Below are positions 1 through 64,000 of a stretch of DNA of 64,000 nt, in pieces (within the stretch, counting starts at the first letter, position 1; every line of letters starts with the position of its first letter). The stretch is taken from contig JANQQA010000150.1 of the NCBI GenBank assembly GCA_028285205.1, positions 1 to 64,000 on the forward strand, in the 5' to 3' direction. The DNA is from Bythopirellula sp. GTDB lineage: Bacteria; Planctomycetota; Planctomycetia; Pirellulales; Lacipirellulaceae. A program made the translations under genes and the position numbers. Under the pieces are notes generated by a model that ran no database searches, was not told where the DNA came from, and worked only from the letters and a program-made list of their open reading frames with translations.

Positions 1-762
1 GCGGTTTACGACTATGTGCGGCCCATCACGAAGATTCGCTATCAGGGCAGCATGGGGCAATCAACCGACATGAATCTGCCATCGTATCACCCGGATGGCT
101 TGCCACTGGAAGACGGCCTGATCGAGTTGATCACCGCCGAGTCGATTGCCGAAGGCGGCAAACATCGCAACGCCTTTGTGAATGCGAATACGATCGACGG
201 TTTCTTCGTACCCGACTTCAACATCGCCGAGGTGGACATGGTCGGCAAGATTACCGTACTGGCGTGGAATCACGAACCTGCCGATCCGGAAACCGAGCTC
301 AGCGGCACCGATTGGATTCTCGCGGAGAACTGGGTGCCATACCAAAGTGACAACTTCGTCACGCCTGCGTTCGCTGCCTATGTCTCGGGGCATAGCACCT
401 TTAGCCGCGCAGCCGCCGAGGTGATGGCGCTGTTTACCGGGAGCGAGTATTTCCCCGGTGGGTTGGGTGAGATGACGTTCGATACCGACTTCCTCGACTT
501 TGAGGTCGGGCCGACCGAGGAAATCACGCTGCAGTGGGTGTCGTATTTCGACGCGGCCGACGAAGCGGGGATATCGCGTCTATGGGGAGGCATCCATGTC
601 CCTGCCGACGACTTTGCGGGGCGCATCATGGGCTCGACGATCGGCCAGGAGGCATTTCAATACGCGATGCAGCATTTCGTCCCCGAGCCGACTGGCGTTG
701 CACTGCTTCTTATGGGTGTGGGCTGCTCAACGATTTGCCGTCGCTCGCCAACCAGACGGTGA
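1..762 (+). CDS. Vanadium-dependent haloperoxidase / PAP2-superfamily protein with PEP-CTERM tail (5' partial)
   Basis: The frame is open from base 1 (A-V-Y-D-Y-V-R-P-I-T), so the N-terminus lies outside the window and the GTG at 16 is probably internal. Vanadate/phosphate-pocket motifs are visible: RPITKIR near the visible start, SGHSTFS at about residue 129, and a late RLWGGIHVPADDFAGR block with the second Arg and His. This order is typical of vanadium haloperoxidases and related acid phosphatases. The C-terminus reads VPEP, then a hydrophobic stretch (TGVALLLMGVGCSTIC), then an arginine-rich end. That is a PEP-CTERM/exosortase sorting signal and implies export and surface processing. Whether it oxidises halide or is a phosphatase cannot be told from sequence. 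tRNA-Ser follows about 140 bases downstream. Confidence 0.8.
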   Translation, partial: AVYDYVRPITKIRYQGSMGQSTDMNLPSYHPDGLPLEDGLIELITAESIAEGGKHRNAFVNANTIDGFFVPDFNIAEVDMVGKITVLAWNHEPADPETELSGTDWILAENWVPYQSDNFVTPAFAAYVSGHSTFSRAAAEVMALFTGSEYFPGGLGEMTFDTDFLDFEVGPTEEITLQWVSYFDAADEAGISRLWGGIHVPADDFAGRIMGSTIGQEAFQYAMQHFVPEPTGVALLLMGVGCSTICRRSPTRR

Positions 763-902
763 GGGACACCTCCTCACCGAGGCAAGCCGAACAGATATCA
801 CGTGCCGGCGGCTGCGCAGCTGTGAGCAAACTCGGCCACTTCTACCTTGCAGCCACCCTGGAATCGCCTAAAATGAGATGCTGGACTTGAGAAAGTCGCC
901 CT

Positions 903-991
903 GGAGAGGTGGCTGAGTGGTCGAAAGCACCGGTTTGCTAAATCGGCGTACGGGTCAAACTGTACCGCAGGTTCGAATCCTGTCCTCTCCG
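903..991 (+). tRNA. tRNA-Ser (anticodon GCU)
   Basis: A class II cloverleaf is visible. The acceptor stem is GGAGAGG (903-909) with CCTCTCC (984-990) and discriminator G991. The D-arm contains GCTGAGTGGTCGAAAGC. The anticodon stem CCGGT/ATCGG encloses loop TTGCTAA, giving anticodon GCT, which reads AGC/AGU serine codons. The long variable arm is typical of tRNA-Ser, and the T-arm is CAGG-TTCGAAT-CCTG. The CCA end is not encoded. Total length is 89 nt. Confidence 0.95.
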
Positions 992-1370
992 CTCGTTCTT
1001 TTTTCGCGGCTGCGCGTCTTCAGCAGCTGCGGCGTGTTGCCGGCCCCGTTTTTCACGGAGCCGCCCCGATTACAGCGCCCTCGCGGTGCACATCTCGACC
1101 AAAGCTCTACACCTTCGGTGCACCCCCCATCTGGTGGCATTTTTGCACCAACTGCCTCACCTTGAGGAATTTGGGCCAATTACACCAAATTATTTCCATC
1201 GCTTGTTTCCGGAAAATTCGTGGTAGCGACCACTTGTATCGATTGTCCTATGGGCCCCGGAAATAGCCGCATATTTTATAGGTGTTAAACACCATAAATT
1301 GTCCTCGGCGGTGGTAATCCGCAACGTAGATTTGCTCAGGCGAATCCGAAGTTTCTATCAGGGACATAAC
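992..1370. other. Intergenic stretch, no supported gene
   Basis: Nothing convincing is seen on either strand. The short ORFs that cross the tRNA here have no ribosome binding site or recognisable motif. The first 30 bases (TTCTTTTTTCGCGG) may belong to the tRNA transcript end. Confidence 0.5.
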
Positions 1371-1517
1371 ATGATTACAGAAGCTCAATGTGGATTCTGC
1401 GGTCTGGACTTCACTGTTCTCGATCTCGGCACTACTGAAACCGTGCACTGCCCGGCTTGCAATGAGCCGGTGGAAGTTCCCCGAAGTGATGTTGAACCTC
1501 AGGATGGTCGGGGCTAA
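1371..1517 (+). CDS. Small zinc-ribbon-like protein (48 aa), hypothetical
   Basis: The ATG at 1371 gives a 48-residue protein with two CxxC knuckles about 20 residues apart (CGFC and CPAC), each in a short beta-hairpin-like context. This is the minimal pattern of a rubredoxin-like zinc ribbon. The start is chosen because the upstream in-frame extension (from 1299) adds nothing recognisable; a weak purine run (AGGGA) lies just ahead. No function can be assigned. It could be a non-coding shadow, but paired CxxC motifs in so short an ORF are unlikely by chance. Confidence 0.4.
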   Translation: MITEAQCGFCGLDFTVLDLGTTETVHCPACNEPVEVPRSDVEPQDGRG

Positions 1518-1725
1518 ATCCACCGCTGGTGTTGTCGCCCGTTCTTGCGATTCTCGGGGACGCGCGAATGCCGTTGATCGTCGTGAAGCGGCACCTGAGC
1601 CCTAGCTGGGTGACGAGGGTTGCCTTGACGACTCCAAGTTCTGCCAACGCTAGCCTAACTTCATCGCGTCAGAACTGAACAAGTGATTGTTGTTGAAGAT
1701 CATCAACGAACTCGCTGCAGCAACT

Positions 1726-4700
1726 ATGCATCGATTGCTCTATCAGTTACTGCTAACGATCCTAATTGCCGTCGTGCCAGTGCTCGGCTCTGCGCAGACG
1801 ACATTGGATATCAGCATCTCGACGAACAGTGACGATGCCGAGGAAGATTCCGGCGCCGACGTCAAGCTGAACAACAGTAAGATTGAGCTCGGGCAAATGC
1901 CCTGGGCTGGCTTTCGGTTCCAAAACGTGACGATTCCGCAAGGCGCAACGATCACGTCAGCCTATGTCCAATTCAGAGCCGAGAGCTCAAACACTGAAAG
2001 CACCGACCTGACGGTCTTTGGTGACGATGCTGACAGTTCAGTAACGTTCAGTAACTCCAACAAACTCTCGACGCGTACGAAGACATCCGCTTCCGCTTCA
2101 TGGCAGAATGTCGCAAACTGGTCCGGTGGCAGCACGTATCAAACACCGGAACTCAGCGCCATCGTACAGGAAATTGTGGATCGGGGGGGTTGGTCGAGCG
2201 GCAACAGCCTGGCGATTCTCATACGCTCCGATGATGACAACGGCAAGCGGTTGCCTTGGGCGCGCGATGGCAGTTCGTCCAACGCGCCCGTATTGCACGT
2301 CGAGTATCTCTCCAGCACGACCTATTACGTTCGGCCGGACGGCAACAACAGTAACTCGGGAACCGGGTCTTCAGCGTCCGAGGCGTGGGCCACCGTGTCT
2401 TCCGCTGTTGACAAGGTAGCCATCGATCCCGGCGATCGGGTTTACGTCATGGCCGGCACGTATAACGGGAGTGTGACTCCGTCGATTGATGGTAGTGCTG
2501 GATCGCCAATTCAGTTCATCGCCGATACGGACGGGTCGATTTTTGGCAGCGCAGGCGAGGTAATTCTTGATGCTCCGGAAGAAAGTGACGCGCTGCAGAT
2601 CAGCTCCGACGACTATTTGGAATTCATTGGTTTCACATTCAAAGGCGACAACGATGAGGCGCAATCCGTTGATATCGACAACAGTACAGGCGTGAAGCTG
2701 TCCAAGTGTCGAATCTACAACGCCGGTGCGGAAGGCATTGATATCTACAACTCATCGGTCGAGATCATCAACTGCCAGATTTACGATAACAGCTCCCACG
2801 GCATCGATATCAGCGGCAGTTCTTCGTCGGTAACCCTATGGAATTCGACGATCGCTGATAACGGATCTGACGGGGTGCGCGTGTCGTCAGGTACGACGAC
2901 GATCACTAACTCCATCCTTGCACTGAATGGTGATGATGGATTCGACCGCGATGGTGGCACGCTCACTCATACGTACAACATCATCTACGGAAACTCCGGT
3001 TCTGGCTTTGAAGGTACTTCGCAGAGTACAGGGGAGCTGACCAGCGACCCGCTGTTCTTTAATGCAGGCGGATTCGATTTTCGATTGCAGGACGGGTCAC
3101 CAGCCATCGATGCGGGCACGAACGCGTCTGGCACCGTAGATGATGATTTCAATAGCGACGCGCGACCCATCGACAGCCTGTGGGACCTCGGTTGTTACGA
3201 AGGTGCTGGAGGCAGCAGTTCCGCAACGCAGATTTATCTGTCGACCCTTGGCAGTGCAACACTCGGTAGTCAGTCGTTTAACGATGAAGATGTGGTTGAC
3301 TACAACTCCGGTAGCGGCACGGCATCGATACTCTTCGATGGTAGCGCAGTCTTTTCTAGCGACGAGGACATCGACGCCGTTCACGTGCGTTCCGACGGCA
3401 AGACCCTGCTTTCAACCATCGACTCCGCGACGATTGGGAGCCTGAGTTTCAATGACGAGGACGTGATTGAGTATGACCCTGGCACAGGTACTGCGACGAT
3501 GTTTTTCGACGGCAGTACCGTGTTTTCCAGTGACGAAGATCTTGATGCGTTCTTTCTGAAGTCCGATGGAAAGATGCTCATCTCGACGACCGGGTCCGCG
3601 ACGATCGGAAGCTTAAGTTTCAATAACGAGGATGTCGTCGAGTACGATCCGAGCACAGGTACTGCCACGATGTATTTTGACGGCAGCACGATCTTCTCCA
3701 GCGATGAGGATGTCAACGCAGTAGCATTGCTTGATAGCGGAAACATCGTGATTTCGACGACCAGTTCCGCCAGTATCGGAAGCCTCAGTTTCGGCGACGA
3801 TGATCTCGTTGAATACAATCCAGGTACTGGTGTGGCAACCATCATTTTTGATGGTGGGGCGAGCTTTTCAAATTCAGATGAAGACATCGATGCTGTTGCC
3901 TTCGTTGAAACCGTTTCGCCAACGCTGACAACGGGCATCTGGAAACTCGATGAAGCAAGTGGCACGACCGCGGCGGATTCGTCTGGGGAAGGCTTGGACG
4001 GAACCTATACCAATGGCGTAGCGATCAACACCAGCGGGCCCTATCCAGGCACTGGTGCGGTCGCAGCCAACTTCGACGGCACGGATGACCATGTCGATCT
4101 GCCGGATATGAATTTCGACTTCTCACAGGGTTTCAGCGCCGCGTTCTGGTTCAACCCAGCCTCCACGCCGGCCGTTGAGGCAGACATGCTGGGAATCAGC
4201 AATGGACAGGACGTCGACGACATTTGGATTGGCTGGCTTCCAGGAACGGGATTGGAACTCTACTTCAGTGATACCGTCGATAGTGCCTCGTTTCGATGGC
4301 TTGATGACAACGTCGAACCGGAAGTGGGGAGATGGCAGCACTTCGCTGCCACAGTGGATTCGTCGGGCAATGCAAAGATCTATCGCAACGGAGTCGAGGT
4401 TGCCAGCGGTTTTGTCAGCTTGCCGGGCAACGTGGACCGCACTGAGAACTTCATTGGAACCAGTGTTTGGAATGAACCCTTCGATGGTCAGATGTTTGAT
4501 GTGCATGTCTACAACAGGGAACTTAGTGCTTCCGAGGTGGCGGACTTGTATGGCTTGGTAGGTCACTGGGCATTCGATGAAGGAGCCGGCACCACGATCG
4601 CGGATTCCTCTCTGAATGCGAACGATGCCTCATTCAACACCGGAGCGCCGGCCTGGGTTGATGGAATCTACGGGACGGCTCTGGAGTTTGACGGATCCAA

Positions 4701-5805
4701 CGACGCGACGACCGGCGCGAACTTCGATCCTCCGGAACTGGGAGCGGTCTCCTTCTGGTTCCGTAGCGATGGTCCGCCTGCTTCACGGCAGCGGCCTTGG
4801 GGAGTGGGGGCAGATTACGAGACATGGCAAGACACCGACGGGTTGATCAGTTTCGATGTCTCGACGGATGGCTTTCAGGGTGGGTTCATTTCTGACGAAG
4901 CGCTCGATACGGCTGGGCGTTGGTATCACCTGGTCGGACAATATGATTCCACAACCGATAGTTTCGAAATCTATGTTAACGGTGAACTTCATAAGAGCGG
5001 CGTTTCCACCTGGGACATTCAAAAACAGACGGCAAACCTGCTGAGCTTCGGCACACGCACCGGCAGCACGCAACGATTCGACGGCGCGCTCGACGAATTT
5101 CGCATCTACAACCGTTGGTTGTCAGTTGCTGAGATCAATGATCTCTATGGCCGATTGGCTTACTGGAAACTCGATGAGACCAGCGGCAGTGTTGCTGCTG
5201 ATGCTACGCAGCATGGCAACGATGGAAGTTACACGGGAATACCGACGTTGGGGGTCAACGGAGCGTTTGTCGCTAGTACTGCCACAGCAGTCGCGCTAGA
5301 CGGGTCATCCGAGTACGTTGACGTTGGGAAGCCGCTCATCAATAACATGGCAGCGTTCACGATGCTGGGTTGGGTGCGCGCCGATAGCCTCGCAGCGAAT
5401 CAGTCGTTTTTTGGCCAGAATAACGTCATCGAGTTTGGACTCGACTACACTTCGGGACAGCTGCACCTCTACACCGAAAACGGTGGCTATATCGATGCGT
5501 TTAATCAGATGGCTGTCGGAAAGTGGACCCATGTCGCCGTCACAGGAGACGGCACCCAGTTGAAGCTGTACATCAACGGTCGGGAGAACGCCACCGGCGG
5601 CTCCCCGACGGCCGCCTACGGCACGAGCACCGACTCGTTCAAGCTGGGTGAGGGAGTCTTCAACGGATTCGGCGACTACTTCGATGGCCGCCTCGACGAC
5701 GTGCAAGTCTTCGATCGTGCCTTGAAACCGGAAGAGGTATTCCCGATCTACAAAGGCGGTCGCCCCGCTGGTGTGCGGATCATCGAGTGGGTCGAAGTAC
5801 GATGA
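1726..5805 (+). CDS. Giant secreted surface protein: DNRLRE-like domain, parallel beta-helix, 4 tandem repeats, 3 LamG domains
   Basis: The ATG at 1726 is preferred over TTG at 1687 because it begins directly with a signal peptide (MHRLLYQLLLTILIAVV, cleavage near GSA-Q). The product is 1359 residues. In order it shows: a beta-sandwich resembling DNRLRE/disaggregatase-type modules (about 22-195); a right-handed parallel beta-helix (about 198-490) closing with DGSPAIDAGTN and a DLGCYEG choice-of-anchor-like end; four 57-residue repeats (506-733); and three LamG/concanavalin-like domains. Each LamG starts with a WKLDE/WAFDE motif and a following ADSS or ADAT (about 736, 946, 1144). It ends abruptly in RIIEWVEVR with no PEP-CTERM or LPxTG signal. 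It likely sits on the surface and binds polysaccharide or matrix, but the ligand is unknown. Confidence 0.8.
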   Translation: MHRLLYQLLLTILIAVVPVLGSAQTTLDISISTNSDDAEEDSGADVKLNNSKIELGQMPWAGFRFQNVTIPQGATITSAYVQFRAESSNTESTDLTVFGDDADSSVTFSNSNKLSTRTKTSASASWQNVANWSGGSTYQTPELSAIVQEIVDRGGWSSGNSLAILIRSDDDNGKRLPWARDGSSSNAPVLHVEYLSSTTYYVRPDGNNSNSGTGSSASEAWATVSSAVDKVAIDPGDRVYVMAGTYNGSVTPSIDGSAGSPIQFIADTDGSIFGSAGEVILDAPEESDALQISSDDYLEFIGFTFKGDNDEAQSVDIDNSTGVKLSKCRIYNAGAEGIDIYNSSVEIINCQIYDNSSHGIDISGSSSSVTLWNSTIADNGSDGVRVSSGTTTITNSILALNGDDGFDRDGGTLTHTYNIIYGNSGSGFEGTSQSTGELTSDPLFFNAGGFDFRLQDGSPAIDAGTNASGTVDDDFNSDARPIDSLWDLGCYEGAGGSSSATQIYLSTLGSATLGSQSFNDEDVVDYNSGSGTASILFDGSAVFSSDEDIDAVHVRSDGKTLLSTIDSATIGSLSFNDEDVIEYDPGTGTATMFFDGSTVFSSDEDLDAFFLKSDGKMLISTTGSATIGSLSFNNEDVVEYDPSTGTATMYFDGSTIFSSDEDVNAVALLDSGNIVISTTSSASIGSLSFGDDDLVEYNPGTGVATIIFDGGASFSNSDEDIDAVAFVETVSPTLTTGIWKLDEASGTTAADSSGEGLDGTYTNGVAINTSGPYPGTGAVAANFDGTDDHVDLPDMNFDFSQGFSAAFWFNPASTPAVEADMLGISNGQDVDDIWIGWLPGTGLELYFSDTVDSASFRWLDDNVEPEVGRWQHFAATVDSSGNAKIYRNGVEVASGFVSLPGNVDRTENFIGTSVWNEPFDGQMFDVHVYNRELSASEVADLYGLVGHWAFDEGAGTTIADSSLNANDASFNTGAPAWVDGIYGTALEFDGSNDATTGANFDPPELGAVSFWFRSDGPPASRQRPWGVGADYETWQDTDGLISFDVSTDGFQGGFISDEALDTAGRWYHLVGQYDSTTDSFEIYVNGELHKSGVSTWDIQKQTANLLSFGTRTGSTQRFDGALDEFRIYNRWLSVAEINDLYGRLAYWKLDETSGSVAADATQHGNDGSYTGIPTLGVNGAFVASTATAVALDGSSEYVDVGKPLINNMAAFTMLGWVRADSLAANQSFFGQNNVIEFGLDYTSGQLHLYTENGGYIDAFNQMAVGKWTHVAVTGDGTQLKLYINGRENATGGSPTAAYGTSTDSFKLGEGVFNGFGDYFDGRLDDVQVFDRALKPEEVFPIYKGGRPAGVRIIEWVEVR
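3241..3924 (+). repeat. Four in-frame 171-bp tandem repeats inside the LamG protein gene
   Basis: Repeat units start at 3241, 3412, 3583 and 3754, exactly 171 bases (57 codons) apart. Each carries the pattern STxxSAxxGSLSF, then (D/N)(D/E)(D)(V/L)VEY(D/N)PGTGxAT, then FDGSxxFSSDEDxDA. The units have diverged at many synonymous sites but not in length, so selection appears to hold the 57-residue period, perhaps as a beta-propeller or Kelch-like blade. The fourth unit has one extra SN before DEDIDA. Confidence 0.9.
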
Positions 5806-6193
5806 CCTTCCAAGTACCGTGCTGACGCCGTCTTGATTGCGAATCCACGGTCTGCCAAACATGGCGGGCTGAAAGATTTCCGACTCTCCACAGTCCAAGC
5901 TGCCACATTCACGCGGCTTGAACGTGCACAAGATTCTTTTCAATCGCATTGTTCTCGACTGCGTCTTGGCTCCGTAAGCTGCAAGAGCCGCGCCGCATCT
6001 CAGGCGACGGAGTTCACTCGCTTTTCGCGGACACTGAATTTGGTCCAGGAGTTGCGACGCAAGTATCGCGAAACCTGGATATGAATGCCCAATACGCTCA
6101 CTAGCACACACTTTCACTGGGCAACTGAGCGACTCCGCACAACTGGCCCGCCCACTGCTCACCACGACGGAAGCAAACTCCCCAAGGCACCGA
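5806..6193. other. Intergenic stretch ahead of the pyrophosphatase gene
   Basis: No supported gene is seen. It probably contains the terminator of the surface-protein gene and the promoter of the pyrophosphatase gene, but no clear hairpin plus T-run or strong -35/-10 pair was found. Short ORFs on both strands lack motifs. Confidence 0.5.
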
Positions 6194-8749
6194 ATGAATA
6201 CCCTGACGATACCTGCTCTCTCGCTTGGTTTTTCGACGACGTTTCATGGAGTTCTTGCGGCAAATGGCACAGAGATGGCAAGCCGCGCCATTCCACTTTG
6301 GTGGCATGCAACGTGGATCTGTGCAGTTATCGCGTTGTTCAGCGCGCTGCGATTCTATCGCTGGATTATCCAGCAGGGCGAAGGCAATGAGCGGATGCAA
6401 GAAATCGCACAATATGTGCGCGAAGGTGCCTACGCCTACCTGCACCGCCAGTACCGCGTAGTGGCAGTGTTCTTCGTGGTCGTCTCAGTGCTGTTGGCAC
6501 TGATGGCTTTTGGGCTCAACGTGCAACACAAACTTGTGCCGTTTGCCTTCCTAACCGGGGGATTCTTTTCTGGCCTCGCCGGGTTTTTCGGTATGAAGAC
6601 CGCCACCAGCGCTTCGGCGCGGACCGCCCAGGGAGCGAGTAACTCGCTTGATCAAGGTTTGAAAATTGCTTTTCGCGCCGGAGCCGTCATGGGCCTGACT
6701 GTGGTCGGCTTGGCCATGCTCGATATCAGCTTGTGGTTTGTCTATCTGTACAAGTTCCATCATCTGATCTTCGGCGGCGAGCCGATGAGCCTCGAAACCA
6801 TCACGGTCGTGATGTTGTGCTTCGGGATGGGGGCCTCGTCGCAGGCGTTGTTCGCCCGTGTTGGCGGCGGCATCTACACGAAGGCCGCTGATGTCGGTGC
6901 GGATCTAGTGGGTAAGGTTGAAGCAGGGATCCCTGAAGACGATCCACGCAACCCAGCGACGATCGCCGACAACGTCGGCGACAACGTGGGCGACGTGGCG
7001 GGCATGGGTGCTGATCTCTACGAGTCGTATGCCGGGTCGATCCTGGCGACGATGGCGTTGGGGGTCGCAGCCGTTAGTTTCGGCGGAGTACCCACCGGCT
7101 TCGACGACGAGTTGACCGCCCAGATGGCATTCATCGGTGCACCGATGGTGCTGGGCAGTTTGGGAATCTTGTTGTCGCTCGCAGGTGTGTTCCTGGTGAC
7201 CACAAAAGAAGGCGCATCGATGAAGGAACTGATGTGGTCGCTGAACAGGGGCATCTGGGGCTCGAGCGGACTCGTGGTGCTAACAGCCATGATCGTGCTA
7301 CCCATGCTGCTACCCGCGAGCATTGCCTGGGGAGTGGTTGTGGCGGTGGTCGTCGGATTGGCTGTCGGGCTGATCATCGGCTACGGCACCGAGTACTACA
7401 CGAGCGCGGAATACAGCCCCACCACGGGCATCGCTAATCAAGCCGTTTCGGGAACTGGGCCCTTGATCATTGATGGAATCGCCGCCGGTCTCATGTCCGC
7501 ATGGATTCCGATCGCGGCTGTGTGCTTGGGCATGATGGTCGCGTTCGGCGTTTGCGACGGCTCCGAGAATCTCGCACTCGGGTTGTACGGCGTCGGCATG
7601 GCGTCCGTCGGTATGCTGTCGACCTTGGGAATCACGTTGGCCACGGACGCGTATGGTCCGATCGCCGACAACGCCGGCGGAAACGCTGAGATGGCGGGCC
7701 TGCCCAAAGAGGTCCGCCAGCGAACCGACGCGCTCGATTCATTGGGCAACACAACGGCAGCCATCGGCAAAGGGTTTGCGATCGGGTCCGCAGCGCTGAC
7801 TTCGTTGGCGCTGCTTGCCGCGTATGTGGAAGAAGTACGCGTCGGCATTCATCGCGAGGCCGCCGATGCCTACGAAATCGTGGAAGGTCAGCCCTACACG
7901 GCAGTCGATCTCGGGTATGGAAAGTACGGAGTGTACCTACCTGGTGCCGACGCCAGCCATGAGGAGGGCTACACGATTAGCGCCTTCCGGAGCAAGTCGG
8001 ACAATGCCGTGAAGCTTCCCATTGGCAACAAAACGGTTGCGGTCCTGGTAAACCAAAAAGGTACCGCCGTGCCGAAAGACGGAGCCGATCCGAGCGTGCA
8101 GCAACTCGTCGATTCGAAGTCGGCAGGCTTGTTTGATTTCATGGAATACTACCAGGTCACTTTGATGAATCCCAAAGTACTGGTCGGCACGTTTTCGGGC
8201 GTGCTGATGGTGTTTGTGTTTGCCGCGATGACAATGAAAGCGGTCGGACGGGCGGCAATGGCAATGGTGGAAGAAGTACGTCGTCAGTTCCGTGAATCGC
8301 CGGGGATCATGCTCGGCACCGAGACGCCCGACTACGCGCGGTGCGTGGCAATTTCAACGGCCGGCGCTCAGCACGAAATGGTTCGTCCGTCACTGCTGGC
8401 GGTCACTGCTCCGGTGGTTGTGGGTTTGCTGCTGGGAGTGAGCGGCGTATTAGGTCTGCTTGTCGGCGGGCTGTGCGCCGGCTTTGCGATGGCCGTGTTC
8501 ATGGCGAACGCTGGTGGGGCGTGGGACAATGCCAAGAAGCTGATCGAAACGGGCGAGCACGGCGGCAAAGGGTCCGACGCCCACAAGTCGGCCGTGGTGG
8601 GTGACACTGTCGGCGATCCGTTCAAAGACACAACTGGACCGTCGCTCAATATCCTGATCAAGCTGATGAATATGGTGAGCATCGTGTTCGCTGGGCTTGT
8701 GGTGAAGTTTGCGCCGGCGATCGCCTCTTTCCTGGGCATGGGCCAGTAA
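6194..8749 (+). CDS. hppA: Membrane-bound ion-translocating pyrophosphatase, K+-dependent type, with extra loop
   Basis: This enzyme hydrolyses cytosolic pyrophosphate and pumps H+ or Na+ across the membrane. The catalytic core is plain: GADLVGKVEAGIPEDD then RNPATIADNVGDNVGD (about 235-268), EYYTSAEYSPT, DNAGGNAEMAGL, and a late GDTVGDPFKDT. In the helix that sets potassium dependence the sequence is GNTTAAIGKGFAIGSA (about 518). The alanine after TTA, rather than lysine, is the signature of K+-dependent enzymes. The protein is 851 residues; most family members are about 670-770. Much of the excess is a soluble insert of about 80 residues (within 550-645) between two membrane helices. The N-terminus also carries an extra hydrophobic segment. 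It is monocistronic or paired with the next gene, 36 bases on. Confidence 0.95.
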   Translation: MNTLTIPALSLGFSTTFHGVLAANGTEMASRAIPLWWHATWICAVIALFSALRFYRWIIQQGEGNERMQEIAQYVREGAYAYLHRQYRVVAVFFVVVSVLLALMAFGLNVQHKLVPFAFLTGGFFSGLAGFFGMKTATSASARTAQGASNSLDQGLKIAFRAGAVMGLTVVGLAMLDISLWFVYLYKFHHLIFGGEPMSLETITVVMLCFGMGASSQALFARVGGGIYTKAADVGADLVGKVEAGIPEDDPRNPATIADNVGDNVGDVAGMGADLYESYAGSILATMALGVAAVSFGGVPTGFDDELTAQMAFIGAPMVLGSLGILLSLAGVFLVTTKEGASMKELMWSLNRGIWGSSGLVVLTAMIVLPMLLPASIAWGVVVAVVVGLAVGLIIGYGTEYYTSAEYSPTTGIANQAVSGTGPLIIDGIAAGLMSAWIPIAAVCLGMMVAFGVCDGSENLALGLYGVGMASVGMLSTLGITLATDAYGPIADNAGGNAEMAGLPKEVRQRTDALDSLGNTTAAIGKGFAIGSAALTSLALLAAYVEEVRVGIHREAADAYEIVEGQPYTAVDLGYGKYGVYLPGADASHEEGYTISAFRSKSDNAVKLPIGNKTVAVLVNQKGTAVPKDGADPSVQQLVDSKSAGLFDFMEYYQVTLMNPKVLVGTFSGVLMVFVFAAMTMKAVGRAAMAMVEEVRRQFRESPGIMLGTETPDYARCVAISTAGAQHEMVRPSLLAVTAPVVVGLLLGVSGVLGLLVGGLCAGFAMAVFMANAGGAWDNAKKLIETGEHGGKGSDAHKSAVVGDTVGDPFKDTTGPSLNILIKLMNMVSIVFAGLVVKFAPAIASFLGMGQ

Positions 8750-8785
8750 CACGACAAAGCGGTGTGGCACCGCAGGAGATTGAAC

Positions 8786-9559
8786 ATGAGCATTCACTTG
8801 TATCTGATGTGCTACCGAACCGAAGCACTGGTCGCATCGCAACTCGAAGCAGAAGAGTTTGGTTCGTACATGGCGGTCGGCACTAAGAAAAAGACGTTTG
8901 GAAACGTCGTGTTTTTCGAAATCGATCCCGATTTTCGGTCACCTGAGCTGCACCTCGACGAGGTGGAAGCCAAGTGCCAACCACGTCCCGACGGTACGCC
9001 GCGGCGCAGCAAGTACATGAGTTTGTATCGCGTCATGGAACGGATTCCACACTCCGCGTATGGCAAGTTGTATCTCACGACGCGCGATGGTCGTGTGCTC
9101 GGCCTCGATGGGCACGATCTCGTTGACGGTGATGGCGAGACCACCGACCGTCGACCTTATATGTACGCCGAGCTGTGTCCGCTCACATCGCGGATCGTTT
9201 CGCGATACAGCCCGAAAGCGTTTGCGGAGCGGATCACTGATCCCACGACGACGGTCTACGTGCCGCGCATCTTCTTTGTCGAAACGCAGCTGGAAGTCGA
9301 CAGCCAAGGCAAGCTGGCTGGCTATCTCCCCTATCGCAACCCAGGTCACCTCGAAGACTGCGTGCGTGAGGTCGAAGAGCAGCCCCACAAACTGGCGAAG
9401 ACGGTCGATCGGAACCCGCCGCTGCTGGCGTTCTACCGCACCATTGCCAGCGGCTTCTATCTGGGAGACGCTTCGGCCGTCAAGTTTTACCCGTTCCCGG
9501 ATAGCCAAACACTCGAAACTGAGCACTACGACTGGTGGCGTTCGGCGTCGATGGGCTAA
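8786..9559 (+). CDS. Conserved-looking hypothetical protein, 257 aa
   Basis: ATG at 8786 is chosen over the upstream GTG because AGGAG lies seven bases before it. The product starts MSIHLYLMCYRTEALVASQL and has no signal peptide or membrane span, so it is probably cytoplasmic. It is rich in aromatic and charged residues, with a patterned mid region (SKYMSLYRVMERIPHSAYGK) and a C-terminal EHYDWWRSASMG. No known family was recognised. Its 36-base spacing from hppA suggests co-transcription, but no functional link can be read from the sequence. Confidence 0.7.
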   Translation: MSIHLYLMCYRTEALVASQLEAEEFGSYMAVGTKKKTFGNVVFFEIDPDFRSPELHLDEVEAKCQPRPDGTPRRSKYMSLYRVMERIPHSAYGKLYLTTRDGRVLGLDGHDLVDGDGETTDRRPYMYAELCPLTSRIVSRYSPKAFAERITDPTTTVYVPRIFFVETQLEVDSQGKLAGYLPYRNPGHLEDCVREVEEQPHKLAKTVDRNPPLLAFYRTIASGFYLGDASAVKFYPFPDSQTLETEHYDWWRSASMG

Positions 9560-9636
9560 TTGAGCCGCCGAGCGGCTGATTGATGAGATCTGGCAGAGCG
9601 AAGCTACCGGGCGTTTCGAGGCGTGGAGGTCGCTCC

Positions 9637-9649
9637 TGCCAAAATGGCA
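9637..9649. promoter_or_regulatory. Upstream palindrome TGCCA-AAA-TGGCA
   Basis: A short dyad lies about 90 bases upstream of the sigma-54-like element. It resembles the arms of the palindrome at 9782-9799 (both contain TGCCA and TGGCA). The position is right for an activator site upstream of a sigma-54 promoter, but this is inference. Confidence 0.3.
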
Positions 9650-9739
9650 CTTTCCTGCCCGACGGCCACTTCCGAGCGAGCCCGCGCCAGACAGCCTATC
9701 TGGCTTGCTGCGTAACGACTTACGTCGATCTTCGCTCGT

Positions 9740-9755
9740 TGGCACGGTGGTTGCC
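9740..9755 (+). promoter_or_regulatory. Sigma-54 type -24/-12 promoter upstream of groEL1
   Basis: TGGCACGGTGGTTGCC matches the RpoN consensus TGGCACG-N4-TTGC(A/T) in all but the last base, with the invariant GG and GC exactly ten bases apart (9741-9742 and 9753-9754). The predicted transcript would start near 9766, giving a leader of about 128 bases before the groEL1 GTG. No classical CIRCE element is present nearby. Confidence 0.5.
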
Positions 9756-9781
9756 TAATTGCCCCTCCACATCACTGTCTA

Positions 9782-9799
9782 GCTGCCAATATTGGCAGC
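9782..9799 (+). promoter_or_regulatory. Perfect 18-bp palindrome in groEL1 leader
   Basis: GCTGCCAATATTGGCAGC is its own reverse complement. It would lie at about +17 to +34 of a transcript from the sigma-54-like promoter. It could be an operator or a 7-bp RNA hairpin with an ATAT loop. Confidence 0.5.
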
Positions 9800-9817
9800 C
9801 TCATGGGAATTACTCCG

Positions 9818-9834
9818 GCGATCCGGTGGATCGC
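9818..9834 (+). promoter_or_regulatory. Inverted repeat GCGATCC-GGT-GGATCGC in groEL1 leader
   Basis: Seven perfectly paired bases flank a three-base centre, 60 bases before the groEL1 start codon. Together with 9782-9799 it would give the leader two adjacent hairpins. A role in heat-shock control is possible but unproven. Confidence 0.4.
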
Positions 9835-9893
9835 GGTTATCTGAGTCACTCACTCACATACGCACTTACTCAACACTAATCAGGAGTCAAAAC

Positions 9894-11600
9894 GTGCCCA
9901 AGCAAATGGTATTCGAGGACGAAGCCCGCAAGCCTCTCGCTGCGGGGGTCGAGAAACTGGCCCGTGCCGTCCGCAGCACTCTGGGGCCACGCGGCCGCAA
10001 CGCGGTACTCGACAAGGGATGGGGCTCTCCCAAAGTGACCAAAGACGGCGTGACCGTCGCCGAAGACATTGAGCTGGAAGATCCCTACGAGAACCTCGGT
10101 GCCCAGCTGGTGAAAGAGGCCGCAAGCAAGACCAACGACGTAGCGGGCGATGGCACGACCACCGCCACCGTGCTGGCCGAAGGCATCTTTCGTGAAGGCC
10201 TCAAAATGCTGGCCGCGGGTGCCGATGCAATGGCGCTAGGCCGCGGCATCGCCAAGGGCGTCGAAGCCGTCTCGGCAGCGATCGAAAAACTGGCCGAGCC
10301 AGTGGATGTGAAAAACAAGAAAAGCCTGGAGCAGGTCGCTACGATCGCCGGCAACAACGACCCCTCCATCGGCAAAGTGCTCGCCGACGCGTTTGCCAAG
10401 GTTGGCAAAGATGGCGTGATCACGGTCGAAGAAGGCCGCTCGAACGAGACCTACGTCGAAGTGGTCGAGGGCATGCAGTTCGACCGCGGTTATCTCTCAC
10501 CTCACTTCGTGAACAACGAAGACGACCAACTCGTGGAGTTGGAAAACTGTTTGGTGATGGTGTTTGAAGAGAAGATTTCGAATGCCAAAGACCTCGTGCC
10601 TATTCTCGAGGCGGTCTCCAAGGCGAGCAAGCCGCTCTTGATCATTGCCGAAGACGTCGAAGGCGAAGCCCTGGCGACATTGGTCGTCAACAAGATGCGT
10701 GGCATCGTCAACGTCTGTGCTGTGAAGGCTCCCGGCTACGGCGATCGTCGCAAGGCGATGCTAGGCGACATCGCCACACTGACCGGCGGCACCGCGATCT
10801 TCAAAGACCTGGGCATCAAGCTAGATGGCGTGCAGCTGTCCGACCTGGGCAAGTGCAAGAAGATCATCATCTCTAGTGACAACACCACCATGGTGAGCGG
10901 CGGCGGCAAGAAGGACGACATCCTTGGCCGTGCTGATCAGATTCGCAAAGAGATCGAGACGACCGACTCCGACTACGATCGTGAGAAGCTGCAAGAGCGT
11001 CTGGCGAAGCTCGCCGGTGGCGTCGCTCAGATCAACTGCGGTGCCGCGACCGAAACCGAAATGAAAGAGCGAAAAGACCTGCTGGTCGATGCTCGTGCTG
11101 CCACGCAAGCCGCCTTGGCTGAGGGCATCGTCGCGGGCGGTGGCGTCGCTCTGCTGCGTAGCGAAAAGGCACTCGATAAGGTCAAGCTCGAAGGCGACGA
11201 AGCGCTCGGCGTCGAGATCGTCCGCAAGGTGCTCGATTACCCACTCCGTTACATCGCCGAGAACGCCGGCGTCGACGGTGCGGTTGTTGTCAATCGCGTC
11301 CGTCAAACCAAGGGCAAGAACGACGGCTACAACGCCGACAAGGACGAATACACCGACCTGGTCGCTGCGGGCATCATCGATCCCGCGAAGGTTGTGCGGG
11401 CGTCACTGCAAAACGCGGCCAGTGTGGCGTCGCTGTTGCTCACCACGGATTCGCTGGTGACCGACATTCCACAAGAGGAAGAAGAAGACGCCGGCCATGA
11501 CCACCACGACCACGGGATGGGTGGCATGGGCGGAATGGGCGGCGGCATGGGAGGTATGGGTGGCATGGGCGGCATGGGTGGCATGCCTGGAATGATGTAG
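9894..11600 (+). CDS. groEL1: Chaperonin GroEL, copy 1 (GGM-tailed)
   Basis: This is a 60-kDa chaperonin subunit that forms double-ring folding chambers with GroES. The GTG at 9894 is the start: the product then begins [13 protein letters not shown] as GroELs do, and CAGGAG lies eight bases ahead; the longer frame to 9792 is leader sequence. The 568 residues include the ATP-binding DGTTTATVL motif and the late [10 protein letters not shown] block. The C-terminus is a classic flexible tail of repeated GGM, preceded by an unusual His/Asp run (GHDHHDHG). It heads a cluster of chaperone genes. The tail and histidines are absent from copy 2 (12167-13780), so the two rings probably serve different clients. 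Confidence 0.97.
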
Positions 11601-11622
11601 GAGTGGTCGTAGGCATTGGGCT

Positions 11623-11655
11623 GTCGGCTATGAGCTGACAGCTGCAATAGCCGAC
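11623..11655 (+). repeat. Intergenic hairpin between groEL1 and groES
   Basis: GTCGGCTAT (11623-11631) pairs perfectly with ATAGCCGAC (11647-11655). The 15-base loop contains AGCTGACAGCT, the same word that recurs between groES and groEL2. There is no T-run, so it is more like a repeat element or RNA-processing site than a terminator. Confidence 0.6.
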
Positions 11656-11751
11656 GGCTCTCAGACCATAGCTCATAGCCTTGATCCAATAAGAACCAAC
11701 TTCGAACAATAATTTCGCTTCATCGAAGCAACCAAGTTAAGGAATCACGAA

Positions 11752-12048
11752 ATGGCCAAAATCAATCTCCGTCCGTTGGACGATCGCGTTGTTGTCGAAC
11801 CCTCTGATGCCGAAGAAGTCACCGCCGGTGGCATTGTGCTGCCCGACGCGGCTCAAGAAAAACCACAGCGAGGCAAGGTCGTCGCCGTGGGCGCAGGCAA
11901 GCTGCTCGATAGTGGCAACCGCGGCGAGCTTTCCGTCGGCATCGGCGACGAAGTGATCTACGGCAAGTACGGCGGCTCGGACGTCGAAGTGGACGGCCAA
12001 GAACTGAAAATTCTGCGCGAGAGCGACATCCTCGCGAAGGTAGTGTAG
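11752..12048 (+). CDS. groES: Co-chaperonin GroES
   Basis: This 98-residue lid of the GroEL chamber has the family start ([19 protein letters not shown]) and a mobile loop region ([16 protein letters not shown]). The C-terminal part contains [11 protein letters not shown] and a final [18 protein letters not shown] precedes the ATG. It sits between the two groEL genes, not ahead of groEL as in many bacteria. Confidence 0.97.
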
Positions 12049-12050
12049 TT

Positions 12051-12126
12051 AGCGATCAGCTGTCAGCGATCAGCCGTCAGCTTTCAAACTAAATCTAACT
12101 CATTCATGCAACTAAAGCTGACAGCT
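12051..12126 (+). repeat. Inverted/direct repeats of AGCTGTCAGC type between groES and groEL2
   Basis: AGCTGTCAGC (12058-12067) is complementary to GCTGACAGCT (12117-12126), and GTCAGCTTT (12076-12084) to AAAGCTGAC (12114-12122). The left half also holds a direct duplication of CAGCGATCAGC(T/C)GTCAGC. Two alternative foldbacks share the right arm. It matches the core word of the hairpin at 11623-11655. Confidence 0.65.
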
Positions 12127-12166
12127 GAGTGCTGAAGGCTGACAACTTCTCCGAAGGAGAGCAATC

Positions 12167-13780
12167 GTGGCAAAACAACTCATGTTCGACGACACCGCTC
12201 GCAGCAAGCTGCTCAAGGGTGTCGATAAACTGGCCGACGCGGTGGCCGTGACGATGGGCCCGACCGGCCGCAACGTGATTATCAATAAGTCGTTTGGCGG
12301 CCCCTCCGTCACCAAAGACGGCGTCACCGTGAGCAAAGAGGTCGAGCTGGAAGATCCGTTCGAAAACATGGGCGCGAAGCTCGTGCACGAAGTGGCTGAC
12401 AAGACGTCGTCGCTCGCCGGTGACGGCACCACCACGGCCACTGTCCTCGCTCGCGCGATCCTCAGGGAAGGCACTCGCAACATTGTCGCGGGGAGCAATC
12501 CAACGGCGGTGCAGCGTGGCATTCGCAAGGCAGTCGACGCAGCGGTCGAGTATCTCGATTCGATCAGCAAGCCTGTGTCCGACAAGGAGCAGATTGCTCA
12601 GGTCGGTGCAATCAGTGCCAACAACGACCGCGTGATCGGCGACCTGCTCGCCGACGCGATGGAACGCGTGGGCAAAGACGGCGTGATCACCGTCGAGGAA
12701 GGTCGCTCCACCGAGACGACTCTCGAGTTGGTCGAAGGCATGCAGTTCGACAAGGGCTTCCTGTCGCCGTACTTCATCAACCAAACGGCCGACATGGAGT
12801 GTGTGCTCGAAGATGCGTACATCCTGCTGCATGAGAAGAAGATTAGCAACTTGCGCGACTTGCTGCCGATCTTGGAGCAGGTAAGCCAGAAGGGCAAGCC
12901 ACTCATGATCGTCGCCGAAGACATCGAAGGCGAAGCCCTGGCGGCGCTGGTCGTGAACAAACTGCGTGGCATCCTCAACGTCTGTGCGGCGAAGGCCCCT
13001 GGCTTTGGCGATCGTCGCAAGGCCATGCTGGGCGACATTGCCACGCTGACCGGCGGCACGCTGATCAGCGAAGACCTCGGCATGAAGCTCGAGAGCATCA
13101 CGCTGGCCGAGATGGGCCGTGCCAAGAAGATTACCGTCTCTAAGGACGCGACCACAATCGTCCAAGGTGGCGGCAGCAACGAAGAAGTGCAAAAGCGTAT
13201 CGCACAGATTCGCAAGGGCATCGAAGCCAGCACTTCCGACTACGACCGCGAGAAGCTGCAAGAGCGGTTGGCCAAGCTGACCGGTGGTGTGGCGATCGTG
13301 TCCGTGGGTGCCAGCAGCGAAGCCGATATGAAGCAGAAGAAGGCTCGCGTCGAGGATGCCCTGCACGCCACACGGGCGGCCGTTGAGGAAGGCATCTTGC
13401 CTGGTGGCGGCACTGCGTTGCTGCGTTGCAAAGAAGTGGTCCAAGGTGCCAAAGGCAAAGGCGACGAGAAGATCGGCATCGCGATTGTGGCTGGTGTGCT
13501 TGACGCACCGCTCAAGCAGATTGCGGACAACTGCGGCCTCGACGGCAGCGTGGTTGCCGATGAGATCAGCCAGAAGGGCCAAAAGATTGGTTACGATGCC
13601 AACAACGGCGAGTACGTCGACATGTTCAAGGCGGGCATCATCGATCCGACGAAGGTCGTCAAAACCGCCCTGTCCAATGCCGCTAGCATCGCCGGTTTGA
13701 TGCTAACAACCGAAGCCCTGGTTACCAACTTCGACTCGAAGGACCAGGACAAGAAGGGCGTCGTCGGCAGTATCCGCTAA
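12167..13780 (+). CDS. groEL2: Chaperonin GroEL, copy 2 (no GGM tail)
   Basis: This is a 537-residue second chaperonin. It starts at GTG (12167) behind GAAGGAGAG, product [16 protein letters not shown]. It keeps the DGTTTATVL nucleotide motif and the apical and intermediate domain landmarks ([26 protein letters not shown]). The C-terminus is charged and short ([15 protein letters not shown]) instead of the Gly-Met tail. Copies 1 and 2 are clearly paralogues but diverged along their length, so the duplication is not recent. A strong hairpin at 13811-13840 follows. Confidence 0.96.
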
Positions 13781-13810
13781 GGATAGATCAAAACTGTTGT
13801 TTTTCGCATC

Positions 13811-13840
13811 GGGCCACTGGGCTAACCTAGCCAGTGGCCC
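13811..13840 (+). terminator. Hairpin after groEL2
   Basis: GGGCCACT pairs with AGTGGCCC, then after a bulged G, GGCTA pairs with TAGCC around an ACC loop. The stem is 13 base pairs. The downstream sequence (GGTTGTGTGTTTGG) is only moderately T-rich, so it could be a weak terminator or an RNA-stabilising stem that separates groEL2 from dnaJ. Confidence 0.6.
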
Positions 13841-13860
13841 GGTTGTGTGTTTGGAGAAAC

Positions 13861-13927
13861 GACGAATGCCGAGATGAGAATGTCGAACAAGTTTTCGCCA
13901 TTCGTCATTCGAGTTTCGTCATTAGTG
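13861..13927 (+). repeat. CATTCGTCATTCG-type intergenic repeat before dnaJ
   Basis: GACGAATG (13861-13868) is complementary to CATTCGTC (13899-13906), and ATTCGTC/TTTCGTCATT words repeat directly up to the dnaJ start. This low-complexity element differs from the AGCTGTCAGC type earlier in the cluster. Confidence 0.5.
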
Positions 13928-13931
13928 TGCC

Positions 13932-15062
13932 ATGTCCCAACAGCGTTGCTATTACGAAGTGCTGGAGGTCTCCAAGACCGCATCGGATGGCGAGATCGCC
14001 ACTTCGTATCGTAAGCTCGCCGTGAAGTATCATCCGGACAAGAATCCGGGTGACGAAGAAGCGATTGCGCACTTCAAAGAGGCCTCTGAAGCGTTCGAGG
14101 TGCTCAACGATCCCGACAAACGCCAACGCTACGACCGCTACGGACACGCTGGCGTCAACGGCCAATCGGGTGGCGGCGGGTTCTCCGACGTCGAAGACAT
14201 CTTCTCCGCGTTTGGCGACATCTTCGGCGATCTGTTCGGCGGAGGTGGCGGACGAGGTCGTCGTCGGGTGCGTAAAGGACGTGACGTGCGATGCGACATC
14301 ACGCTCACACTGCAAGAAGCGGCCCAAGGCGTCCGCAAAACCGTTCAGTTCCAGCGGCATGAACCGTGCCTCAAGTGCCAGGGTTCTGGGGCTGCCGAAG
14401 GCAGCCAGCGCGAGACATGTTCCTACTGTGGCGGACATGGCCAGGTTGTCCAGCAGGCAGGCATCGTGCGTGTGCAAACGACCTGCCCAGCGTGCAAGGG
14501 CGAGGGCTCGTCGGTCAGCACACCGTGTCGGCCGTGTCGCGGTTCGGGACACATCCTCAAGAAAGTGGAAGCCGAAGTTGAAATCCCCGCCGGCGTGGAC
14601 GATGGCATGCAGGTGCGGATCACCGGACAGGGCGAACCCAGCCCCAACGGCGGACCGCCGGGCGACTGCTACTGCGTGGTCGCGATTGCCAAACACACGT
14701 TGTTTGAGCGCGAAGGCCAACACCTCATTTGCCGTGTGCCGATCACCTATTCGCAAGCTGCGCTGGGCACCATGCTGGAAGTGCCTACCCTCAACGGTCC
14801 CGGCGAAGTCGACATTCCACCCGGCACGCAGTCGGGCGATGTCTTCCGTCTCAAAGGGCAGGGCATGCCCGACCCCAGGATGGTCGGACTAGGTGATTTG
14901 CTGGTACAAGTGAACATCGAGGTTCCCGCGAAGGTGAGTAGCGAGGAAGAAGCGTTGCTTCGCCAACTGGCCGAACTAGAACACAAAAACGTTGCTCCCC
15001 AACGCAAAGGTTTTTTCGATAAAGTGAAAGAGTACTTTAGCCCCGACGAACAAGAAGCTTGA
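13932..15062 (+). CDS. dnaJ: Chaperone DnaJ (Hsp40)
   Basis: This stimulates the DnaK ATPase and delivers substrates. The J-domain starts [14 protein letters not shown] with the essential HPD at residues 34-36. A Gly/Phe-rich linker ([20 protein letters not shown]) follows. The zinc-finger domain has four CxxCxGxG repeats: [24 protein letters not shown] and CRPCRGSG. The C-terminal substrate-binding domains are complete, for 376 residues in all. Just 14 bases separate it from grpE. No dnaK is in the window, so the Hsp70 partner is encoded elsewhere. Confidence 0.97.
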
Positions 15063-15076
15063 GGACGAATTGAAGG

Positions 15077-15673
15077 ATGGCAGCGAATCCGACTGACGAA
15101 AGCGCTACGGGCAAGAACATCCCCATCAACGATCAACAGCAAACCGACCAGGAAGCAGATGCGATTGCGGATGCCATCAAACAGGCCTGCGCCGATGCCG
15201 AAGCAACCGACGAGCCTGGCACCGAATTGGCTGTCGAACTGGCCACCGAAAAAGATCGCGTGCTCCGGTTGCAGGCGGAAATGGAGAACCTCCGTTCGCG
15301 CACGGCCAGAGAGATCAACGATGAGCGCCGTTACGGCCCGTTGAATATCGTGCGCGATTTGCTGCCCGTGGTAGACAACATCGACCGCGCGATCGAAGCT
15401 GCAGAGCAGTCCGGTGAGTCAACCAGTCTGCTCGAAGGCTTCAAGCTTGTGCGCCAGCAATTGCTCACCGTACTCGAGCAACACAGCTGCAAGCCAATCG
15501 CCGCCGTTGGCGAGCCGTTCGACCCACAAGTTCACGAAGCCATCTTGCAACAGCCGTCCGACGAGCAGCCGGCGAATCATGTGCTGCAAGAAACGCAAGT
15601 CGGCTACCAACTGCATGATCGTGTCGTGCGTGCGTCGCAGGTGATCGTTTCGACCGGCCCCGCCGAAGCTTAA
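15077..15673 (+). CDS. grpE: Nucleotide exchange factor GrpE
   Basis: This dimeric factor releases ADP from DnaK. The 198 residues show an acidic disordered N-terminus (about 1-55), a long coiled coil (ELATEKDRVLRLQAEMENLR and onward), and the family signature in the C-terminal beta domain (PFDPQVHEAI, then VGYQLHDRVVRASQVIVS). It follows dnaJ by 14 bases and is clearly in the same operon. Confidence 0.95.
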   Translation: MAANPTDESATGKNIPINDQQQTDQEADAIADAIKQACADAEATDEPGTELAVELATEKDRVLRLQAEMENLRSRTAREINDERRYGPLNIVRDLLPVVDNIDRAIEAAEQSGESTSLLEGFKLVRQQLLTVLEQHSCKPIAAVGEPFDPQVHEAILQQPSDEQPANHVLQETQVGYQLHDRVVRASQVIVSTGPAEA

Positions 15674-15704
15674 TTTGGGAAGCTGTGACCAGGAACTAGC
15701 AGAG

Positions 15705-16028
15705 ATGCCTACCTACGACTACGAATGTGACGCTTGCGGACACGAGTTCGAACTATTCCAATCGATTACCGAGGACGTCAAACGGACGTGTCCCGAATGC
15801 AAAAAGCCGAAGCTGCGACGATTGTTCGGCACCGGAGCCGCGGTCGTGTTCAAAGGTTCCGGCTTCTACGAAACGGACTATCGCAGCGAGTCGTATAAAA
15901 AAGGTGCTGAGGACGCGAAGAAGTCGACTGAAAAGTCCAAAAAGTCCGCTGAAAAAAGCGCGGATAAGAAAGGTGGTAGCGAGAAGAAAGCTGCCAACTC
16001 TGACACTTCCGGCAAAAAGTCCGACTAG
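15705..16028 (+). CDS. FmdB-family zinc-ribbon protein
   Basis: ATG at 15705 gives MPTYDYECDACGHEFE, the standard start of FmdB-type zinc ribbons. CxxC pairs lie at residues 8-11 and 29-32, followed by LRRLFGTGAAVVFKGSGFYETDYR. The last 45 residues are a lysine/serine-rich, alanine-containing disordered tail, common in this family. It is 107 residues and 32 bases after grpE. The role is uncertain; the family is often annotated as a regulatory protein. Confidence 0.85.
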   Translation: MPTYDYECDACGHEFELFQSITEDVKRTCPECKKPKLRRLFGTGAAVVFKGSGFYETDYRSESYKKGAEDAKKSTEKSKKSAEKSADKKGGSEKKAANSDTSGKKSD

Positions 16029-16153
16029 CACTCTGGCACGCCTCCTAGCCACAGACGACACCACAAGTCACAATAGTAAAAATGCCGCGTTGGGTAGTTT
16101 GGGCTCATCGTGGTTGAACTTCTTTCACGTCGTTCTCGCTCAAGATAACTTCT

Positions 16154-16384
16154 ATGCGCTGCCCCGTGTGCAATGTCGAATTCGAACTTGCGTCCTCGGC
16201 TACGAAGCCCTTTTGCAGCAAACGATGCAAAACGATCGATCTAGGACGCTGGCTCGATGAGTCGTATTCGCTCCCGCACGTTCCCGATCCGGAGGACGAC
16301 GAGACGCCCGAAGATGATTGGGAAGGCACGCTGCCGGTCGATACTACAGCGCTGACCGAAATAGAAAAGCCCACCGATGCCTGA
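16154..16384 (+). CDS. yacG: DNA gyrase inhibitor / zinc-binding protein YacG
   Basis: These 76 residues contain a four-cysteine zinc finger (C3, C6, C21, C25) followed by the diagnostic KTIDLGRWLDESYSLP. In E. coli YacG binds GyrB and inhibits gyrase. The C-terminus is an acidic tail. Its stop overlaps the start of the next gene by eight bases (16377-16384), which suggests translational coupling. Confidence 0.9.
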   Translation: MRCPVCNVEFELASSATKPFCSKRCKTIDLGRWLDESYSLPHVPDPEDDETPEDDWEGTLPVDTTALTEIEKPTDA

Positions 16385-17609
16385 GCGACCGTCTCAGCCG
16401 CCGTCGTCTCAGCCTGGATCACCCAGCGCTGCCGGTGTGGTGCATGAAATTCGCTGGCTCGACATTTGCCCATGGCTGATCCTCGTCAAAGCATTGCGGG
16501 CGGCTCTGCTCCTACGAGTGCTGGTACTCGCGTCGGTGGGCGTGGTTCTGACGCATGGAGGTTGGGCGGTGATCAGCCAGTGGTTTGATCCGCCACTCGC
16601 GATGCCGCCGATGCTGCGGGAAGCGCTGCCGGTGTTGCAAATCGATCTGAACGCATCTGAATCGATAACTGATTCCGCGCCCAGTGCTTGGCAATGTGGC
16701 ACGCTCATCAGCGGCTGGTATTGGCTGGCCAAGCCCTTTCTGATGCTGGGCGATCAGCAGCTTTCCTGGCAGGCGTGGATCGGCACTGCTATGCTTGGCA
16801 TCTGGGCAATTTTCGTTTGGGGCCTGTTTGGCGGAGCGATTTGCCGAATCACCTCGCTCTACCTGGCGCGAGGAGAACTCCTCGGACCACTGCGTGCTGT
16901 GCGTCAAACGGTATCGGTGTGGCTTGATACGATCGGTAGCCCACTCGTCGTGTTGTTGGCAGCCATTGCTCACTCCGTTCCGCTGCTGCTCTTGGGAGCA
17001 CTACTCCGATTCGACCTGTTCGCTGTTTTCGCTGCAATATTCTGGGGCTTCGTGATCGCCTGGGGATTGATGCTGGCCGTCATACTTGTGGGACTGCTGC
17101 TGGGTTGGCCATTGATGTGGGCGTGTCTTGCCACGGAGCGCAGCGACGCCTTCGACGGCGTGTCGCGGTGCTATGCGTACGTTTATCAACGCCCACTTCA
17201 GTTCGGCCTGCTCGTGCTGCTGGCCGCCGTGTTGGGCCTAGCAGGCGACGTGGTCGTCACGTTTTTTTCTGTCGTGACCGTATCACTGAGTGAATGGGCG
17301 CTGAGCTGGGGGATAGGGACCGATCGCGCACTGCAACTCTTCGCCAGCGACATCGAAGCTTCGCCCGCGCCGATCGCTACTCGCTTAATCAACAACTGGA
17401 AGTGGGCCGTTCAGACGGTCGCGATTAGCTTTCCGGTTGCGTCGCTTTGGGCCATGACGGTAGGGATCTATCTCGTGTTGCGTCGCCAGGTGGACGCCAC
17501 CGAGATGGACGAAATCACTCTTGCCGACGGCACCATCCAGGCCGGACTGCCAAGCGAACCGTCCAAACCATCCACGCGCAAAGGAAGGGCCGACTCGCCA
17601 ACAGGCTAG
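16377..17609 (+). CDS. Polytopic membrane protein, unknown function (410 aa)
   Basis: It begins inside the end of yacG (ATGcctga overlap). After about 30 Pro/Ser-rich cytoplasmic residues there are about seven hydrophobic segments, with a soluble stretch between the first two. The final helix ends in a basic tail. No catalytic motif was recognised. The overlap with yacG makes it the last gene of the dnaJ-grpE cluster. It converges on the metalloprotease gene with a 32-base gap. Confidence 0.75.
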   Translation: MPERPSQPPSSQPGSPSAAGVVHEIRWLDICPWLILVKALRAALLLRVLVLASVGVVLTHGGWAVISQWFDPPLAMPPMLREALPVLQIDLNASESITDSAPSAWQCGTLISGWYWLAKPFLMLGDQQLSWQAWIGTAMLGIWAIFVWGLFGGAICRITSLYLARGELLGPLRAVRQTVSVWLDTIGSPLVVLLAAIAHSVPLLLLGALLRFDLFAVFAAIFWGFVIAWGLMLAVILVGLLLGWPLMWACLATERSDAFDGVSRCYAYVYQRPLQFGLLVLLAAVLGLAGDVVVTFFSVVTVSLSEWALSWGIGTDRALQLFASDIEASPAPIATRLINNWKWAVQTVAISFPVASLWAMTVGIYLVLRRQVDATEMDEITLADGTIQAGLPSEPSKPSTRKGRADSPTG

Positions 17610-17641
17610 CACGGAAGCAGCTTGTGAATCACGGCTGTCCG

Positions 17642-20566
17642 CTACGAGCGATTCGACTCGAGCCTTGCCTCCAGCACTTTTTCGATCAGGTCGTGGCTTT
17701 CAGAAAGGTGGGCGCGGGTCGTTTCTTCAATTTCTAGGTCATCGTTCTCCAAGACACCCTCGATTCGCTCCGCGATCTCGATCAGATGCATTCTTGCCAG
17801 ACTGCGGGCATCGGCGGGGTAACTGGAAGAGCCGCCGATCATAATCACAAAGCCATACAGATCACCGAACGGGTTGCGACTATCGCCGAGCACCAATTTG
17901 TTGAGTCGGCTGAGGTGATCACGCTGCAGATTGCGGCGGATGACGGAGCATTCCAGCTCGCCATCAGGCTTGGCGAGCTCCGACCAGACGCTGTCGGTCA
18001 GTGTGCGGAAGACTTCGCTCATCTGAAGCGGCTCGTCTGCCTCGTCCTCGACCTCTCCGACTAGCAATTGCTGATTTTGCAGTCGTTTGAGTACCGACCC
18101 ATCGAAGCAGTGGCGAAGGACAATTTGCTGAATCCGCAGCACGCGGTCGTAAACATTCACCTCGCCGGAATTCATCGACATCCGACTGCCCCAGTGATAC
18201 CAATGGTCGCTCTTGATCCGGCGGAGCAACTCGGGCGAAAACTGGAACGCCTTGTCGGACAGGATCGTATCGACCAGGAAGTCCAGCGCTTCGCGCTGCT
18301 TTGCACCGCTGATGGGGACAAACGGGTCTCGGCTTTCCTCACCACCTTTGTGATCTCGCGAGATGCTCTGACCACCGATGTACGACGAACCAACGAACGC
18401 CGCATTGCCATATTGGCCGACGAGGACCGAAAACGCTCGCCGCAAGCGCGCCCACGATTCGCCGTCACGGACGATTTTGTCGTCCAGACCGTCCATCAGC
18501 TCAGCGGCCAACTCGACCCGAGTTTTCATATACGCCAAAGGATCGTCGCCCAGGTCGTAGGCGTTTACCAGTGGGTCGTTGCTGGCGTACATGTCTTCGT
18601 CGGTGGCATAAGTGAGATCGCCTTCGGGTGAACGTGCGGCGATTTTCTCCAACTCTTTTTCTTCGTTGCCGCGAATTGGCTTGTAGGCGTATTCGATCGC
18701 CCAATAGTCATACGGTCCGATCGTTGTGGTAGCGTAGTCTCCCTGTTTCTTGCCTTTGCCAACGATATTCAGCGGATTGTAATCCATCACGCTGCCACCC
18801 ATGCCTTTGACGCGAGTGATTTCCGGATCGTTGATTTCCTCCAGCGACAACATCGTGCTCGCCTTGAAATTGTGACGCAAGCCCAGCGAGTGGCCGACTT
18901 CGTGCATCACGATTTCCTTGATGGCTTGCCCAAGTAGTTCCTCTGGCAGAGTGATTTCCTTGTCCTTTTTCTCGGCGACCTTCTCGTCGTCTTCGTCCTT
19001 GTCGCCGTCTTTGTCCTCGTCGTCTGTGTCTTCGTCATCGTCATCTTTAGCATCGTCGTCGGTCGCATTGGCGGCCAAGACCATGGCGGCGAGTTGGTAC
19101 TCGTGCCGCTTGGCGATCGCGCACTGGCAGGCATTGAAGCTGCCACGGGTGAGGCGCTTGCTCAGCTGCCTGTGCAGCGGACCGTGGTCAGAGGGCACCA
19201 GCATGGGCGCCGATTGGCCGTGCTCGTTGAACTGTTTGCTGAGCTGGTAGCTCTGCGGTGTGTAGGGCAGGCCGTAGCCCTGTTTCACGGCCATCATCGG
19301 GCTGAGAATCTCCCCCACGCCCAGCAGCGCCGATTGCGGCGCGGCTTGGGAATCACCATTGGCAGCGGGGACTGGCGCGCCCATCAACAGGGCGTATTCG
19401 TCCTTCCATACACGAACCCAACTCGCGTCAAAGATCACGTCGCCGTCGATCATTTCGCCGGTAATCGGATCGGCGCGGAGGCCCGACATCGCGAAGGTGC
19501 TCGGAGTGGTGATCCAACGGAAGGTGCAGTAGTTGGTGTCTTCAGCGTCGAACTCGTCCCCCTCGTTCTGCCACCGCACACCAATTGCGTTGCGGAAGCC
19601 GATCTTGCGGAACGCTTTGTTCCACTCAAGGATGCCTTCTTCGACGTAGGGACGATACTCATGCGGCACGGTATCTTCGACCCACCAAACGAGTTGCTTT
19701 TTTGGCGGCGAAAGCTTGGCCTTCGGATCGGCCTTTTCGAGTCGCCAACGATTGATGCGGCGAACGAATGTGGTGTCCGATTTCTTGCTACCAAAATCCT
19801 TGGTCGCGCTGATAAAGTGGCCGACACGTTGATCGGCGTAGCGAGGCTTGTAGCCCGAAGGCGGTCGTTTGGTCAGTCCGTAGTGCAGAATGACGGTCAC
19901 ACCGCGCGAGTCGGCCACACCGTCGTCGCCAAATCCTCCAAAACGACCAGAACTAAATGTGGCTTCGACTTGCAGTTCGATGTTGTTCTTGAATGCCTTC
20001 ACTTGGTGCCACGAAGTGCGGCTGCGGTCGAGGCTGCCGATGCCCAACTGCGCGAAGTCTGTGAAGAAAATGCTCGACAGATCGATCAGCGGAGCCCCAC
20101 CGGGTGCCATGCTGATGATCGGCAACGACTTGAGCACCGAGTCGGTGTAGTTCTGCTTGACGGCTTTCTCCAGCGGTGTGCCTTTGGGCGCCTGATAGTG
20201 AATGTTTTTGCGCACCAGTTGAATGCGATCGCCAACGCGGCGGAAGTAGAGAATCCACTCGTCGCCAAAGTTGAGCGGCGTGCCCGCCGACGCCAGGCCG
20301 CGAGCGATTGCCATCGGCGCGATCAACTCAGTCTTGTAGAGGCTGGGCTTGATCGCCGCGTAGAGGTGATTGTCTTTTTCATAGAGGGTGAACAGGCCTT
20401 CGTACTTCTTCGCGTCTTCGACGGTTTTGGTGAAGTCGGCGAACTTGCTCTTCTTTTTCGTCGGCGCAGATTCCGCGGCGTGCAAGCTGACCGACGCAAG
20501 CGCCGTCAGCAGGACCAGATGCATTTTCACGACAGAGCGAAAATTCAGCAGATCAGAACTTCTCAT
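17642..20566 (-). CDS. Secreted zinc-dependent metalloprotease (DUF5117/DUF4953-type)
   Basis: The start at 20566 is preferred to 20596: AGGGG lies seven bases before it. The product then begins with a signal peptide (MRSSDLLNFRSVVKMHLVLL, cleavage near LHA-A). It has 974 residues. The metzincin-like zinc motif HEVGHSLGLRH lies at about 552-562, with a Met-turn-like GGSVMDYNPLN about 40 residues later. The N-terminal half resembles the DUF5117 propeptide-like region, and the C-terminal part the DUF4953 region. Just before the zinc site is an insert of about 36 residues made almost wholly of Asp, Glu and Lys (about 500-535), which could bind calcium. It is divergently transcribed from the RNase Z-like gene. 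Confidence 0.88.
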   Translation of the reverse strand: MRSSDLLNFRSVVKMHLVLLTALASVSLHAAESAPTKKKSKFADFTKTVEDAKKYEGLFTLYEKDNHLYAAIKPSLYKTELIAPMAIARGLASAGTPLNFGDEWILYFRRVGDRIQLVRKNIHYQAPKGTPLEKAVKQNYTDSVLKSLPIISMAPGGAPLIDLSSIFFTDFAQLGIGSLDRSRTSWHQVKAFKNNIELQVEATFSSGRFGGFGDDGVADSRGVTVILHYGLTKRPPSGYKPRYADQRVGHFISATKDFGSKKSDTTFVRRINRWRLEKADPKAKLSPPKKQLVWWVEDTVPHEYRPYVEEGILEWNKAFRKIGFRNAIGVRWQNEGDEFDAEDTNYCTFRWITTPSTFAMSGLRADPITGEMIDGDVIFDASWVRVWKDEYALLMGAPVPAANGDSQAAPQSALLGVGEILSPMMAVKQGYGLPYTPQSYQLSKQFNEHGQSAPMLVPSDHGPLHRQLSKRLTRGSFNACQCAIAKRHEYQLAAMVLAANATDDDAKDDDDEDTDDEDKDGDKDEDDEKVAEKKDKEITLPEELLGQAIKEIVMHEVGHSLGLRHNFKASTMLSLEEINDPEITRVKGMGGSVMDYNPLNIVGKGKKQGDYATTTIGPYDYWAIEYAYKPIRGNEEKELEKIAARSPEGDLTYATDEDMYASNDPLVNAYDLGDDPLAYMKTRVELAAELMDGLDDKIVRDGESWARLRRAFSVLVGQYGNAAFVGSSYIGGQSISRDHKGGEESRDPFVPISGAKQREALDFLVDTILSDKAFQFSPELLRRIKSDHWYHWGSRMSMNSGEVNVYDRVLRIQQIVLRHCFDGSVLKRLQNQQLLVGEVEDEADEPLQMSEVFRTLTDSVWSELAKPDGELECSVIRRNLQRDHLSRLNKLVLGDSRNPFGDLYGFVIMIGGSSSYPADARSLARMHLIEIAERIEGVLENDDLEIEETTRAHLSESHDLIEKVLEARLESNRS

Positions 20567-20815
20567 CTCGGTTCCCCTCATGACTAAACAAAGCATAGAC
20601 CGCGCTACATGAACACTAGGTCAGCATTTCGTGTCCGTCAATTCTAGCAATATGGCTGAACGGATGCATCTAGATTTTCACGCACCCCTCGGCGATGCGG
20701 TCGGAGGAAATCCGGGCGTCCTTCCCGAACGCGTGCTGTCATCCTACGATGGGGAGTTTGGCAGAAAACTGTGGGCCGGCCCATCGAGACCACTCAAGGC
20801 AAGACGAAGCGACCA

Positions 20816-21655
20816 ATGATCGAAAACGCACCTGTGCAAACGCTGGAGCATGCGGGCCTCACCATCGAGGGGTATTCGCGCGCGGCCGTCCAGAGCTACT
20901 GGCGGATTCCGGAGTTGAAGCTCGGCTTCGATCTGGGTGGGCAGCCGTGGTCGTTCATGGGCACCGAAACCTGGTTCATCTCGCACGGTCACCTTGACCA
21001 TATTGTTGCGTTGCCCGTTTACGTGGCGCGGCGGCGCATGATGAAGATGGATCCACCGACGATCTACATGCCGGAGGCAACGATCGAGCCGATGCAGCAC
21101 ATCCTGCGCAACTTCACGCGTCTCGACCGAGGACGCATGCCTTGTGAAATGCGAGCAGCGCGGCCAGGCGACGAAATCGAGCTGTCACGTGAGTTGGTGG
21201 TCACTGTCTCCGAGTGCAAGCATAGTGTGCCGGCGCTGGGTTTCATCGTGTGGGATCGCCGCCTGAAATTGAAGCCAGAGTATCAGGGACTTGCCGGCGA
21301 AGAAATCCGCGATCTACGCCTTGCGGGTACGGAAGTCTCCGCCGAGCATCGCACCCCGCTGCTCGCCTACGCAGGCGACACGGCACCAGCAGGGCTCGAC
21401 AACTGCCCCGAGATGTACCAGGCCAAGATTCTCATTTGCGAGATGACGTTTGTGTCGCCCGAGCATCGCAAAGAAAAAATTCACAAGTTCGGCCACATGC
21501 ACCTCGACGATTTCGTCGACCGCCAAGACAAGTTCAAAAACGAATTAGTGATCGCCTCACACCTAAGCACGCGCTACCACCCCAACACGGTGCGCCGCAT
21601 GGTCGAAAAATCCCTACCGGGCATGCTTGACGATCGACTGAAGTTGTGGCTGTGA
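20816..21655 (+). CDS. Metallo-beta-lactamase-fold hydrolase, RNase Z-like
   Basis: The ATG at 20816 gives 279 residues; GTG at 20771 would add 15 more. The metal motif SHGHLDH lies near residue 56, followed by a conserved His (KHSVPALGF), an Asp (YAGDTAP) and a final His pair (HLSTRYH). This pattern fits the RNase Z/TRZ1-like branch, which trims tRNA 3' ends. The encoded tRNA-Ser in this window lacks CCA, consistent with need for such an enzyme, but substrate is not proven. It has its own promoter region shared with the divergent metalloprotease. Confidence 0.75.
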
Positions 21656-21991
21656 CTGCGTGTCCCGGCATTTGCGCTACCAGGGGCAACTCCGACTGAG
21701 GCTATACTGCAAGCGAGCTGCGGAAAAACGACGTCGGGCGTTCTCACCGACGGCGGTTACGGCAGCAGAATTTGGGTGATCATTCTAACAGAGAAGGTTC
21801 ACACCGACGCGCGCATCTCAGATTGAGAATTGCCTAAAGCGATAAACACGATTGGTAGAGTCGAGGCAAATCCCTACGTTGTACGAGCCGCTGGGTCGAA
21901 GCCTCGAACGGCACCCACTAACAATTACAAATCGCCGTGTGTAAAGTTCGATCCAGTGATGACTAACTCTCCGTTTCGCTGCTTACCTCAG
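21656..21991. other. Intergenic stretch, no supported gene
   Basis: No motif-bearing ORF is found. A + strand ORF (21830-22222) is a shadow of the gene on the other strand. Base composition becomes more AT-rich than the flanking core genes from here to about 24.9 kb. Confidence 0.45.
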
Positions 21992-22465
21992 CTATTCAGG
22001 TCTACAGCCCTTCATAAAGCTATCCAACGACGCGGCAGCCTTAAGACCGCTGACTTCTCTGAATTCAAGGAAGTCCGCCGCTTCTTCTACGTCTTCGTCG
22101 GTGCGACCAGCTTCAATCAGTTGTCTTATCACCCAGGCAGACAGATGAAAATACGAATCGAACACTTCTGGATTCTGTTCTGGTACGTCTTCAATATGCT
22201 GGCTGTGGAAATGGCCGGTTGAGGGTTCAAATGCTACTGAGGACGTGCCATTACACGTCCAGACTGGAACATAATCATCTTGTAGCGGCCATACGCCACT
22301 GGGACATGGCGATTCGCAACGGAACTCCAACGCGTAGGGGGCTTTACCCATCGCAATTTTTACCAACGGCTCAGGCAAGCCAAGTTCACGCATTCGGGAC
22401 GCTAGTTCTTTAATTGTAAAGTCAGTCCGCCAGTCTGACGGATTGTCACTGATGCGAATTGCCAT
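21992..22465 (-). CDS. Orphan hypothetical protein, 157 aa
   Basis: A cytoplasmic-looking protein with no signal peptide, beginning MAIRISDNPSDWRTDFTIK. The middle has the pattern YVPVWTCNG then TGHFHSQHIEDVPEQ, followed by a predicted helix. That layout is reminiscent of SUKH/SMI1-type immunity or nucleic-acid-associated proteins, but the match is too weak to assign. It is the first of four small orphan genes separated by hairpin repeats. Confidence 0.6.
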   Translation of the reverse strand: MAIRISDNPSDWRTDFTIKELASRMRELGLPEPLVKIAMGKAPYALEFRCESPCPSGVWPLQDDYVPVWTCNGTSSVAFEPSTGHFHSQHIEDVPEQNPEVFDSYFHLSAWVIRQLIEAGRTDEDVEEAADFLEFREVSGLKAAASLDSFMKGCRPE

Positions 22466-22606
22466 CGGCTTTCTCAGATAGAATGAATTACCTGTCAGTT
22501 ACTGGACGACGATGCCATTTGCTACCGTCATTTAGATGCGGCATGTTCCGTTTGGAGGTCTAACACATATCGGAATAGGTTACACGAATTCATTGTCGAC
22601 CAGCGC

Positions 22607-22660
22607 AGTTTTTTCGGAATCCAGTTTCCAGCTGAGGAGGGACTCACCTCTTTTGGAATC
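22607..22660 (+). repeat. Hairpin repeat, copy 1
   Basis: The 24 bases at 22607-22630 are identical to 23155-23178. TTCCA (22626-22630) pairs with TGGAA (22654-22658), and an inner stem GAGG (22634-22637) pairs with CCTC (22647-22650). The loop core is GGGACTCA. It lies between the 157-aa gene and the 134-aa gene. Confidence 0.8.
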
Positions 22661-22719
22661 GGCGAGTTGCCGGGCTGCCTCAGCATTTCACGCTGAGCCA
22701 ATCTAGTCGATCATGAGTT

Positions 22720-23124
22720 TTGCGAACGCTCACCGTAAAACATATAATACTGAAATCGGAAACTCGCGGCTCAATCCGTTCGGGACCCTTCAACTTGACT
22801 ATTCGCGACACTTTCATTCATGCAGTCAGGAAATGCAGCAATATTCCGGTTGCTGTTCGCAACGCTGCATCGCTGGCAATCGCAATTGAACAATCATCGT
22901 TTGATTCAACTTATATTGATTTTCTGACACAACAGATAGAACTCAATGCACGCGGAGATGAGTGGTCAAAGCGTCTTAATGAACGTAAATTAGGGCTCGC
23001 GAAATGGTGTGACATTGCATTGATTGATGGAAGAATCGAGTGCGGTCCTGACGACTACACAGTTTACGTTGACCCAGATTCGCAAACGGTAGTTTACTGG
23101 GAGCATTACGCCGACGTTCGTTAG
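22720..23124 (+). CDS. Orphan hypothetical protein, 134 aa
   Basis: The start is uncertain: TTG at 22720 gives the longest frame and no good ribosome site is seen; an ATG at 22713 opens a different, short frame. The product is predicted soluble, with a helical middle (NAASLAIAIEQSSF) and a beta-rich end (CGPDDYTVYVDPDSQTVVYW). No family was recognised. Codon use is AT-richer than the core genes. The 3' end lies 30 bases before repeat copy 2. Confidence 0.5.
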   Translation: MRTLTVKHIILKSETRGSIRSGPFNLTIRDTFIHAVRKCSNIPVAVRNAASLAIAIEQSSFDSTYIDFLTQQIELNARGDEWSKRLNERKLGLAKWCDIALIDGRIECGPDDYTVYVDPDSQTVVYWEHYADVR

Positions 23125-23154
23125 TTCACGCTGCCAGGATTCGTCGTCTTGTGT

Positions 23155-23208
23155 AGTTTTTTCGGAATCCAGTTTCCACAGGCGGTTGGACTCGCCGATT
23201 GTGGAATC
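23155..23208 (+). repeat. Hairpin repeat, copy 2
   Basis: It is 54 bases, the same length as copy 1. TTCCACA pairs with TGTGGAA, and an inner stem GGCG pairs with CGCC. The loop contains GGACT. A trailing CGCTAGTTTCC follows, comparable to CGGCGAGTTGCC after copy 1. Confidence 0.8.
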
Positions 23209-23425
23209 CGCTAGTTTCCAACGGCTTCATGGGAGTGATCGATGTAGCCGACCGCGCTTCGAGAACCTTTGCTGACTTCGCTGGTTCTCAACGCTGCACG
23301 CTAGAATTATGCTAGTCACATTGCAACCGTTATTCGACAGATACTAAAATTCAATTTTGGTCATTCGTGACATCTCCAAGTACGCGTGGAGATTTCCTGT
23401 TAGCGATCCCAAGCAGGAAAACCGT

Positions 23426-23902
23426 ATGATGCGTCAATCTTCAGGACGGACTTCGCTATTGGGCTACTACAGTTTGCGAACACTGTTGGCGGTCACGGCA
23501 GGTATCGCGTTTGTAGCATTCATTGCCAGATGGATGCTTACATTCGATGAGTCGCGCCTCTATCCGATGTTAAGGCTCGCACTGTTCCTTTTACCGTGGG
23601 CAATCGGTTCTTTCCTTGGGATTGCCATTGCAGCTCGATATCAACGTAGTTCGTTACTGGGAGCTATCTGCGGCGGCATCTTGGGAGCGTGGCTATGCCC
23701 CGGGCTACCGTTTGTGTATTCCTACGCGAACGGACTACACGGGGTGAGAAGCTTGTCGCTTGTTGGTGAACAACTTGCCTTTGCTGCGTGTGGTAGCGGG
23801 CTCCTGGCGGGCATTGTCGGCATATTACGAGAGGGTATTACACTACGTTCCAAAGCGGAAGGTCAGCCCGATATGGCTGATGATGCTAAACGAGAGGCTT
23901 AG
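23426..23902 (+). CDS. Small integral membrane protein, unknown (158 aa)
   Basis: ATG at 23426 is chosen because CAGGAAAACC precedes it; the longer frame from TTG 23357 lacks a site. There are four hydrophobic segments, several of them Gly- and Ala-rich (SLLGAICGGILGAWLCPG), and a basic/acidic cytoplasmic tail (SKAEGQPDMADDAKREA). No motif was recognised. It is flanked by repeat copies 2 and 3. Confidence 0.65.
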   Translation: MMRQSSGRTSLLGYYSLRTLLAVTAGIAFVAFIARWMLTFDESRLYPMLRLALFLLPWAIGSFLGIAIAARYQRSSLLGAICGGILGAWLCPGLPFVYSYANGLHGVRSLSLVGEQLAFAACGSGLLAGIVGILREGITLRSKAEGQPDMADDAKREA

Positions 23903-23990
23903 ACGCGCACCTACGAGATTGATACTTGCCGTCACATGATCTGCACGTTGATGAGTGCGGACCGGAACTGCTTCAGCTTCATCGACATGT

Positions 23991-24046
23991 GTATTATTCT
24001 CGGAATCCCAATTCCACAAGAGGTGGGACTCGCCGATTGTGGAATC
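23991..24046 (+). repeat. Hairpin repeat, copy 3
   Basis: ATTCCACAA (24011-24019) pairs perfectly with TTGTGGAAT (24037-24045). The inner GGTG/CGCC stem is retained, with loop core GGACT. CGGAATCC precedes it as in copies 1 and 2. It is followed eight bases later by a second, related hairpin. Confidence 0.8.
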
Positions 24047-24054
24047 GTCGAGCA

Positions 24055-24091
24055 GATTCCAAGGTAGAAGGTTCACTTCGACTTTGGAATC
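24055..24091 (+). repeat. Hairpin repeat, copy 3b (tandem variant)
   Basis: GATTCCAA (24055-24062) pairs with TTGGAATC (24084-24091). An inner GAAG/CTTC stem with loop GTTCA replaces the GAGG/CCTC or GGCG/CGCC stems of the other copies. It is the same design with different bases and lies between copy 3 and the 3' end of the 184-aa gene. Confidence 0.7.
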
Positions 24092-24118
24092 TGGTTTCGC
24101 AATTCTAGCCCACAAGGG

Positions 24119-24673
24119 TTATTTCTCGGCGTGCCGTTGCGCCTTTTTTGCCGTGTCTTTCTCTCCATCAGCGGCGGGCACTTCTTTGGGCTCGAATACA
24201 CTCTGCACTGCGTCTTCAAACAACAGTTTGGTCGTTGCGTTCACTTCCTCTTGAGTTATTTTTCTGTCAAGCCATATGAAGATTAGCCTCGAGTCAGATG
24301 CCTGAACAGCGTATCGGTCCTCTTCATTCCTCCAAACTGTAACGCCCCATTTGGCCATCTCGCCATCGGGGTCCCGTGACCATTTCTTATGTGTAAGATT
24401 GACACACTCGACTATCGATTCAAAAGTGACCGAGTCCGGATAGGTGGCCATAATGCCGTAAATTCTCGGTCCATCAAGGTCCAAATGTATGTTCTTCGGG
24501 TAAATGGCATTCTCTCCCACGTTGCTCGTCTGAAGCGGTGATTCAGTTCCAAGTTTCGTTCCAAGAATTTTGGGATTGGGAATAACTATATCTGTGCGAG
24601 CATGGGCTTCTGAGAAATGTGTGAGTGCATTTGTCAGAAGCATAGTCCCGCCGAGTAGCAAGTATCGAATCAT
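24119..24673 (-). CDS. Orphan secreted hypothetical protein, 184 aa
   Basis: It begins with a signal peptide (MIRYLLLGGTMLLTNAL, cleavage near AHA-R). The mature part has a mixed alpha/beta pattern (FESIVECVNLTHKKWSRD, then WGVTVWRNEEDRYAVQ and LIFIWLDRKITQEEV) and a lysine-rich end. No family was recognised. It faces copies 3/3b at its 3' end and copy 4 lies 122 bases beyond its start. Confidence 0.65.
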   Translation of the reverse strand: MIRYLLLGGTMLLTNALTHFSEAHARTDIVIPNPKILGTKLGTESPLQTSNVGENAIYPKNIHLDLDGPRIYGIMATYPDSVTFESIVECVNLTHKKWSRDPDGEMAKWGVTVWRNEEDRYAVQASDSRLIFIWLDRKITQEEVNATTKLLFEDAVQSVFEPKEVPAADGEKDTAKKAQRHAEK

Positions 24674-24795
24674 AGGAATAGCCTTCTCGTCGATGTCTTA
24701 AAGGAGTTCACGGCATGAACGACGCACGTTAATAGTTCGCCTGCACTGGCTCTGTCTTACCGAAGTTCTAGTGTACCCGAATCAGAAGCAAATTC

Positions 24796-24852
24796 CGTTT
24801 CTCCGGATCCAGACAGATTCCACAAAAGTAGAGACTCGCCTCCACTGGAATC
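24796..24852 (+). repeat. Hairpin repeat, copy 4
   Basis: GATTCCA (24816-24822) pairs with TGGAATC (24846-24852). The loop keeps GAGACTCGCC. CCGGATCC stands where CGGAATCC is in the other copies. It is the most diverged copy; the trailing TGCGACTTCC parallels the tails after copies 1 and 2. Confidence 0.65.
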
Positions 24853-25105
24853 TGCGACTTCCTAATTGCCGGCGGTGAATCCAACCGACCGGATTCTGGG
24901 AAGCGTGATGCCGTAGGGAAGTGATGCACCCGCCTTGGCACTGGGCCGCGCCCGGCCAAAACTTGTCGTGGAATCGGCCGGGGCAATCTCTAAAATGAGT
25001 GGGGCTGCGGTGTGGCTTGCCTCTAAGTGCAAGTAGTGTCCGGCGGGAGTTTTGCTTGCGCTATCTCATGGCCTGAAGCTATAAAAACAGGGGTGCGGCG
25101 GAGGG
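24853..25105. other. Intergenic stretch after repeat copy 4
   Basis: No supported gene is found. It contains the sequence GTGGCTTGCCTCTAAG near 25011 and leads into the two-stem structure at 25106-25155. Small minus-strand ORFs here lack motifs. Confidence 0.4.
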
Positions 25106-25155
25106 TTTTGCTCGGTGAAAAACGAGTCGACTCCGGTGAGCAAAACTCGTTTTTT
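25106..25155 (-). terminator. Bidirectional terminator-like hairpin with two competing stems
   Basis: AAAAACGAGT (25118-25127) pairs with ACTCGTTTTT (25145-25154), ten perfect pairs ending in T-runs on both strands. TTTTGCTC (25106-25113) pairs with GAGCAAAA (25138-25145), eight perfect pairs. The two stems overlap and exclude each other. It lies 89 bases past the stop of the PEP-CTERM gene on the minus strand, so termination of that gene is the simplest role. Confidence 0.65.
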
Positions 25156-25243
25156 GTGGAATGAGAGATGTGGCTCAACGGAAGACGAAGTGGCGGCTGT
25201 GATTGTGAACCACGAACGCAACGAAACAGACGAAAAACTGGAT

Positions 25244-26089
25244 CTACCGACGGCCTTTTATTAGCCCAGGCACGACATAGGCGGCGAAGCACGCGAGCAT
25301 TAATGACGATGGCTCGGGGATGCGCGCGGTTGCAGCTTGTAGCGGAGCAACGTCTGAGCCTGACTGCTGTTGCCAGATTAGAAAGTCGGCTCCGTTGCTG
25401 GCGAGGTTTCCGTCGGCATCGCCGTCTGAGTAATTGGCCGGACGCCGCGAATGGCCACTTTGCCAGATCGCGAGATCCGCCAGGTCAACGTCCTGATCCA
25501 GATCGAAATCGGCAAGGTAGCGCTGATAGCGGAATTCACCAACGTTCAACTCACTGGCGCCTGCCCCAGTGAAGGTAACGTCTGCTCCCAAGATGGGGCA
25601 TGGCAAGACGACGCAAAACACGTCGTTGGGATCGACGCTGCTGAACAGCGAGAGAAAACTCCCACCCTGATTCACGTACTCAAAACTCCAGTTGCGAATC
25701 CTACCTGCGGAAGCCCCGACTTGCCGGGTCGTGAGAATCCCTGACTGTAGTGTCGTGTCACCGGAAAAATTGAGAGCATGCTCTGAGATGAATCCATTGT
25801 CAAACCCGAACATCACTTGCAACACCGAGGGTTGATCGAACTGCGCGACGAAATTTTCGACGTTGTCGAAGCGCGTCTCCTGGCCGTTGGCGGTGGCCGC
25901 GATATGTTGGTCGTCAAACAGGAGATAGCCGCTTCCTCGACTCTCTGCTTCCGGAACCCAGACATACCGAATTTGCGCCTGGCAAGCTGACAAGTCCCCG
26001 AACAGGAGCCAGCAACTGAACACAGCGAGCAGTGTACTACCTCGGCGCAGCTGAGCGGAGAAGTGCGTGACGGGCAGGTGGCTGTTCAT
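25244..26089 (-). CDS. Exported protein with dockerin-like repeat and PEP-CTERM signal
   Basis: An N-terminal signal sequence (LLAVFSCWLLFGDLSACQAQ) leads into an unrecognised beta-rich domain. Residues about 193-245 look like a dockerin-type calcium-binding pair: DFDLDQDVDLADLAIWQSG, then DGDADGNLASNGADFLIWQQ. The last 28 residues are IPEPSS, a hydrophobic helix (LMLACFAAYVVPGLI) and KGRR, a PEP-CTERM signal. It is therefore expected to be sorted by an exosortase. It is the second PEP-CTERM protein in the window, with the haloperoxidase-like gene at 1-762. Confidence 0.85.
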   Translation of the reverse strand: MNSHLPVTHFSAQLRRGSTLLAVFSCWLLFGDLSACQAQIRYVWVPEAESRGSGYLLFDDQHIAATANGQETRFDNVENFVAQFDQPSVLQVMFGFDNGFISEHALNFSGDTTLQSGILTTRQVGASAGRIRNWSFEYVNQGGSFLSLFSSVDPNDVFCVVLPCPILGADVTFTGAGASELNVGEFRYQRYLADFDLDQDVDLADLAIWQSGHSRRPANYSDGDADGNLASNGADFLIWQQQSGSDVAPLQAATARIPEPSSLMLACFAAYVVPGLIKGRR

Positions 26090-26126
26090 GGCATGCGCTA
26101 CAAGTCGTGAGATGCGATCGTTGGGT

Positions 26127-28187
26127 CTACTTCACCTGCACCACGTTGTTGTTGTAGTGACCAACCGTCTCGGGATTGCCCTGATCGTTGCGCCAGTCGG
26201 TGCCATTGAGGACGAACTTGTATTCGTATTCACCTGGGTCGAGTGGCATCGCGAGTGTGTAGAGACCCTCGGCATCTGGGCCAGCCAGTTGATCTTGCGT
26301 TTGGTGCCAGTTGTTGAATGTGCCAGCGACGTGCACCGTCTCGACGGCGTCTGTCGGGCGGTAACGGAAGTGGACGAGGTGGCGGCCGTCGGCCGTCGTT
26401 TCGACGCGCGGTGGGCCGAGGCGGAGATCTTGATCGGCTCGGCTCATCGTGATCGATCCGAGCATCATTTCCTGCCAGGTTTGATCACCCCAGAGGACCA
26501 TCGCCGTCGGGTCGGGATTGAGCAAGTTATCGGCGGAGTTGTCGAAATGGGCTTCCATCTTGATCTTGGTGCCGGCGGGCATGTGCTTGGGTTCGGCCAA
26601 CATGTAAACGTTCTGCCAGTTGAAATCGTAACGAGGCACGTCCAACAGGATTTCGGTCGACTCGTCGGGATAGTGCGCGGTGAAGCGGAACGACTTGCCC
26701 CGATAGTGCATGTGCGGGGTGAGCGTGTAAATCAACGAGTCGTGCCCGAAAGAATAGCTGGCATCGACGCGGTAGTCCTCGACCCCTGGTGGAATCGCGA
26801 AGCGAAAATTCAAGCCCGCCTGATTGATGAATTCCTTCTCGACGTTCTTGGCATCGGTAAATACCAGGCCCACCTCGCTGCGGTCTGTCTGTGGGCTGCC
26901 GTTGGGGGTGTAGTGCATTTGGAAACAGAGCCGCGAGCCCGCCGGGATCCGCAGAGCTAGGTTATCTGGCCCCATGACGGCGGGCATCCCCGGCGCGAAT
27001 GCAGCCACAATGTTGAACAGCGGATCCTCTGGGCGATAGGTCTCTTGGCCAGGCGGAATGTAGAACAGGATCATGTGATGCACCACGGCGCGATTGTCGG
27101 GGCGAGCCTCCGAGCCGATGACCCACTTGTCTTCAGTAAAGCCGGGGTCGAACACAAAGTGCTGGTAGTCGACGACGCCCTTGGCCGGCACTTCAAAAGC
27201 TTCGGGCATTTTGAAGACCACATCGGGCTCGGGGATCCGCCAGCCTTCGGCAAACTCACGTGGTGCGGGCAAGTTGTGCGGATCGCCTTCTGGAAGACCA
27301 TTGGCGACCCACTGAGCGAGTAGCTGTTTGTCTTCGTCCGGCATGCGCGCGTCGTTGAGGAACTTGCCGTGATCGGGATTCGCGTGCCACGGCGGCATAC
27401 GACCATCCGCGATCACTTCGAGCATGGTTTCCGACCAAGCCGCAACTTCGTCGTACGTGGAGAGCGCAAACGGCGCGATCTGGCCGTCGCGGTGACATTC
27501 GATGCAATGCTGCTGCACGATGCGCGAGATCTGATTGCTGTAGGTGATATCGCCATGAGGCTCGACCGGATTGGGTCGACTGATCAAACAACCGACGGCC
27601 GTGGTCTGGGCCGCGAGGATCGGTTTGTCAGCGAGCAGGCTGTCGAGTGCGTTGGCCAAATCGCGAGTCGTCGGCTGGCCGCGGGAATAGCCGACGCCGT
27701 ACTGGTCGTCGATGCGACCCCAATAGCGGATAGTCTGTTGGTCGTCGAGAACATACGCCTCCGGTGTGCGTGTGGCCCCGAGTAGATCGGCAACACGGCA
27801 GTCGGGGTCTTTCAGCAGCGGGAACTCGATCTTGTGCACACGGGCGTAGTGGGCCATCTCGACGAGCGTGTCCTGCCGATTAGCGTTGATGCCGACGAAT
27901 TGCACGCCTTGTGGCTCATACTTCGCAGCCATTTCTGCGAGCCGTTGGCCATAAAGCTTCGCCAATGGGCACTCCGTGCCCAGAAATACCACCACGACTG
28001 CGCGTTTGTCGTGCCAATCAGCGAGCGAGTGCGCAGCCCCCAGATAGTCGTCGAGCGTGAAGTCTGTTACCTGCGATCCCACCGCGACAGGCGTTTCGCC
28101 CCGCAGCCTCGGCTGGGATTCGGCCAACACAGCGGAAGCTGGACAAATTAGGCAGGCCAGCAATATGCTGAGACGAACGTGCAACAT
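26127..28187 (-). CDS. Redoxin / cytochrome c / copper monooxygenase-like / AMPK-CBM48 fusion protein
   Basis: The start at 28187 is chosen because it begins a signal peptide (MLHVRLSILLACLICPASAV) behind CCAGGA; 28220 is an in-frame alternative. The 686 residues carry, in order: a peroxiredoxin/TlpA-like domain with TECPLAKLYG (about 70); a heme c-binding CIECH (about 225); a domain resembling type II copper monooxygenases with HHMILF (about 367), QMHYTPNG and HMHYRGKSF (about 490) as possible copper ligands; and a C-terminal glycogen-binding-like domain with VAGTFNNWH (about 602-686). It is exported. The heme-before-copper order suggests an oxidase-like periplasmic enzyme whose substrate is unknown. 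Confidence 0.75.
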   Translation of the reverse strand: MLHVRLSILLACLICPASAVLAESQPRLRGETPVAVGSQVTDFTLDDYLGAAHSLADWHDKRAVVVVFLGTECPLAKLYGQRLAEMAAKYEPQGVQFVGINANRQDTLVEMAHYARVHKIEFPLLKDPDCRVADLLGATRTPEAYVLDDQQTIRYWGRIDDQYGVGYSRGQPTTRDLANALDSLLADKPILAAQTTAVGCLISRPNPVEPHGDITYSNQISRIVQQHCIECHRDGQIAPFALSTYDEVAAWSETMLEVIADGRMPPWHANPDHGKFLNDARMPDEDKQLLAQWVANGLPEGDPHNLPAPREFAEGWRIPEPDVVFKMPEAFEVPAKGVVDYQHFVFDPGFTEDKWVIGSEARPDNRAVVHHMILFYIPPGQETYRPEDPLFNIVAAFAPGMPAVMGPDNLALRIPAGSRLCFQMHYTPNGSPQTDRSEVGLVFTDAKNVEKEFINQAGLNFRFAIPPGVEDYRVDASYSFGHDSLIYTLTPHMHYRGKSFRFTAHYPDESTEILLDVPRYDFNWQNVYMLAEPKHMPAGTKIKMEAHFDNSADNLLNPDPTAMVLWGDQTWQEMMLGSITMSRADQDLRLGPPRVETTADGRHLVHFRYRPTDAVETVHVAGTFNNWHQTQDQLAGPDAEGLYTLAMPLDPGEYEYKFVLNGTDWRNDQGNPETVGHYNNNVVQVK

Positions 28188-28389
28188 CGTACGGATTCCT
28201 GGAGAAGTGGCGGCAGGCAAACCCGAGTATATCAGATATCGATGCCCAGGCTGTTTTTCACCGCTACTTTCTCGACGCCTAACAATCGCCTAGTAGTTTG
28301 GCGTGAATTCGGCGCTACAAGCGACTTATCGACTAGGGCGCAATCCGGATCAACTTGTTACCGCTAGCTTTCCAAACTGGGAGTTCCAC

Positions 28390-30876
28390 GTGAATTACCT
28401 TCACCGTACGAATCACTTATTGCGTTGCTTTCTTGTTCTGATTGTGGGCGGCGGTTGTGCGAATGAGCTTATTGCCCAGGGCGATTCGGGGTTCAAGTTT
28501 ATCGAGATCAAGGTTGTCGATCCCGACGGCAAGCCGCTGGCTGATGTGGAGGTCGATGTGGACCTCGACAACATGCAGTTTCCCATGCCCACCGACGAAG
28601 AAGGGCTGATCGCGCTGAATGTTCCCAGCGGCGCTAGCAGCCGTCTACGAGTGAAAGTCAAACACAAGGACTACGTCGCGGATGTCGTGTCTTGGCAGGG
28701 CGGAGGTTCGATTCCGGAAGAACATACCATCAAGCTGGAGAAGGGCATCGCGATCGGCGGAATTGTTCACGACCAAGACGGCAATCCGGTCGAAGGAGTC
28801 AAGGTGACCGCCGCAACTCCGCAGACGACCGGCGGTGTGACGGTTATTCAGGCAGACGAGATCGCCACAACAGACAGCGAGGGCCGCTGGCGGGCGCAGG
28901 CCAAGGATGAACCCACGCGCCAATTCTTGCTCAAGCTGACCCACGAGGACTACATCGCGAGAAACTCCTTTTCACAACTCGCCACCTGGGATCAGTTGAA
29001 GACGCTCGACCACGTGTTCTCGATTGAGAAAGGGATCGAGTTGCTCGGCACCGTCACCAGCCCCGAAGGTGAGCCAATCGCCGGAGCGATTGTGTTCTTG
29101 GGTAGCTCCCGATATGTGAGCACCGAAGACAGAACGCGCTTGACCAGAGAAACGGACGAGCAAGGCAAGTTTCACTTCGGCAACGTGACGCCGGGACCGA
29201 CGGTCGTCACAGTGGCGGCATGGGGGAGGGCGCCAGAGTTACGGACCGTGGCGGTATCACGCGACGCTGAACCAGTCAGTTTTCAGCTGCAAACTGGCAA
29301 CACAATTCGCGTCCGCGTGACCGACCCGGACGACATACCGATCCCGGGCGTGGGCATTGCCGGCGACAACTGGCGAGGCCACCGCAGCTTGCCCGACACC
29401 ATCTATCGCGGACAAACCGACGAGGACGGCATCTGGGAATGCGACAGCATGCCTGACGAAGCAATGCAATTCGACTTGTTTGCACGCGGGCATATGTCGT
29501 CGCGGAACAACCTGCTGAAACCCGGTGACGAGCCCCATACGATCGTGATGGCCTGGCCGCTCACGGTTTTCGGGAAAGTTGTCGACGCCGAGTCGGGTTT
29601 GCCGCTGGAGAGCTTCACGGTCGTGCAAGGCATCGACTGGGGCAACGGGCAGCAGATCTACTGGGAGCGTTACAATCAGCAGCAAGGCAGCAACGGTAAG
29701 TACTCGATGGAGATCAACGAACCGCGCGAAGGACACTATGTGCGGGTTGAAGCCGACGGCTACCGCCCAGGCGTGTCGCGAAAGATCACGAGCGAAGAGG
29801 GGGAAGTGCAGATCAACTTCGAGATGGAGGAAGGCTCGGGTCCGCAAGGCAAGATTCTCACGCCGGATGGCAAACCGGCTGCTGACGCGGAACTGTTGGT
29901 GGCGACGCCTCAAGACCAGGTAAGCATTTACAACGGGCACGCCCAGCAGCACGAAGGCCGCCCCTCTGCGGAATCAGACGCCAGCGGCAACTATCAACTT
30001 CCCTTCTTGGACGCGACCTCCACGATTGTCGTTGTTCGGCACGATTCAGGCTACGCACAAGTCGATGGCAAGACTCTCGAAACATCACCTGACATTACCT
30101 TGACGGCATGGGCAGCAGTCGAGGGGACGGTCTACGAGGGAAATCAACCCGTGGCGAACGAACCTGTGCAACTGTACTTCAACCAAGTATATGTGCGGGG
30201 CGCGCCGCGATTGTATTGGGGTTACAATACACAAACCGACGACGCGGGCAGGTTCAGATTTGACCGCGTCGTCTGCGACGAGGCGTATGTGGCTCGAACC
30301 ATTCGTTTCGGCGACACAGGAAACGGGGCGTTCATGTCGGTCTTTTCGCATACCCAGCAGGCGAAGCTCGTTCCCGGTGAAACGGCAACAGTCAAACTTG
30401 GAGGCGAGGGAAGTGCGATCAAGGGGCGTCTAACGGTACCGGACGACTACACCGGACACGTCACTTGGAGCATGGCGTCAGTCCGCATCACCGAGCAGAT
30501 CCAGGCACAGCCGGACAGTTTGTTCAAGGCGTTGGGGCGCGCCATTGGTCAACTCGGGAATCAGCAACGCGCGCCGCGGCAACGGCAATTTGTGCGGACT
30601 TACGCCTCAACAGTGGATGAACTGGGCAACTTTGCCATCGCGGATGTGGCCCCAGGAGCTTACCGGCTCGACGTGCAGCTCTATCCACCCCGAGAAAATG
30701 ACAATTTCAACTGGCAACAGATCGGCTCGCTGAATAAATCGATTACAATTCCAGAGATCGAGGAAGAAAATGATCAAGATCCGGTCGACCTGGGCGAACT
30801 CATGTTGCAGATGGTGAAACCGGCAGTGCCGGGACCTGCCAGCGCCCAGTTTTACTCCATTCCAGCGGCCGAGTAG
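28390..30876 (+). CDS. Exported protein with repeated carboxypeptidase-regulatory-like (CnaB-like) domains
   Basis: The GTG at 28390 has GGGAG six bases ahead and begins a signal peptide (NYLHRTNHLLRCFLVLIVGG). The 828-residue product has about seven beta-sandwich repeats, recognisable by DPDGKPLADVEV, DQDGNPVEGVKVTAATP, SPEGEPIAGAIVFLG and similar GxPxxGxxV starts. Each is a CarboxypepD_reg/CnaB-type fold. No catalytic motif or sorting signal is seen. A shorter paralogue follows 34 bases downstream, so the two are likely co-transcribed. Confidence 0.75.
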   Translation: MNYLHRTNHLLRCFLVLIVGGGCANELIAQGDSGFKFIEIKVVDPDGKPLADVEVDVDLDNMQFPMPTDEEGLIALNVPSGASSRLRVKVKHKDYVADVVSWQGGGSIPEEHTIKLEKGIAIGGIVHDQDGNPVEGVKVTAATPQTTGGVTVIQADEIATTDSEGRWRAQAKDEPTRQFLLKLTHEDYIARNSFSQLATWDQLKTLDHVFSIEKGIELLGTVTSPEGEPIAGAIVFLGSSRYVSTEDRTRLTRETDEQGKFHFGNVTPGPTVVTVAAWGRAPELRTVAVSRDAEPVSFQLQTGNTIRVRVTDPDDIPIPGVGIAGDNWRGHRSLPDTIYRGQTDEDGIWECDSMPDEAMQFDLFARGHMSSRNNLLKPGDEPHTIVMAWPLTVFGKVVDAESGLPLESFTVVQGIDWGNGQQIYWERYNQQQGSNGKYSMEINEPREGHYVRVEADGYRPGVSRKITSEEGEVQINFEMEEGSGPQGKILTPDGKPAADAELLVATPQDQVSIYNGHAQQHEGRPSAESDASGNYQLPFLDATSTIVVVRHDSGYAQVDGKTLETSPDITLTAWAAVEGTVYEGNQPVANEPVQLYFNQVYVRGAPRLYWGYNTQTDDAGRFRFDRVVCDEAYVARTIRFGDTGNGAFMSVFSHTQQAKLVPGETATVKLGGEGSAIKGRLTVPDDYTGHVTWSMASVRITEQIQAQPDSLFKALGRAIGQLGNQQRAPRQRQFVRTYASTVDELGNFAIADVAPGAYRLDVQLYPPRENDNFNWQQIGSLNKSITIPEIEEENDQDPVDLGELMLQMVKPAVPGPASAQFYSIPAAE

Positions 30877-30910
30877 TTCATCGAACTCTCGCCGAGCACG
30901 CTTCATCGCT

Positions 30911-32242
30911 ATGAATCTACATCGTCGCATCAGCAACTTTCTCCTCGGCATTGCACTGTTGCTCACGGTGTCGAGCCTGAACTTCGCCCAGGAGTTCAAA
31001 TTCCTGGAGGTGAAAGTGCTCGATGAAGACGGCAAGCCGATGCCAGAGGTGTCGGTCGAAATCGAGATGGATGGTCTCGAGTTCCCCATGCCAACCGACG
31101 AACTCGGCATGGTGTCGCTCAACATTTCGGCGAGCAACACGCCTGTCGAGTTGAGAGTGCGACACGCGGGTTACGAATCGCAGCGCAAACGCTGGCGTCG
31201 CGGCTTTGAAGTGCCAGAGGAGTTTTCCTTCCGCATGACCGTCGGGCAACCGATCGAGGGTCTGGTGCTCGACAGCGCAGGGAAACCGATCGTGGGGGCC
31301 GAGGTGTTTACGGCACCGCCGGAGGAATCGTTACTCTTTGTTAACGGTGAGAATCCGCCCAAGTCGGAGCAGCAAGCCACGACCACGGATGCCGATGGCA
31401 AGTTCACGCTTCCATTGCAGCCAATTGGCACGACCATCGCTTGTCTGAGCGACGCAGGTTGGTCCAAGCTCGCCATGACGAGTAAGCGAGAAGGCAAACC
31501 GTTGGAGATCCGTTTGACGCCTTGGGCCAAAGTGCAACTGGTCACGCGAGTATTCGAAGAAAGCCCAACTGACGAGACAGTTGGTCTACAGTTCGTCAGT
31601 GCTCAGGACAAAGATCGTGGGCAAGTGACCTGGGAGTACGAAGGCAAGACCAACGATCGCGGCGAGATTCGATGGGATCGCGTTGTTCCCGGCACGGCAA
31701 TGGCGTATCGCGTCGTCACACCAAGAGCGACCAAAGGTTTGAGAACTACAAAGCTGGAGTCCCACGGCTTGATTTCCACACTTGTATCAGATCAAGAGAC
31801 AAAAATCGTACTCGGCAACGCATCAAAACACGCGACCGGAAAATTGTTTAAGCCGGTCAGCTACGCAGGCACCATTTTGTGGGAATCGGGGTATGTTCAG
31901 CTGACGGAGAACAACGCGTTTGAACTCGCGTTTCGGACCGCGATCTTCGAGTACGGAAAGCTGCTGGGCCAGTCCAATGTGTATCGACCCGAGCAGCGTG
32001 TTCCACCGTCGGGTATTCCTAACTACTTGGTGCGTTATGTCGCAACGGTGGACGCGGACGGGTCGTTCACAATCAAGAACGTCCCGCCCGGCCAGTACAA
32101 ACTATCAGCGGTGCTTCCCGCCCAGCCCACCGACGATCCGAATCGCAAGGACGTCCTCAAACTTGAAGAACTCCCGGTCACGCTAACTGACAGCGACGAC
32201 AGTGACCGATTCGACTTGGGCGAGCATCTGCTGCAAAATTAA
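30911..32242 (+). CDS. Paralogue of the preceding CarboxypepD_reg-like protein, shorter
   Basis: It starts with signal peptide [20 protein letters not shown] and then repeats the same opening ([20 protein letters not shown]; cf. KFIEIKVVDPDGKPLADVEV in its neighbour). The C-terminus also matches ([19 protein letters not shown], then [10 protein letters not shown]; cf. YASTVDELGNFAIADVAPG and VDLGELMLQM). It is 443 residues and lacks about half of the neighbour's central repeats. Its stop codon overlaps the metG stop on the other strand in a TTAA (32239-32242). Confidence 0.75.
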
Positions 32243-34305
32243 TGTACCCGTTGTCCCGGTACCGCACCTTCGTCGGGGGATAGGACAAAGACGTCCTTGC
32301 CGCCGGGCCCACTGGCTACGACCATGCCTTCGCTCATGCCGAACTTCATTTTTCGCGGGGCCAGATTAGCCACACAGACGACGAGCCTCCCAACGAGTTT
32401 TTCGGGGTCATAAGCGGCCTTGATGCCGGCGAAAACCTGTCGGTACGCGCCTCCGCCCAGACTGAGTTGTAGTTTCAGCAGCTTGCGTGCTTCCTCGACG
32501 TGTTCGGCCGCGACGACCCGGGCTACGCGTAGGTCGACTTTCATGAAATCGTCGAACGTGCACTCATCGGCAAGCGGCTCTGCTTCGAGGGCATCGCCGG
32601 AGTCTTTCCAGGTGTCAGCAGCACTGGCAGATTCCCCGGCCGCTGATTCGGAATCTTCGGGAGCGGTGGCTTCTTTACTATCTTCGATCATTTTCTTTAC
32701 GTCCTTTTCTTCAACGCGTTGGAGCATGTGTTTGAATTTGGCCACGGGCGTACCAACCAAAGGCGTCTGTGCTTGATCCCAACTCGTAATCGGATCGCCT
32801 AGCAACTCGCCCGTTTGTTCGGCCAATTTGGGTAGCACGGGAGCCAGATAGACTGCCAGTTGCCGAAACAGGTTGAGCGCGACGGTGCAGACGTCCTGCA
32901 GACGCTGAGCGTCGGCGGGGTCCTTTCGCAATTCCCACGGCTTGTTCTCTTCGACGAAGGGATTCGCCTTGTCCGCCAACGACATAATCAGCCGCATCGC
33001 TTTGCTGTAATCGCAGGTTTCGTACGCTGCAGCGATCTCGTCCGCCGCTGCCGCCCCTTCGGCAAACAATCCGCCATCATCGGGATACTCGGCTGAGAGA
33101 CCCGTTTTGGCGACGAACTTCGCGGACCGGCTCGCCAAGTTCACGAACTTGCCAATCAGGTCGGTGTTGACTTTCGTCACAAACTCATCCAGCGACAGAT
33201 CGAAGTCATCGACACGACTGGAGAGCTTTGATGCATAGTAGTATCTCAAATACGATGGATCGAGATGATCGAGGTAGGCGCGCGCTTTGACAAACGTGCC
33301 TTTGCTTTTGGACATTTTCTCGCCATCGACGGTCAAGAAGCCATGCACTTGCACTCTGGTGGGCAAACTGAAGCCGGCCGTCTTGAGCATGCCTGGCCAA
33401 AATAGCGTATGAAAATAGGTGATGTCCTTGCCGATGAAATGATGCACTTCGCAATCATCGCTGCGCCACCAATCGTCGAAGTTCTCGCCGTGTTTGTCGC
33501 ACCACTGCTTGGTCGAGGCCATGTAGCCAATCGGTGCGTCGAACCAGACGTACCAAAAATTCCCCGGAGCGTCAGGGATCTCAAAACCGAAGTACGGCGC
33601 GGGGCGTGAGATGTCCCAATCTCGCAGAGGATCACCGAGAAAATGTCCTTTCAGGTAATTCGCGATCTCCGGTTGCAAATACTTCCCGCACTGCGTCCAC
33701 TCGTCCAGAAAACCATGCAATTGCTCAAGTTCGATGAACAGATGCTTTGCCGATCTGACCTCGGGCGTCGCGCCGCTAATGGTGCTCTTGGGATCAATGA
33801 GGTCCGCAGGGCTGTACGTGGTGCCACACTTGGAACAATTATCTCCGGGCTGATCGGGAGAATTGCACTTCGGGCACGTTCCACGTACGAATCGATCCGC
33901 AAGAAACGTTCCCGCTTCCGGATCGAATAGCTGCTCGACGTCTTTCTCTTTGACGAGACCGGCCGTGCGAATCGACTGCCAGATTTCTTCGCACAGCGCG
34001 CGGTTCTCTGCGCTGTGCGTGCTACCAAAGTTGTCGAGCGAGATATCAAACTCACGAAGGTCGGCATCGTGTGCCGCCTGCACTTCGGCGATCAGTTCTT
34101 CTTCTTTACGGCCTTCCTTCCGCGCGCGAATCATCGTTGCGGTGCCGTGGGTGTCGTCGGCGCATACGTAGACGCAGTGGGCACCTCGAAGACGCTGGTA
34201 ACGCACCCAAATATCGGTCTGAATCGCCTCGACCATATAACCGAGGTGGATGTCAGCATTGACGTAGGGCAGCGCTGAGGTCACGAGTAGGCGGCGTTTT
34301 GTCAT
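32239..34305 (-). CDS. metG: Methionyl-tRNA synthetase, with C-terminal tRNA-binding domain
   Basis: It charges tRNA-Met. Of its 688 residues, the catalytic core has HLGY (HIGH motif, about residue 20) and KMSKS (about 328). A zinc-binding knuckle is formed by CPKC (about 145) and CSKC (about 158). The anticodon-binding helices follow, then an Ala/Glu/Ser-rich linker. The C-terminus is an EMAP/Trbp111-like OB fold ([19 protein letters not shown]). It is convergent with, and overlaps by four bases, the upstream plus-strand gene. Confidence 0.97.
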
Positions 34306-34650
34306 TATCAGTGGGTTGATCGTGGTTGGTGCTTGCGACTTAGGTATGCAAGCAGTGCTAGAAGTTAAATGCGAGGTGCCTCATTCTAACGAGCCGTGAG
34401 CATTGCCGAAAACCCACGATTGGCACGCTAGGTGCATATTGTCTTCGCCAGTTCCGAAAGGAATCGTTGAAGCAGTCGCTAGCATTTTCAATACGCTAAT
34501 TTTGTATGCTTTTCCGAGAAATGCTAAAGGCTGGACTTGTAACAATTACGATTCTGGAGCAAATTGTCGCACTTGCCGACTAGCTAGCTGCGAAGAAGGA
34601 TCTTCGTAGACACTCGACGAGACACGAAAGTCTCGCAAACAAATAAAAAA
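34306..34650. other. Divergent promoter region and leader of the thioredoxin-protease gene
   Basis: No gene is seen between metG and 34728. The hairpin CGAGACACGAAAGTCTCG (34618-34635) and a smaller CGAAG/CTTCG stem just before it occupy the right end. A strict -35/-10 pair was not identified. Confidence 0.45.
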
Positions 34651-34707
34651 CTTGTCGCAGACCGAAGAGCGAATCGGAGCCACGCCCGTCCCGACTCTTG
34701 CGACGAG
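34651..34707 (+). promoter_or_regulatory. Foldable 5' leader element before the thioredoxin-protease gene
   Basis: CTTGTCGCA (34651-34659) pairs with TGCGACGAG (34699-34707) with one G-U pair. Inside, AGAG pairs with CTCT and TCGG with CCGA, separated by bulges GACCGA and CGAA. The nested stem ends ten bases before the GGAGGG ribosome site and 20 bases before the ATG at 34728. No known riboswitch class was recognised. Confidence 0.4.
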
Positions 34708-34727
34708 GGTATCCATGGAGGGAACCG

Positions 34728-36272
34728 ATGGTCTTGTCGCTTAACGTACGTATTCTATTCGCCACTCTGATTGCCTGTTGTCCGCTCTGCTGCCTCGCCG
34801 ACACGGTGCTGCTTGACTTCAGTTCGCAGAATTGCGGACCTTGCCAACAAATGCGTCCCATCGTCCAGCGGCTGGTGGCCGACGGGTTGCCTGTCCGCGA
34901 GGTGGATATTACTCGTCAACCGGGGCTCGCCGCCCAGTACGGGGTGACGCAAGTACCTACGTTCATCGTCGTCGCGAACGGCCAGCCGGTTGAACAGACC
35001 GTTGGTCTGACATCGTACGCACAACTACGCAGCATGGTGCGTCGCCACATGCCAGCGTCCTCGCCGCGCAGTTCGGTGATGCCGATCGGGCAATCGCCCG
35101 GGCATACAACTACTTTCGCCAACACGAACACGGACCTCTCTCGTCCTCAAGCAGGTCGCGTCGTTTCGCTGGAGGATCCCAACCCACGCCGTCCCCGCCC
35201 CCAAGCCATCGCCAATCCGTTCGGTAATGCCCCAGATAGACAGAATGCATCGCCGCAGGGTTCGCCTAGTTCATTGCATCAACGACTGCTGGCTGCCACG
35301 GTGAAGATCTCGGTCAACGATCCAGACGGGAAGTCCGTCGGCACTGGGACAATCGTTGACGCGAGAAGTGGCGAAGCACTCGTGCTGACCTGTGGCCACC
35401 TTTTTCGTTCGTCGCAAGGGCAGGGGGAAATCACAGTAACGACGTTTCAGCCATCCGCTTCCGGTGCCGTCCCCGGCCCTTCGTACACAGGAAAGCTGCT
35501 CGACTACGATCTTGAGCGGGATTTAGCGTTGCTGACTATTTGGCCTACCTCGCCCGTATCAGCTGTCCCCGTTGCCGATACTTCGGTTCAAAAACTAGCA
35601 CCGAACGTTGCGGTCACGTCCGTCGGCTGCAACCACGGTCAAAACCCAACGGTCATCGATTCACGCGTCGCCTCGATCGATCGTTATCAAGGTCCACCCA
35701 ACGTCGAAGTCCAAGGCGCGCCGGTCGAGGGTCGCAGTGGCGGTGGACTTTTCAATGCTCAAGGCCAGCTGGTTGGGGTCTGCTATGCTGCCGACCCGCA
35801 GAGCAACGAAGGCCTCTACGCGGGCTTGCCCTCAATCTACGCCAAACTCGACATGCTACAGTTATCGATGGTGTATCAACCGAGCGCAGGGTCGCCGCAA
35901 AATGCGGGCGGACCAACTGCGGTAGTGCCACAACCGCAGCTGCAAACGGTTGCAGCGGGACAAGTGACTTCAGTGCGTGGCCAGGAGCCGGAACTGGCCA
36001 GCATGGCACCCGCTCCGCCATTGCCAACACAGCAGTCGGTGGCTCCCGTCATGGCCGCACTGCCACCCGCCGAACAGGCCGCATTAGAGGAAATCCAACG
36101 TCGCGGCCTCAAATCGGAGGTCATCTGCATTATCCGACCGCAGGACCCAACGGCGAAGAGCGAAGTGATTACGCTGAATAACGTCTCGTCTTCGTTCGTA
36201 GGCGCGCTGGCGAATCCGAGCGCTACGACGAACACTCCACAGGCCTCGGTTGCTGGCGGAATCCTGCGTTAG
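34728..36272 (+). CDS. Thioredoxin-like domain fused to trypsin-like serine protease
   Basis: ATG at 34728 is placed by a GGAGGG four bases upstream. The signal region (MVLSLNVRILFATLIACCPL) is followed by a thioredoxin fold with CGPC at residues 36-39. A Pro/Arg/Ser-rich linker leads to a chymotrypsin-like domain: catalytic His in LTCGHLF (about 222), Asp in DLERDLALLTI (about 265), Ser in GRSGGGLF (about 336). The last 140 residues are low-complexity, Ala/Pro/Gln-rich. The 514-residue product is expected in the periplasm; thiol and peptidase activities on one chain suggest envelope protein quality control. Confidence 0.8.
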   Translation: MVLSLNVRILFATLIACCPLCCLADTVLLDFSSQNCGPCQQMRPIVQRLVADGLPVREVDITRQPGLAAQYGVTQVPTFIVVANGQPVEQTVGLTSYAQLRSMVRRHMPASSPRSSVMPIGQSPGHTTTFANTNTDLSRPQAGRVVSLEDPNPRRPRPQAIANPFGNAPDRQNASPQGSPSSLHQRLLAATVKISVNDPDGKSVGTGTIVDARSGEALVLTCGHLFRSSQGQGEITVTTFQPSASGAVPGPSYTGKLLDYDLERDLALLTIWPTSPVSAVPVADTSVQKLAPNVAVTSVGCNHGQNPTVIDSRVASIDRYQGPPNVEVQGAPVEGRSGGGLFNAQGQLVGVCYAADPQSNEGLYAGLPSIYAKLDMLQLSMVYQPSAGSPQNAGGPTAVVPQPQLQTVAAGQVTSVRGQEPELASMAPAPPLPTQQSVAPVMAALPPAEQAALEEIQRRGLKSEVICIIRPQDPTAKSEVITLNNVSSSFVGALANPSATTNTPQASVAGGILR

Positions 36273-36284
36273 GCAGGTCGCACC

Positions 36285-36338
36285 CCCCACAATCTGACCA
36301 ATCAGCATATTCCGATCTGTTGGAATAGGCACGTGGGG
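36285..36338 (+). terminator. Hairpin downstream of the thioredoxin-protease gene
   Basis: CCCCAC (36285-36290) pairs with GTGGGG (36333-36338), enclosing TATTCC/GGAATA. There is no T-run after it, so it is at best a factor-independent stall or transcript 3' end. Confidence 0.3.
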
Positions 36339-36485
36339 CAGGTGACCACTCAATAACCCATAGCTCTAGTCAGATTCGAGCTTTTCATCACTCGATAACG
36401 TAGGCTTTCAAGCGCATGTACGCACAGGTCTCTGGAACTGTGTTCCGAGCATTCGATGAACAGTTGAAAGCACACGGGTATCTGA

Positions 36486-38300
36486 GTGACTCTGTTAATC
36501 ACCACTTTGGCACTGATCAACATGGCAGCGGGCTACGCGCTCGCCGTCTATTTGGGCAACGCTCAGCCGTCAATCCAGATCAGTTCGGGACGGCGTGCGC
36601 GCAGTACGAACGTGGCCTCCGCTCCGCCGGGCCCTGATACTCAAGAGCCGCCATCCACGGACTCGGAATCTGACAGTTCTACGGACGAACCTGCCGAGGA
36701 CACACAGGAGCCCACCGCAAGAGAACTGCCTGAGCAGGTGCCACAGCTCGATGTCGCAGATTTGATGCCTGGCGAAAATCAGGAAACTTCCACCAACGAA
36801 GCCGAGGGCGGCGACGCGGTTGAGGAGGAACCAGATGGTGAGCAAGCAGAAACTCCCGCGGAACCAGCCGAAGCGCCGCTAGAAGAAGTCGGCCAATCGG
36901 AGTCGCCGGAAGAGGTCGCCGACGCGACCTCTGCGGAGGAACAAGTTCCAGTCGAAACGGCGGAAACTCCTGTTCAAGGTGAGTCTGAACCCACGACGGG
37001 AGCTGGTGCCGACTCGAGTGCATCAGAAGAGAGCGAAGCACTATCTGAGGGATCGGCACAAGCCACTGAGACGATGGTCGCTGCGGAGGCGGATGATACC
37101 GCACCATCGGAGGCATCCGCGGACGACAACGGTCCGGATTCGCCCGAGCAGCACGTGACGTCGAGTGATCTCACAGAGGAAGTACCGGCTAGCGATGGCG
37201 AGCAGGCGGTAAGCGAAGACCCACCGGCGACTGATCTCGATTCGCTCGCCGAGATCATGCAATCAGCTGCAGCCAAGTCTGAGCAGACCGCTGACGAAAC
37301 CGACGAACCCAATGAGCTGGCTGACACAGAGTCCTCGGAAGTCCCTTCGTCGGCCGAAGAGCACGAGCCAGACGCGTCGGCAGCAACGGATGAGGATGGC
37401 GGCGAGAACGTTATCCCGGAGGTTGTGACAACGGCCGAGGCTGAATCAACCAAGGAACTAACAGACGATGCGGAGGAAGTTCCGCAACAGTTGCCAGCAC
37501 GTGACGAACCAGCGTCTGCAGCGGCCGTCGAGCAACCAGCCGTAGAGCCAGTGGTCAACGCAGCTGCTCCGATTGACCCGGAAGCAAGCGAATCAACGTC
37601 GCAAGAGCAAGCCAACATGACTCAAGAACCGCCCTCCAGCGAAGGTCGCGCTAGTGAGGATGATCCGAGCGAGCAAGCCATCGGTTCCCAGGAAGCAGAA
37701 GTCCTGCAAGGCCTTGAGGCTTTCCAGGCTCAACTACGAGAACAAGAGTCGGGCGAGCCGGAACACGACGACAGCGATTTGTCAGACGCAAACGCACTTG
37801 AAAATGCCGAACTGTCCCAGGCGTCTGCGCAAGAATCCGAGGAACTGTCCGATGATTCCAAGGCCTCATCAACGGAACCCGAACAATCCGTACTCGATAG
37901 CATTGAAGCCTTCCAGACGCAACTTGAACAGCAACGGAGTGGAGACCTAGGCGTCGAGCCGCTAACTGAGTCTGACGTCGATGAAATGAACGGCCTTGAA
38001 GCGTCTCAACATCAGCCAGACCAGCAGCAAGAGCAGTCGGAGGAGACAGAGCTGGACGAGTCAGCTTTGGAGGGCATCGAAGCATTTCAAACGCAATTAG
38101 CGGAGCAGCGAGCCACTGCGAATCAGCAACCGACAGTTAGCGCCTCCGAGGAGACTGCAGACAACGACGACGCCGTGGCACCCGAGATTCTCAGTGGCAT
38201 CGAAGCGTTTCGTTCGCAACTCGCCGAGACGAAAAACTCTCCGCCGACGGACAAAGCCACCGCCGACGCTGAAGTGTCCGAATCCCAAGCTTCGAACTAG
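36486..38300 (+). CDS. Membrane-anchored acidic disordered protein with repeated EAFQ motif
   Basis: It starts at GTG 36486. A single N-terminal membrane span (MTLLITTLALINMAAGYALA) is followed by about 380 residues of Glu/Ser/Ala/Pro-rich acidic sequence. The C-terminal third carries a repeated motif L-x-(G/S)-(I/L)-E-A-F-Q-x-Q-L-x-E-Q: near residues 405, 468, 527 and 568, plus a degenerate copy near 501. The total is 604 residues. It looks like a tether or scaffold whose short helical motifs could dock a partner. Its stop overlaps that of the ridA-type gene (CTAG, 38297-38300). Confidence 0.65.
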   Translation: MTLLITTLALINMAAGYALAVYLGNAQPSIQISSGRRARSTNVASAPPGPDTQEPPSTDSESDSSTDEPAEDTQEPTARELPEQVPQLDVADLMPGENQETSTNEAEGGDAVEEEPDGEQAETPAEPAEAPLEEVGQSESPEEVADATSAEEQVPVETAETPVQGESEPTTGAGADSSASEESEALSEGSAQATETMVAAEADDTAPSEASADDNGPDSPEQHVTSSDLTEEVPASDGEQAVSEDPPATDLDSLAEIMQSAAAKSEQTADETDEPNELADTESSEVPSSAEEHEPDASAATDEDGGENVIPEVVTTAEAESTKELTDDAEEVPQQLPARDEPASAAAVEQPAVEPVVNAAAPIDPEASESTSQEQANMTQEPPSSEGRASEDDPSEQAIGSQEAEVLQGLEAFQAQLREQESGEPEHDDSDLSDANALENAELSQASAQESEELSDDSKASSTEPEQSVLDSIEAFQTQLEQQRSGDLGVEPLTESDVDEMNGLEASQHQPDQQQEQSEETELDESALEGIEAFQTQLAEQRATANQQPTVSASEETADNDDAVAPEILSGIEAFRSQLAETKNSPPTDKATADAEVSESQASN

Positions 38301-38761
38301 GATTCAATTTCAAAAATCGTCTCGATTTCTACGGCCATGCCGGCCGGCAAACAGGCGGTCCCCACAGCACTGCGAGCGGCGATTCCACATTCTTCGCCGA
38401 ACACGTCGCGCATTAGCTCGCTGAATCCGTTGATCACCGCCGGCTGATCCGTAAACTCGGGAACTGCCTGCACGAGGCCGAAGGTCTTTACCAAGCGCTT
38501 CACGCCGTTAAGGTCTCCGAAGTGCGATTTCAGGGTTGCCAATGTCGCTAAACCTGTTTGGCGGGCGGCCTGATAGCCAGCTTCCACATCCATGTCGTCA
38601 CCCAACCGACCGCAGGTCAATGATTTGTCAGTGTTCAGCGGTCCGTGCCCGGACAGGTACGCCAAATTCCCGACCACAATGATTGGGCGATATAAGCCCA
38701 TGGCTGGCGGAGCGGGAGGCAGTTCTAGGTTCAGCGCGGAAAAGCGTGCTTCGTGGCTCAT
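38297..38761 (-). CDS. ridA: RidA/YjgF-family protein
   Basis: The family deaminates reactive enamines and imines. The ATG at 38761 (behind GGAAG) gives 154 residues with YLSGHGPLN, the mid-region helix and the C-terminal RSAVGTACLPAGMAVEIE, where the conserved Arg of the RidA active site lies. It follows the Deg-like protease by 25 bases and is probably in that operon. Confidence 0.85.
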   Translation of the reverse strand: MSHEARFSALNLELPPAPPAMGLYRPIIVVGNLAYLSGHGPLNTDKSLTCGRLGDDMDVEAGYQAARQTGLATLATLKSHFGDLNGVKRLVKTFGLVQAVPEFTDQPAVINGFSELMRDVFGEECGIAARSAVGTACLPAGMAVEIETIFEIES

Positions 38762-38786
38762 GTTGGTAGCTTCCTGGAATCCTGTG

Positions 38787-40322
38787 CTATTGCGTACTTG
38801 CGTTCCAAATCTTCCGCAGACGCGGTGAGAACTGATATCGAATTCCTTCGGACTCAAGAATCGATTCATTGGCTGTGAGCAACTCCTCGCGGTTGAACAC
38901 AAGGGTCTCTGTATGACCTGCAAACTCGATCTCCAAGAACTCCCCCTCGGAGTCTCGGATTAGTTCGACGAAGTGAGCCAGATTTTTCACAGGTATCTCG
39001 TTGACTTGGGCAATCACATTGAGCGTGGGACTGTCGTAACCCTTCTTGATCGGGTGTGGAAACATGCGATTCGTGACAATCACCAGCTCCTCGCCTGGAA
39101 ACGCGGGTGCATCGGAAAACCGGCTGAGCATCGGGTTTTCGCGATAAGCGAGCGTGGTGATGCCACGCTTACTCAGAAGTGCGGCCCGAGCATACTCTTG
39201 GGAAAGTGTGCTCGTGACCAGCGGTCCGATGATTGCGTATTCGGGATAGTCATACTTCAGTTGTGGCAACAGCCGTTCGCGCTCGTAAACTACAGGCAAG
39301 CTCAGTTCTAGCGACTCTCCGTGCCGCAGGATCTTGATCGGAATGTTTCCATCGACGACAACTTCCCGAATGAAGTGAGGGAAGCGGAGCCGCAGATCTT
39401 CGCGTACGCGAACCATCCCTTGATTATCAAGCGCATGGGGACCGATATGGGTGAGCACGTCCCACCGTTTAAGCGGGTAGCCCTCGTCATCTTTGTGGGG
39501 TCGCGTCACCACGATGCCGGCGGTCTCCTTCGTCAAACCGACGCGATCGCGCAACGCCTCGTTCTCCGCCGATTGAAAATCGTCGAGCAGCTTTGGCTTG
39601 CCATCGTACTTGCCATCCTCGACATCCTCCAGAAACACTCGGATTTCAGTGGCAGGAATCAAGTAACCAATGTTATCCGCCGTACGAATCCCGCTGAACA
39701 CCAATCCGACGACGACACCGTCCGCGATCGCGGGCCCACCACTATTGCCGGGGTTCAAGGCCGCATCGACTTGGATGCGCACCCCGGTTGCGTCGAAATA
39801 AAACTTGGCAAACTCGATTCGCGAGACAATCCCCTCGGTGACCGAAAGATCGTCCCCGCCCAATGGAAATCCATATGCGTTGACGGCATCTTTCACGCTG
39901 GGCAAATCCTCCGCGAGGGCTAGCGATGAATTCTCGGCGAGCACCTCGGAGTCGTTCAGTTTCAGCACTGCCAGGTCCATCCCCGGACTGATTGCAACGA
40001 CCTCAGCCTGATAGCGGTCGGTGGTTTGATTTGGCTGTACATAAATCTGACTGGCATAGCGCACGACGTGAGCGTTGGTGAGAATCAGTGGGATGTCGGC
40101 GTCCAATCCAAAGCGGGTGGAATCGACCTCGATGATCACGCCCGAGCCGCTTGATTTTGTAGGATTGTTTTTGGTCCACGGCCGGGAGTAATCGGGAGCG
40201 CGACTCGTCGTGTGAATTTTGACGACCGAGTCGCGAATCTCGTCCACAGCATGAACGTCGTTCGCGACCAGAAGGCCACAAGTAATTGTCGTGCCTAGTA
40301 GCAAGATAAACCTGGATTTCAC
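38787..40322 (-). CDS. Deg/HtrA-like serine protease with PDZ-like domains
   Basis: It has a signal peptide (MKSRFILLLGTTITCGLLVA), then a trypsin-like domain with His in LTNAHVV (about 84), Asp in GMDLAVL (about 115) and Ser in NPGNSGGP (about 196). The remaining 300 residues contain PDZ-like segments (TKETAGIVVTRP; PTLNVIAQVNEIPVKNLAHF). The 511-residue product is expected in the periplasm, for protein quality control. It follows hisI by 51 bases. Confidence 0.88.
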   Translation of the reverse strand: MKSRFILLLGTTITCGLLVANDVHAVDEIRDSVVKIHTTSRAPDYSRPWTKNNPTKSSGSGVIIEVDSTRFGLDADIPLILTNAHVVRYASQIYVQPNQTTDRYQAEVVAISPGMDLAVLKLNDSEVLAENSSLALAEDLPSVKDAVNAYGFPLGGDDLSVTEGIVSRIEFAKFYFDATGVRIQVDAALNPGNSGGPAIADGVVVGLVFSGIRTADNIGYLIPATEIRVFLEDVEDGKYDGKPKLLDDFQSAENEALRDRVGLTKETAGIVVTRPHKDDEGYPLKRWDVLTHIGPHALDNQGMVRVREDLRLRFPHFIREVVVDGNIPIKILRHGESLELSLPVVYERERLLPQLKYDYPEYAIIGPLVTSTLSQEYARAALLSKRGITTLAYRENPMLSRFSDAPAFPGEELVIVTNRMFPHPIKKGYDSPTLNVIAQVNEIPVKNLAHFVELIRDSEGEFLEIEFAGHTETLVFNREELLTANESILESEGIRYQFSPRLRKIWNASTQ

Positions 40323-40373
40323 TGCAACGTTTTCCTATTCAGGTGAGGAAATTCTGCCCTCGTTAGGGCAAGT

Positions 40374-40769
40374 CTAAGACCTGTAGACTTCACTGGGGTC
40401 AAACACTCGCCGGCCGACTGTCTTCAGTTCACCATCGATCAACTGTCGATAAAAGCAACTCACATAGCCCTTGTGACACGCCGCGCCACCCGTCTGCTCC
40501 ACCTTCAATAAAATCGTGTCAGCATCGCAATCGACATAGATCTCTCGCACCTTTTGCACGTTGCCACTCTGCTCACCCTTTTTCCACAGCTGGTTGCGGC
40601 TCCGGCTAAAGTAAACGGCATCCCCCGAACTCAGTGTCTGTTGCCAGGCCTCTTGGTTCATGTAGGCCAGCATCAGCACTTCACCGCTAGCGAAATCCTG
40701 TGCGATTACCGGCAGCAGACTCTCGGCGTTGGCGAATTTCGGGTTCTCGTTGATTCGATCTTCTAACAA
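40374..40769 (-). CDS. hisI: Phosphoribosyl-AMP cyclohydrolase (HisI)
   Basis: The third step of histidine synthesis, opening the adenine ring of PR-AMP. Its 131 residues show [22 protein letters not shown] and a cysteine/histidine zinc-site region ([10 protein letters not shown]). It is a stand-alone HisI without a fused HisE. It starts at a TTG (40769). No other his genes are nearby, so it is dispersed from the rest of the pathway and sits at the head of the protease/ridA block. Confidence 0.93.
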
Positions 40770-41064
40770 CAGCTTGTGCCTAAGCTTGGGTGAATTAGCA
40801 TTACAACCCCCTCCAGCATAGTGAGCCGAGGCTCACCTGACCACCAAGTAGTCCACCCAGACCGCAAGATCCCTACAGTCAGAGAGACCGATCTGGCAAG
40901 TAATCGCTGTCGATTCTTGCAGTCCGATCGGCCGACTCGCCGATGCATCTTCAGTGGCGGATCCCGTTTCCGTCGACAGGATTCTCACGTTCAAATGCGT
41001 CCTGCAGACAGCAGTTCTTCCTGCTGGGAACGTTAGCAGGTCAATTTTCCAGGGAGGTCGTGCG
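40770..41064. other. Intergenic stretch between hisI and the glycosyltransferase-like gene
   Basis: No supported gene. It must hold the divergent promoters of hisI and the downstream + strand gene; no clear element was found apart from the AGGGAGG ribosome site at 41051. Confidence 0.4.
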
Positions 41065-41661
41065 TTGGATCAACCGATAACCATTGTTTTGCCCGTACAT
41101 AATGCCGAGCGGCAGCTCCGCTCCAATGTCCGGGACATTCTGGACGTGACCACAACTGGCACACGAGAAATCCGGGTTGTCATCGTGGACGATTGCTCGA
41201 CCGACGACACATATGAGACCGCATGTGAAATCGCCAGGCGGTACCCACAGATCACCGTCATGCGTCAAGCAATGCGTAAGGGACTGGGCACGATACTGGC
41301 GATGATCCGCAATCGCGTTTCGGCCGAACGAGTACTCATGCACGACGGAGTTTCGGCCATCAACACGAAGGAGTTGCAACAAATCCTGCAGACTCCCACA
41401 AACCAAGACGACGCACTTGAACAAGCGGGCACTGCAAGGATGCCGATTGCGGAGTCCACTGGGTCTCGTAGATTCCCTTCTGTACGAGCGGGGCAAAACC
41501 GCATGGAGCAAGCACATCGCGCCGTTTCTAGCTTTCGCTGGATCAAGCTCGACCAACTGCTCGTGCCACGCCGTCGCCCCACGGTCGGCTTGCCGACCAC
41601 CGTCAGTATCAATCCGCTGACTGCCGCTGCCCCGGGAATTGGCCTCCAGACGCCATCTTGA
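41065..41661 (+). CDS. Truncated family 2 glycosyltransferase-like protein
   Basis: TTG at 41065 is chosen because AGGGAGG lies seven bases ahead; the frame is open upstream to 40954 but without a site. The first 100 residues match the GT-A nucleotide-binding half (ITIVLPVHNAERQLRSNV, then VVIVDDCSTDDT). At the place of the metal-binding DxD it reads VLMHDGVSA. The rest (about 100 residues) has no GT2 acceptor-site features and is Pro/Arg/Thr-rich. At 198 residues it is shorter than a catalytic GT2. It is probably inactive as a transferase or a regulator; this is inference. Confidence 0.6.
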   Translation: MDQPITIVLPVHNAERQLRSNVRDILDVTTTGTREIRVVIVDDCSTDDTYETACEIARRYPQITVMRQAMRKGLGTILAMIRNRVSAERVLMHDGVSAINTKELQQILQTPTNQDDALEQAGTARMPIAESTGSRRFPSVRAGQNRMEQAHRAVSSFRWIKLDQLLVPRRRPTVGLPTTVSINPLTAAAPGIGLQTPS

Positions 41662-42274
41662 GTCGAGCGAGGGTGGACAACTACTTTAGCCCGCTGTTCT
41701 GCGAGCATTGGTGGATTGATCGGCCCGATGCGTCAAATTCGCGTTTTCCAAGTGTCCAAGTGACGATTCCGGAACACGCATCACAGGGCGCCTATTTGGC
41801 AAGCGTATTCCGTCGAGTTTGCCGCGTTTGGTCTGGTCTGCAAGTGACGCCTGGATTCCCATGGTCTGTTGCGGACGTATTTCGCAGGTAATAGCCGCAA
41901 TCCCTATTTATCCCGTTGCGCAAGCTATTGCCATTGGAAATCCGCCTGATTATGATTCGGATGTTCGGGGAGGTGTCTCCTCCGACAAATAAGGAGCACG
42001 GAACACAACAAAATTCGCTCTTGCCGGGGCAATAGACCTTTCTCGGCTGGTAGGTTTGGCGAGAGCAACCAATCACGACTTAAGGGCATTGATCGCCGTT
42101 TGTTGTGTCCTTTTCTTTATTTACCAGCATTCGTGGGACTGCTACGGAACCAGTTCTACGGCGATCCATTGTGCCGCGTGCATGATCACTCAGCTCAGGA
42201 CGCCGACTAGTAGAATTCAATCATTGTAACTCCTCGGCTGATACGATTCCGCCAAGAGTTAGGAGGCGATTGAG
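41662..42274. other. Long intergenic stretch, no supported gene
   Basis: More than 600 bases with no motif-bearing ORF. A short + strand ORF (41658-41891) has no ribosome site. Near 41970 there are GAGGTGTCTCCTC foldback elements. The 3' end contains AGGAGG (42261), the ribosome site of the next gene. Confidence 0.45.
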
Positions 42275-42808
42275 GTGAGCACGGTTGAATATGACTTTGA
42301 AATGAAAGGCATTAGCATCTCGCGGCGAGCGAATCCTGCTGTCGCAAACGGCAAAAACCTGCAGAGAATCCACGAAGTCCGCGAGCAACAGGGCACATCG
42401 TTGCGGTCGGTGGCAAGGAAACTCAACCTGCCGATGCAAGAGGTTCGCGCCCAAGAAGAACCAAGCGCGGACTTGCGAATATCAGATTTATTGAAGTGGC
42501 AAGCGATCCTTGACGTGCCGTTGGCAGATCTCCTCGTCGACACGCAAGGTCCACTCTCAGAGGCTGTCGGCAAACGAGCAAGTATGCTGCGAGTAATGAA
42601 GACAGCCAAAGCGATTCTCGAATCGGCAGAGGACGATTCTGTCAATCGGTTGGCGAAGATGCTCGTCGAACAGCTGATCCAAATTATGCCTGAATTGGCG
42701 GAAGTCTCGGCCTGGCATACGGTTGGCCAACGTCGGACTCAGGAGGAGGTCGGTCGAATCGTCGAACGCTCAATCCCTGATAGTTTCTTCAACGATGGCT
42801 CTGCTTGA
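42275..42808 (+). CDS. XRE-like helix-turn-helix protein
   Basis: GTG at 42275 lies eight bases after a perfect AGGAGG. The product (177 residues) has a helix-turn-helix region (RIHEVREQQGTSLRSVARKL, about 30-85) typical of Cro/CI-type DNA-binding domains, followed by a C-terminal helical domain of unknown role. It is cytoplasmic and probably a transcription regulator. Its neighbour is the GT2-like stub; a shared operon is unlikely given the 613-base gap. Confidence 0.7.
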   Translation: MSTVEYDFEMKGISISRRANPAVANGKNLQRIHEVREQQGTSLRSVARKLNLPMQEVRAQEEPSADLRISDLLKWQAILDVPLADLLVDTQGPLSEAVGKRASMLRVMKTAKAILESAEDDSVNRLAKMLVEQLIQIMPELAEVSAWHTVGQRRTQEEVGRIVERSIPDSFFNDGSA

Positions 42809-42832
42809 TACAACTACCCAGATTCGCTGAAG

Positions 42833-45800
42833 CTAGCTTGGCATCATTGCTACCGGAGTTTCTCGACTCGTTGACTTCTCGTGGCGATGCCAGCGCCATG
42901 TTCTCATGGCCAGTGAGAAAACCGCGAACAGAACGATGAGCATGCCCACGGCACTCGGCTTTAATAGCAGCCACCAGCCGAGTCCAATTAGCAGTGCAAG
43001 ACCATGCGGATGGCGACTGAGATTCTGGTAAACCTCTGGTCGGTGCCTAAGCCGTGAAACGGCGGCTGCCACGCCGCCGATCATCATGAAGGCAACTAGC
43101 CAGCGCCATACGCCCCTATGCGGACCAAGAGTCGTTGTCAGCTCTAACTGGTCGCTCGACTCACTGACGAAGCAGTACTCGGTTCGTGTCGCGTCCATAC
43201 TGAGATTGCTGGGCTGTAGGATTGGATAGGTGAGCAGATCCGAACCTGTTGGATCGAAGCCTGCTTCCTCGGCAAACGCATCTTCGATCGCCAACAGCGT
43301 CTCGTTCGTTGGCAGCAAGCCAGCCTTCTCATCATTCCAAGAACCGAATGCTTGCCACTCTCGTTCGGCACGACGTATGATGCCGCGCCATGTCCGAGTC
43401 CACGCGCGCCCCTCCTCTTGAGGCAGATCAAGTGCTTGCGAAAATGCGTCTTGAACGATTTGTAGAGGGACCTCGTAACTTGTACGTGCAATCTCTCGCG
43501 CGCTTGTCCGATGTTTCGTCTCGTCGGTGTGTAACGACAACTCTACAGGTGTGCGAATTCGCCACCAAGTCTTCTCGGCTGGAAGAACTTGATCGCCCAG
43601 CAGAATCTTCGGCGGATCCAACGTCAGTCGGTTACTCGTCTGCAACATATTGCATCGATAGCTCAGCAGGATCCTTTGAGGCAAAAAAGGTGGGCCAATG
43701 GGCAATTTCCAACTCCCATCACTGAGTCGAACACGTCGAGCGGGCGCGTCGCCGACAACGAGCTGCAGGACCTCAGAATTCCTCGGTAGCTGAACCGTAC
43801 AGGAGCTTGCCCGGCCTGGCTGCAATAGAAACTCCGCCGTCGCACTAAAGTCCCCTTTCGTATCGAGTAATCCAGTTATCTTGGCATGGCGGACTCTCGC
43901 GCGACGCATCACTCTTTGGGCATTACGTTGCTCAGCCTCAAACAATTCTTGCTCGATCCGAAAACAATGCGCTGGCGCTTCTTGGGTCGCAAATTCAACC
44001 AGCCTCAATGGCAGCGATTGACGCCTGAGACCGCTGCGATGCCAAGCTATCGATTCAGCGTCAACAAGAGTGGGCAAGAGCACGTAACGTTCACTACGGG
44101 ATGCACCGCTCCATCGAAGCGAGGGCACCACCAATCGCTGGTCGACCGGGAGGTCTAACTTGCCACTGAGTCCAATCTTGATCTCATCACCTGCCGCAGC
44201 TGGCTCGGCCAGCAGGACCGTAATCTGCTTGCCTGCGGTGCTTTCGACGACCTCGCCTATTACGCCCGCATGCTCGGGCGTCAACTGGAAGGGCGCTCTT
44301 ACTGTTGGCGGCACGTCAAGTCGCAGTCGACTTAGCACTCCTCGTCCGACAAGGATCCGACTACTTACTCCGGATCGCCAACCATCGGCTGCTGGCTCGA
44401 TCGTCGTAACCGACTCGGCACCGAAAGCGACTTGGTTCTTCCGAATCCGCAACTCGGATAGAGAATCCGCTTCATTTGCACGCCACGAAAAGCTGCCGAC
44501 ATGGAGCTCATCTGCGGACCGAGGTATGGTCTGATCTTGGTTCTGCTGCGGCGCAAGCACAGGGCTTACCCAACTCAGGTCAATGTCCTCGGTTCGATAC
44601 AGCTCCATGCGAATTTCGCCGCGATTGACATATGCAAGTCGAATTTGTGGTACTTCGAACTGACCATTCGCCGCGACTATCAGGCGCCCTCGAATCGAAA
44701 CACGTTGAGGTCGCTCGACGGGTGTACTCAAAAAGACCGACACTTCGGTCGGACTTGAGCGACTCCAACGTAGCGGCACGGATCGAGATTCATTCTTCTC
44801 AATCACCAAGATCTCATCGATTTGAATGGAGTCGGGAATCAGTAGGCGATGCGAATGCCAAGAGCCCGTCAATGCGTGTACTTCTGCTTCAAATTCAACG
44901 TCCACCGATTTCGACGAGCAATGCATCCGAAGTGCCTGACGCGCGTCCAATGAATACGGATCGGGCCAAACCATAAGTGACCAAGCGGGCGACTGTCGAT
45001 CGAGTGCGTAGGCAAATAGCGGTGCCCCTCCTGGATCATCCCACGATTCCAGGAACTCGCGAGGCTCCAGACCGCGGAGATCGCCAGAACCACGTTCGTC
45101 GTACGAAAGGCCAGACGAAACCGAGACGGCAAAGCGATTAAGCTCCGGCGAACTTCCAACAACTCTCACTTCCGGAAAGTAGATCTTGCCGATTGAGACC
45201 GAACGCTTGAGTTCGAACTGAAGTGGAAGTACAAAGTCCGATGGCACGTCTGCTCCAAGTCTGAGCCGAACTCGCCGTGGATACATTGGGTCTGCCTCAA
45301 GCACCTCGGCGACCTGCAGATTCGGCTGCTGGTCGATAAACTTTAGTTCGTCCGAGAACTCTAAACTCAATTCCTGTGAGGAACCGCGCCGCCCGACGAA
45401 GTGAAACTGCACTTCGAGACGGGCAGCAGCACCATCGACAAACAGCCAAGACGACTGTTCAAGCCGCTCCCAGAATTCAACTTCCTTGATCGATGAGTCA
45501 TTCTCCCAGTGAATCTCGATCTTCTCTTGCAAACCTAGTAGGTATTGCTTCGCACTCGGCGTACTCTGTTCCGTGAGTAGTGCCGCGCCTGGCACTCGCA
45601 AGACGTCAACGTCAGCGGCTGGGTAAGTGAGTTCAAGACGTGCCTCCGGAACGGCCGGCACGTGTAGCTGGAGGCGCTTCGCACCATTCGTTCCTGAGTA
45701 ACGTGGTCGACATGCGAGATTGAGCCAGTGAACGCCGCGCTCGGGAATCACAATGGAACATCCACCGTCATTCGGATGCCAATTGAGTTTGACCGGTAGA

Positions 45801-48800
45801 CCGTCTAGTTGATGGGCATCCGCGATCCAGATCGCTTCTTCTTGCCGTAGCGGAAGAAACAATTCCAGGTCTGGGACCGAAGTCTCAAGCTTCCACCGCA
45901 GTGTCCACGGTCGCGCCGCAGCGGCTGCTTCGGAGGACATGCTGTCGACGGAGTTCGTTTGCAGGTTGGCATCGTACTGAGCCGCCAAGATCACAGCGCG
46001 GCCGACTGCGGTAGGCTGTTGATCGTTAAATCCCTGTAAAGCCTTGAGAAACCTCTCTGGCAGGTACACATCTTCACCTTGCTGCATCCCTTCTGAGTCA
46101 ATCGGTATCAGGACTTTGGGCAGGCTTTCAACCTGCGTGCCCATCTCACTGATGACTGTCGGCGATTGAGCAACGACGTCACCTACGGGTCCTGCTTGGA
46201 CAATCACAAATGCAACTAGACACGTGGCGAGCTTTTCAGTGGCAGAATGTGGTGTGCTTCCCACTTCCGTAGAGCTCAAAACGACACGCACCAATGCTGC
46301 GGCGACCAATCCGAGGAAGATTGCCTGTGGAATCGTTAGTAAGTGTGGTGGAACAACGAGGCAGGCGGCAGCAGTGACAGCTCCGATGAGAAGCATGCAA
46401 TTTGGAAAATGGCCGATCTTCCAGAGCCCAATTACTAGTGACAAGAGGAGGACGGCATACCACACCGCTCGACTCACGTAAGCTTGGCGAACAACCAAAG
46501 TTGGCACGGATTTTGAGAACTCAACTGATTGAGCTTGTCGCCCCACATCTGCAAGACTGGTGCGATCCGAAGCATCCCAGAGCACCTCGGTCGGTGGAGG
46601 GATTCCCAGCCAGTCCACGACCGAGACATAGTCCGGTGATCGAGAGCCCCGCAACTCCGCCAGACGATCGGCAAGCTCGTCTGCAGTGACCAGATAAACG
46701 CCAGAGACCCTCGTCGGCCTGATCTGGTCGCGCCAGTGTGCCACTCGCTCCGCGGTCGAGAGAACAATTGCCTTGGGACTCGAGATCAACGCAAGTTGGT
46801 AGCTTGAGAGTGGTCTTGCGCGCGATATCATAGAGCTCGGATCGGGTTGACTCTCCGCAAGACTTCCGCAGAGCGTATTCGCCTGCAACCCACTGGCAAG
46901 TACTGCGGTTCGATCAATACAAAAAAGCGACTCAAGACGATTTTGGTCCACTAGCTCGGCGAGTATCGCCCCGAACGGGCGTTCAGGTTCCTTTGGAATA
47001 CGCTCAGATAGTTGGTTCGCTAATGAACCAGTCAACTGCCTGGAGTTCTGGACTGCCAGGGGCGTAGACCAGAGCGTCGTCCAAGCTGTGCGGGAAAACG
47101 GCTTAAACCGCGCTTCCCCCCGGGGCCGCGCAAGCGGTCCGAACAATCGCTTCCACCAATGGTATCTCTGGGGAGAGTATCGTTGCAGGGCATTGTCGAT
47201 TTCGTATTGCTCTGGTGCCCAAAGCGTCCAGCGTCCCAGATTCACAGGAAACGAACATTCGGGCAGCACTGGCTGAATCTTCGCCGAGCCACCTAGGGCG
47301 GTAGTGCGCGTGGAGTACCTGAGGCTCAAGCGATGCCATCTATTTGGCCCATTGAAACTGAACTTGTAAGTGTTGTCCGCGGAACGCGACCGGTTCGTGT
47401 CGATTCGCTGAGTGTTCAGCCAAATGTCCTGAAGCTCCGCGTCACCTGGGAGTTTTAGGAATGCAACTCGCTCACCAGAGTTTTCGAGCATGTAGTTAGC
47501 GGCATGAAGTGCGGCTCCGTCTGCGGCCTGGACAGTCTGGTACTCACCAACCCAGGCGACCAACTTGGGAATCAAATGCGGTGTCGTCCGTCGCTTCAGG
47601 TACAAGTTCACAGGATTGGCTTCGCGGCGAAATTCCTGCGGGCTGATTCTGTAGGCACCTAAAAGAGGCAAGCTATCGGAATTCACACCAAGTGTACTTG
47701 TGAGACTTGGTGTCAAACCCTGGTCAATGAGCTCAAAGTCCTCTAGTGCTCCGTGAACCTGAACTTGTTCCGTCCAACGGTGCGTATCTGTCAATCGCAG
47801 CAAATTGCACAGTTGCAGCGATCCAATCGGTTGAGAGTAACTCGCTTGCAATTGGAAATCGCTTTCCAGCCGTTCAGAGAACTTCAGCAGATACTTCTCA
47901 GTACTAAGATTGTCAGAATCAACAGCATTCGCAGTTACGACACGCCTAGTGGTAACCTGTACGTTCTTATCGGCTACGATCCATTGCATGGATTCCGGGA
48001 CCGGAACACTGGATTCCAGGATCAACTCGGAAATCGCCCCCGCTTCCATGAAGTAGTCAAGCTTGTATGTGTGGGAGATTTGATCAGGTTCAGCGTCGAT
48101 TGCTACCTGGACCCTGGCAGAGTAACGCGCAGGTTGCTGACCAATCTCGATGCGATCCGCATCGCGCAAACGCGAAATCTCAATAAACTGACTCCCTGTT
48201 CTCTCGGGCATCGCGTCGAGAAGTCCGGTTGGGATATCAGTTGTACCCGCCGATGGATTGGTCAACGAACTCGTGGACTCATGCGCCAAAACGATCTGCT
48301 CTGATTTGGCAGTGCTCAGATTCAACCACTCAGCCGTGGGGATCGCCTCAAGAAATCGCAACACCCTAAATCGCCCCACAGCGGTAGGTAGTTGCAACTG
48401 ACCGGTCGTGTTGCGCGCTTCGATTCTGATTTGCACAGGATGCTCGGCAGAAACAGGACGATCCAGCTGACAATGAAGGATCGACGAAGCATCAGTTCTG
48501 TTGACATGCCATTCACGCAGCGCAGATTCTGGACTAGATGTCACAGAGTTAACCTGCCAACCGGGGTGAATCACGGCCCGCGTTTGATAAACCGCCCCGC
48601 GAGAATTCGCGAAGTCCGCAACGACTGTGCCTTGAGCCTCCCCACTAGCAAGTTCAACCTGGGTCAGTGTCTGTACTTCAAGTTGCGTCTGCGGGCGAGT
48701 TACTCTAACTTCAAGCGCAGCCTCTTGGGACCACTCTTGAAACCGATAGACCTCACCCTCGTTCGTATCGGTCGTTATCCCGACGATGTGCTGAAGCGTG

Positions 48801-49972
48801 CATTGAATTGGGTTGAGCGACTGCAGCTCTAAGTCAGGCGAGATGAGGAGCCGACTCGTCCCTTCTGTCCACGCAATAGTCTCGAACCGTAGTTTTGGCA
48901 ACTCCCACAACGAATCCATTCGGAGTTTCGCCAAACAATGAATCCGGACCAGCTGGGGAGAATCTGCCTCAGATAGTGCGACAACCAGATGCTGCCGGCC
49001 TTCGTCAGTAACAACACTCCATTCAACACCTTCCTGATCCCGCGTCACGTCGATCACGCGCGTGCCCGCTGGTAGCTCTGCCCTGGCCGTCGTGTTCGTC
49101 GCTTGCAACCCATCAGTCAGCAATTCGGTAACAAATTCGATTCCGGTGGAGTCGATATCGTAGTGCGTCAATTGGCTGCCGAGCGGCGGCCTACGATCCT
49201 CCCGCGTCTCGCGCACCTGGCGAACGGTGATGCGGTGAACCTCATGTGGAGCTAGTTGAAACAGCCATCGTCCAGCACCGGACATGGCAGATTCGGTTTT
49301 CAATAGCTCGGCATTGGAGATCTCGACGGAGTAGGCGGCTGGCAATACTAGCTCAAACGTCGCAGGTACGATGCTGGGGGCTTTGAACAGAAATTCAACA
49401 TGATCGTCAGTCACTTCGGAAGCGGGAAGTAGGCCTTCGATCATCAGTACTCCGGGTCGCTCCACCAGGATCGCCGGAGTCATTTTGGCGCCGTCCTGTT
49501 CCCACAGCCCTGCCACTGCCCGTCGCTCGGAAGGCTCCTTCCAGTTTGCCGACTGGATTGCCATGTTGAGCGGCGAGATTGGCAGGAGCTGCGATTCGCC
49601 GCCTAGGGTGTTCACGTCGAGTTCCGCTTCGATCTCCAGCGTCGCTGCCGAACGTAGCTCGGCGCGATAGACGCCGCGCTGAATGCCAACGGCCACATGT
49701 GAAGACTCGCTCGATTGTTGGCTCTGGATGCGCGTCAGGCGGGCGAACGTTGAGTTAGCAACTGGCAGATAGCGATCGGCACCTATCGGCCACGTCTGAG
49801 GGGAATCAGCAGGAACAAACACACGTCGGAACTTGGCATCGTCCAGCTGGGCTTCCGTGCTGACTGGTTCCCTAGCCCACGCGCTGTGTTCGTCGAATCC
49901 AAGGGCTCCGCTGACGAACCACCACAGAACGGCCAGTAGCGCGCCGCATGACCGAGTGCGAGCACGAATCAT
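42833..49972 (-). CDS. Giant exported membrane-anchored protein, 2379 aa, unknown function
   Basis: The ATG at 49972 overlaps the stop of the upstream gene (ATGA), which suggests coupled translation; the frame is open to 50047 but the upstream part is a shadow of that gene. It has a signal peptide (ARTRSCGALLAVLWWFVSGA), a long beta-rich ectodomain, a block of membrane helices in the middle (about 1165-1225), then what looks like a second signal sequence (LATCLVAFVIVQAGPV ending VAQ-S, about 1245-1268), a second ectodomain, and two C-terminal membrane segments (about 2282-2355). No catalytic motif was recognised. The internal signal-like segment suggests a fusion of two once-separate genes. 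Confidence 0.7.
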   Translation of the reverse strand: MIRARTRSCGALLAVLWWFVSGALGFDEHSAWAREPVSTEAQLDDAKFRRVFVPADSPQTWPIGADRYLPVANSTFARLTRIQSQQSSESSHVAVGIQRGVYRAELRSAATLEIEAELDVNTLGGESQLLPISPLNMAIQSANWKEPSERRAVAGLWEQDGAKMTPAILVERPGVLMIEGLLPASEVTDDHVEFLFKAPSIVPATFELVLPAAYSVEISNAELLKTESAMSGAGRWLFQLAPHEVHRITVRQVRETREDRRPPLGSQLTHYDIDSTGIEFVTELLTDGLQATNTTARAELPAGTRVIDVTRDQEGVEWSVVTDEGRQHLVVALSEADSPQLVRIHCLAKLRMDSLWELPKLRFETIAWTEGTSRLLISPDLELQSLNPIQCTLQHIVGITTDTNEGEVYRFQEWSQEAALEVRVTRPQTQLEVQTLTQVELASGEAQGTVVADFANSRGAVYQTRAVIHPGWQVNSVTSSPESALREWHVNRTDASSILHCQLDRPVSAEHPVQIRIEARNTTGQLQLPTAVGRFRVLRFLEAIPTAEWLNLSTAKSEQIVLAHESTSSLTNPSAGTTDIPTGLLDAMPERTGSQFIEISRLRDADRIEIGQQPARYSARVQVAIDAEPDQISHTYKLDYFMEAGAISELILESSVPVPESMQWIVADKNVQVTTRRVVTANAVDSDNLSTEKYLLKFSERLESDFQLQASYSQPIGSLQLCNLLRLTDTHRWTEQVQVHGALEDFELIDQGLTPSLTSTLGVNSDSLPLLGAYRISPQEFRREANPVNLYLKRRTTPHLIPKLVAWVGEYQTVQAADGAALHAANYMLENSGERVAFLKLPGDAELQDIWLNTQRIDTNRSRSADNTYKFSFNGPNRWHRLSLRYSTRTTALGGSAKIQPVLPECSFPVNLGRWTLWAPEQYEIDNALQRYSPQRYHWWKRLFGPLARPRGEARFKPFSRTAWTTLWSTPLAVQNSRQLTGSLANQLSERIPKEPERPFGAILAELVDQNRLESLFCIDRTAVLASGLQANTLCGSLAESQPDPSSMISRARPLSSYQLALISSPKAIVLSTAERVAHWRDQIRPTRVSGVYLVTADELADRLAELRGSRSPDYVSVVDWLGIPPPTEVLWDASDRTSLADVGRQAQSVEFSKSVPTLVVRQAYVSRAVWYAVLLLSLVIGLWKIGHFPNCMLLIGAVTAAACLVVPPHLLTIPQAIFLGLVAAALVRVVLSSTEVGSTPHSATEKLATCLVAFVIVQAGPVGDVVAQSPTVISEMGTQVESLPKVLIPIDSEGMQQGEDVYLPERFLKALQGFNDQQPTAVGRAVILAAQYDANLQTNSVDSMSSEAAAAARPWTLRWKLETSVPDLELFLPLRQEEAIWIADAHQLDGLPVKLNWHPNDGGCSIVIPERGVHWLNLACRPRYSGTNGAKRLQLHVPAVPEARLELTYPAADVDVLRVPGAALLTEQSTPSAKQYLLGLQEKIEIHWENDSSIKEVEFWERLEQSSWLFVDGAAARLEVQFHFVGRRGSSQELSLEFSDELKFIDQQPNLQVAEVLEADPMYPRRVRLRLGADVPSDFVLPLQFELKRSVSIGKIYFPEVRVVGSSPELNRFAVSVSSGLSYDERGSGDLRGLEPREFLESWDDPGGAPLFAYALDRQSPAWSLMVWPDPYSLDARQALRMHCSSKSVDVEFEAEVHALTGSWHSHRLLIPDSIQIDEILVIEKNESRSVPLRWSRSSPTEVSVFLSTPVERPQRVSIRGRLIVAANGQFEVPQIRLAYVNRGEIRMELYRTEDIDLSWVSPVLAPQQNQDQTIPRSADELHVGSFSWRANEADSLSELRIRKNQVAFGAESVTTIEPAADGWRSGVSSRILVGRGVLSRLRLDVPPTVRAPFQLTPEHAGVIGEVVESTAGKQITVLLAEPAAAGDEIKIGLSGKLDLPVDQRLVVPSLRWSGASRSERYVLLPTLVDAESIAWHRSGLRRQSLPLRLVEFATQEAPAHCFRIEQELFEAEQRNAQRVMRRARVRHAKITGLLDTKGDFSATAEFLLQPGRASSCTVQLPRNSEVLQLVVGDAPARRVRLSDGSWKLPIGPPFLPQRILLSYRCNMLQTSNRLTLDPPKILLGDQVLPAEKTWWRIRTPVELSLHTDETKHRTSAREIARTSYEVPLQIVQDAFSQALDLPQEEGRAWTRTWRGIIRRAEREWQAFGSWNDEKAGLLPTNETLLAIEDAFAEEAGFDPTGSDLLTYPILQPSNLSMDATRTEYCFVSESSDQLELTTTLGPHRGVWRWLVAFMMIGGVAAAVSRLRHRPEVYQNLSRHPHGLALLIGLGWWLLLKPSAVGMLIVLFAVFSLAMRTWRWHRHEKSTSRETPVAMMPS

Positions 49973-52900
49973 GGCATTGGCCCACCAGTTTTCAACTCGG
50001 TCGTTGATTCTGTGAAGCCTCCCCCCACACGAACCTGTTCGGGCCAAGGTTGCGTGAATTCCGAGGGCTCAAGACGAATGTTGATCTCGGTCGATGATGG
50101 TTCCTCTGCCTGGTTCAAGGCCCGCCTTAGCACTAGGGATATCAAAGTCATTAGGCCGCCGGCCAAAATTAGCTCTATCAGTAAGATTGTGAACTCCGGG
50201 TAGCGCAGGCCCCCCGCTAGCAAGCTCAAAGACAGGCCAAGCCAAAAATATCCTTTTCGCGCGATCGGCGTGTAGATGCAAAGCAGCCCCAAACCAAACA
50301 CTCCCACCGCACACGCCAAGAACACCCACAGCTGGCGAATGACTACAAATTCAATCTCGCTCGGCAACTCGAATGCGCGAAAAACATACTGACTCGATAA
50401 TGGTGGTGGCGCCATTTCTGATTTAGCGTTCGTGTGCTGTTCGAGATCGGCTTGGGACAATGTGGGCTGCCGCCCCCAGCGAAAATTCCGCCAGCCCAGC
50501 CAATAATCTGGAATCAGCTGCTCAGGCGCACTCGCTAGTTGCCAACGTTGTGGGAGGACCAGATGCCAATAGATCGGCGCACTTGAAACACGGCACTCTA
50601 GCTGGGGTAGGTCAGTCTGTAATGCCCCAACCGATGGCAAGCCAGCACGATCGTGGTATCTGAGTTCCAGCGTGTACCCTATTTGTGGGTCAGGAGACCT
50701 TAGCGAGACCAACACTCGATTATCGTCAAGCATCTCGTAGGCCCAAGGATTCCCGTCGAGTAGAACTTCCATCTCGGTACCGTCCAATTGAAACGGCATT
50801 TGGACAAATACCTTCACACCAGCAGTATGGAAGCGAAACACGGCACGTTCCTGTCGCTGATTTGGAGTAATCCAGGTCTGAAACCAGGCTCTCTCCATCG
50901 TGGCAAGTTCCATTTCTTCGGCCGATGTGAGCTTCGCGAAGAACGAAAGAGACGACGTTTTCGCATTTGCAGATAGATTGAGAGCTCCGGCTGAGTTCTC
51001 CGCCAATCCCTCGCTTGAAATCGCATTCCATTCTTCGATCTCCGAAGCTTGATTGGCTGAGACCAACACAGACTGCATCCCACGCACTTCCACATCGTGT
51101 CGCAGCAATTGATCAAGAGGCGATGCGAGCGGTAGCGTTATTGCTTCCAATTCATCGACTGACAAAGGTGGATTTGCAATTTGATACGTCAGCTCTAAAG
51201 GAATCTCGTCTTGTATTGGCCTCGGTAGCGATACGATCACAGATTGCAGTGCGTCCTCAGCGTCGTTCGCGCCAGCATCGCCCGCACCATCAACAGCGTT
51301 CACCAGTCCTAACGGTAACTCCTCACCATCGTGTGTTACCTTCAGCGAACTGTTCTGCCAAAGCCGATCGGGTAAGCGTAGGGTCAATTGCGATACAGCG
51401 CTGTATTTTGCCACGTAATCAAATCTTTGCAAAACTCGAGTGTTACTTCGATCAATTTCAACTTCTGTGGCCTGAGCAACACTGACTTCTTGCTCTCGTC
51501 GCGAAATCTCTGTCACATATTTTGGTTGAGGCAGAAACGTGCGTAGTCTAATTTGTTTTGCGGCGTTCAGCGTTTCACTTTCGCCGAAATCAAGAAGATC
51601 ATCGTCCTCGACTGGGAGTATCGAAAGTCCCTCGCATTCCTCAAATCGCGATGCCAGCAGCATTGAATCGTTTGAGCCAACTCGCAACTCCCCATCCACC
51701 ATGAATGCCTCCATGGGTTCAGGGAAGTAGAATGTGTTTTCGCCAAGCTGAATGTCCTTGCGAAAACTGAGCTTCAACGAAAGCTGTGGTGTGCTCGGGT
51801 CGACCAACCCAAGCGACAATCGTCCATCGCGTCTCTCCACGACGCTGTTGGGATCGATCGTTCCGCCCGACTCGATGGGAGCATCTGTTCGCTCCCATCC
51901 GTTGAGCGCGATCCGCATCGAGAATATCTGAGCCCCGGTGAGCTGGTAGTCGTATTGCACGTCGAGACGTGCCTCGTCGGCGTCGATATTCAGCTCGTAG
52001 CGCGGCTGCACACTTACCCGCCGCTGCCGTGGCGAGGAGAAAACGACAATTTGCCACGGGAATCGCGTGTAACGGAAATTTCCAAGGATTGATCGTCCGT
52101 CGGAAGCGACGCTAGTCTCTTCGATCGGTATCTGTTCGACTTCATCATAAAGATCAAAGTATGCCAAGAGCTGATCGTCGACTTCCAAAGTCACGGTCCC
52201 AGACTGATCGAATGCCTCTAAAACCTGAAAACCCTCAAGTCGACATTCCGCCGCATCGCCAAATGACTCGATGGGTGCCTCGGCGAAAAGGTTGATACTC
52301 CATGGCTCGAGACTCGGTTCCGGCAAGCTAACCAAAATCTCTTCATGCTGGTCGCCAGTGGACGATGACCGGATTTGCTTGACATCGTAGTCCGACGGAA
52401 GGTCGGCGAACTTCAGCTTCGCACGATTCGGCAGTCGTACACGCACTTGCTGCAACGGGCGCTCATTATTGTCAATACGCAATGTCGTCTCGTAACTGGC
52501 CAGTCGGCGATCGATCTGAATCGTCGTCTCCTCTTCAACTTGAAGCGGCAAAGATGCAGCTTGGTTTGGTTCTTTTTCAATCTTCCAAGCAAGGCGAAAC
52601 GGGTTGGCTTGTCCCAACAAGCGAACTTCCGTCATGTCGTCTGTATTCCGAACGGTTTCCAAGGCCAACTGTTTGCTTGATTGCAAGTCGCTCGCTGCTG
52701 CAGACACACGCATCAGAAAGCTGTTGGTCGATGCACGTGGCAAGTGCAGCTCAATACTCTTGGAGCCGGCGCTCGAACTCAATCTCGCCAAGCCATCTAG
52801 GATCAGTTTTCGCTGCGTGCTACCCTCGCCAGACAGCCAGAGGACATAGCCATGTTGATCCTTGTCGAATATCAAACTCTCCCCACCGCGCTGCTCTTGA

Positions 52901-53478
52901 ATCACGATGTTCTGAACGATTAACTCAGGCAGCTGAATTGGAATCTCGACCCAGCCGGAAGATTGCACCGTGATCTCGAATTCAAGGTGCAGCTTGGCCA
53001 GAGAATCTCCGGCATCACCCGTTAGGCTCCAGTGATCAAGCACATAGCGCGGAGGTCTGGAAGCCAATTGATTGGCATCGCGTTTCCAAGCGTTGAAAAA
53101 GTCCTCGTACTGAAAGCCAAGGATTTTTCGCAGCTTGCCTGTCGCATCGGGCAGCAAGAAAACGTCAGGCGCCGCTGGTCGTGCATCAGCGCCGCGGGTC
53201 AGGAAACCCAACGGCGAATTGGAATCGCTCGACTCTTTTGGCACCACCATTGTTGGGTCTTCGCCCACACTTGGGGCAACTTGTTCGATAGCCATCGAAG
53301 TAGGATTCTCATCTACCTCGGATGAGTCACCCCCGACAGCCTGTTCTTGCTCGTTAGCTGACTCTGTGGCCTGCAGTGTGCCAGTCTTCGGTGCGACTGC
53401 ATCCTCTTGCGCATACCCGAGCTGCAGGCACAGAGTGAGCCATAGTGATAACCAGCAAGATGTCAGCCCAGGACGCAC
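49969..53478 (-). CDS. Large exported membrane-anchored protein, 1169 aa, unknown function
   Basis: It starts at GTG 53478 with a signal peptide (CWLSLWLTLCLQLGYAQ). Residues about 25-1030 are predicted soluble and beta-rich, with an opening motif VFLLPDATGKLRKILGFQYE comparable to motifs in each half of the next gene's product. Two to three C-terminal membrane helices (about 1039-1126) precede a short acidic tail. Its stop is shared with the start of the 2379-residue gene (ATGA). No enzyme family was recognised. A structural envelope role is the default guess. Confidence 0.7.
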   Translation of the reverse strand: MRPGLTSCWLSLWLTLCLQLGYAQEDAVAPKTGTLQATESANEQEQAVGGDSSEVDENPTSMAIEQVAPSVGEDPTMVVPKESSDSNSPLGFLTRGADARPAAPDVFLLPDATGKLRKILGFQYEDFFNAWKRDANQLASRPPRYVLDHWSLTGDAGDSLAKLHLEFEITVQSSGWVEIPIQLPELIVQNIVIQEQRGGESLIFDKDQHGYVLWLSGEGSTQRKLILDGLARLSSSAGSKSIELHLPRASTNSFLMRVSAAASDLQSSKQLALETVRNTDDMTEVRLLGQANPFRLAWKIEKEPNQAASLPLQVEEETTIQIDRRLASYETTLRIDNNERPLQQVRVRLPNRAKLKFADLPSDYDVKQIRSSSTGDQHEEILVSLPEPSLEPWSINLFAEAPIESFGDAAECRLEGFQVLEAFDQSGTVTLEVDDQLLAYFDLYDEVEQIPIEETSVASDGRSILGNFRYTRFPWQIVVFSSPRQRRVSVQPRYELNIDADEARLDVQYDYQLTGAQIFSMRIALNGWERTDAPIESGGTIDPNSVVERRDGRLSLGLVDPSTPQLSLKLSFRKDIQLGENTFYFPEPMEAFMVDGELRVGSNDSMLLASRFEECEGLSILPVEDDDLLDFGESETLNAAKQIRLRTFLPQPKYVTEISRREQEVSVAQATEVEIDRSNTRVLQRFDYVAKYSAVSQLTLRLPDRLWQNSSLKVTHDGEELPLGLVNAVDGAGDAGANDAEDALQSVIVSLPRPIQDEIPLELTYQIANPPLSVDELEAITLPLASPLDQLLRHDVEVRGMQSVLVSANQASEIEEWNAISSEGLAENSAGALNLSANAKTSSLSFFAKLTSAEEMELATMERAWFQTWITPNQRQERAVFRFHTAGVKVFVQMPFQLDGTEMEVLLDGNPWAYEMLDDNRVLVSLRSPDPQIGYTLELRYHDRAGLPSVGALQTDLPQLECRVSSAPIYWHLVLPQRWQLASAPEQLIPDYWLGWRNFRWGRQPTLSQADLEQHTNAKSEMAPPPLSSQYVFRAFELPSEIEFVVIRQLWVFLACAVGVFGLGLLCIYTPIARKGYFWLGLSLSLLAGGLRYPEFTILLIELILAGGLMTLISLVLRRALNQAEEPSSTEINIRLEPSEFTQPWPEQVRVGGGFTESTTELKTGGPMP

Positions 53479-53617
53479 AACAACCCTATCGAGAAGCTTC
53501 TGGCTCGGAATTCCCTAATGGAATGCAGAAACGTAGAACCAGCTTTGTTGAAAGAGGCAGATTAGGTAGGAACTTCTATTGTAAGCAGCTTGCAGGACGA
53601 TCAACACCCAATTGCCG

Positions 53618-54412
53618 CTAGAGGCTGATCAGCGGCATTAGTGCCTCGTGAAGCTCAGGGGTGCTAGAAACAGCGTAATCGGCTCGTTCCAAGCAGAATT
53701 CACCACCTCGACTGGCAGACACCACGCCGCCGGCTTCGCGTACTAGTAGAACCCCAGCCGCTGAGTCCCAGGGGTGGATGAAGTGCGCCCAATGGGCATC
53801 TAGGCGGCCGCAGGCAACGTAGGCGAGATTGAGTGCCGCAGAGCCGGTTCGTCGAACCGCCTGACATTGGGGGGCAACCTGCAGGAACGCCTGGAGATCG
53901 GGAGAATCGGCGGTCAGACTCGGAGGGAAGCTAACCGCCACCAGGGACTTTCTGAGCTCAGTCGTCTTGCTGGAGGTGATATCGCAGCCATTTAGCTGGC
54001 TTCCGAGTCCGTCTGCGGCACGGAAACATTCGCTCCGGATCGGATCCAGCACGACGCCGGCAACCAGTTTGCCCTCATTGGCGACCGCAATAGACACTGC
54101 AAAACATGGAAAATCGTGTACGTAATTGGTGGTGCCGTCAAGCGGGTCGACAACCCAGCAGTAGCGTCTGTTGAGCTGGGTAGGGTCGGGATCCTCTTCC
54201 CCTAGAAAGCCATGATCTGAGGAAGCACCCAATCCAAATTGAGCATCGATCACCCCGCGAATTGCCTTCTGAGAGGCTAAGTCGGCGTCAGTCACAAGGT
54301 CCCGTGCAGATTTCTCCTCCGCAGAGAATCGGCCCCGCCAATCTAATAGCTCGCGGGCGCCCGCCGCGGCCGCTCGCTCGCAAGTGGCCAGCAATCCTTC
54401 GATATCCGTCAT
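53618..54412 (-). CDS. Inositol monophosphatase family phosphatase
   Basis: A magnesium- and lithium-sensitive-type phosphatase of the IMPase/FBPase/CysQ superfamily. In 264 residues the metal-site motifs are present: GEED (72-74 acidic), WVVDPLDGTTNY (about 86-97) and HPWDSAAG (about 214). Possible substrates are inositol phosphate, PAP or histidinol phosphate; this cannot be decided here. It starts ATG at 54412 and is divergent from the candidate small RNA. Confidence 0.9.
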   Translation of the reverse strand: MTDIEGLLATCERAAAAGARELLDWRGRFSAEEKSARDLVTDADLASQKAIRGVIDAQFGLGASSDHGFLGEEDPDPTQLNRRYCWVVDPLDGTTNYVHDFPCFAVSIAVANEGKLVAGVVLDPIRSECFRAADGLGSQLNGCDITSSKTTELRKSLVAVSFPPSLTADSPDLQAFLQVAPQCQAVRRTGSAALNLAYVACGRLDAHWAHFIHPWDSAAGVLLVREAGGVVSASRGGEFCLERADYAVSSTPELHEALMPLISL

Positions 54413-54550
54413 AATTTCTCATCCTTGCGAAGCAGCTCTGGGCGGGCAGTGATTTGTCGTAAAACCAAGCTTAGCAAGCAATAACGTCGATTCGAAGCTG
54501 ACCAGCATCTGGCAGGCAGTTTTTTTTTGGTAAAGAACTTTACAGAAAGC

Positions 54551-54578
54551 TGGACATGTCGCTGCAAATGAGTATGAT
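54551..54578 (+). promoter_or_regulatory. Sigma-70-like promoter TGGACA-N16-TATGAT
   Basis: The -35 is TGGACA (54551-54556) and the -10 is TATGAT (54573-54578), 16 bases apart. A start near 54585 is expected. The next strong signal downstream is the terminator at 54705-54741. Confidence 0.5.
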
Positions 54579-54584
54579 CATAGA

Positions 54585-54741
54585 TGAATGGAAGGAGTGA
54601 TGCCGGAGGGTTTACGAGTAATTACAGCGCTGATCAGCGACTGGCAATTGCCTAATTTCTATCATCCCCCCACAGTAGACACTTTGGCCTCTTCTCTGTT
54701 CCGGCCCCGTCGCGACACCTCGGTGTTCGGCGGGGTTTTTT
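54585..54741 (+). ncRNA. Candidate small RNA or transcription attenuator
   Basis: It lies between a good promoter and a strong intrinsic terminator, with no convincing ORF: the frame from the ATG at 54588 reads straight through the terminator. Internal palindromes CGCTGATCAGCG (54628-54639) and GGCAATTGCC (54643-54652) indicate structure. It is about 157 nt long. It may be an independent RNA, or a leader that controls the gene at 54876, which is on the same strand. Confidence 0.45.
54705..54741 (+). terminator. Strong intrinsic terminator
   Basis: CCCCG pairs with CGGGG, CG with CG, and ACACC with GGTGT around a two-base loop, giving twelve pairs with single mismatches. TTTTTT follows directly (54736-54741). 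Confidence 0.85.
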
Positions 54742-54875
54742 ATTGCGCCGTTATTGTTCTGAAGCGTTGCCAACATGACGGACGTCGCGACCGCGCCGCC
54801 ACGAACGTTGAACGCCCCATTTTACTCTCATAGAATTCGAACACAGCAGGTCTTCGACCTACGTGAACGAAACAG

Positions 54876-55577
54876 ATGACACTTGAAGTTGACTGTATGA
54901 CACATTCTCGAGAGTCTGGATGCTGGTCACTGCAGGCGTTCGATGCAACTTTCGACTCCCCCGGGTTCTGCGCTAGCTTGGATTTGCTCCGCCCGAGTGG
55001 CGGACTAACTGACTTGAAGTACCGCGGCGCTACGATTGCGGGAATTGCTTTGGGTATTTCTCCCAGCGATCACAAGATTGGCGGCTCCGATGAAATTGCG
55101 GATGCCTATGTACGGGGAACAGATTTAGTGGTCACGTACACACAAACGGAGGAGCGACCGTTTGCATTGCAAGTCTATTGGCGAGTTAGCAACAACCGAG
55201 ACGATGTCGTACAACTTGACGCGATTGTCTCATTGCAGACGTGTTTGCTTGAGAGTTTCCCCAATATTTGGACAAGCACGAACTTACCAGGCAATGTTGC
55301 TGACGGCTTGCAAGTGGGTTCTTTACTGCGCAGCGACGCTGCCTGGAGTTATGCCGAGTCTGTACAACCGGAAGATCGCGGTACACTTCGGAGCATGGAC
55401 TCAAGCGGTCAGGACCATGTCAGGATCGCCCATCAACTTGGCGGGCAATTCTTGGAGAAAGGCGTAATTCGACGGCTCCGCGTTCGAGGGCTTTTTTTGC
55501 CACGCGATAACGACATCGAGTTGGCCGAGAAGTACCTGGCAAGCATGAAGTCTGAAGAACTACCGCTCACCGTGTAA
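54876..55577 (+). CDS. Hypothetical protein, 233 aa
   Basis: No family was assigned with confidence. The sequence is soluble, beta-rich and carries a repeated hydrophobic strand pattern (FALQVYWRVSNNRDDVVQLD), vaguely like galactose-mutarotase or carbohydrate-binding folds. No signal peptide is seen. ATG at 54876 is the longest start; ATG at 54897 is an alternative. It lies 135 bases after the terminator at 54741. Confidence 0.55.
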   Translation: MTLEVDCMTHSRESGCWSLQAFDATFDSPGFCASLDLLRPSGGLTDLKYRGATIAGIALGISPSDHKIGGSDEIADAYVRGTDLVVTYTQTEERPFALQVYWRVSNNRDDVVQLDAIVSLQTCLLESFPNIWTSTNLPGNVADGLQVGSLLRSDAAWSYAESVQPEDRGTLRSMDSSGQDHVRIAHQLGGQFLEKGVIRRLRVRGLFLPRDNDIELAEKYLASMKSEELPLTV

Positions 55578-55600
55578 CTCTGCGTCGTGTTATCTCAAAG

Positions 55601-56224
55601 CTACGGAGCTCGACGCAGCTTTGGCTTTACCACGCGTCCGGATTCGGAGTTCTCGGTTTCGCCAGAAATAACATGCTCCATGACCCCGTTGGCACTTAGG
55701 ATTTCCGCCGTTGTGAGCAGCTCGGCGAGTCCTGCGTTGGCCAGCTCCGAGCCGGAAAGATAGCGCCCCGGATTGATCCACTTGCTCATCAACTCGTGAG
55801 ATACGCCGAACAGATCAGCCAGCATGTCGTCCATGTCTTTCTCGAGTTGGCCAAAATGTCGCGCCCATTCAGCGGCCTCGGCGAGGCCGACATTTTCCTC
55901 GCTTTGCCACTTCATCGGATGAAATAGCAGAATGCTGTAGGCGGTCACGAGCCGTCGCTCGCATGCAGCGAAGGGCCACAGTGCTGCGGAAGAACACTCT
56001 CCGGTGACGATTCCCGTTGCGCGAATTCCGCGTAGCCGGATCAACGTCATTAGCGACATCGCACAGTAGGGACTCCCTCCGGGGGAATCGAAGTACAGCG
56101 TGCACTGACCTCCTGGCTCGATGTCGAGTAACCGCTCCGTCAATTCAGACTCGTGCTCGGTCAGATCCCCCGTAATCGCGATTTCCGGAATACGATGATC
56201 TTGCTCGTGGTGGTCCCGATTCAT
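55601..56224 (-). CDS. ClpP-like serine protease homologue
   Basis: The ClpP/crotonase fold is recognisable in 207 residues: oxyanion-type SPGGSP (about 47-52), a nucleophile region TGECSSAALWPFAA (Ser79 aligning with the ClpP active Ser) and FHPMKW (His102 where ClpP has IHQP). The usual GxxASM is replaced by GECSSA. C-terminal extension beyond the handle helix is acidic/basic and short. Without ClpX or ClpA next to it, it may act on its own or as an inactive partner of a canonical ClpP. Confidence 0.75.
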   Translation of the reverse strand: MNRDHHEQDHRIPEIAITGDLTEHESELTERLLDIEPGGQCTLYFDSPGGSPYCAMSLMTLIRLRGIRATGIVTGECSSAALWPFAACERRLVTAYSILLFHPMKWQSEENVGLAEAAEWARHFGQLEKDMDDMLADLFGVSHELMSKWINPGRYLSGSELANAGLAELLTTAEILSANGVMEHVISGETENSESGRVVKPKLRRAP

Positions 56225-56578
56225 ACTTTGTGAACCTCAATTGCAGGTCGAACCGTTCCTCTATTAACAATTGCCGAGGGCTTCATTCTAAGCGACGGAA
56301 GCTGAAATCACCAGATTTCCGATGCCATTTGAGCCATGAAACTAGGGCCAAACTCCCTACAAACGGCAACATCGGACGAAGCCGGTCCTGGCGGCCCAGT
56401 TCATCTGGAGCAAGCCGACATCAGATCGCTCCACGCTAGACGCGACGAGGGGGCCAGGCAACGCATTATTCGCTGCAATTCAGTGGTCGAGGACCGACTC
56501 TCGGCCAGTTACAGTCCAGGTTTCGTGGCGGTATGCTAGGTGACAGCACCTGCACCAATTCATCCACGATTCGACCGC
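56225..56578. other. Intergenic stretch before the UbiD-like gene
   Basis: No supported gene is found; short + strand ORFs lack motifs. It holds the divergent promoter of the ClpP-like gene and the promoter of the UbiD-like gene, but no clear -35/-10 pair. Confidence 0.4.
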
Positions 56579-58462
56579 ATGGGTTACTCAAGCCTTCGCC
56601 AATGCCTCGACAAGCTCGAGCAGGAGCACCAACTCGTACGCATCGATGAGCCCATCGATGCTCATCTCGAAGCGGCTGCCATTCAACGTCGCGTCTTTGC
56701 GGCTGGCGGACCTGCGCTGCTGTTTACGAATGTAACAGGGTGCAAGTTCCCGATGGTCAGCAATCTGTTTGGGACACTCGATCGGGCCAGGGTCATCTTT
56801 CGTGATGGCTTGGAGGCGGTCGCACAGCTGGTCGCAGCGAAAGCCAACCCACAATTGGCAATGAAGCGACCTTGGCAGTATTGGAAGTTGCCACGTCACG
56901 CGCTCACGATGCTGCCAAAGTACGTGCGATCTGGGCCACTGCTAGCAAACCAAATATCGATCAGCGAGTTGCCGCAGCTGCAGAGTTGGCCAGAGGATGG
57001 CGGGGCTTTCGTGACGTTGCCAATCGTCTATACCGAGGACGTGGAACACCCCGGCTGGCAGCACTCGAACCTGGGCATGTACCGAGTGCAACTCAACGGT
57101 AATGACTATCGGCCCGATGAAGAAATCGGACTGCATTACCAAATCCATCGTTCGATTGGGGTACACCACGCAGCAGCAATTCGCACGGGCAAACCGTTTC
57201 GTGTGAATGTCTTCGTCGGCGGACCGCCGGCGCTGACCGTTGCTGCGGTGATGCCTTTGCCCGAAGGGATGAGCGAGCTTACTTTTGCAGGTGCACTCAA
57301 TCGTCGACGAGTGAGTTTGGTGCGTCAGGAGCACAGCTTGCCTCTGATCGCCGACGCCGATTTTTGCATCAGTGGCACGGTCGATCCCGATCGACTACTG
57401 TCGGAAGGCCCATTTGGCGATCACTTGGGGTACTACAGCTTAGCGCATCCGTTCCCCGTCATGCGAGTCGACAAGGTCTATCATCGTAATGATGCGATTT
57501 GGCCCTTCACGGTTGTCGGAAGACCTCCGCAAGAAGATACCCTGTTCGGTCAATTGATTCACGAAATGACGGGGCCCATGATTCCCGTGGTGTTGCCCGG
57601 CGTGCATGGTGTGCATGCGGTCGACGCGGCTGGCGTGCATCCGCTGTTGCTGGCGATCGGCAGCGAGCGCTACATGCCATTTCTGGACGCGGCAAGACCG
57701 CAGGAACTGTTGACGCAAGCAAATGCAATTCTCGGGCAGGGGCAGTTATCACTAGCGAAGTTCCTACTGATCGCAGCTCATGGTGACGATCCCCAACTCG
57801 ATCTGCACGACGAGGGGGCATTTTTCCAGCACGTGTTGCGTCGCGCCGATTGGACGCGTGATTTGCATTTCCGGACGCAAACGACTGTGGACACGCTCGA
57901 CTATTCAGGCGCCGGACTGAACGCCGGCTCCAAGGTGGTCGTCGCGGCCGTTGGACCGGCACGATTCTCGCTCGCTACCGATATTCCCGACGACTTGCAA
58001 TTGCCCGAGGGATTCTCAGCTCCACAAGTTGTGATGCCTGGCGTATTGGCGATCTCTGGGCCAAAGTGCCCGGCGCCGTCGTTCGACTACGACGTGTCAG
58101 TCCGCGCGCGTCGCGATTGTCGAGAAGACGTTCAGCGACCAATGGAGAAGTTCTGCAGTAGCTTTCCGGCTGAGCACGCAATCAATCGATTTCGCTGGAT
58201 CGTGATTACCGAAGACAGTCAGTTCCTCGCTGAATCGCTACGCAATTTTCTTTGGGCCACCTTCACCAGGACGAACCCAGCGAGCGACATTTATGGCATC
58301 GCTTCCTTCACGGAAGAAAAGCACTGGGGCTGCCGAGGCGCTCTGGTGATCGACGCCCGCATCAAACCGCACCACGCGCCGGTGCTGGAAGAAGACCCAG
58401 AGATCTCTCGTCGGGTCGATGATCTCGCCGCGCCGGGCGGGCCATTACAAGGTATTCTTTAA
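56579..58462 (+). CDS. UbiD-family prenylated-FMN decarboxylase
   Basis: The ATG at 56579 gives MGYSSLRQCLDKLEQEHQLV, the usual start of this family; GTG at 56540 is an alternative with a weak site. UbiD proteins reversibly decarboxylate aromatic or unsaturated acids with prenyl-FMN. The 627 residues include the characteristic EGPFGDHLGYYS block and conserved segments NGNDYRPDEEIGLHYQ and GRPPQEDT. It needs a UbiX prenyltransferase, which is not in the window. It is followed by the beta-CASP gene 93 bases on. Confidence 0.9.
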   Translation: MGYSSLRQCLDKLEQEHQLVRIDEPIDAHLEAAAIQRRVFAAGGPALLFTNVTGCKFPMVSNLFGTLDRARVIFRDGLEAVAQLVAAKANPQLAMKRPWQYWKLPRHALTMLPKYVRSGPLLANQISISELPQLQSWPEDGGAFVTLPIVYTEDVEHPGWQHSNLGMYRVQLNGNDYRPDEEIGLHYQIHRSIGVHHAAAIRTGKPFRVNVFVGGPPALTVAAVMPLPEGMSELTFAGALNRRRVSLVRQEHSLPLIADADFCISGTVDPDRLLSEGPFGDHLGYYSLAHPFPVMRVDKVYHRNDAIWPFTVVGRPPQEDTLFGQLIHEMTGPMIPVVLPGVHGVHAVDAAGVHPLLLAIGSERYMPFLDAARPQELLTQANAILGQGQLSLAKFLLIAAHGDDPQLDLHDEGAFFQHVLRRADWTRDLHFRTQTTVDTLDYSGAGLNAGSKVVVAAVGPARFSLATDIPDDLQLPEGFSAPQVVMPGVLAISGPKCPAPSFDYDVSVRARRDCREDVQRPMEKFCSSFPAEHAINRFRWIVITEDSQFLAESLRNFLWATFTRTNPASDIYGIASFTEEKHWGCRGALVIDARIKPHHAPVLEEDPEISRRVDDLAAPGGPLQGIL

Positions 58463-58555
58463 TGCTTGGCGACTAATCCGCAGTGTCGCGGGACCGCAAT
58501 AGCCGCTATCTTGTACGGCTTGGCTTGCTTCAGTTTCCACTTTGAGAATCCGACC

Positions 58556-59938
58556 ATGGCGAGAATTACTTTTCACGGAGCGGCGCGAACGGTCACCGGC
58601 TCCAAGTACCTGCTGGAAGCGGGTGACGCGCGGGTGCTGGTTGACTGCGGCATGTTTCAGGGCCTCAAGAAACTGCGCCTACGCAACTGGGAGCCAACGC
58701 CCTTCGACGCCAAGGCGCTTGATGCGGTCGTACTCACACACGCGCATCTTGACCATACGGGTTTCCTGCCTCGTGTCGTCAAAGAAGGATTTCAGAACAG
58801 AGTTTTCTGCACGCCAGCGACTTCAAAGCTGGCAGAGCTGATCCTACTCGACTCGGCAAAGATTCAGGAGTACGACGCCAAGTATGCCAACAAGAAAGGC
58901 TACTCGAAGCACAAGCCCGCGCTGCCGTTGTATGACGGCCAAGACGTTCAGCAAACGATAAAGCAGTTTCGAGAAACAGAGCGAGGCAAGTGGTTTTCGC
59001 CTGCGGAACCGATTTGGATGCGCTTTCACGACGCGGGCCATCTGCTGGGATCGAATATGATCGAAGTTGAAATCCGCGATCAAGATCCGCCGCTCAAACT
59101 CCTATTCTCGGGCGATGTCGGACGCTACGAAGGTCCGCTCTATCACGATCCCGCTCCACCGCCGGCTTGCGACTATTTAATTTGCGAAAGCACCTACGGG
59201 AACCGTGATCATCCCGAAGCCGATCTGTTGGAAGCGTTAGAAGAAGTCGTCAATCGTTCGATCGAGCGTGGCGGCGTCATGCTCATGGCGTCGTTCGCCA
59301 TCGGCCGCGCACAACAGCTGATTTATCTGTTGCAGTTGCTGAAGAAGGATGACCGCATCCCCGATTTGCCGATCTATCTCGACAGTCCGATGTCATGCAA
59401 CGCGACGACGATTTACAAGGAACACAACGATGATCATGACCTGAGCGAGGGCGAGCTGACTGATCGCCAAGTACTCGGTGGACCTAAGTTGCATCTCTGC
59501 CGTTCGGTGGACGAATCAAAGGGCCTTAACCATGTCGAAGGGCCAGCGATTATCATCTCGAGTAGCGGCATGATGACAGGTGGTCGGATTGTGCACCACC
59601 TTAAGCGACGCCTGCCCGACAAACGCACGACCGTAGTCCTCGGTGGTTTCATGGCGCTGGGCACGCGTGGCAGACAGATTCAGGACGGCGCCGAAACGAT
59701 TCGCATGCACGGGATGGAAGTGCCTGTGAATGCGGCTGTTGAGAAAGTACCGGGACTCAGTGGCCATGCCGATCGGGCGGGACTTCTTCAATGGCTGCAA
59801 GACTTGCCTGCCCCACGAAAGGTCTTTCTCACTCACGGCGAACCAGATAGTGCCGAAGCACTTGCCGACGAGCTGACCGCCTCGCGCGAATGGGACGTCC
59901 ATGTGCCTGACTTGGGTGAGACCCACGAGTTAACATAA
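58556..59938 (+). CDS. Metallo-beta-lactamase/beta-CASP RNA-processing protein
   Basis: ATG at 58556 is chosen because the product then begins MARITFHGAARTVTGSKYLL, as in this family; 58466 is an upstream alternative. The zinc motif HAHLDH is at about residue 62, followed by HDAGHLLGS, SGDVGR, ESTYGNR, SSSGMMTGGR, SGHADR and THGE. This full set is typical of CPSF/Int11-like beta-CASP nucleases that cut or trim RNA. It is 460 residues and without KH domains. Confidence 0.9.
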   Translation: MARITFHGAARTVTGSKYLLEAGDARVLVDCGMFQGLKKLRLRNWEPTPFDAKALDAVVLTHAHLDHTGFLPRVVKEGFQNRVFCTPATSKLAELILLDSAKIQEYDAKYANKKGYSKHKPALPLYDGQDVQQTIKQFRETERGKWFSPAEPIWMRFHDAGHLLGSNMIEVEIRDQDPPLKLLFSGDVGRYEGPLYHDPAPPPACDYLICESTYGNRDHPEADLLEALEEVVNRSIERGGVMLMASFAIGRAQQLIYLLQLLKKDDRIPDLPIYLDSPMSCNATTIYKEHNDDHDLSEGELTDRQVLGGPKLHLCRSVDESKGLNHVEGPAIIISSSGMMTGGRIVHHLKRRLPDKRTTVVLGGFMALGTRGRQIQDGAETIRMHGMEVPVNAAVEKVPGLSGHADRAGLLQWLQDLPAPRKVFLTHGEPDSAEALADELTASREWDVHVPDLGETHELT

Positions 59939-59972
59939 TCACCCGCAGCACGGTAACCAAGCGGAGCCACTT

Positions 59973-60869
59973 ATGAAACCTCACGAAGTTAATCCCGCCT
60001 TGCCCAACGAGGCAAACCCGGAATTACCCGACGAGCAGGCGGTCGAGAAAAACCGTCGTGCTATCCTCGAATCCCATACCTATCGGCTGGCCGAGCTCGA
60101 TATCGACTTCCTCGGTCGCGGCGAGCAACGGCCCGTGCGGATGCAGTTGGAACTGCAGAAGGTCGAAACCTCACTCCGCGAAAACAATATCCACTCGACC
60201 GTGGTAGTATTTGGCGGCACGCAGATTGTGCCCCACGACCAGGCGGAGTCGCGGCTTGCCGGCGCCAAACGCTTGCTTGCCCGCAATCCGGAAGATCCCC
60301 GAGCCCAGCGCAGTGTCGAACGCGCTGAAAGCGTGTTGGCAAAGACTCGCTTCTACGACGATGCCTTGGAGTTTGGCCGACTCGTTTCAGCGACGTGCCA
60401 GACCAATGGTCATTGTGATTTCGTCATCGCTACCGGCGGTGGCCCGGGAATCATGGAAGCTGCCAATCGTGGCGCATTCGAAATCGGGGCGAAGAGTATC
60501 GGCTTAAACATCGAGCTGCCCCACGAGCAGGAACCGAATCCTTACATCACTCCCGAGCTTTGTTTCCAATTCAGTTACTTCGCATTGCGGAAATTTCACT
60601 TTGTGCTGCGCGCCGCAGCCTTGGTCGTGTTTCCTGGCGGCTTTGGCACGCTCGACGAGTTGTTCAATACGCTCACTTTGCGACAAACCGATCGCATGCA
60701 GGACATCCCGATCATTCTTTACGGCGAGGAATACTGGACCAAATTGATTAACTTCAAAGGCCTGGCCGACGAAGGTGTGATCGCCGACGAACACCTCGAT
60801 CTCATTAACTTCGCCGAAACCCCCGCCGAAGCTTGGAGCATCATTTCCGAGTTCCATTCCCTGAGTTGA
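59973..60869 (+). CDS. LOG-family (lysine-decarboxylase-like) protein
   Basis: The nucleotide-binding fold has GGGPGIMEAANRGA (about 154) and PGGFGTLDE (about 222), the two signatures of LOG/TIGR00730 proteins. Plant and bacterial members remove ribose phosphate from nucleotides, often cytokinin precursors or AMP. An N-terminal extension of about 60 residues is acidic and helical. It is 35 bases after the beta-CASP gene and 10 bases before the SDR gene. Confidence 0.9.
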   Translation: MKPHEVNPALPNEANPELPDEQAVEKNRRAILESHTYRLAELDIDFLGRGEQRPVRMQLELQKVETSLRENNIHSTVVVFGGTQIVPHDQAESRLAGAKRLLARNPEDPRAQRSVERAESVLAKTRFYDDALEFGRLVSATCQTNGHCDFVIATGGGPGIMEAANRGAFEIGAKSIGLNIELPHEQEPNPYITPELCFQFSYFALRKFHFVLRAAALVVFPGGFGTLDELFNTLTLRQTDRMQDIPIILYGEEYWTKLINFKGLADEGVIADEHLDLINFAETPAEAWSIISEFHSLS

Positions 60870-60879
60870 TCGCCAATCG

Positions 60880-61629
60880 ATGAGCACTTTCGAACAACCT
60901 GTAGCGCTAGTCACGGGAGGTGCCGTCCGTGTGGGCAAGGCCATCGTCGAAGCTCTCGCCCAGCGCGGGCATGCGGTCGCGATTCACGTAAATCGCTCAA
61001 CCGATGAGGCTGAGCAACTGGCGGGTGAACTCAACAATCGCGGCGCGTCGACCCTCGTCGTGCAGGCTGAACTACGCGATGAAGTGGCCACGCGAGGCAT
61101 GATCGACCAGGTGTTCGATCACTTCGGTCGGTTGGATGTGATGGTCAACAGCGCAGCTATTTATTCGCCTCTGCCGCTGGAAGACGTAACCGGTGACGAT
61201 GTAAAGGAGTACTTCGAGATTAATACGCTCGGTTCTTTCATCGGCTGTCAGCACGCCGGTTTGAAGATGGCCCAACAAGAGCGGGGCGGAGTGATCATCA
61301 ACATCGGCGATTGGGCGGTCGCTCGTCCGTACACCGAGTACTCCGCCTACTTCCCTTCAAAAGGTGCGATTCCAACGATGACGCGCATGTTCGCCGTCGA
61401 ACTGAGCCAGCGAAACCCACTGGTGCGAGTGAATGCGATCCTGCCGGGGCCGGTCATTTTTCCGCCCACGCTCACCGACCAGGAAAAAGAAGACATCATC
61501 GAGACCACACTGGTTAAGCACGCAGGCACGCCAGAAAATGTCGCTCATGCAGTGGTTTTCTTGGTCGAAAATGATTTCGTCACGGGTGCTTGCGTTCCGG
61601 TCGACGGAGGCCGTACGATCAGCAGTTAA
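60880..61629 (+). CDS. Short-chain dehydrogenase, pteridine-reductase-like
   Basis: The Rossmann motif TGGAVRVGKA resembles the TGxxxRxG form found in pteridine reductases, not the usual TGxxxGxG. In the active site, the serine of classical SDRs is replaced by Asp (IGDWAVA), 13 residues before the catalytic Tyr in YFPSK. That spacing and residue match PTR1/FolM-type enzymes, which reduce dihydrobiopterin or dihydrofolate. At 249 residues it is full length. The substrate remains inference. Likely in an operon with the LOG gene. Confidence 0.85.
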   Translation: MSTFEQPVALVTGGAVRVGKAIVEALAQRGHAVAIHVNRSTDEAEQLAGELNNRGASTLVVQAELRDEVATRGMIDQVFDHFGRLDVMVNSAAIYSPLPLEDVTGDDVKEYFEINTLGSFIGCQHAGLKMAQQERGGVIINIGDWAVARPYTEYSAYFPSKGAIPTMTRMFAVELSQRNPLVRVNAILPGPVIFPPTLTDQEKEDIIETTLVKHAGTPENVAHAVVFLVENDFVTGACVPVDGGRTISS

Positions 61630-61903
61630 CACTTTACTGCATTGGATTTACGTTCTTCTTCGACTCGTTGAATCGGAACCCAGCAGCCCCCCCGAATGGC
61701 CACTCTTAACCATCCCAACTTGCAAGCAGGGCAAAGGGCCGCATAATAGGTAGCCAAACCATCTGCAGATGCTGCCAGGCAAACGGCAACCTCCCACCTG
61801 CTGTATCCCCCCGCAATTCCTTCCCGCGTTTAGGTTGCCCGGCACTTCGTCCGTTAAATGCTGCCTTCCCTAATCCGATCACCTTTCAGAACCTGAGTAA
61901 TCT

Positions 61904-63127
61904 ATGCTGAGTTCGATTCCCGGCGAAAAGTTTCTGTTCTCTACAATCACGTTGTGCTTGCTCTCCAATGGTGTGTTCGCACAAACGGAGAAGATCGCAG
62001 ACAAAGAGGCTGCCGCAGCACCGCCGGCAATCTACGAACTTCCTTCCGAAATCAACGACTTCGATCAGCTGATCGCGTTCGTCGAAGAAATCGATGGCAT
62101 GGAGCCATCAGAAGATAATCAAGTTGCGATGGAAGCTCATCATCGCAAAGCGGCGCGCACCATCGTTGCCGCAGCTCAGAAACTCTCCACGAAAGAACTG
62201 TCGGACGAGCATGCGATGGAGGTCGTCTTCCTCAGACTCCGCGGTCTGCAAATCTTGCAACGGCTCAGCGATCCGAAGGCCGGTGAGCGACTCTCCAAGG
62301 AAGTGGACAAGGCTCTTGCCGACGAGCGATCTGACGTGCAGGCGGTGGGAGTGAAGTTCATGATCGAGTCCGGCTTTCTGCAGTGGTCGGTCTGGAGCGA
62401 CGAAGAAAAGAACGCATTGATCGATAAGGCGAGCAAGTATTTTTCTAGTCGCCCGGCCGAAGCCAACCATGTTGATACGATCATCAAGATGGTCGATTTC
62501 CTGGGTGAAGTGAATGGCCATGACGGGGCCAAACGTTTGATGTCGGACTTGATTCCACATTTCAAGAAAAGTGATGATCCACAGATTCAACAACTGCTCG
62601 TCGTGCTCGAAGGTGTCAATCGACGAGTGCAGTTACCGGGCAACGAAATCAAGCTTGAGGGCACGCTTCTGGATGGATCGAAACTTGATTGGCAGTCTTA
62701 CCGAGGAAAAGTCGTGTTGGTTGATTTTTGGGCGACCTGGTGTGGCCCGTGCCGAGCCGAAGTGCCGAACATCTTGAAGATGTACGAAGCTTATCACGAC
62801 AAAGGATTTGAAGTGCTGGGGATCAGCTTGGACGAGACCTCCGAACAAGCCGAGTCGTACATCAAAGACACAAACATTCCGTGGCCGACGATGTTTAGTA
62901 AGGCGGCCGCGGAGCGGGGCTGGCGGCATCCTATGGCAGTGCGGTACGGAGTTACGGGCATTCCGCTGGCGATCCTAGTGAACCGCGAGGGCAAAGTTGT
63001 TCACATGTTGGCCCGCGGTCCGTATTTGGAGCAGGAGCTACGACGCATGTTGGGCGAGCCGGTCGCGCGTGCGGGCGCTGCTGCCAGTTCGGAAATCCAG
63101 CGTGTCAACTTTTCGTTCAACGAATAG
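61904..63127 (+). CDS. TlpA/ResA-like exported thioredoxin
   Basis: A signal peptide (FLFSTITLCLLSNGVFAQ) is followed by a helical region of unknown role (about 25-240). A TlpA-type thioredoxin domain (about 255-390) carries WCGPC within DFWATWCGPCRAEVP and a cis-proline GVTGIPLA. It is 407 residues. It is likely a periplasmic thiol reductant for cytochrome c maturation or envelope protein repair. It is separated by 274 bases from the SDR gene. Confidence 0.88.
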   Translation: MLSSIPGEKFLFSTITLCLLSNGVFAQTEKIADKEAAAAPPAIYELPSEINDFDQLIAFVEEIDGMEPSEDNQVAMEAHHRKAARTIVAAAQKLSTKELSDEHAMEVVFLRLRGLQILQRLSDPKAGERLSKEVDKALADERSDVQAVGVKFMIESGFLQWSVWSDEEKNALIDKASKYFSSRPAEANHVDTIIKMVDFLGEVNGHDGAKRLMSDLIPHFKKSDDPQIQQLLVVLEGVNRRVQLPGNEIKLEGTLLDGSKLDWQSYRGKVVLVDFWATWCGPCRAEVPNILKMYEAYHDKGFEVLGISLDETSEQAESYIKDTNIPWPTMFSKAAAERGWRHPMAVRYGVTGIPLAILVNREGKVVHMLARGPYLEQELRRMLGEPVARAGAAASSEIQRVNFSFNE

Positions 63128-63163
63128 CTAGACAACTCACCAAGTTCCGGTGATCCTGTGAGC

Positions 63164-64000
63164 ATGTCTTCTTCTCCAGGATCTAAGTCATCAGGCAAGA
63201 TCATTCCCGAGCCCTACGAGGGCGTCTTTTCAGAACCTTGGTCGCTCAGCAAGCTTGGACGCGTCGCGGCAGTCTTTGGACCTGCCGCAATCGTCGCGTC
63301 GGTGGCGATCGGGGCAGGCGAGACGATCGTCGTCGTGCGTGCTGGTGCGTGGGCGGGATACGATCTGCTGTGGTTGGTACTGCTTAGTGTTATCGTAAAG
63401 GGTGTCTTCGTCACCTACTTGCTCGGCCGCTACACCGCAGTCAGTGGCGAGCCAATTAGCCAGCGCCTGGCGCAGGTTCCGGGCCCGCGAGGTTGGGTGC
63501 TGCTGATTCTCGTCGGACTCGAGATGGCCGCGACCGGTCCGTTGTGGGCGGCCGTTGCGCGGCCTTGCGGAGACCTGCTACATCACTTGCTATTCAGCAA
63601 CCCGACAGCGCCCATCGATACGGCGCGGGAACTGTTCATCGAGCGCTGCTTAACGACCGTGTTCATTCTCGCGGCGGTGATACTCAGTTTGTGGCTCACC
63701 TATGAAAAGCTCGAAAAGCAGCAAGTGATAATCTGTGGCATCTTGGTTCTGGGTACGATCGTTGGAACTCTACTCGTCAAACCCGACTTCGCTGCCGCGC
63801 TTCAAGGGACCTTAGCTTTCGGTCAGATTCCAGAATTCCCCGCCTGGGCCCCCGAGGCATCGCGTGAACAGCGGGGACTCACCTTGGCAACAACGTTTGG
63901 CTACGTGGGCGGCAGTGTTCTTGGCTACATTGTGTACGCGAACTGGATCTCGCTGCATGGTTGGGGGCTAACCAGCCATCCGAACGCCGACGAGATTCGC
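63164..64000 (+). CDS. Nramp-like divalent metal transporter (3' partial)
   Basis: The frame starts at ATG 63164 (GTG at 63158 is an alternative) and stays open to the window end, giving 279 residues. Several hydrophobic helices follow a short basic N-terminus. The first helix carries FGPAAIVASVAIGAGE at the place where Nramp transporters have GPG and DPGN. A later segment reads LLGRYTAVSGEPISQRL. It is an Nramp-related family; the missing DPGN suggests altered metal binding or a different cation. The C-terminus lies outside the window. Confidence 0.8.
   Translation, partial: MSSSPGSKSSGKIIPEPYEGVFSEPWSLSKLGRVAAVFGPAAIVASVAIGAGETIVVVRAGAWAGYDLLWLVLLSVIVKGVFVTYLLGRYTAVSGEPISQRLAQVPGPRGWVLLILVGLEMAATGPLWAAVARPCGDLLHHLLFSNPTAPIDTARELFIERCLTTVFILAAVILSLWLTYEKLEKQQVIICGILVLGTIVGTLLVKPDFAAALQGTLAFGQIPEFPAWAPEASREQRGLTLATTFGYVGGSVLGYIVYANWISLHGWGLTSHPNADEIR

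Follow-up and report, generated by a model that had tools for sequence, protein, structure and literature searches.

The hairpin repeats in a 64,000-nucleotide stretch of Bythopirellula sp. DNA (positions 1 to 64,000 of JANQQA010000150.1, assembly GCA_028285205.1; hereafter the window, i.e., the whole stretch that was analyzed) may be the joints of horizontally acquired gene arrays, whose unit would be a small gene with a hairpin-rich site, placed head to tail as integron cassettes are. We give this reading a probability of roughly 45%. An inspection of the letters alone (the sequence-only reading) had described five hairpin copies in the window as a family selected for folding; the observation is real and more interesting than five hairpins, for a reason other than the one given then. 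The array and its surroundings comprise the following features, with bit scores from the family model introduced below.

20816..21655, plus strand: left flanking gene B, metallo-beta-lactamase fold (Pfam)
21733..21835, plus strand: degenerate left-most array site, hairpin GTCGGGCGTTCTCACCGAC with half hairpin TTCTAACAGAGAAGGTTCAC (sequence)
21992..22465, minus strand: array gene c1, 157 aa, without Pfam family (ORF; Pfam search)
22594..22696, plus strand: site 1, copy 1 of the sequence-only reading (83.2 bits; repeated tract)
22720..23124, plus strand: possible array gene c2, 134 aa, without Pfam family (ORF; Pfam search)
23137..23225, plus strand: site 2, copy 2, core GGACTCGCC (87.9 bits; repeated tract)
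23357..23902, plus strand: array gene c3, up to 181 aa, without Pfam family (ORF; Pfam search)
23963..24052, plus strand: site 3, copy 3, core GGGACTCGCC (78 bits; repeated tract)
24053..24098, plus strand: second hairpin of site 3, copy 4, core GGTTCAC (z = -7.0; inverted repeat)
24119..24673, minus strand: array gene c4, 184 aa, without Pfam family (Pfam search; search for relatives)
24783..24865, plus strand: site 4, copy 5, core AGACTCGCC (34.2 bits; repeated tract 24807-24865)
25244..26089, minus strand: gene D, 281 aa, without Pfam family (ORF; missing between B and E in two congeners)
26127..28220, minus strand: right flanking gene E, redoxin-type protein (Pfam; adjoins B in the congeners G012 and G007)

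The coordinates and sequences reported for the five copies were correct, the outer TTCCA...TGGAA stem occurs in all five, and copies 1 and 2 have the 24-base block AGTTTTTTCGGAATCCAGTTTCCA in identical form. The two motifs said to be common to the copies hold in part: copies 1-3 carry the leading CGGAATCC unchanged, copy 5 has the altered form CCGGATCC, and copy 4, which stands back to back with copy 3, lacks it; an unchanged core GGACTCGCC occurs only in copies 2 and 3, with GGACTCACC in copy 1, AGACTCGCC in copy 5 and GGTTCAC in copy 4. The TTCCA..GGACTCGCC pattern is present twice in the window vs. 0 in 100 shuffles, and so would not arise there by chance. Site 1 consists, in order, of a leading arm, a hairpin with the core GGACTCACC and the hairpin CTCAGCATTTCACGCTGAG; the stem of the second hairpin of site 3 is almost perfect, and site 4 is partly degenerate and followed by the hairpin GCGGTGAATCCAACCGACC. 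The left-most site has a repeat in common with 24056-24082 and contains the repeated tract 21782-21835 of the array comparison.

The cores of copies 2-5 fold better than shuffles (z = -2.7, -3.0, -7.0, and -3.1, respectively), as a family of structured RNAs or terminators between genes might be expected to do, and copy 1 does no better than shuffles (z = -0.45). The inner stem was said to change base by base while keeping its pairing; across 23 aligned copies, however, 73.0% of the cells pair, the same 73.0% as with shuffled partners, and the covariation score of that stem is 0.088 vs. 0.089 shuffled. The own arms of 33 hairpins fold no better than random arms (p = 0.24), RNAalifold gave zero pairs changed on both sides, and a scan of all five-pair helices in 29 sites revealed no credible covariation, the one window above the shuffle maximum being 45% paired and outside the hairpin. 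The four inner stems quoted are in different registers (that of copy 2 is 3 nt off copies 1 and 3), so that a short match can often be found, while the TTCCA/TGGAA arms are nearly invariant and therefore uninformative on covariation in either direction. The apparent compensatory changes of five hand-picked repeats thus disappear once the whole family is counted, and covariation as a sign of selection on folding is left unsupported by the pairing, arm-swap, and helix-scan tests. Rfam gave no match for the sites, even at a permissive threshold, terminator-like motifs in the region occurred at the shuffled level and none lay at the sites, and the genes are of mixed orientation relative to the sites, all of which makes an RNA or terminator family very improbable. 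The equal orientation of the sites, the orphan genes and the synteny of the flanking genes argue for the punctuation of acquired gene arrays rather than for a conserved folded RNA. The inner arms look randomly combined, and reassortment accounts for the missing pairing no better than independent mutation of unconstrained arms. Nor do the arms within one putative (circular) unit pair better than random arms, and when a Mantel test was used to look for a breakpoint in the loop, even the within-arm control failed.

That the five copies belong to a genuine repeat family with many further genomic copies, mostly beside short genes, as the sequence-only reading had expected of a mobile or functional family, was confirmed by BLAST with copy 2 (43 matches in the 7.9 Mb assembly) and by a covariance model, which at a cut-off of 28 bits or more detected 49 non-overlapping sites on 17 contigs and, having only six pairs, is essentially a sequence profile. 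The repeat tracts are mostly 60-190 bp long in an all-against-all comparison and each contains several imperfect hairpins or palindromes, with loop cores in common, among them GGGACTC, GGTTCAC, GTTTCAC, and GGATTCAC (grouping by eye). Since several arrays of sites reach contig ends (C54:242, C345:89, C360:30740-31403, C52:14811), the assembly probably breaks within arrays, so that the count of sites is too low. A DDE_Tnp_1 (IS4-like) transposase gene was noticed at C141 (L040:10680-11514), and the matching terminal sequence was also seen at L037:13975-14002 (C52) and L031:50-76 (C333). At all three places this terminal sequence abuts family hairpins, within or beside a GGACTC or TTCATCG loop, as though hairpin loops were the target of the element. 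The left half GAATGGCGTTTAG... was considered as a foreign arm and rejected, as it adjoins a DDE-transposase gene, whose element it probably terminates. Three right half-sites (L031:6866, L040:6035, L044:8912) are joined to a common but unrelated left half, GCG(C/T)GCATCGAAGGGACTC, which may be the terminus of a further inserted element.

The arrangement of the sites is what points to joints of gene arrays. Neighboring pairs less than 4 kb apart number 29 vs. 1.2 expected, the median gap between neighbors is 981 bp, and 25 of the 29 pairs are equally oriented (p = 5e-5); in C333, plus sites extend over ~7 kb and are followed by minus sites over ~12 kb. Among 28 between-site intervals, 15 contained one gene, 12 none and one four (i.e., at most one gene in 27/28), as counted with a simple caller for which "none" means that it accepted none. 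Nearly every gap within the arrays holds a site and the neighboring DNA holds none. GC content is ~50% in the array and 56% in the remaining window. The array genes with a Pfam match (42 genes, 46 families) have few families in common, and for one with DUF1963, a search of the 395 other sampled genomes of the order at E 1e-35 recovered no homologue.

In the window, the gene c4 has relatives in only two of the 96 other genomes searched, and c2 has a weak coding score and was rejected by the gene caller. The left flanking gene B is present in 48 of 49 genomes, and the distance between B and E is 283 bp in G012 and 45 bp in G007 vs. 4.5 kb here. As B and E are adjacent in these two congeners, the window array was either gained here or lost in both, and its low GC and orphan content favor the gain. 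Gene D, with a PEP-CTERM-like C-terminus, lies within the inserted stretch and has no site to its right. This evidence of insertion (the empty site) concerns the window array; the flank of array C268, sought as a second empty site, had too few homologues.

Searches of 147 relatives, 396 genomes of the order and 392 of the phylum, samples that overlap and whose strict filters in the large searches could miss weak relatives, recovered further sites only in G029, a member of the same family, where two hairpin-rich sites surround a single gene between housekeeping genes. GTDB and viral contigs gave 58 and 2 matches in a 17-mer scan; these were discarded, as the model did not find them family-like. 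Three copies of a different palindromic repeat, GTTAGCCG..CGGCTAAC, lie near the site pair of G029 (L145:535-604, 2953-3028, 6905-6975). Another hairpin repeat of the genus is found in G011, in which long imperfect palindromes, GTGAGCCGCACGGCGCTAGCCGC..., lie near intI (L169:8225-8450, 14180-14340).

The main rival is a passive mosaic repeat like the NIMEs of Neisseria, i.e., palindromic intergenic sequences of the NIME, BOX or REP type, self-spreading or transposase-borne, that accumulate in islands of foreign genes. Genes would be swapped there by ordinary homologous recombination between the repeats, and no dedicated cassette system would exist. We regard this as a tentative alternative with perhaps one chance in three. 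The sites are in fact mosaics of hairpin modules, sometimes back to back with no gene between them (copies 3 and 4; L043:9963-10132), isolated single sites occur (e.g., C102, C125, C26), and the NIME arrays of Neisseria likewise stand beside single genes, with a presumed role in promoting gene exchange (PMC3898611). Inserted repeats would, however, be expected in random orientation and REPs in alternating orientation, whereas the sites are mostly uniform, and the confinement of sites to nearly every array gap also speaks against it. With NIME/dRS3 the sites have in common the rows of ATTCC..GGAAT-like inverted ends between genes, the mosaic structure and the link to gene exchange, but their loops measure ~20 nt vs. 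8, they lack the CGTC tag, are uniform in orientation and number ~49 vs. nearly 700 dRS3; the form ATTCCC(N8)GGGAAT with RS elements was not found, the TTCCA/TGGAA arms of the aligned copies standing ~20 nt apart by reading. REP/BIME sequences with RAYT are similar in being short intergenic palindromes, in the TTCAC of some loops and in transposase remnants abutting loops, but the sites here are fewer and longer, the foot of 24 hairpins carries hardly any tag (GTAG 0, CTAC 1, CGTC 1, GACG 0), and none of the four Y1-transposase loci of the genome has a family site beside it, so a cognate, adjoining Y1 transposase is missing. BOX elements of Streptococcus are also intergenic repeats of interchangeable hairpin modules, but are scattered insertions, and PMC3049150 does not present them as joints in arrays of orphan genes.

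Joints of acquired arrays, the reading that we prefer, bring the sites close to integrons and CALINs, with which they share a tandem arrangement (per unit, one palindromic site and about one small gene, mostly of unknown kind), a single site orientation, and orphan, lower-GC genes; this layout is what was found. They differ in site sequence and architecture, as well as in the absence of attC R boxes, the lack of a detected IntI, a mixed gene orientation that most integron cassettes do not have, and many separate arrays. The sites could nevertheless be divergent or decayed attC sites, i.e., a CALIN whose integrase was lost, is encoded elsewhere or lies in the unassembled part of the genome, which we consider unlikely. 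Besides the layout, it is favored by the frequency of IntI in this order (above the TIGR02249 cut-off in 26 of 147 relatives, congeners included), by a broken intI in G029 (G029:C1:4568414-4569298, with an in-frame TGA stop, ~3.1 Mb from the hairpin sites of that genome), and by a relative of c4 in G022 that stands immediately after an attC-like stretch (R'' GTCTAAC, L boxes GTTGGCA/TGCCAAC, right GTTATTG), itself located after a gene pair that by eye resembles a toxin-antitoxin module. This one case is a hint of a common pool for array genes and integron cassettes. Against it, RYYYAAC...GTTRRRY boxes with paired L boxes numbered 0 in the arrays, and a relaxed AAC...GTT test recovered 3/24 sites vs. 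15-17% shuffled, i.e., the background level. The same box scan picked up attC in the congener G006, at both of its intI loci, and at 0/6 other intI loci, and is thus specific, not sensitive; canonical-looking attC attributes are visible near intI in G006, G016, and G029. No IntI above the cut-off was found in this genome (assembly 93% complete), the best matches being XerC/D-like. As the attC test failed, we did not file the sites under integrons; the system looks like known integrons without matching them. The resemblance of DUF7453 array genes to a gene near intI in G011 was set aside, because the local repeats there are unconvincing as attC and an Xer-like gene lies between. The dif modules of Acinetobacter plasmids also hold single genes between short recombination sites, but those described here are long, rich in hairpins and share one orientation, and XerD-arm-like matches (5 of 48 strands vs. 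a 4.75% background) gave no clear signal.

Were the sites joints of this kind, gene-plus-site units would be gained, lost and joined by recombination between them, most likely through a recombinase that would act in trans on the folded or palindromic site; none going with the sites was found in the genome. A bolder proposal, which we rate as rather doubtful, is a non-integron gene-cassette capture system in planctomycetes, with multi-hairpin sites whose loop cores are of the GGGACTC/GGTTCAC type, a putative trans-acting enzyme and orphan-gene arrays at many chromosomal places. Even if passive, the sites make up a family of mosaic repeats associated with islands of orphan genes, and the literature searched gave no report of it. 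If they are active joints, they would represent a second, integron-like bacterial route for amassing single genes, with the arrays as a reservoir of unexplored proteins.
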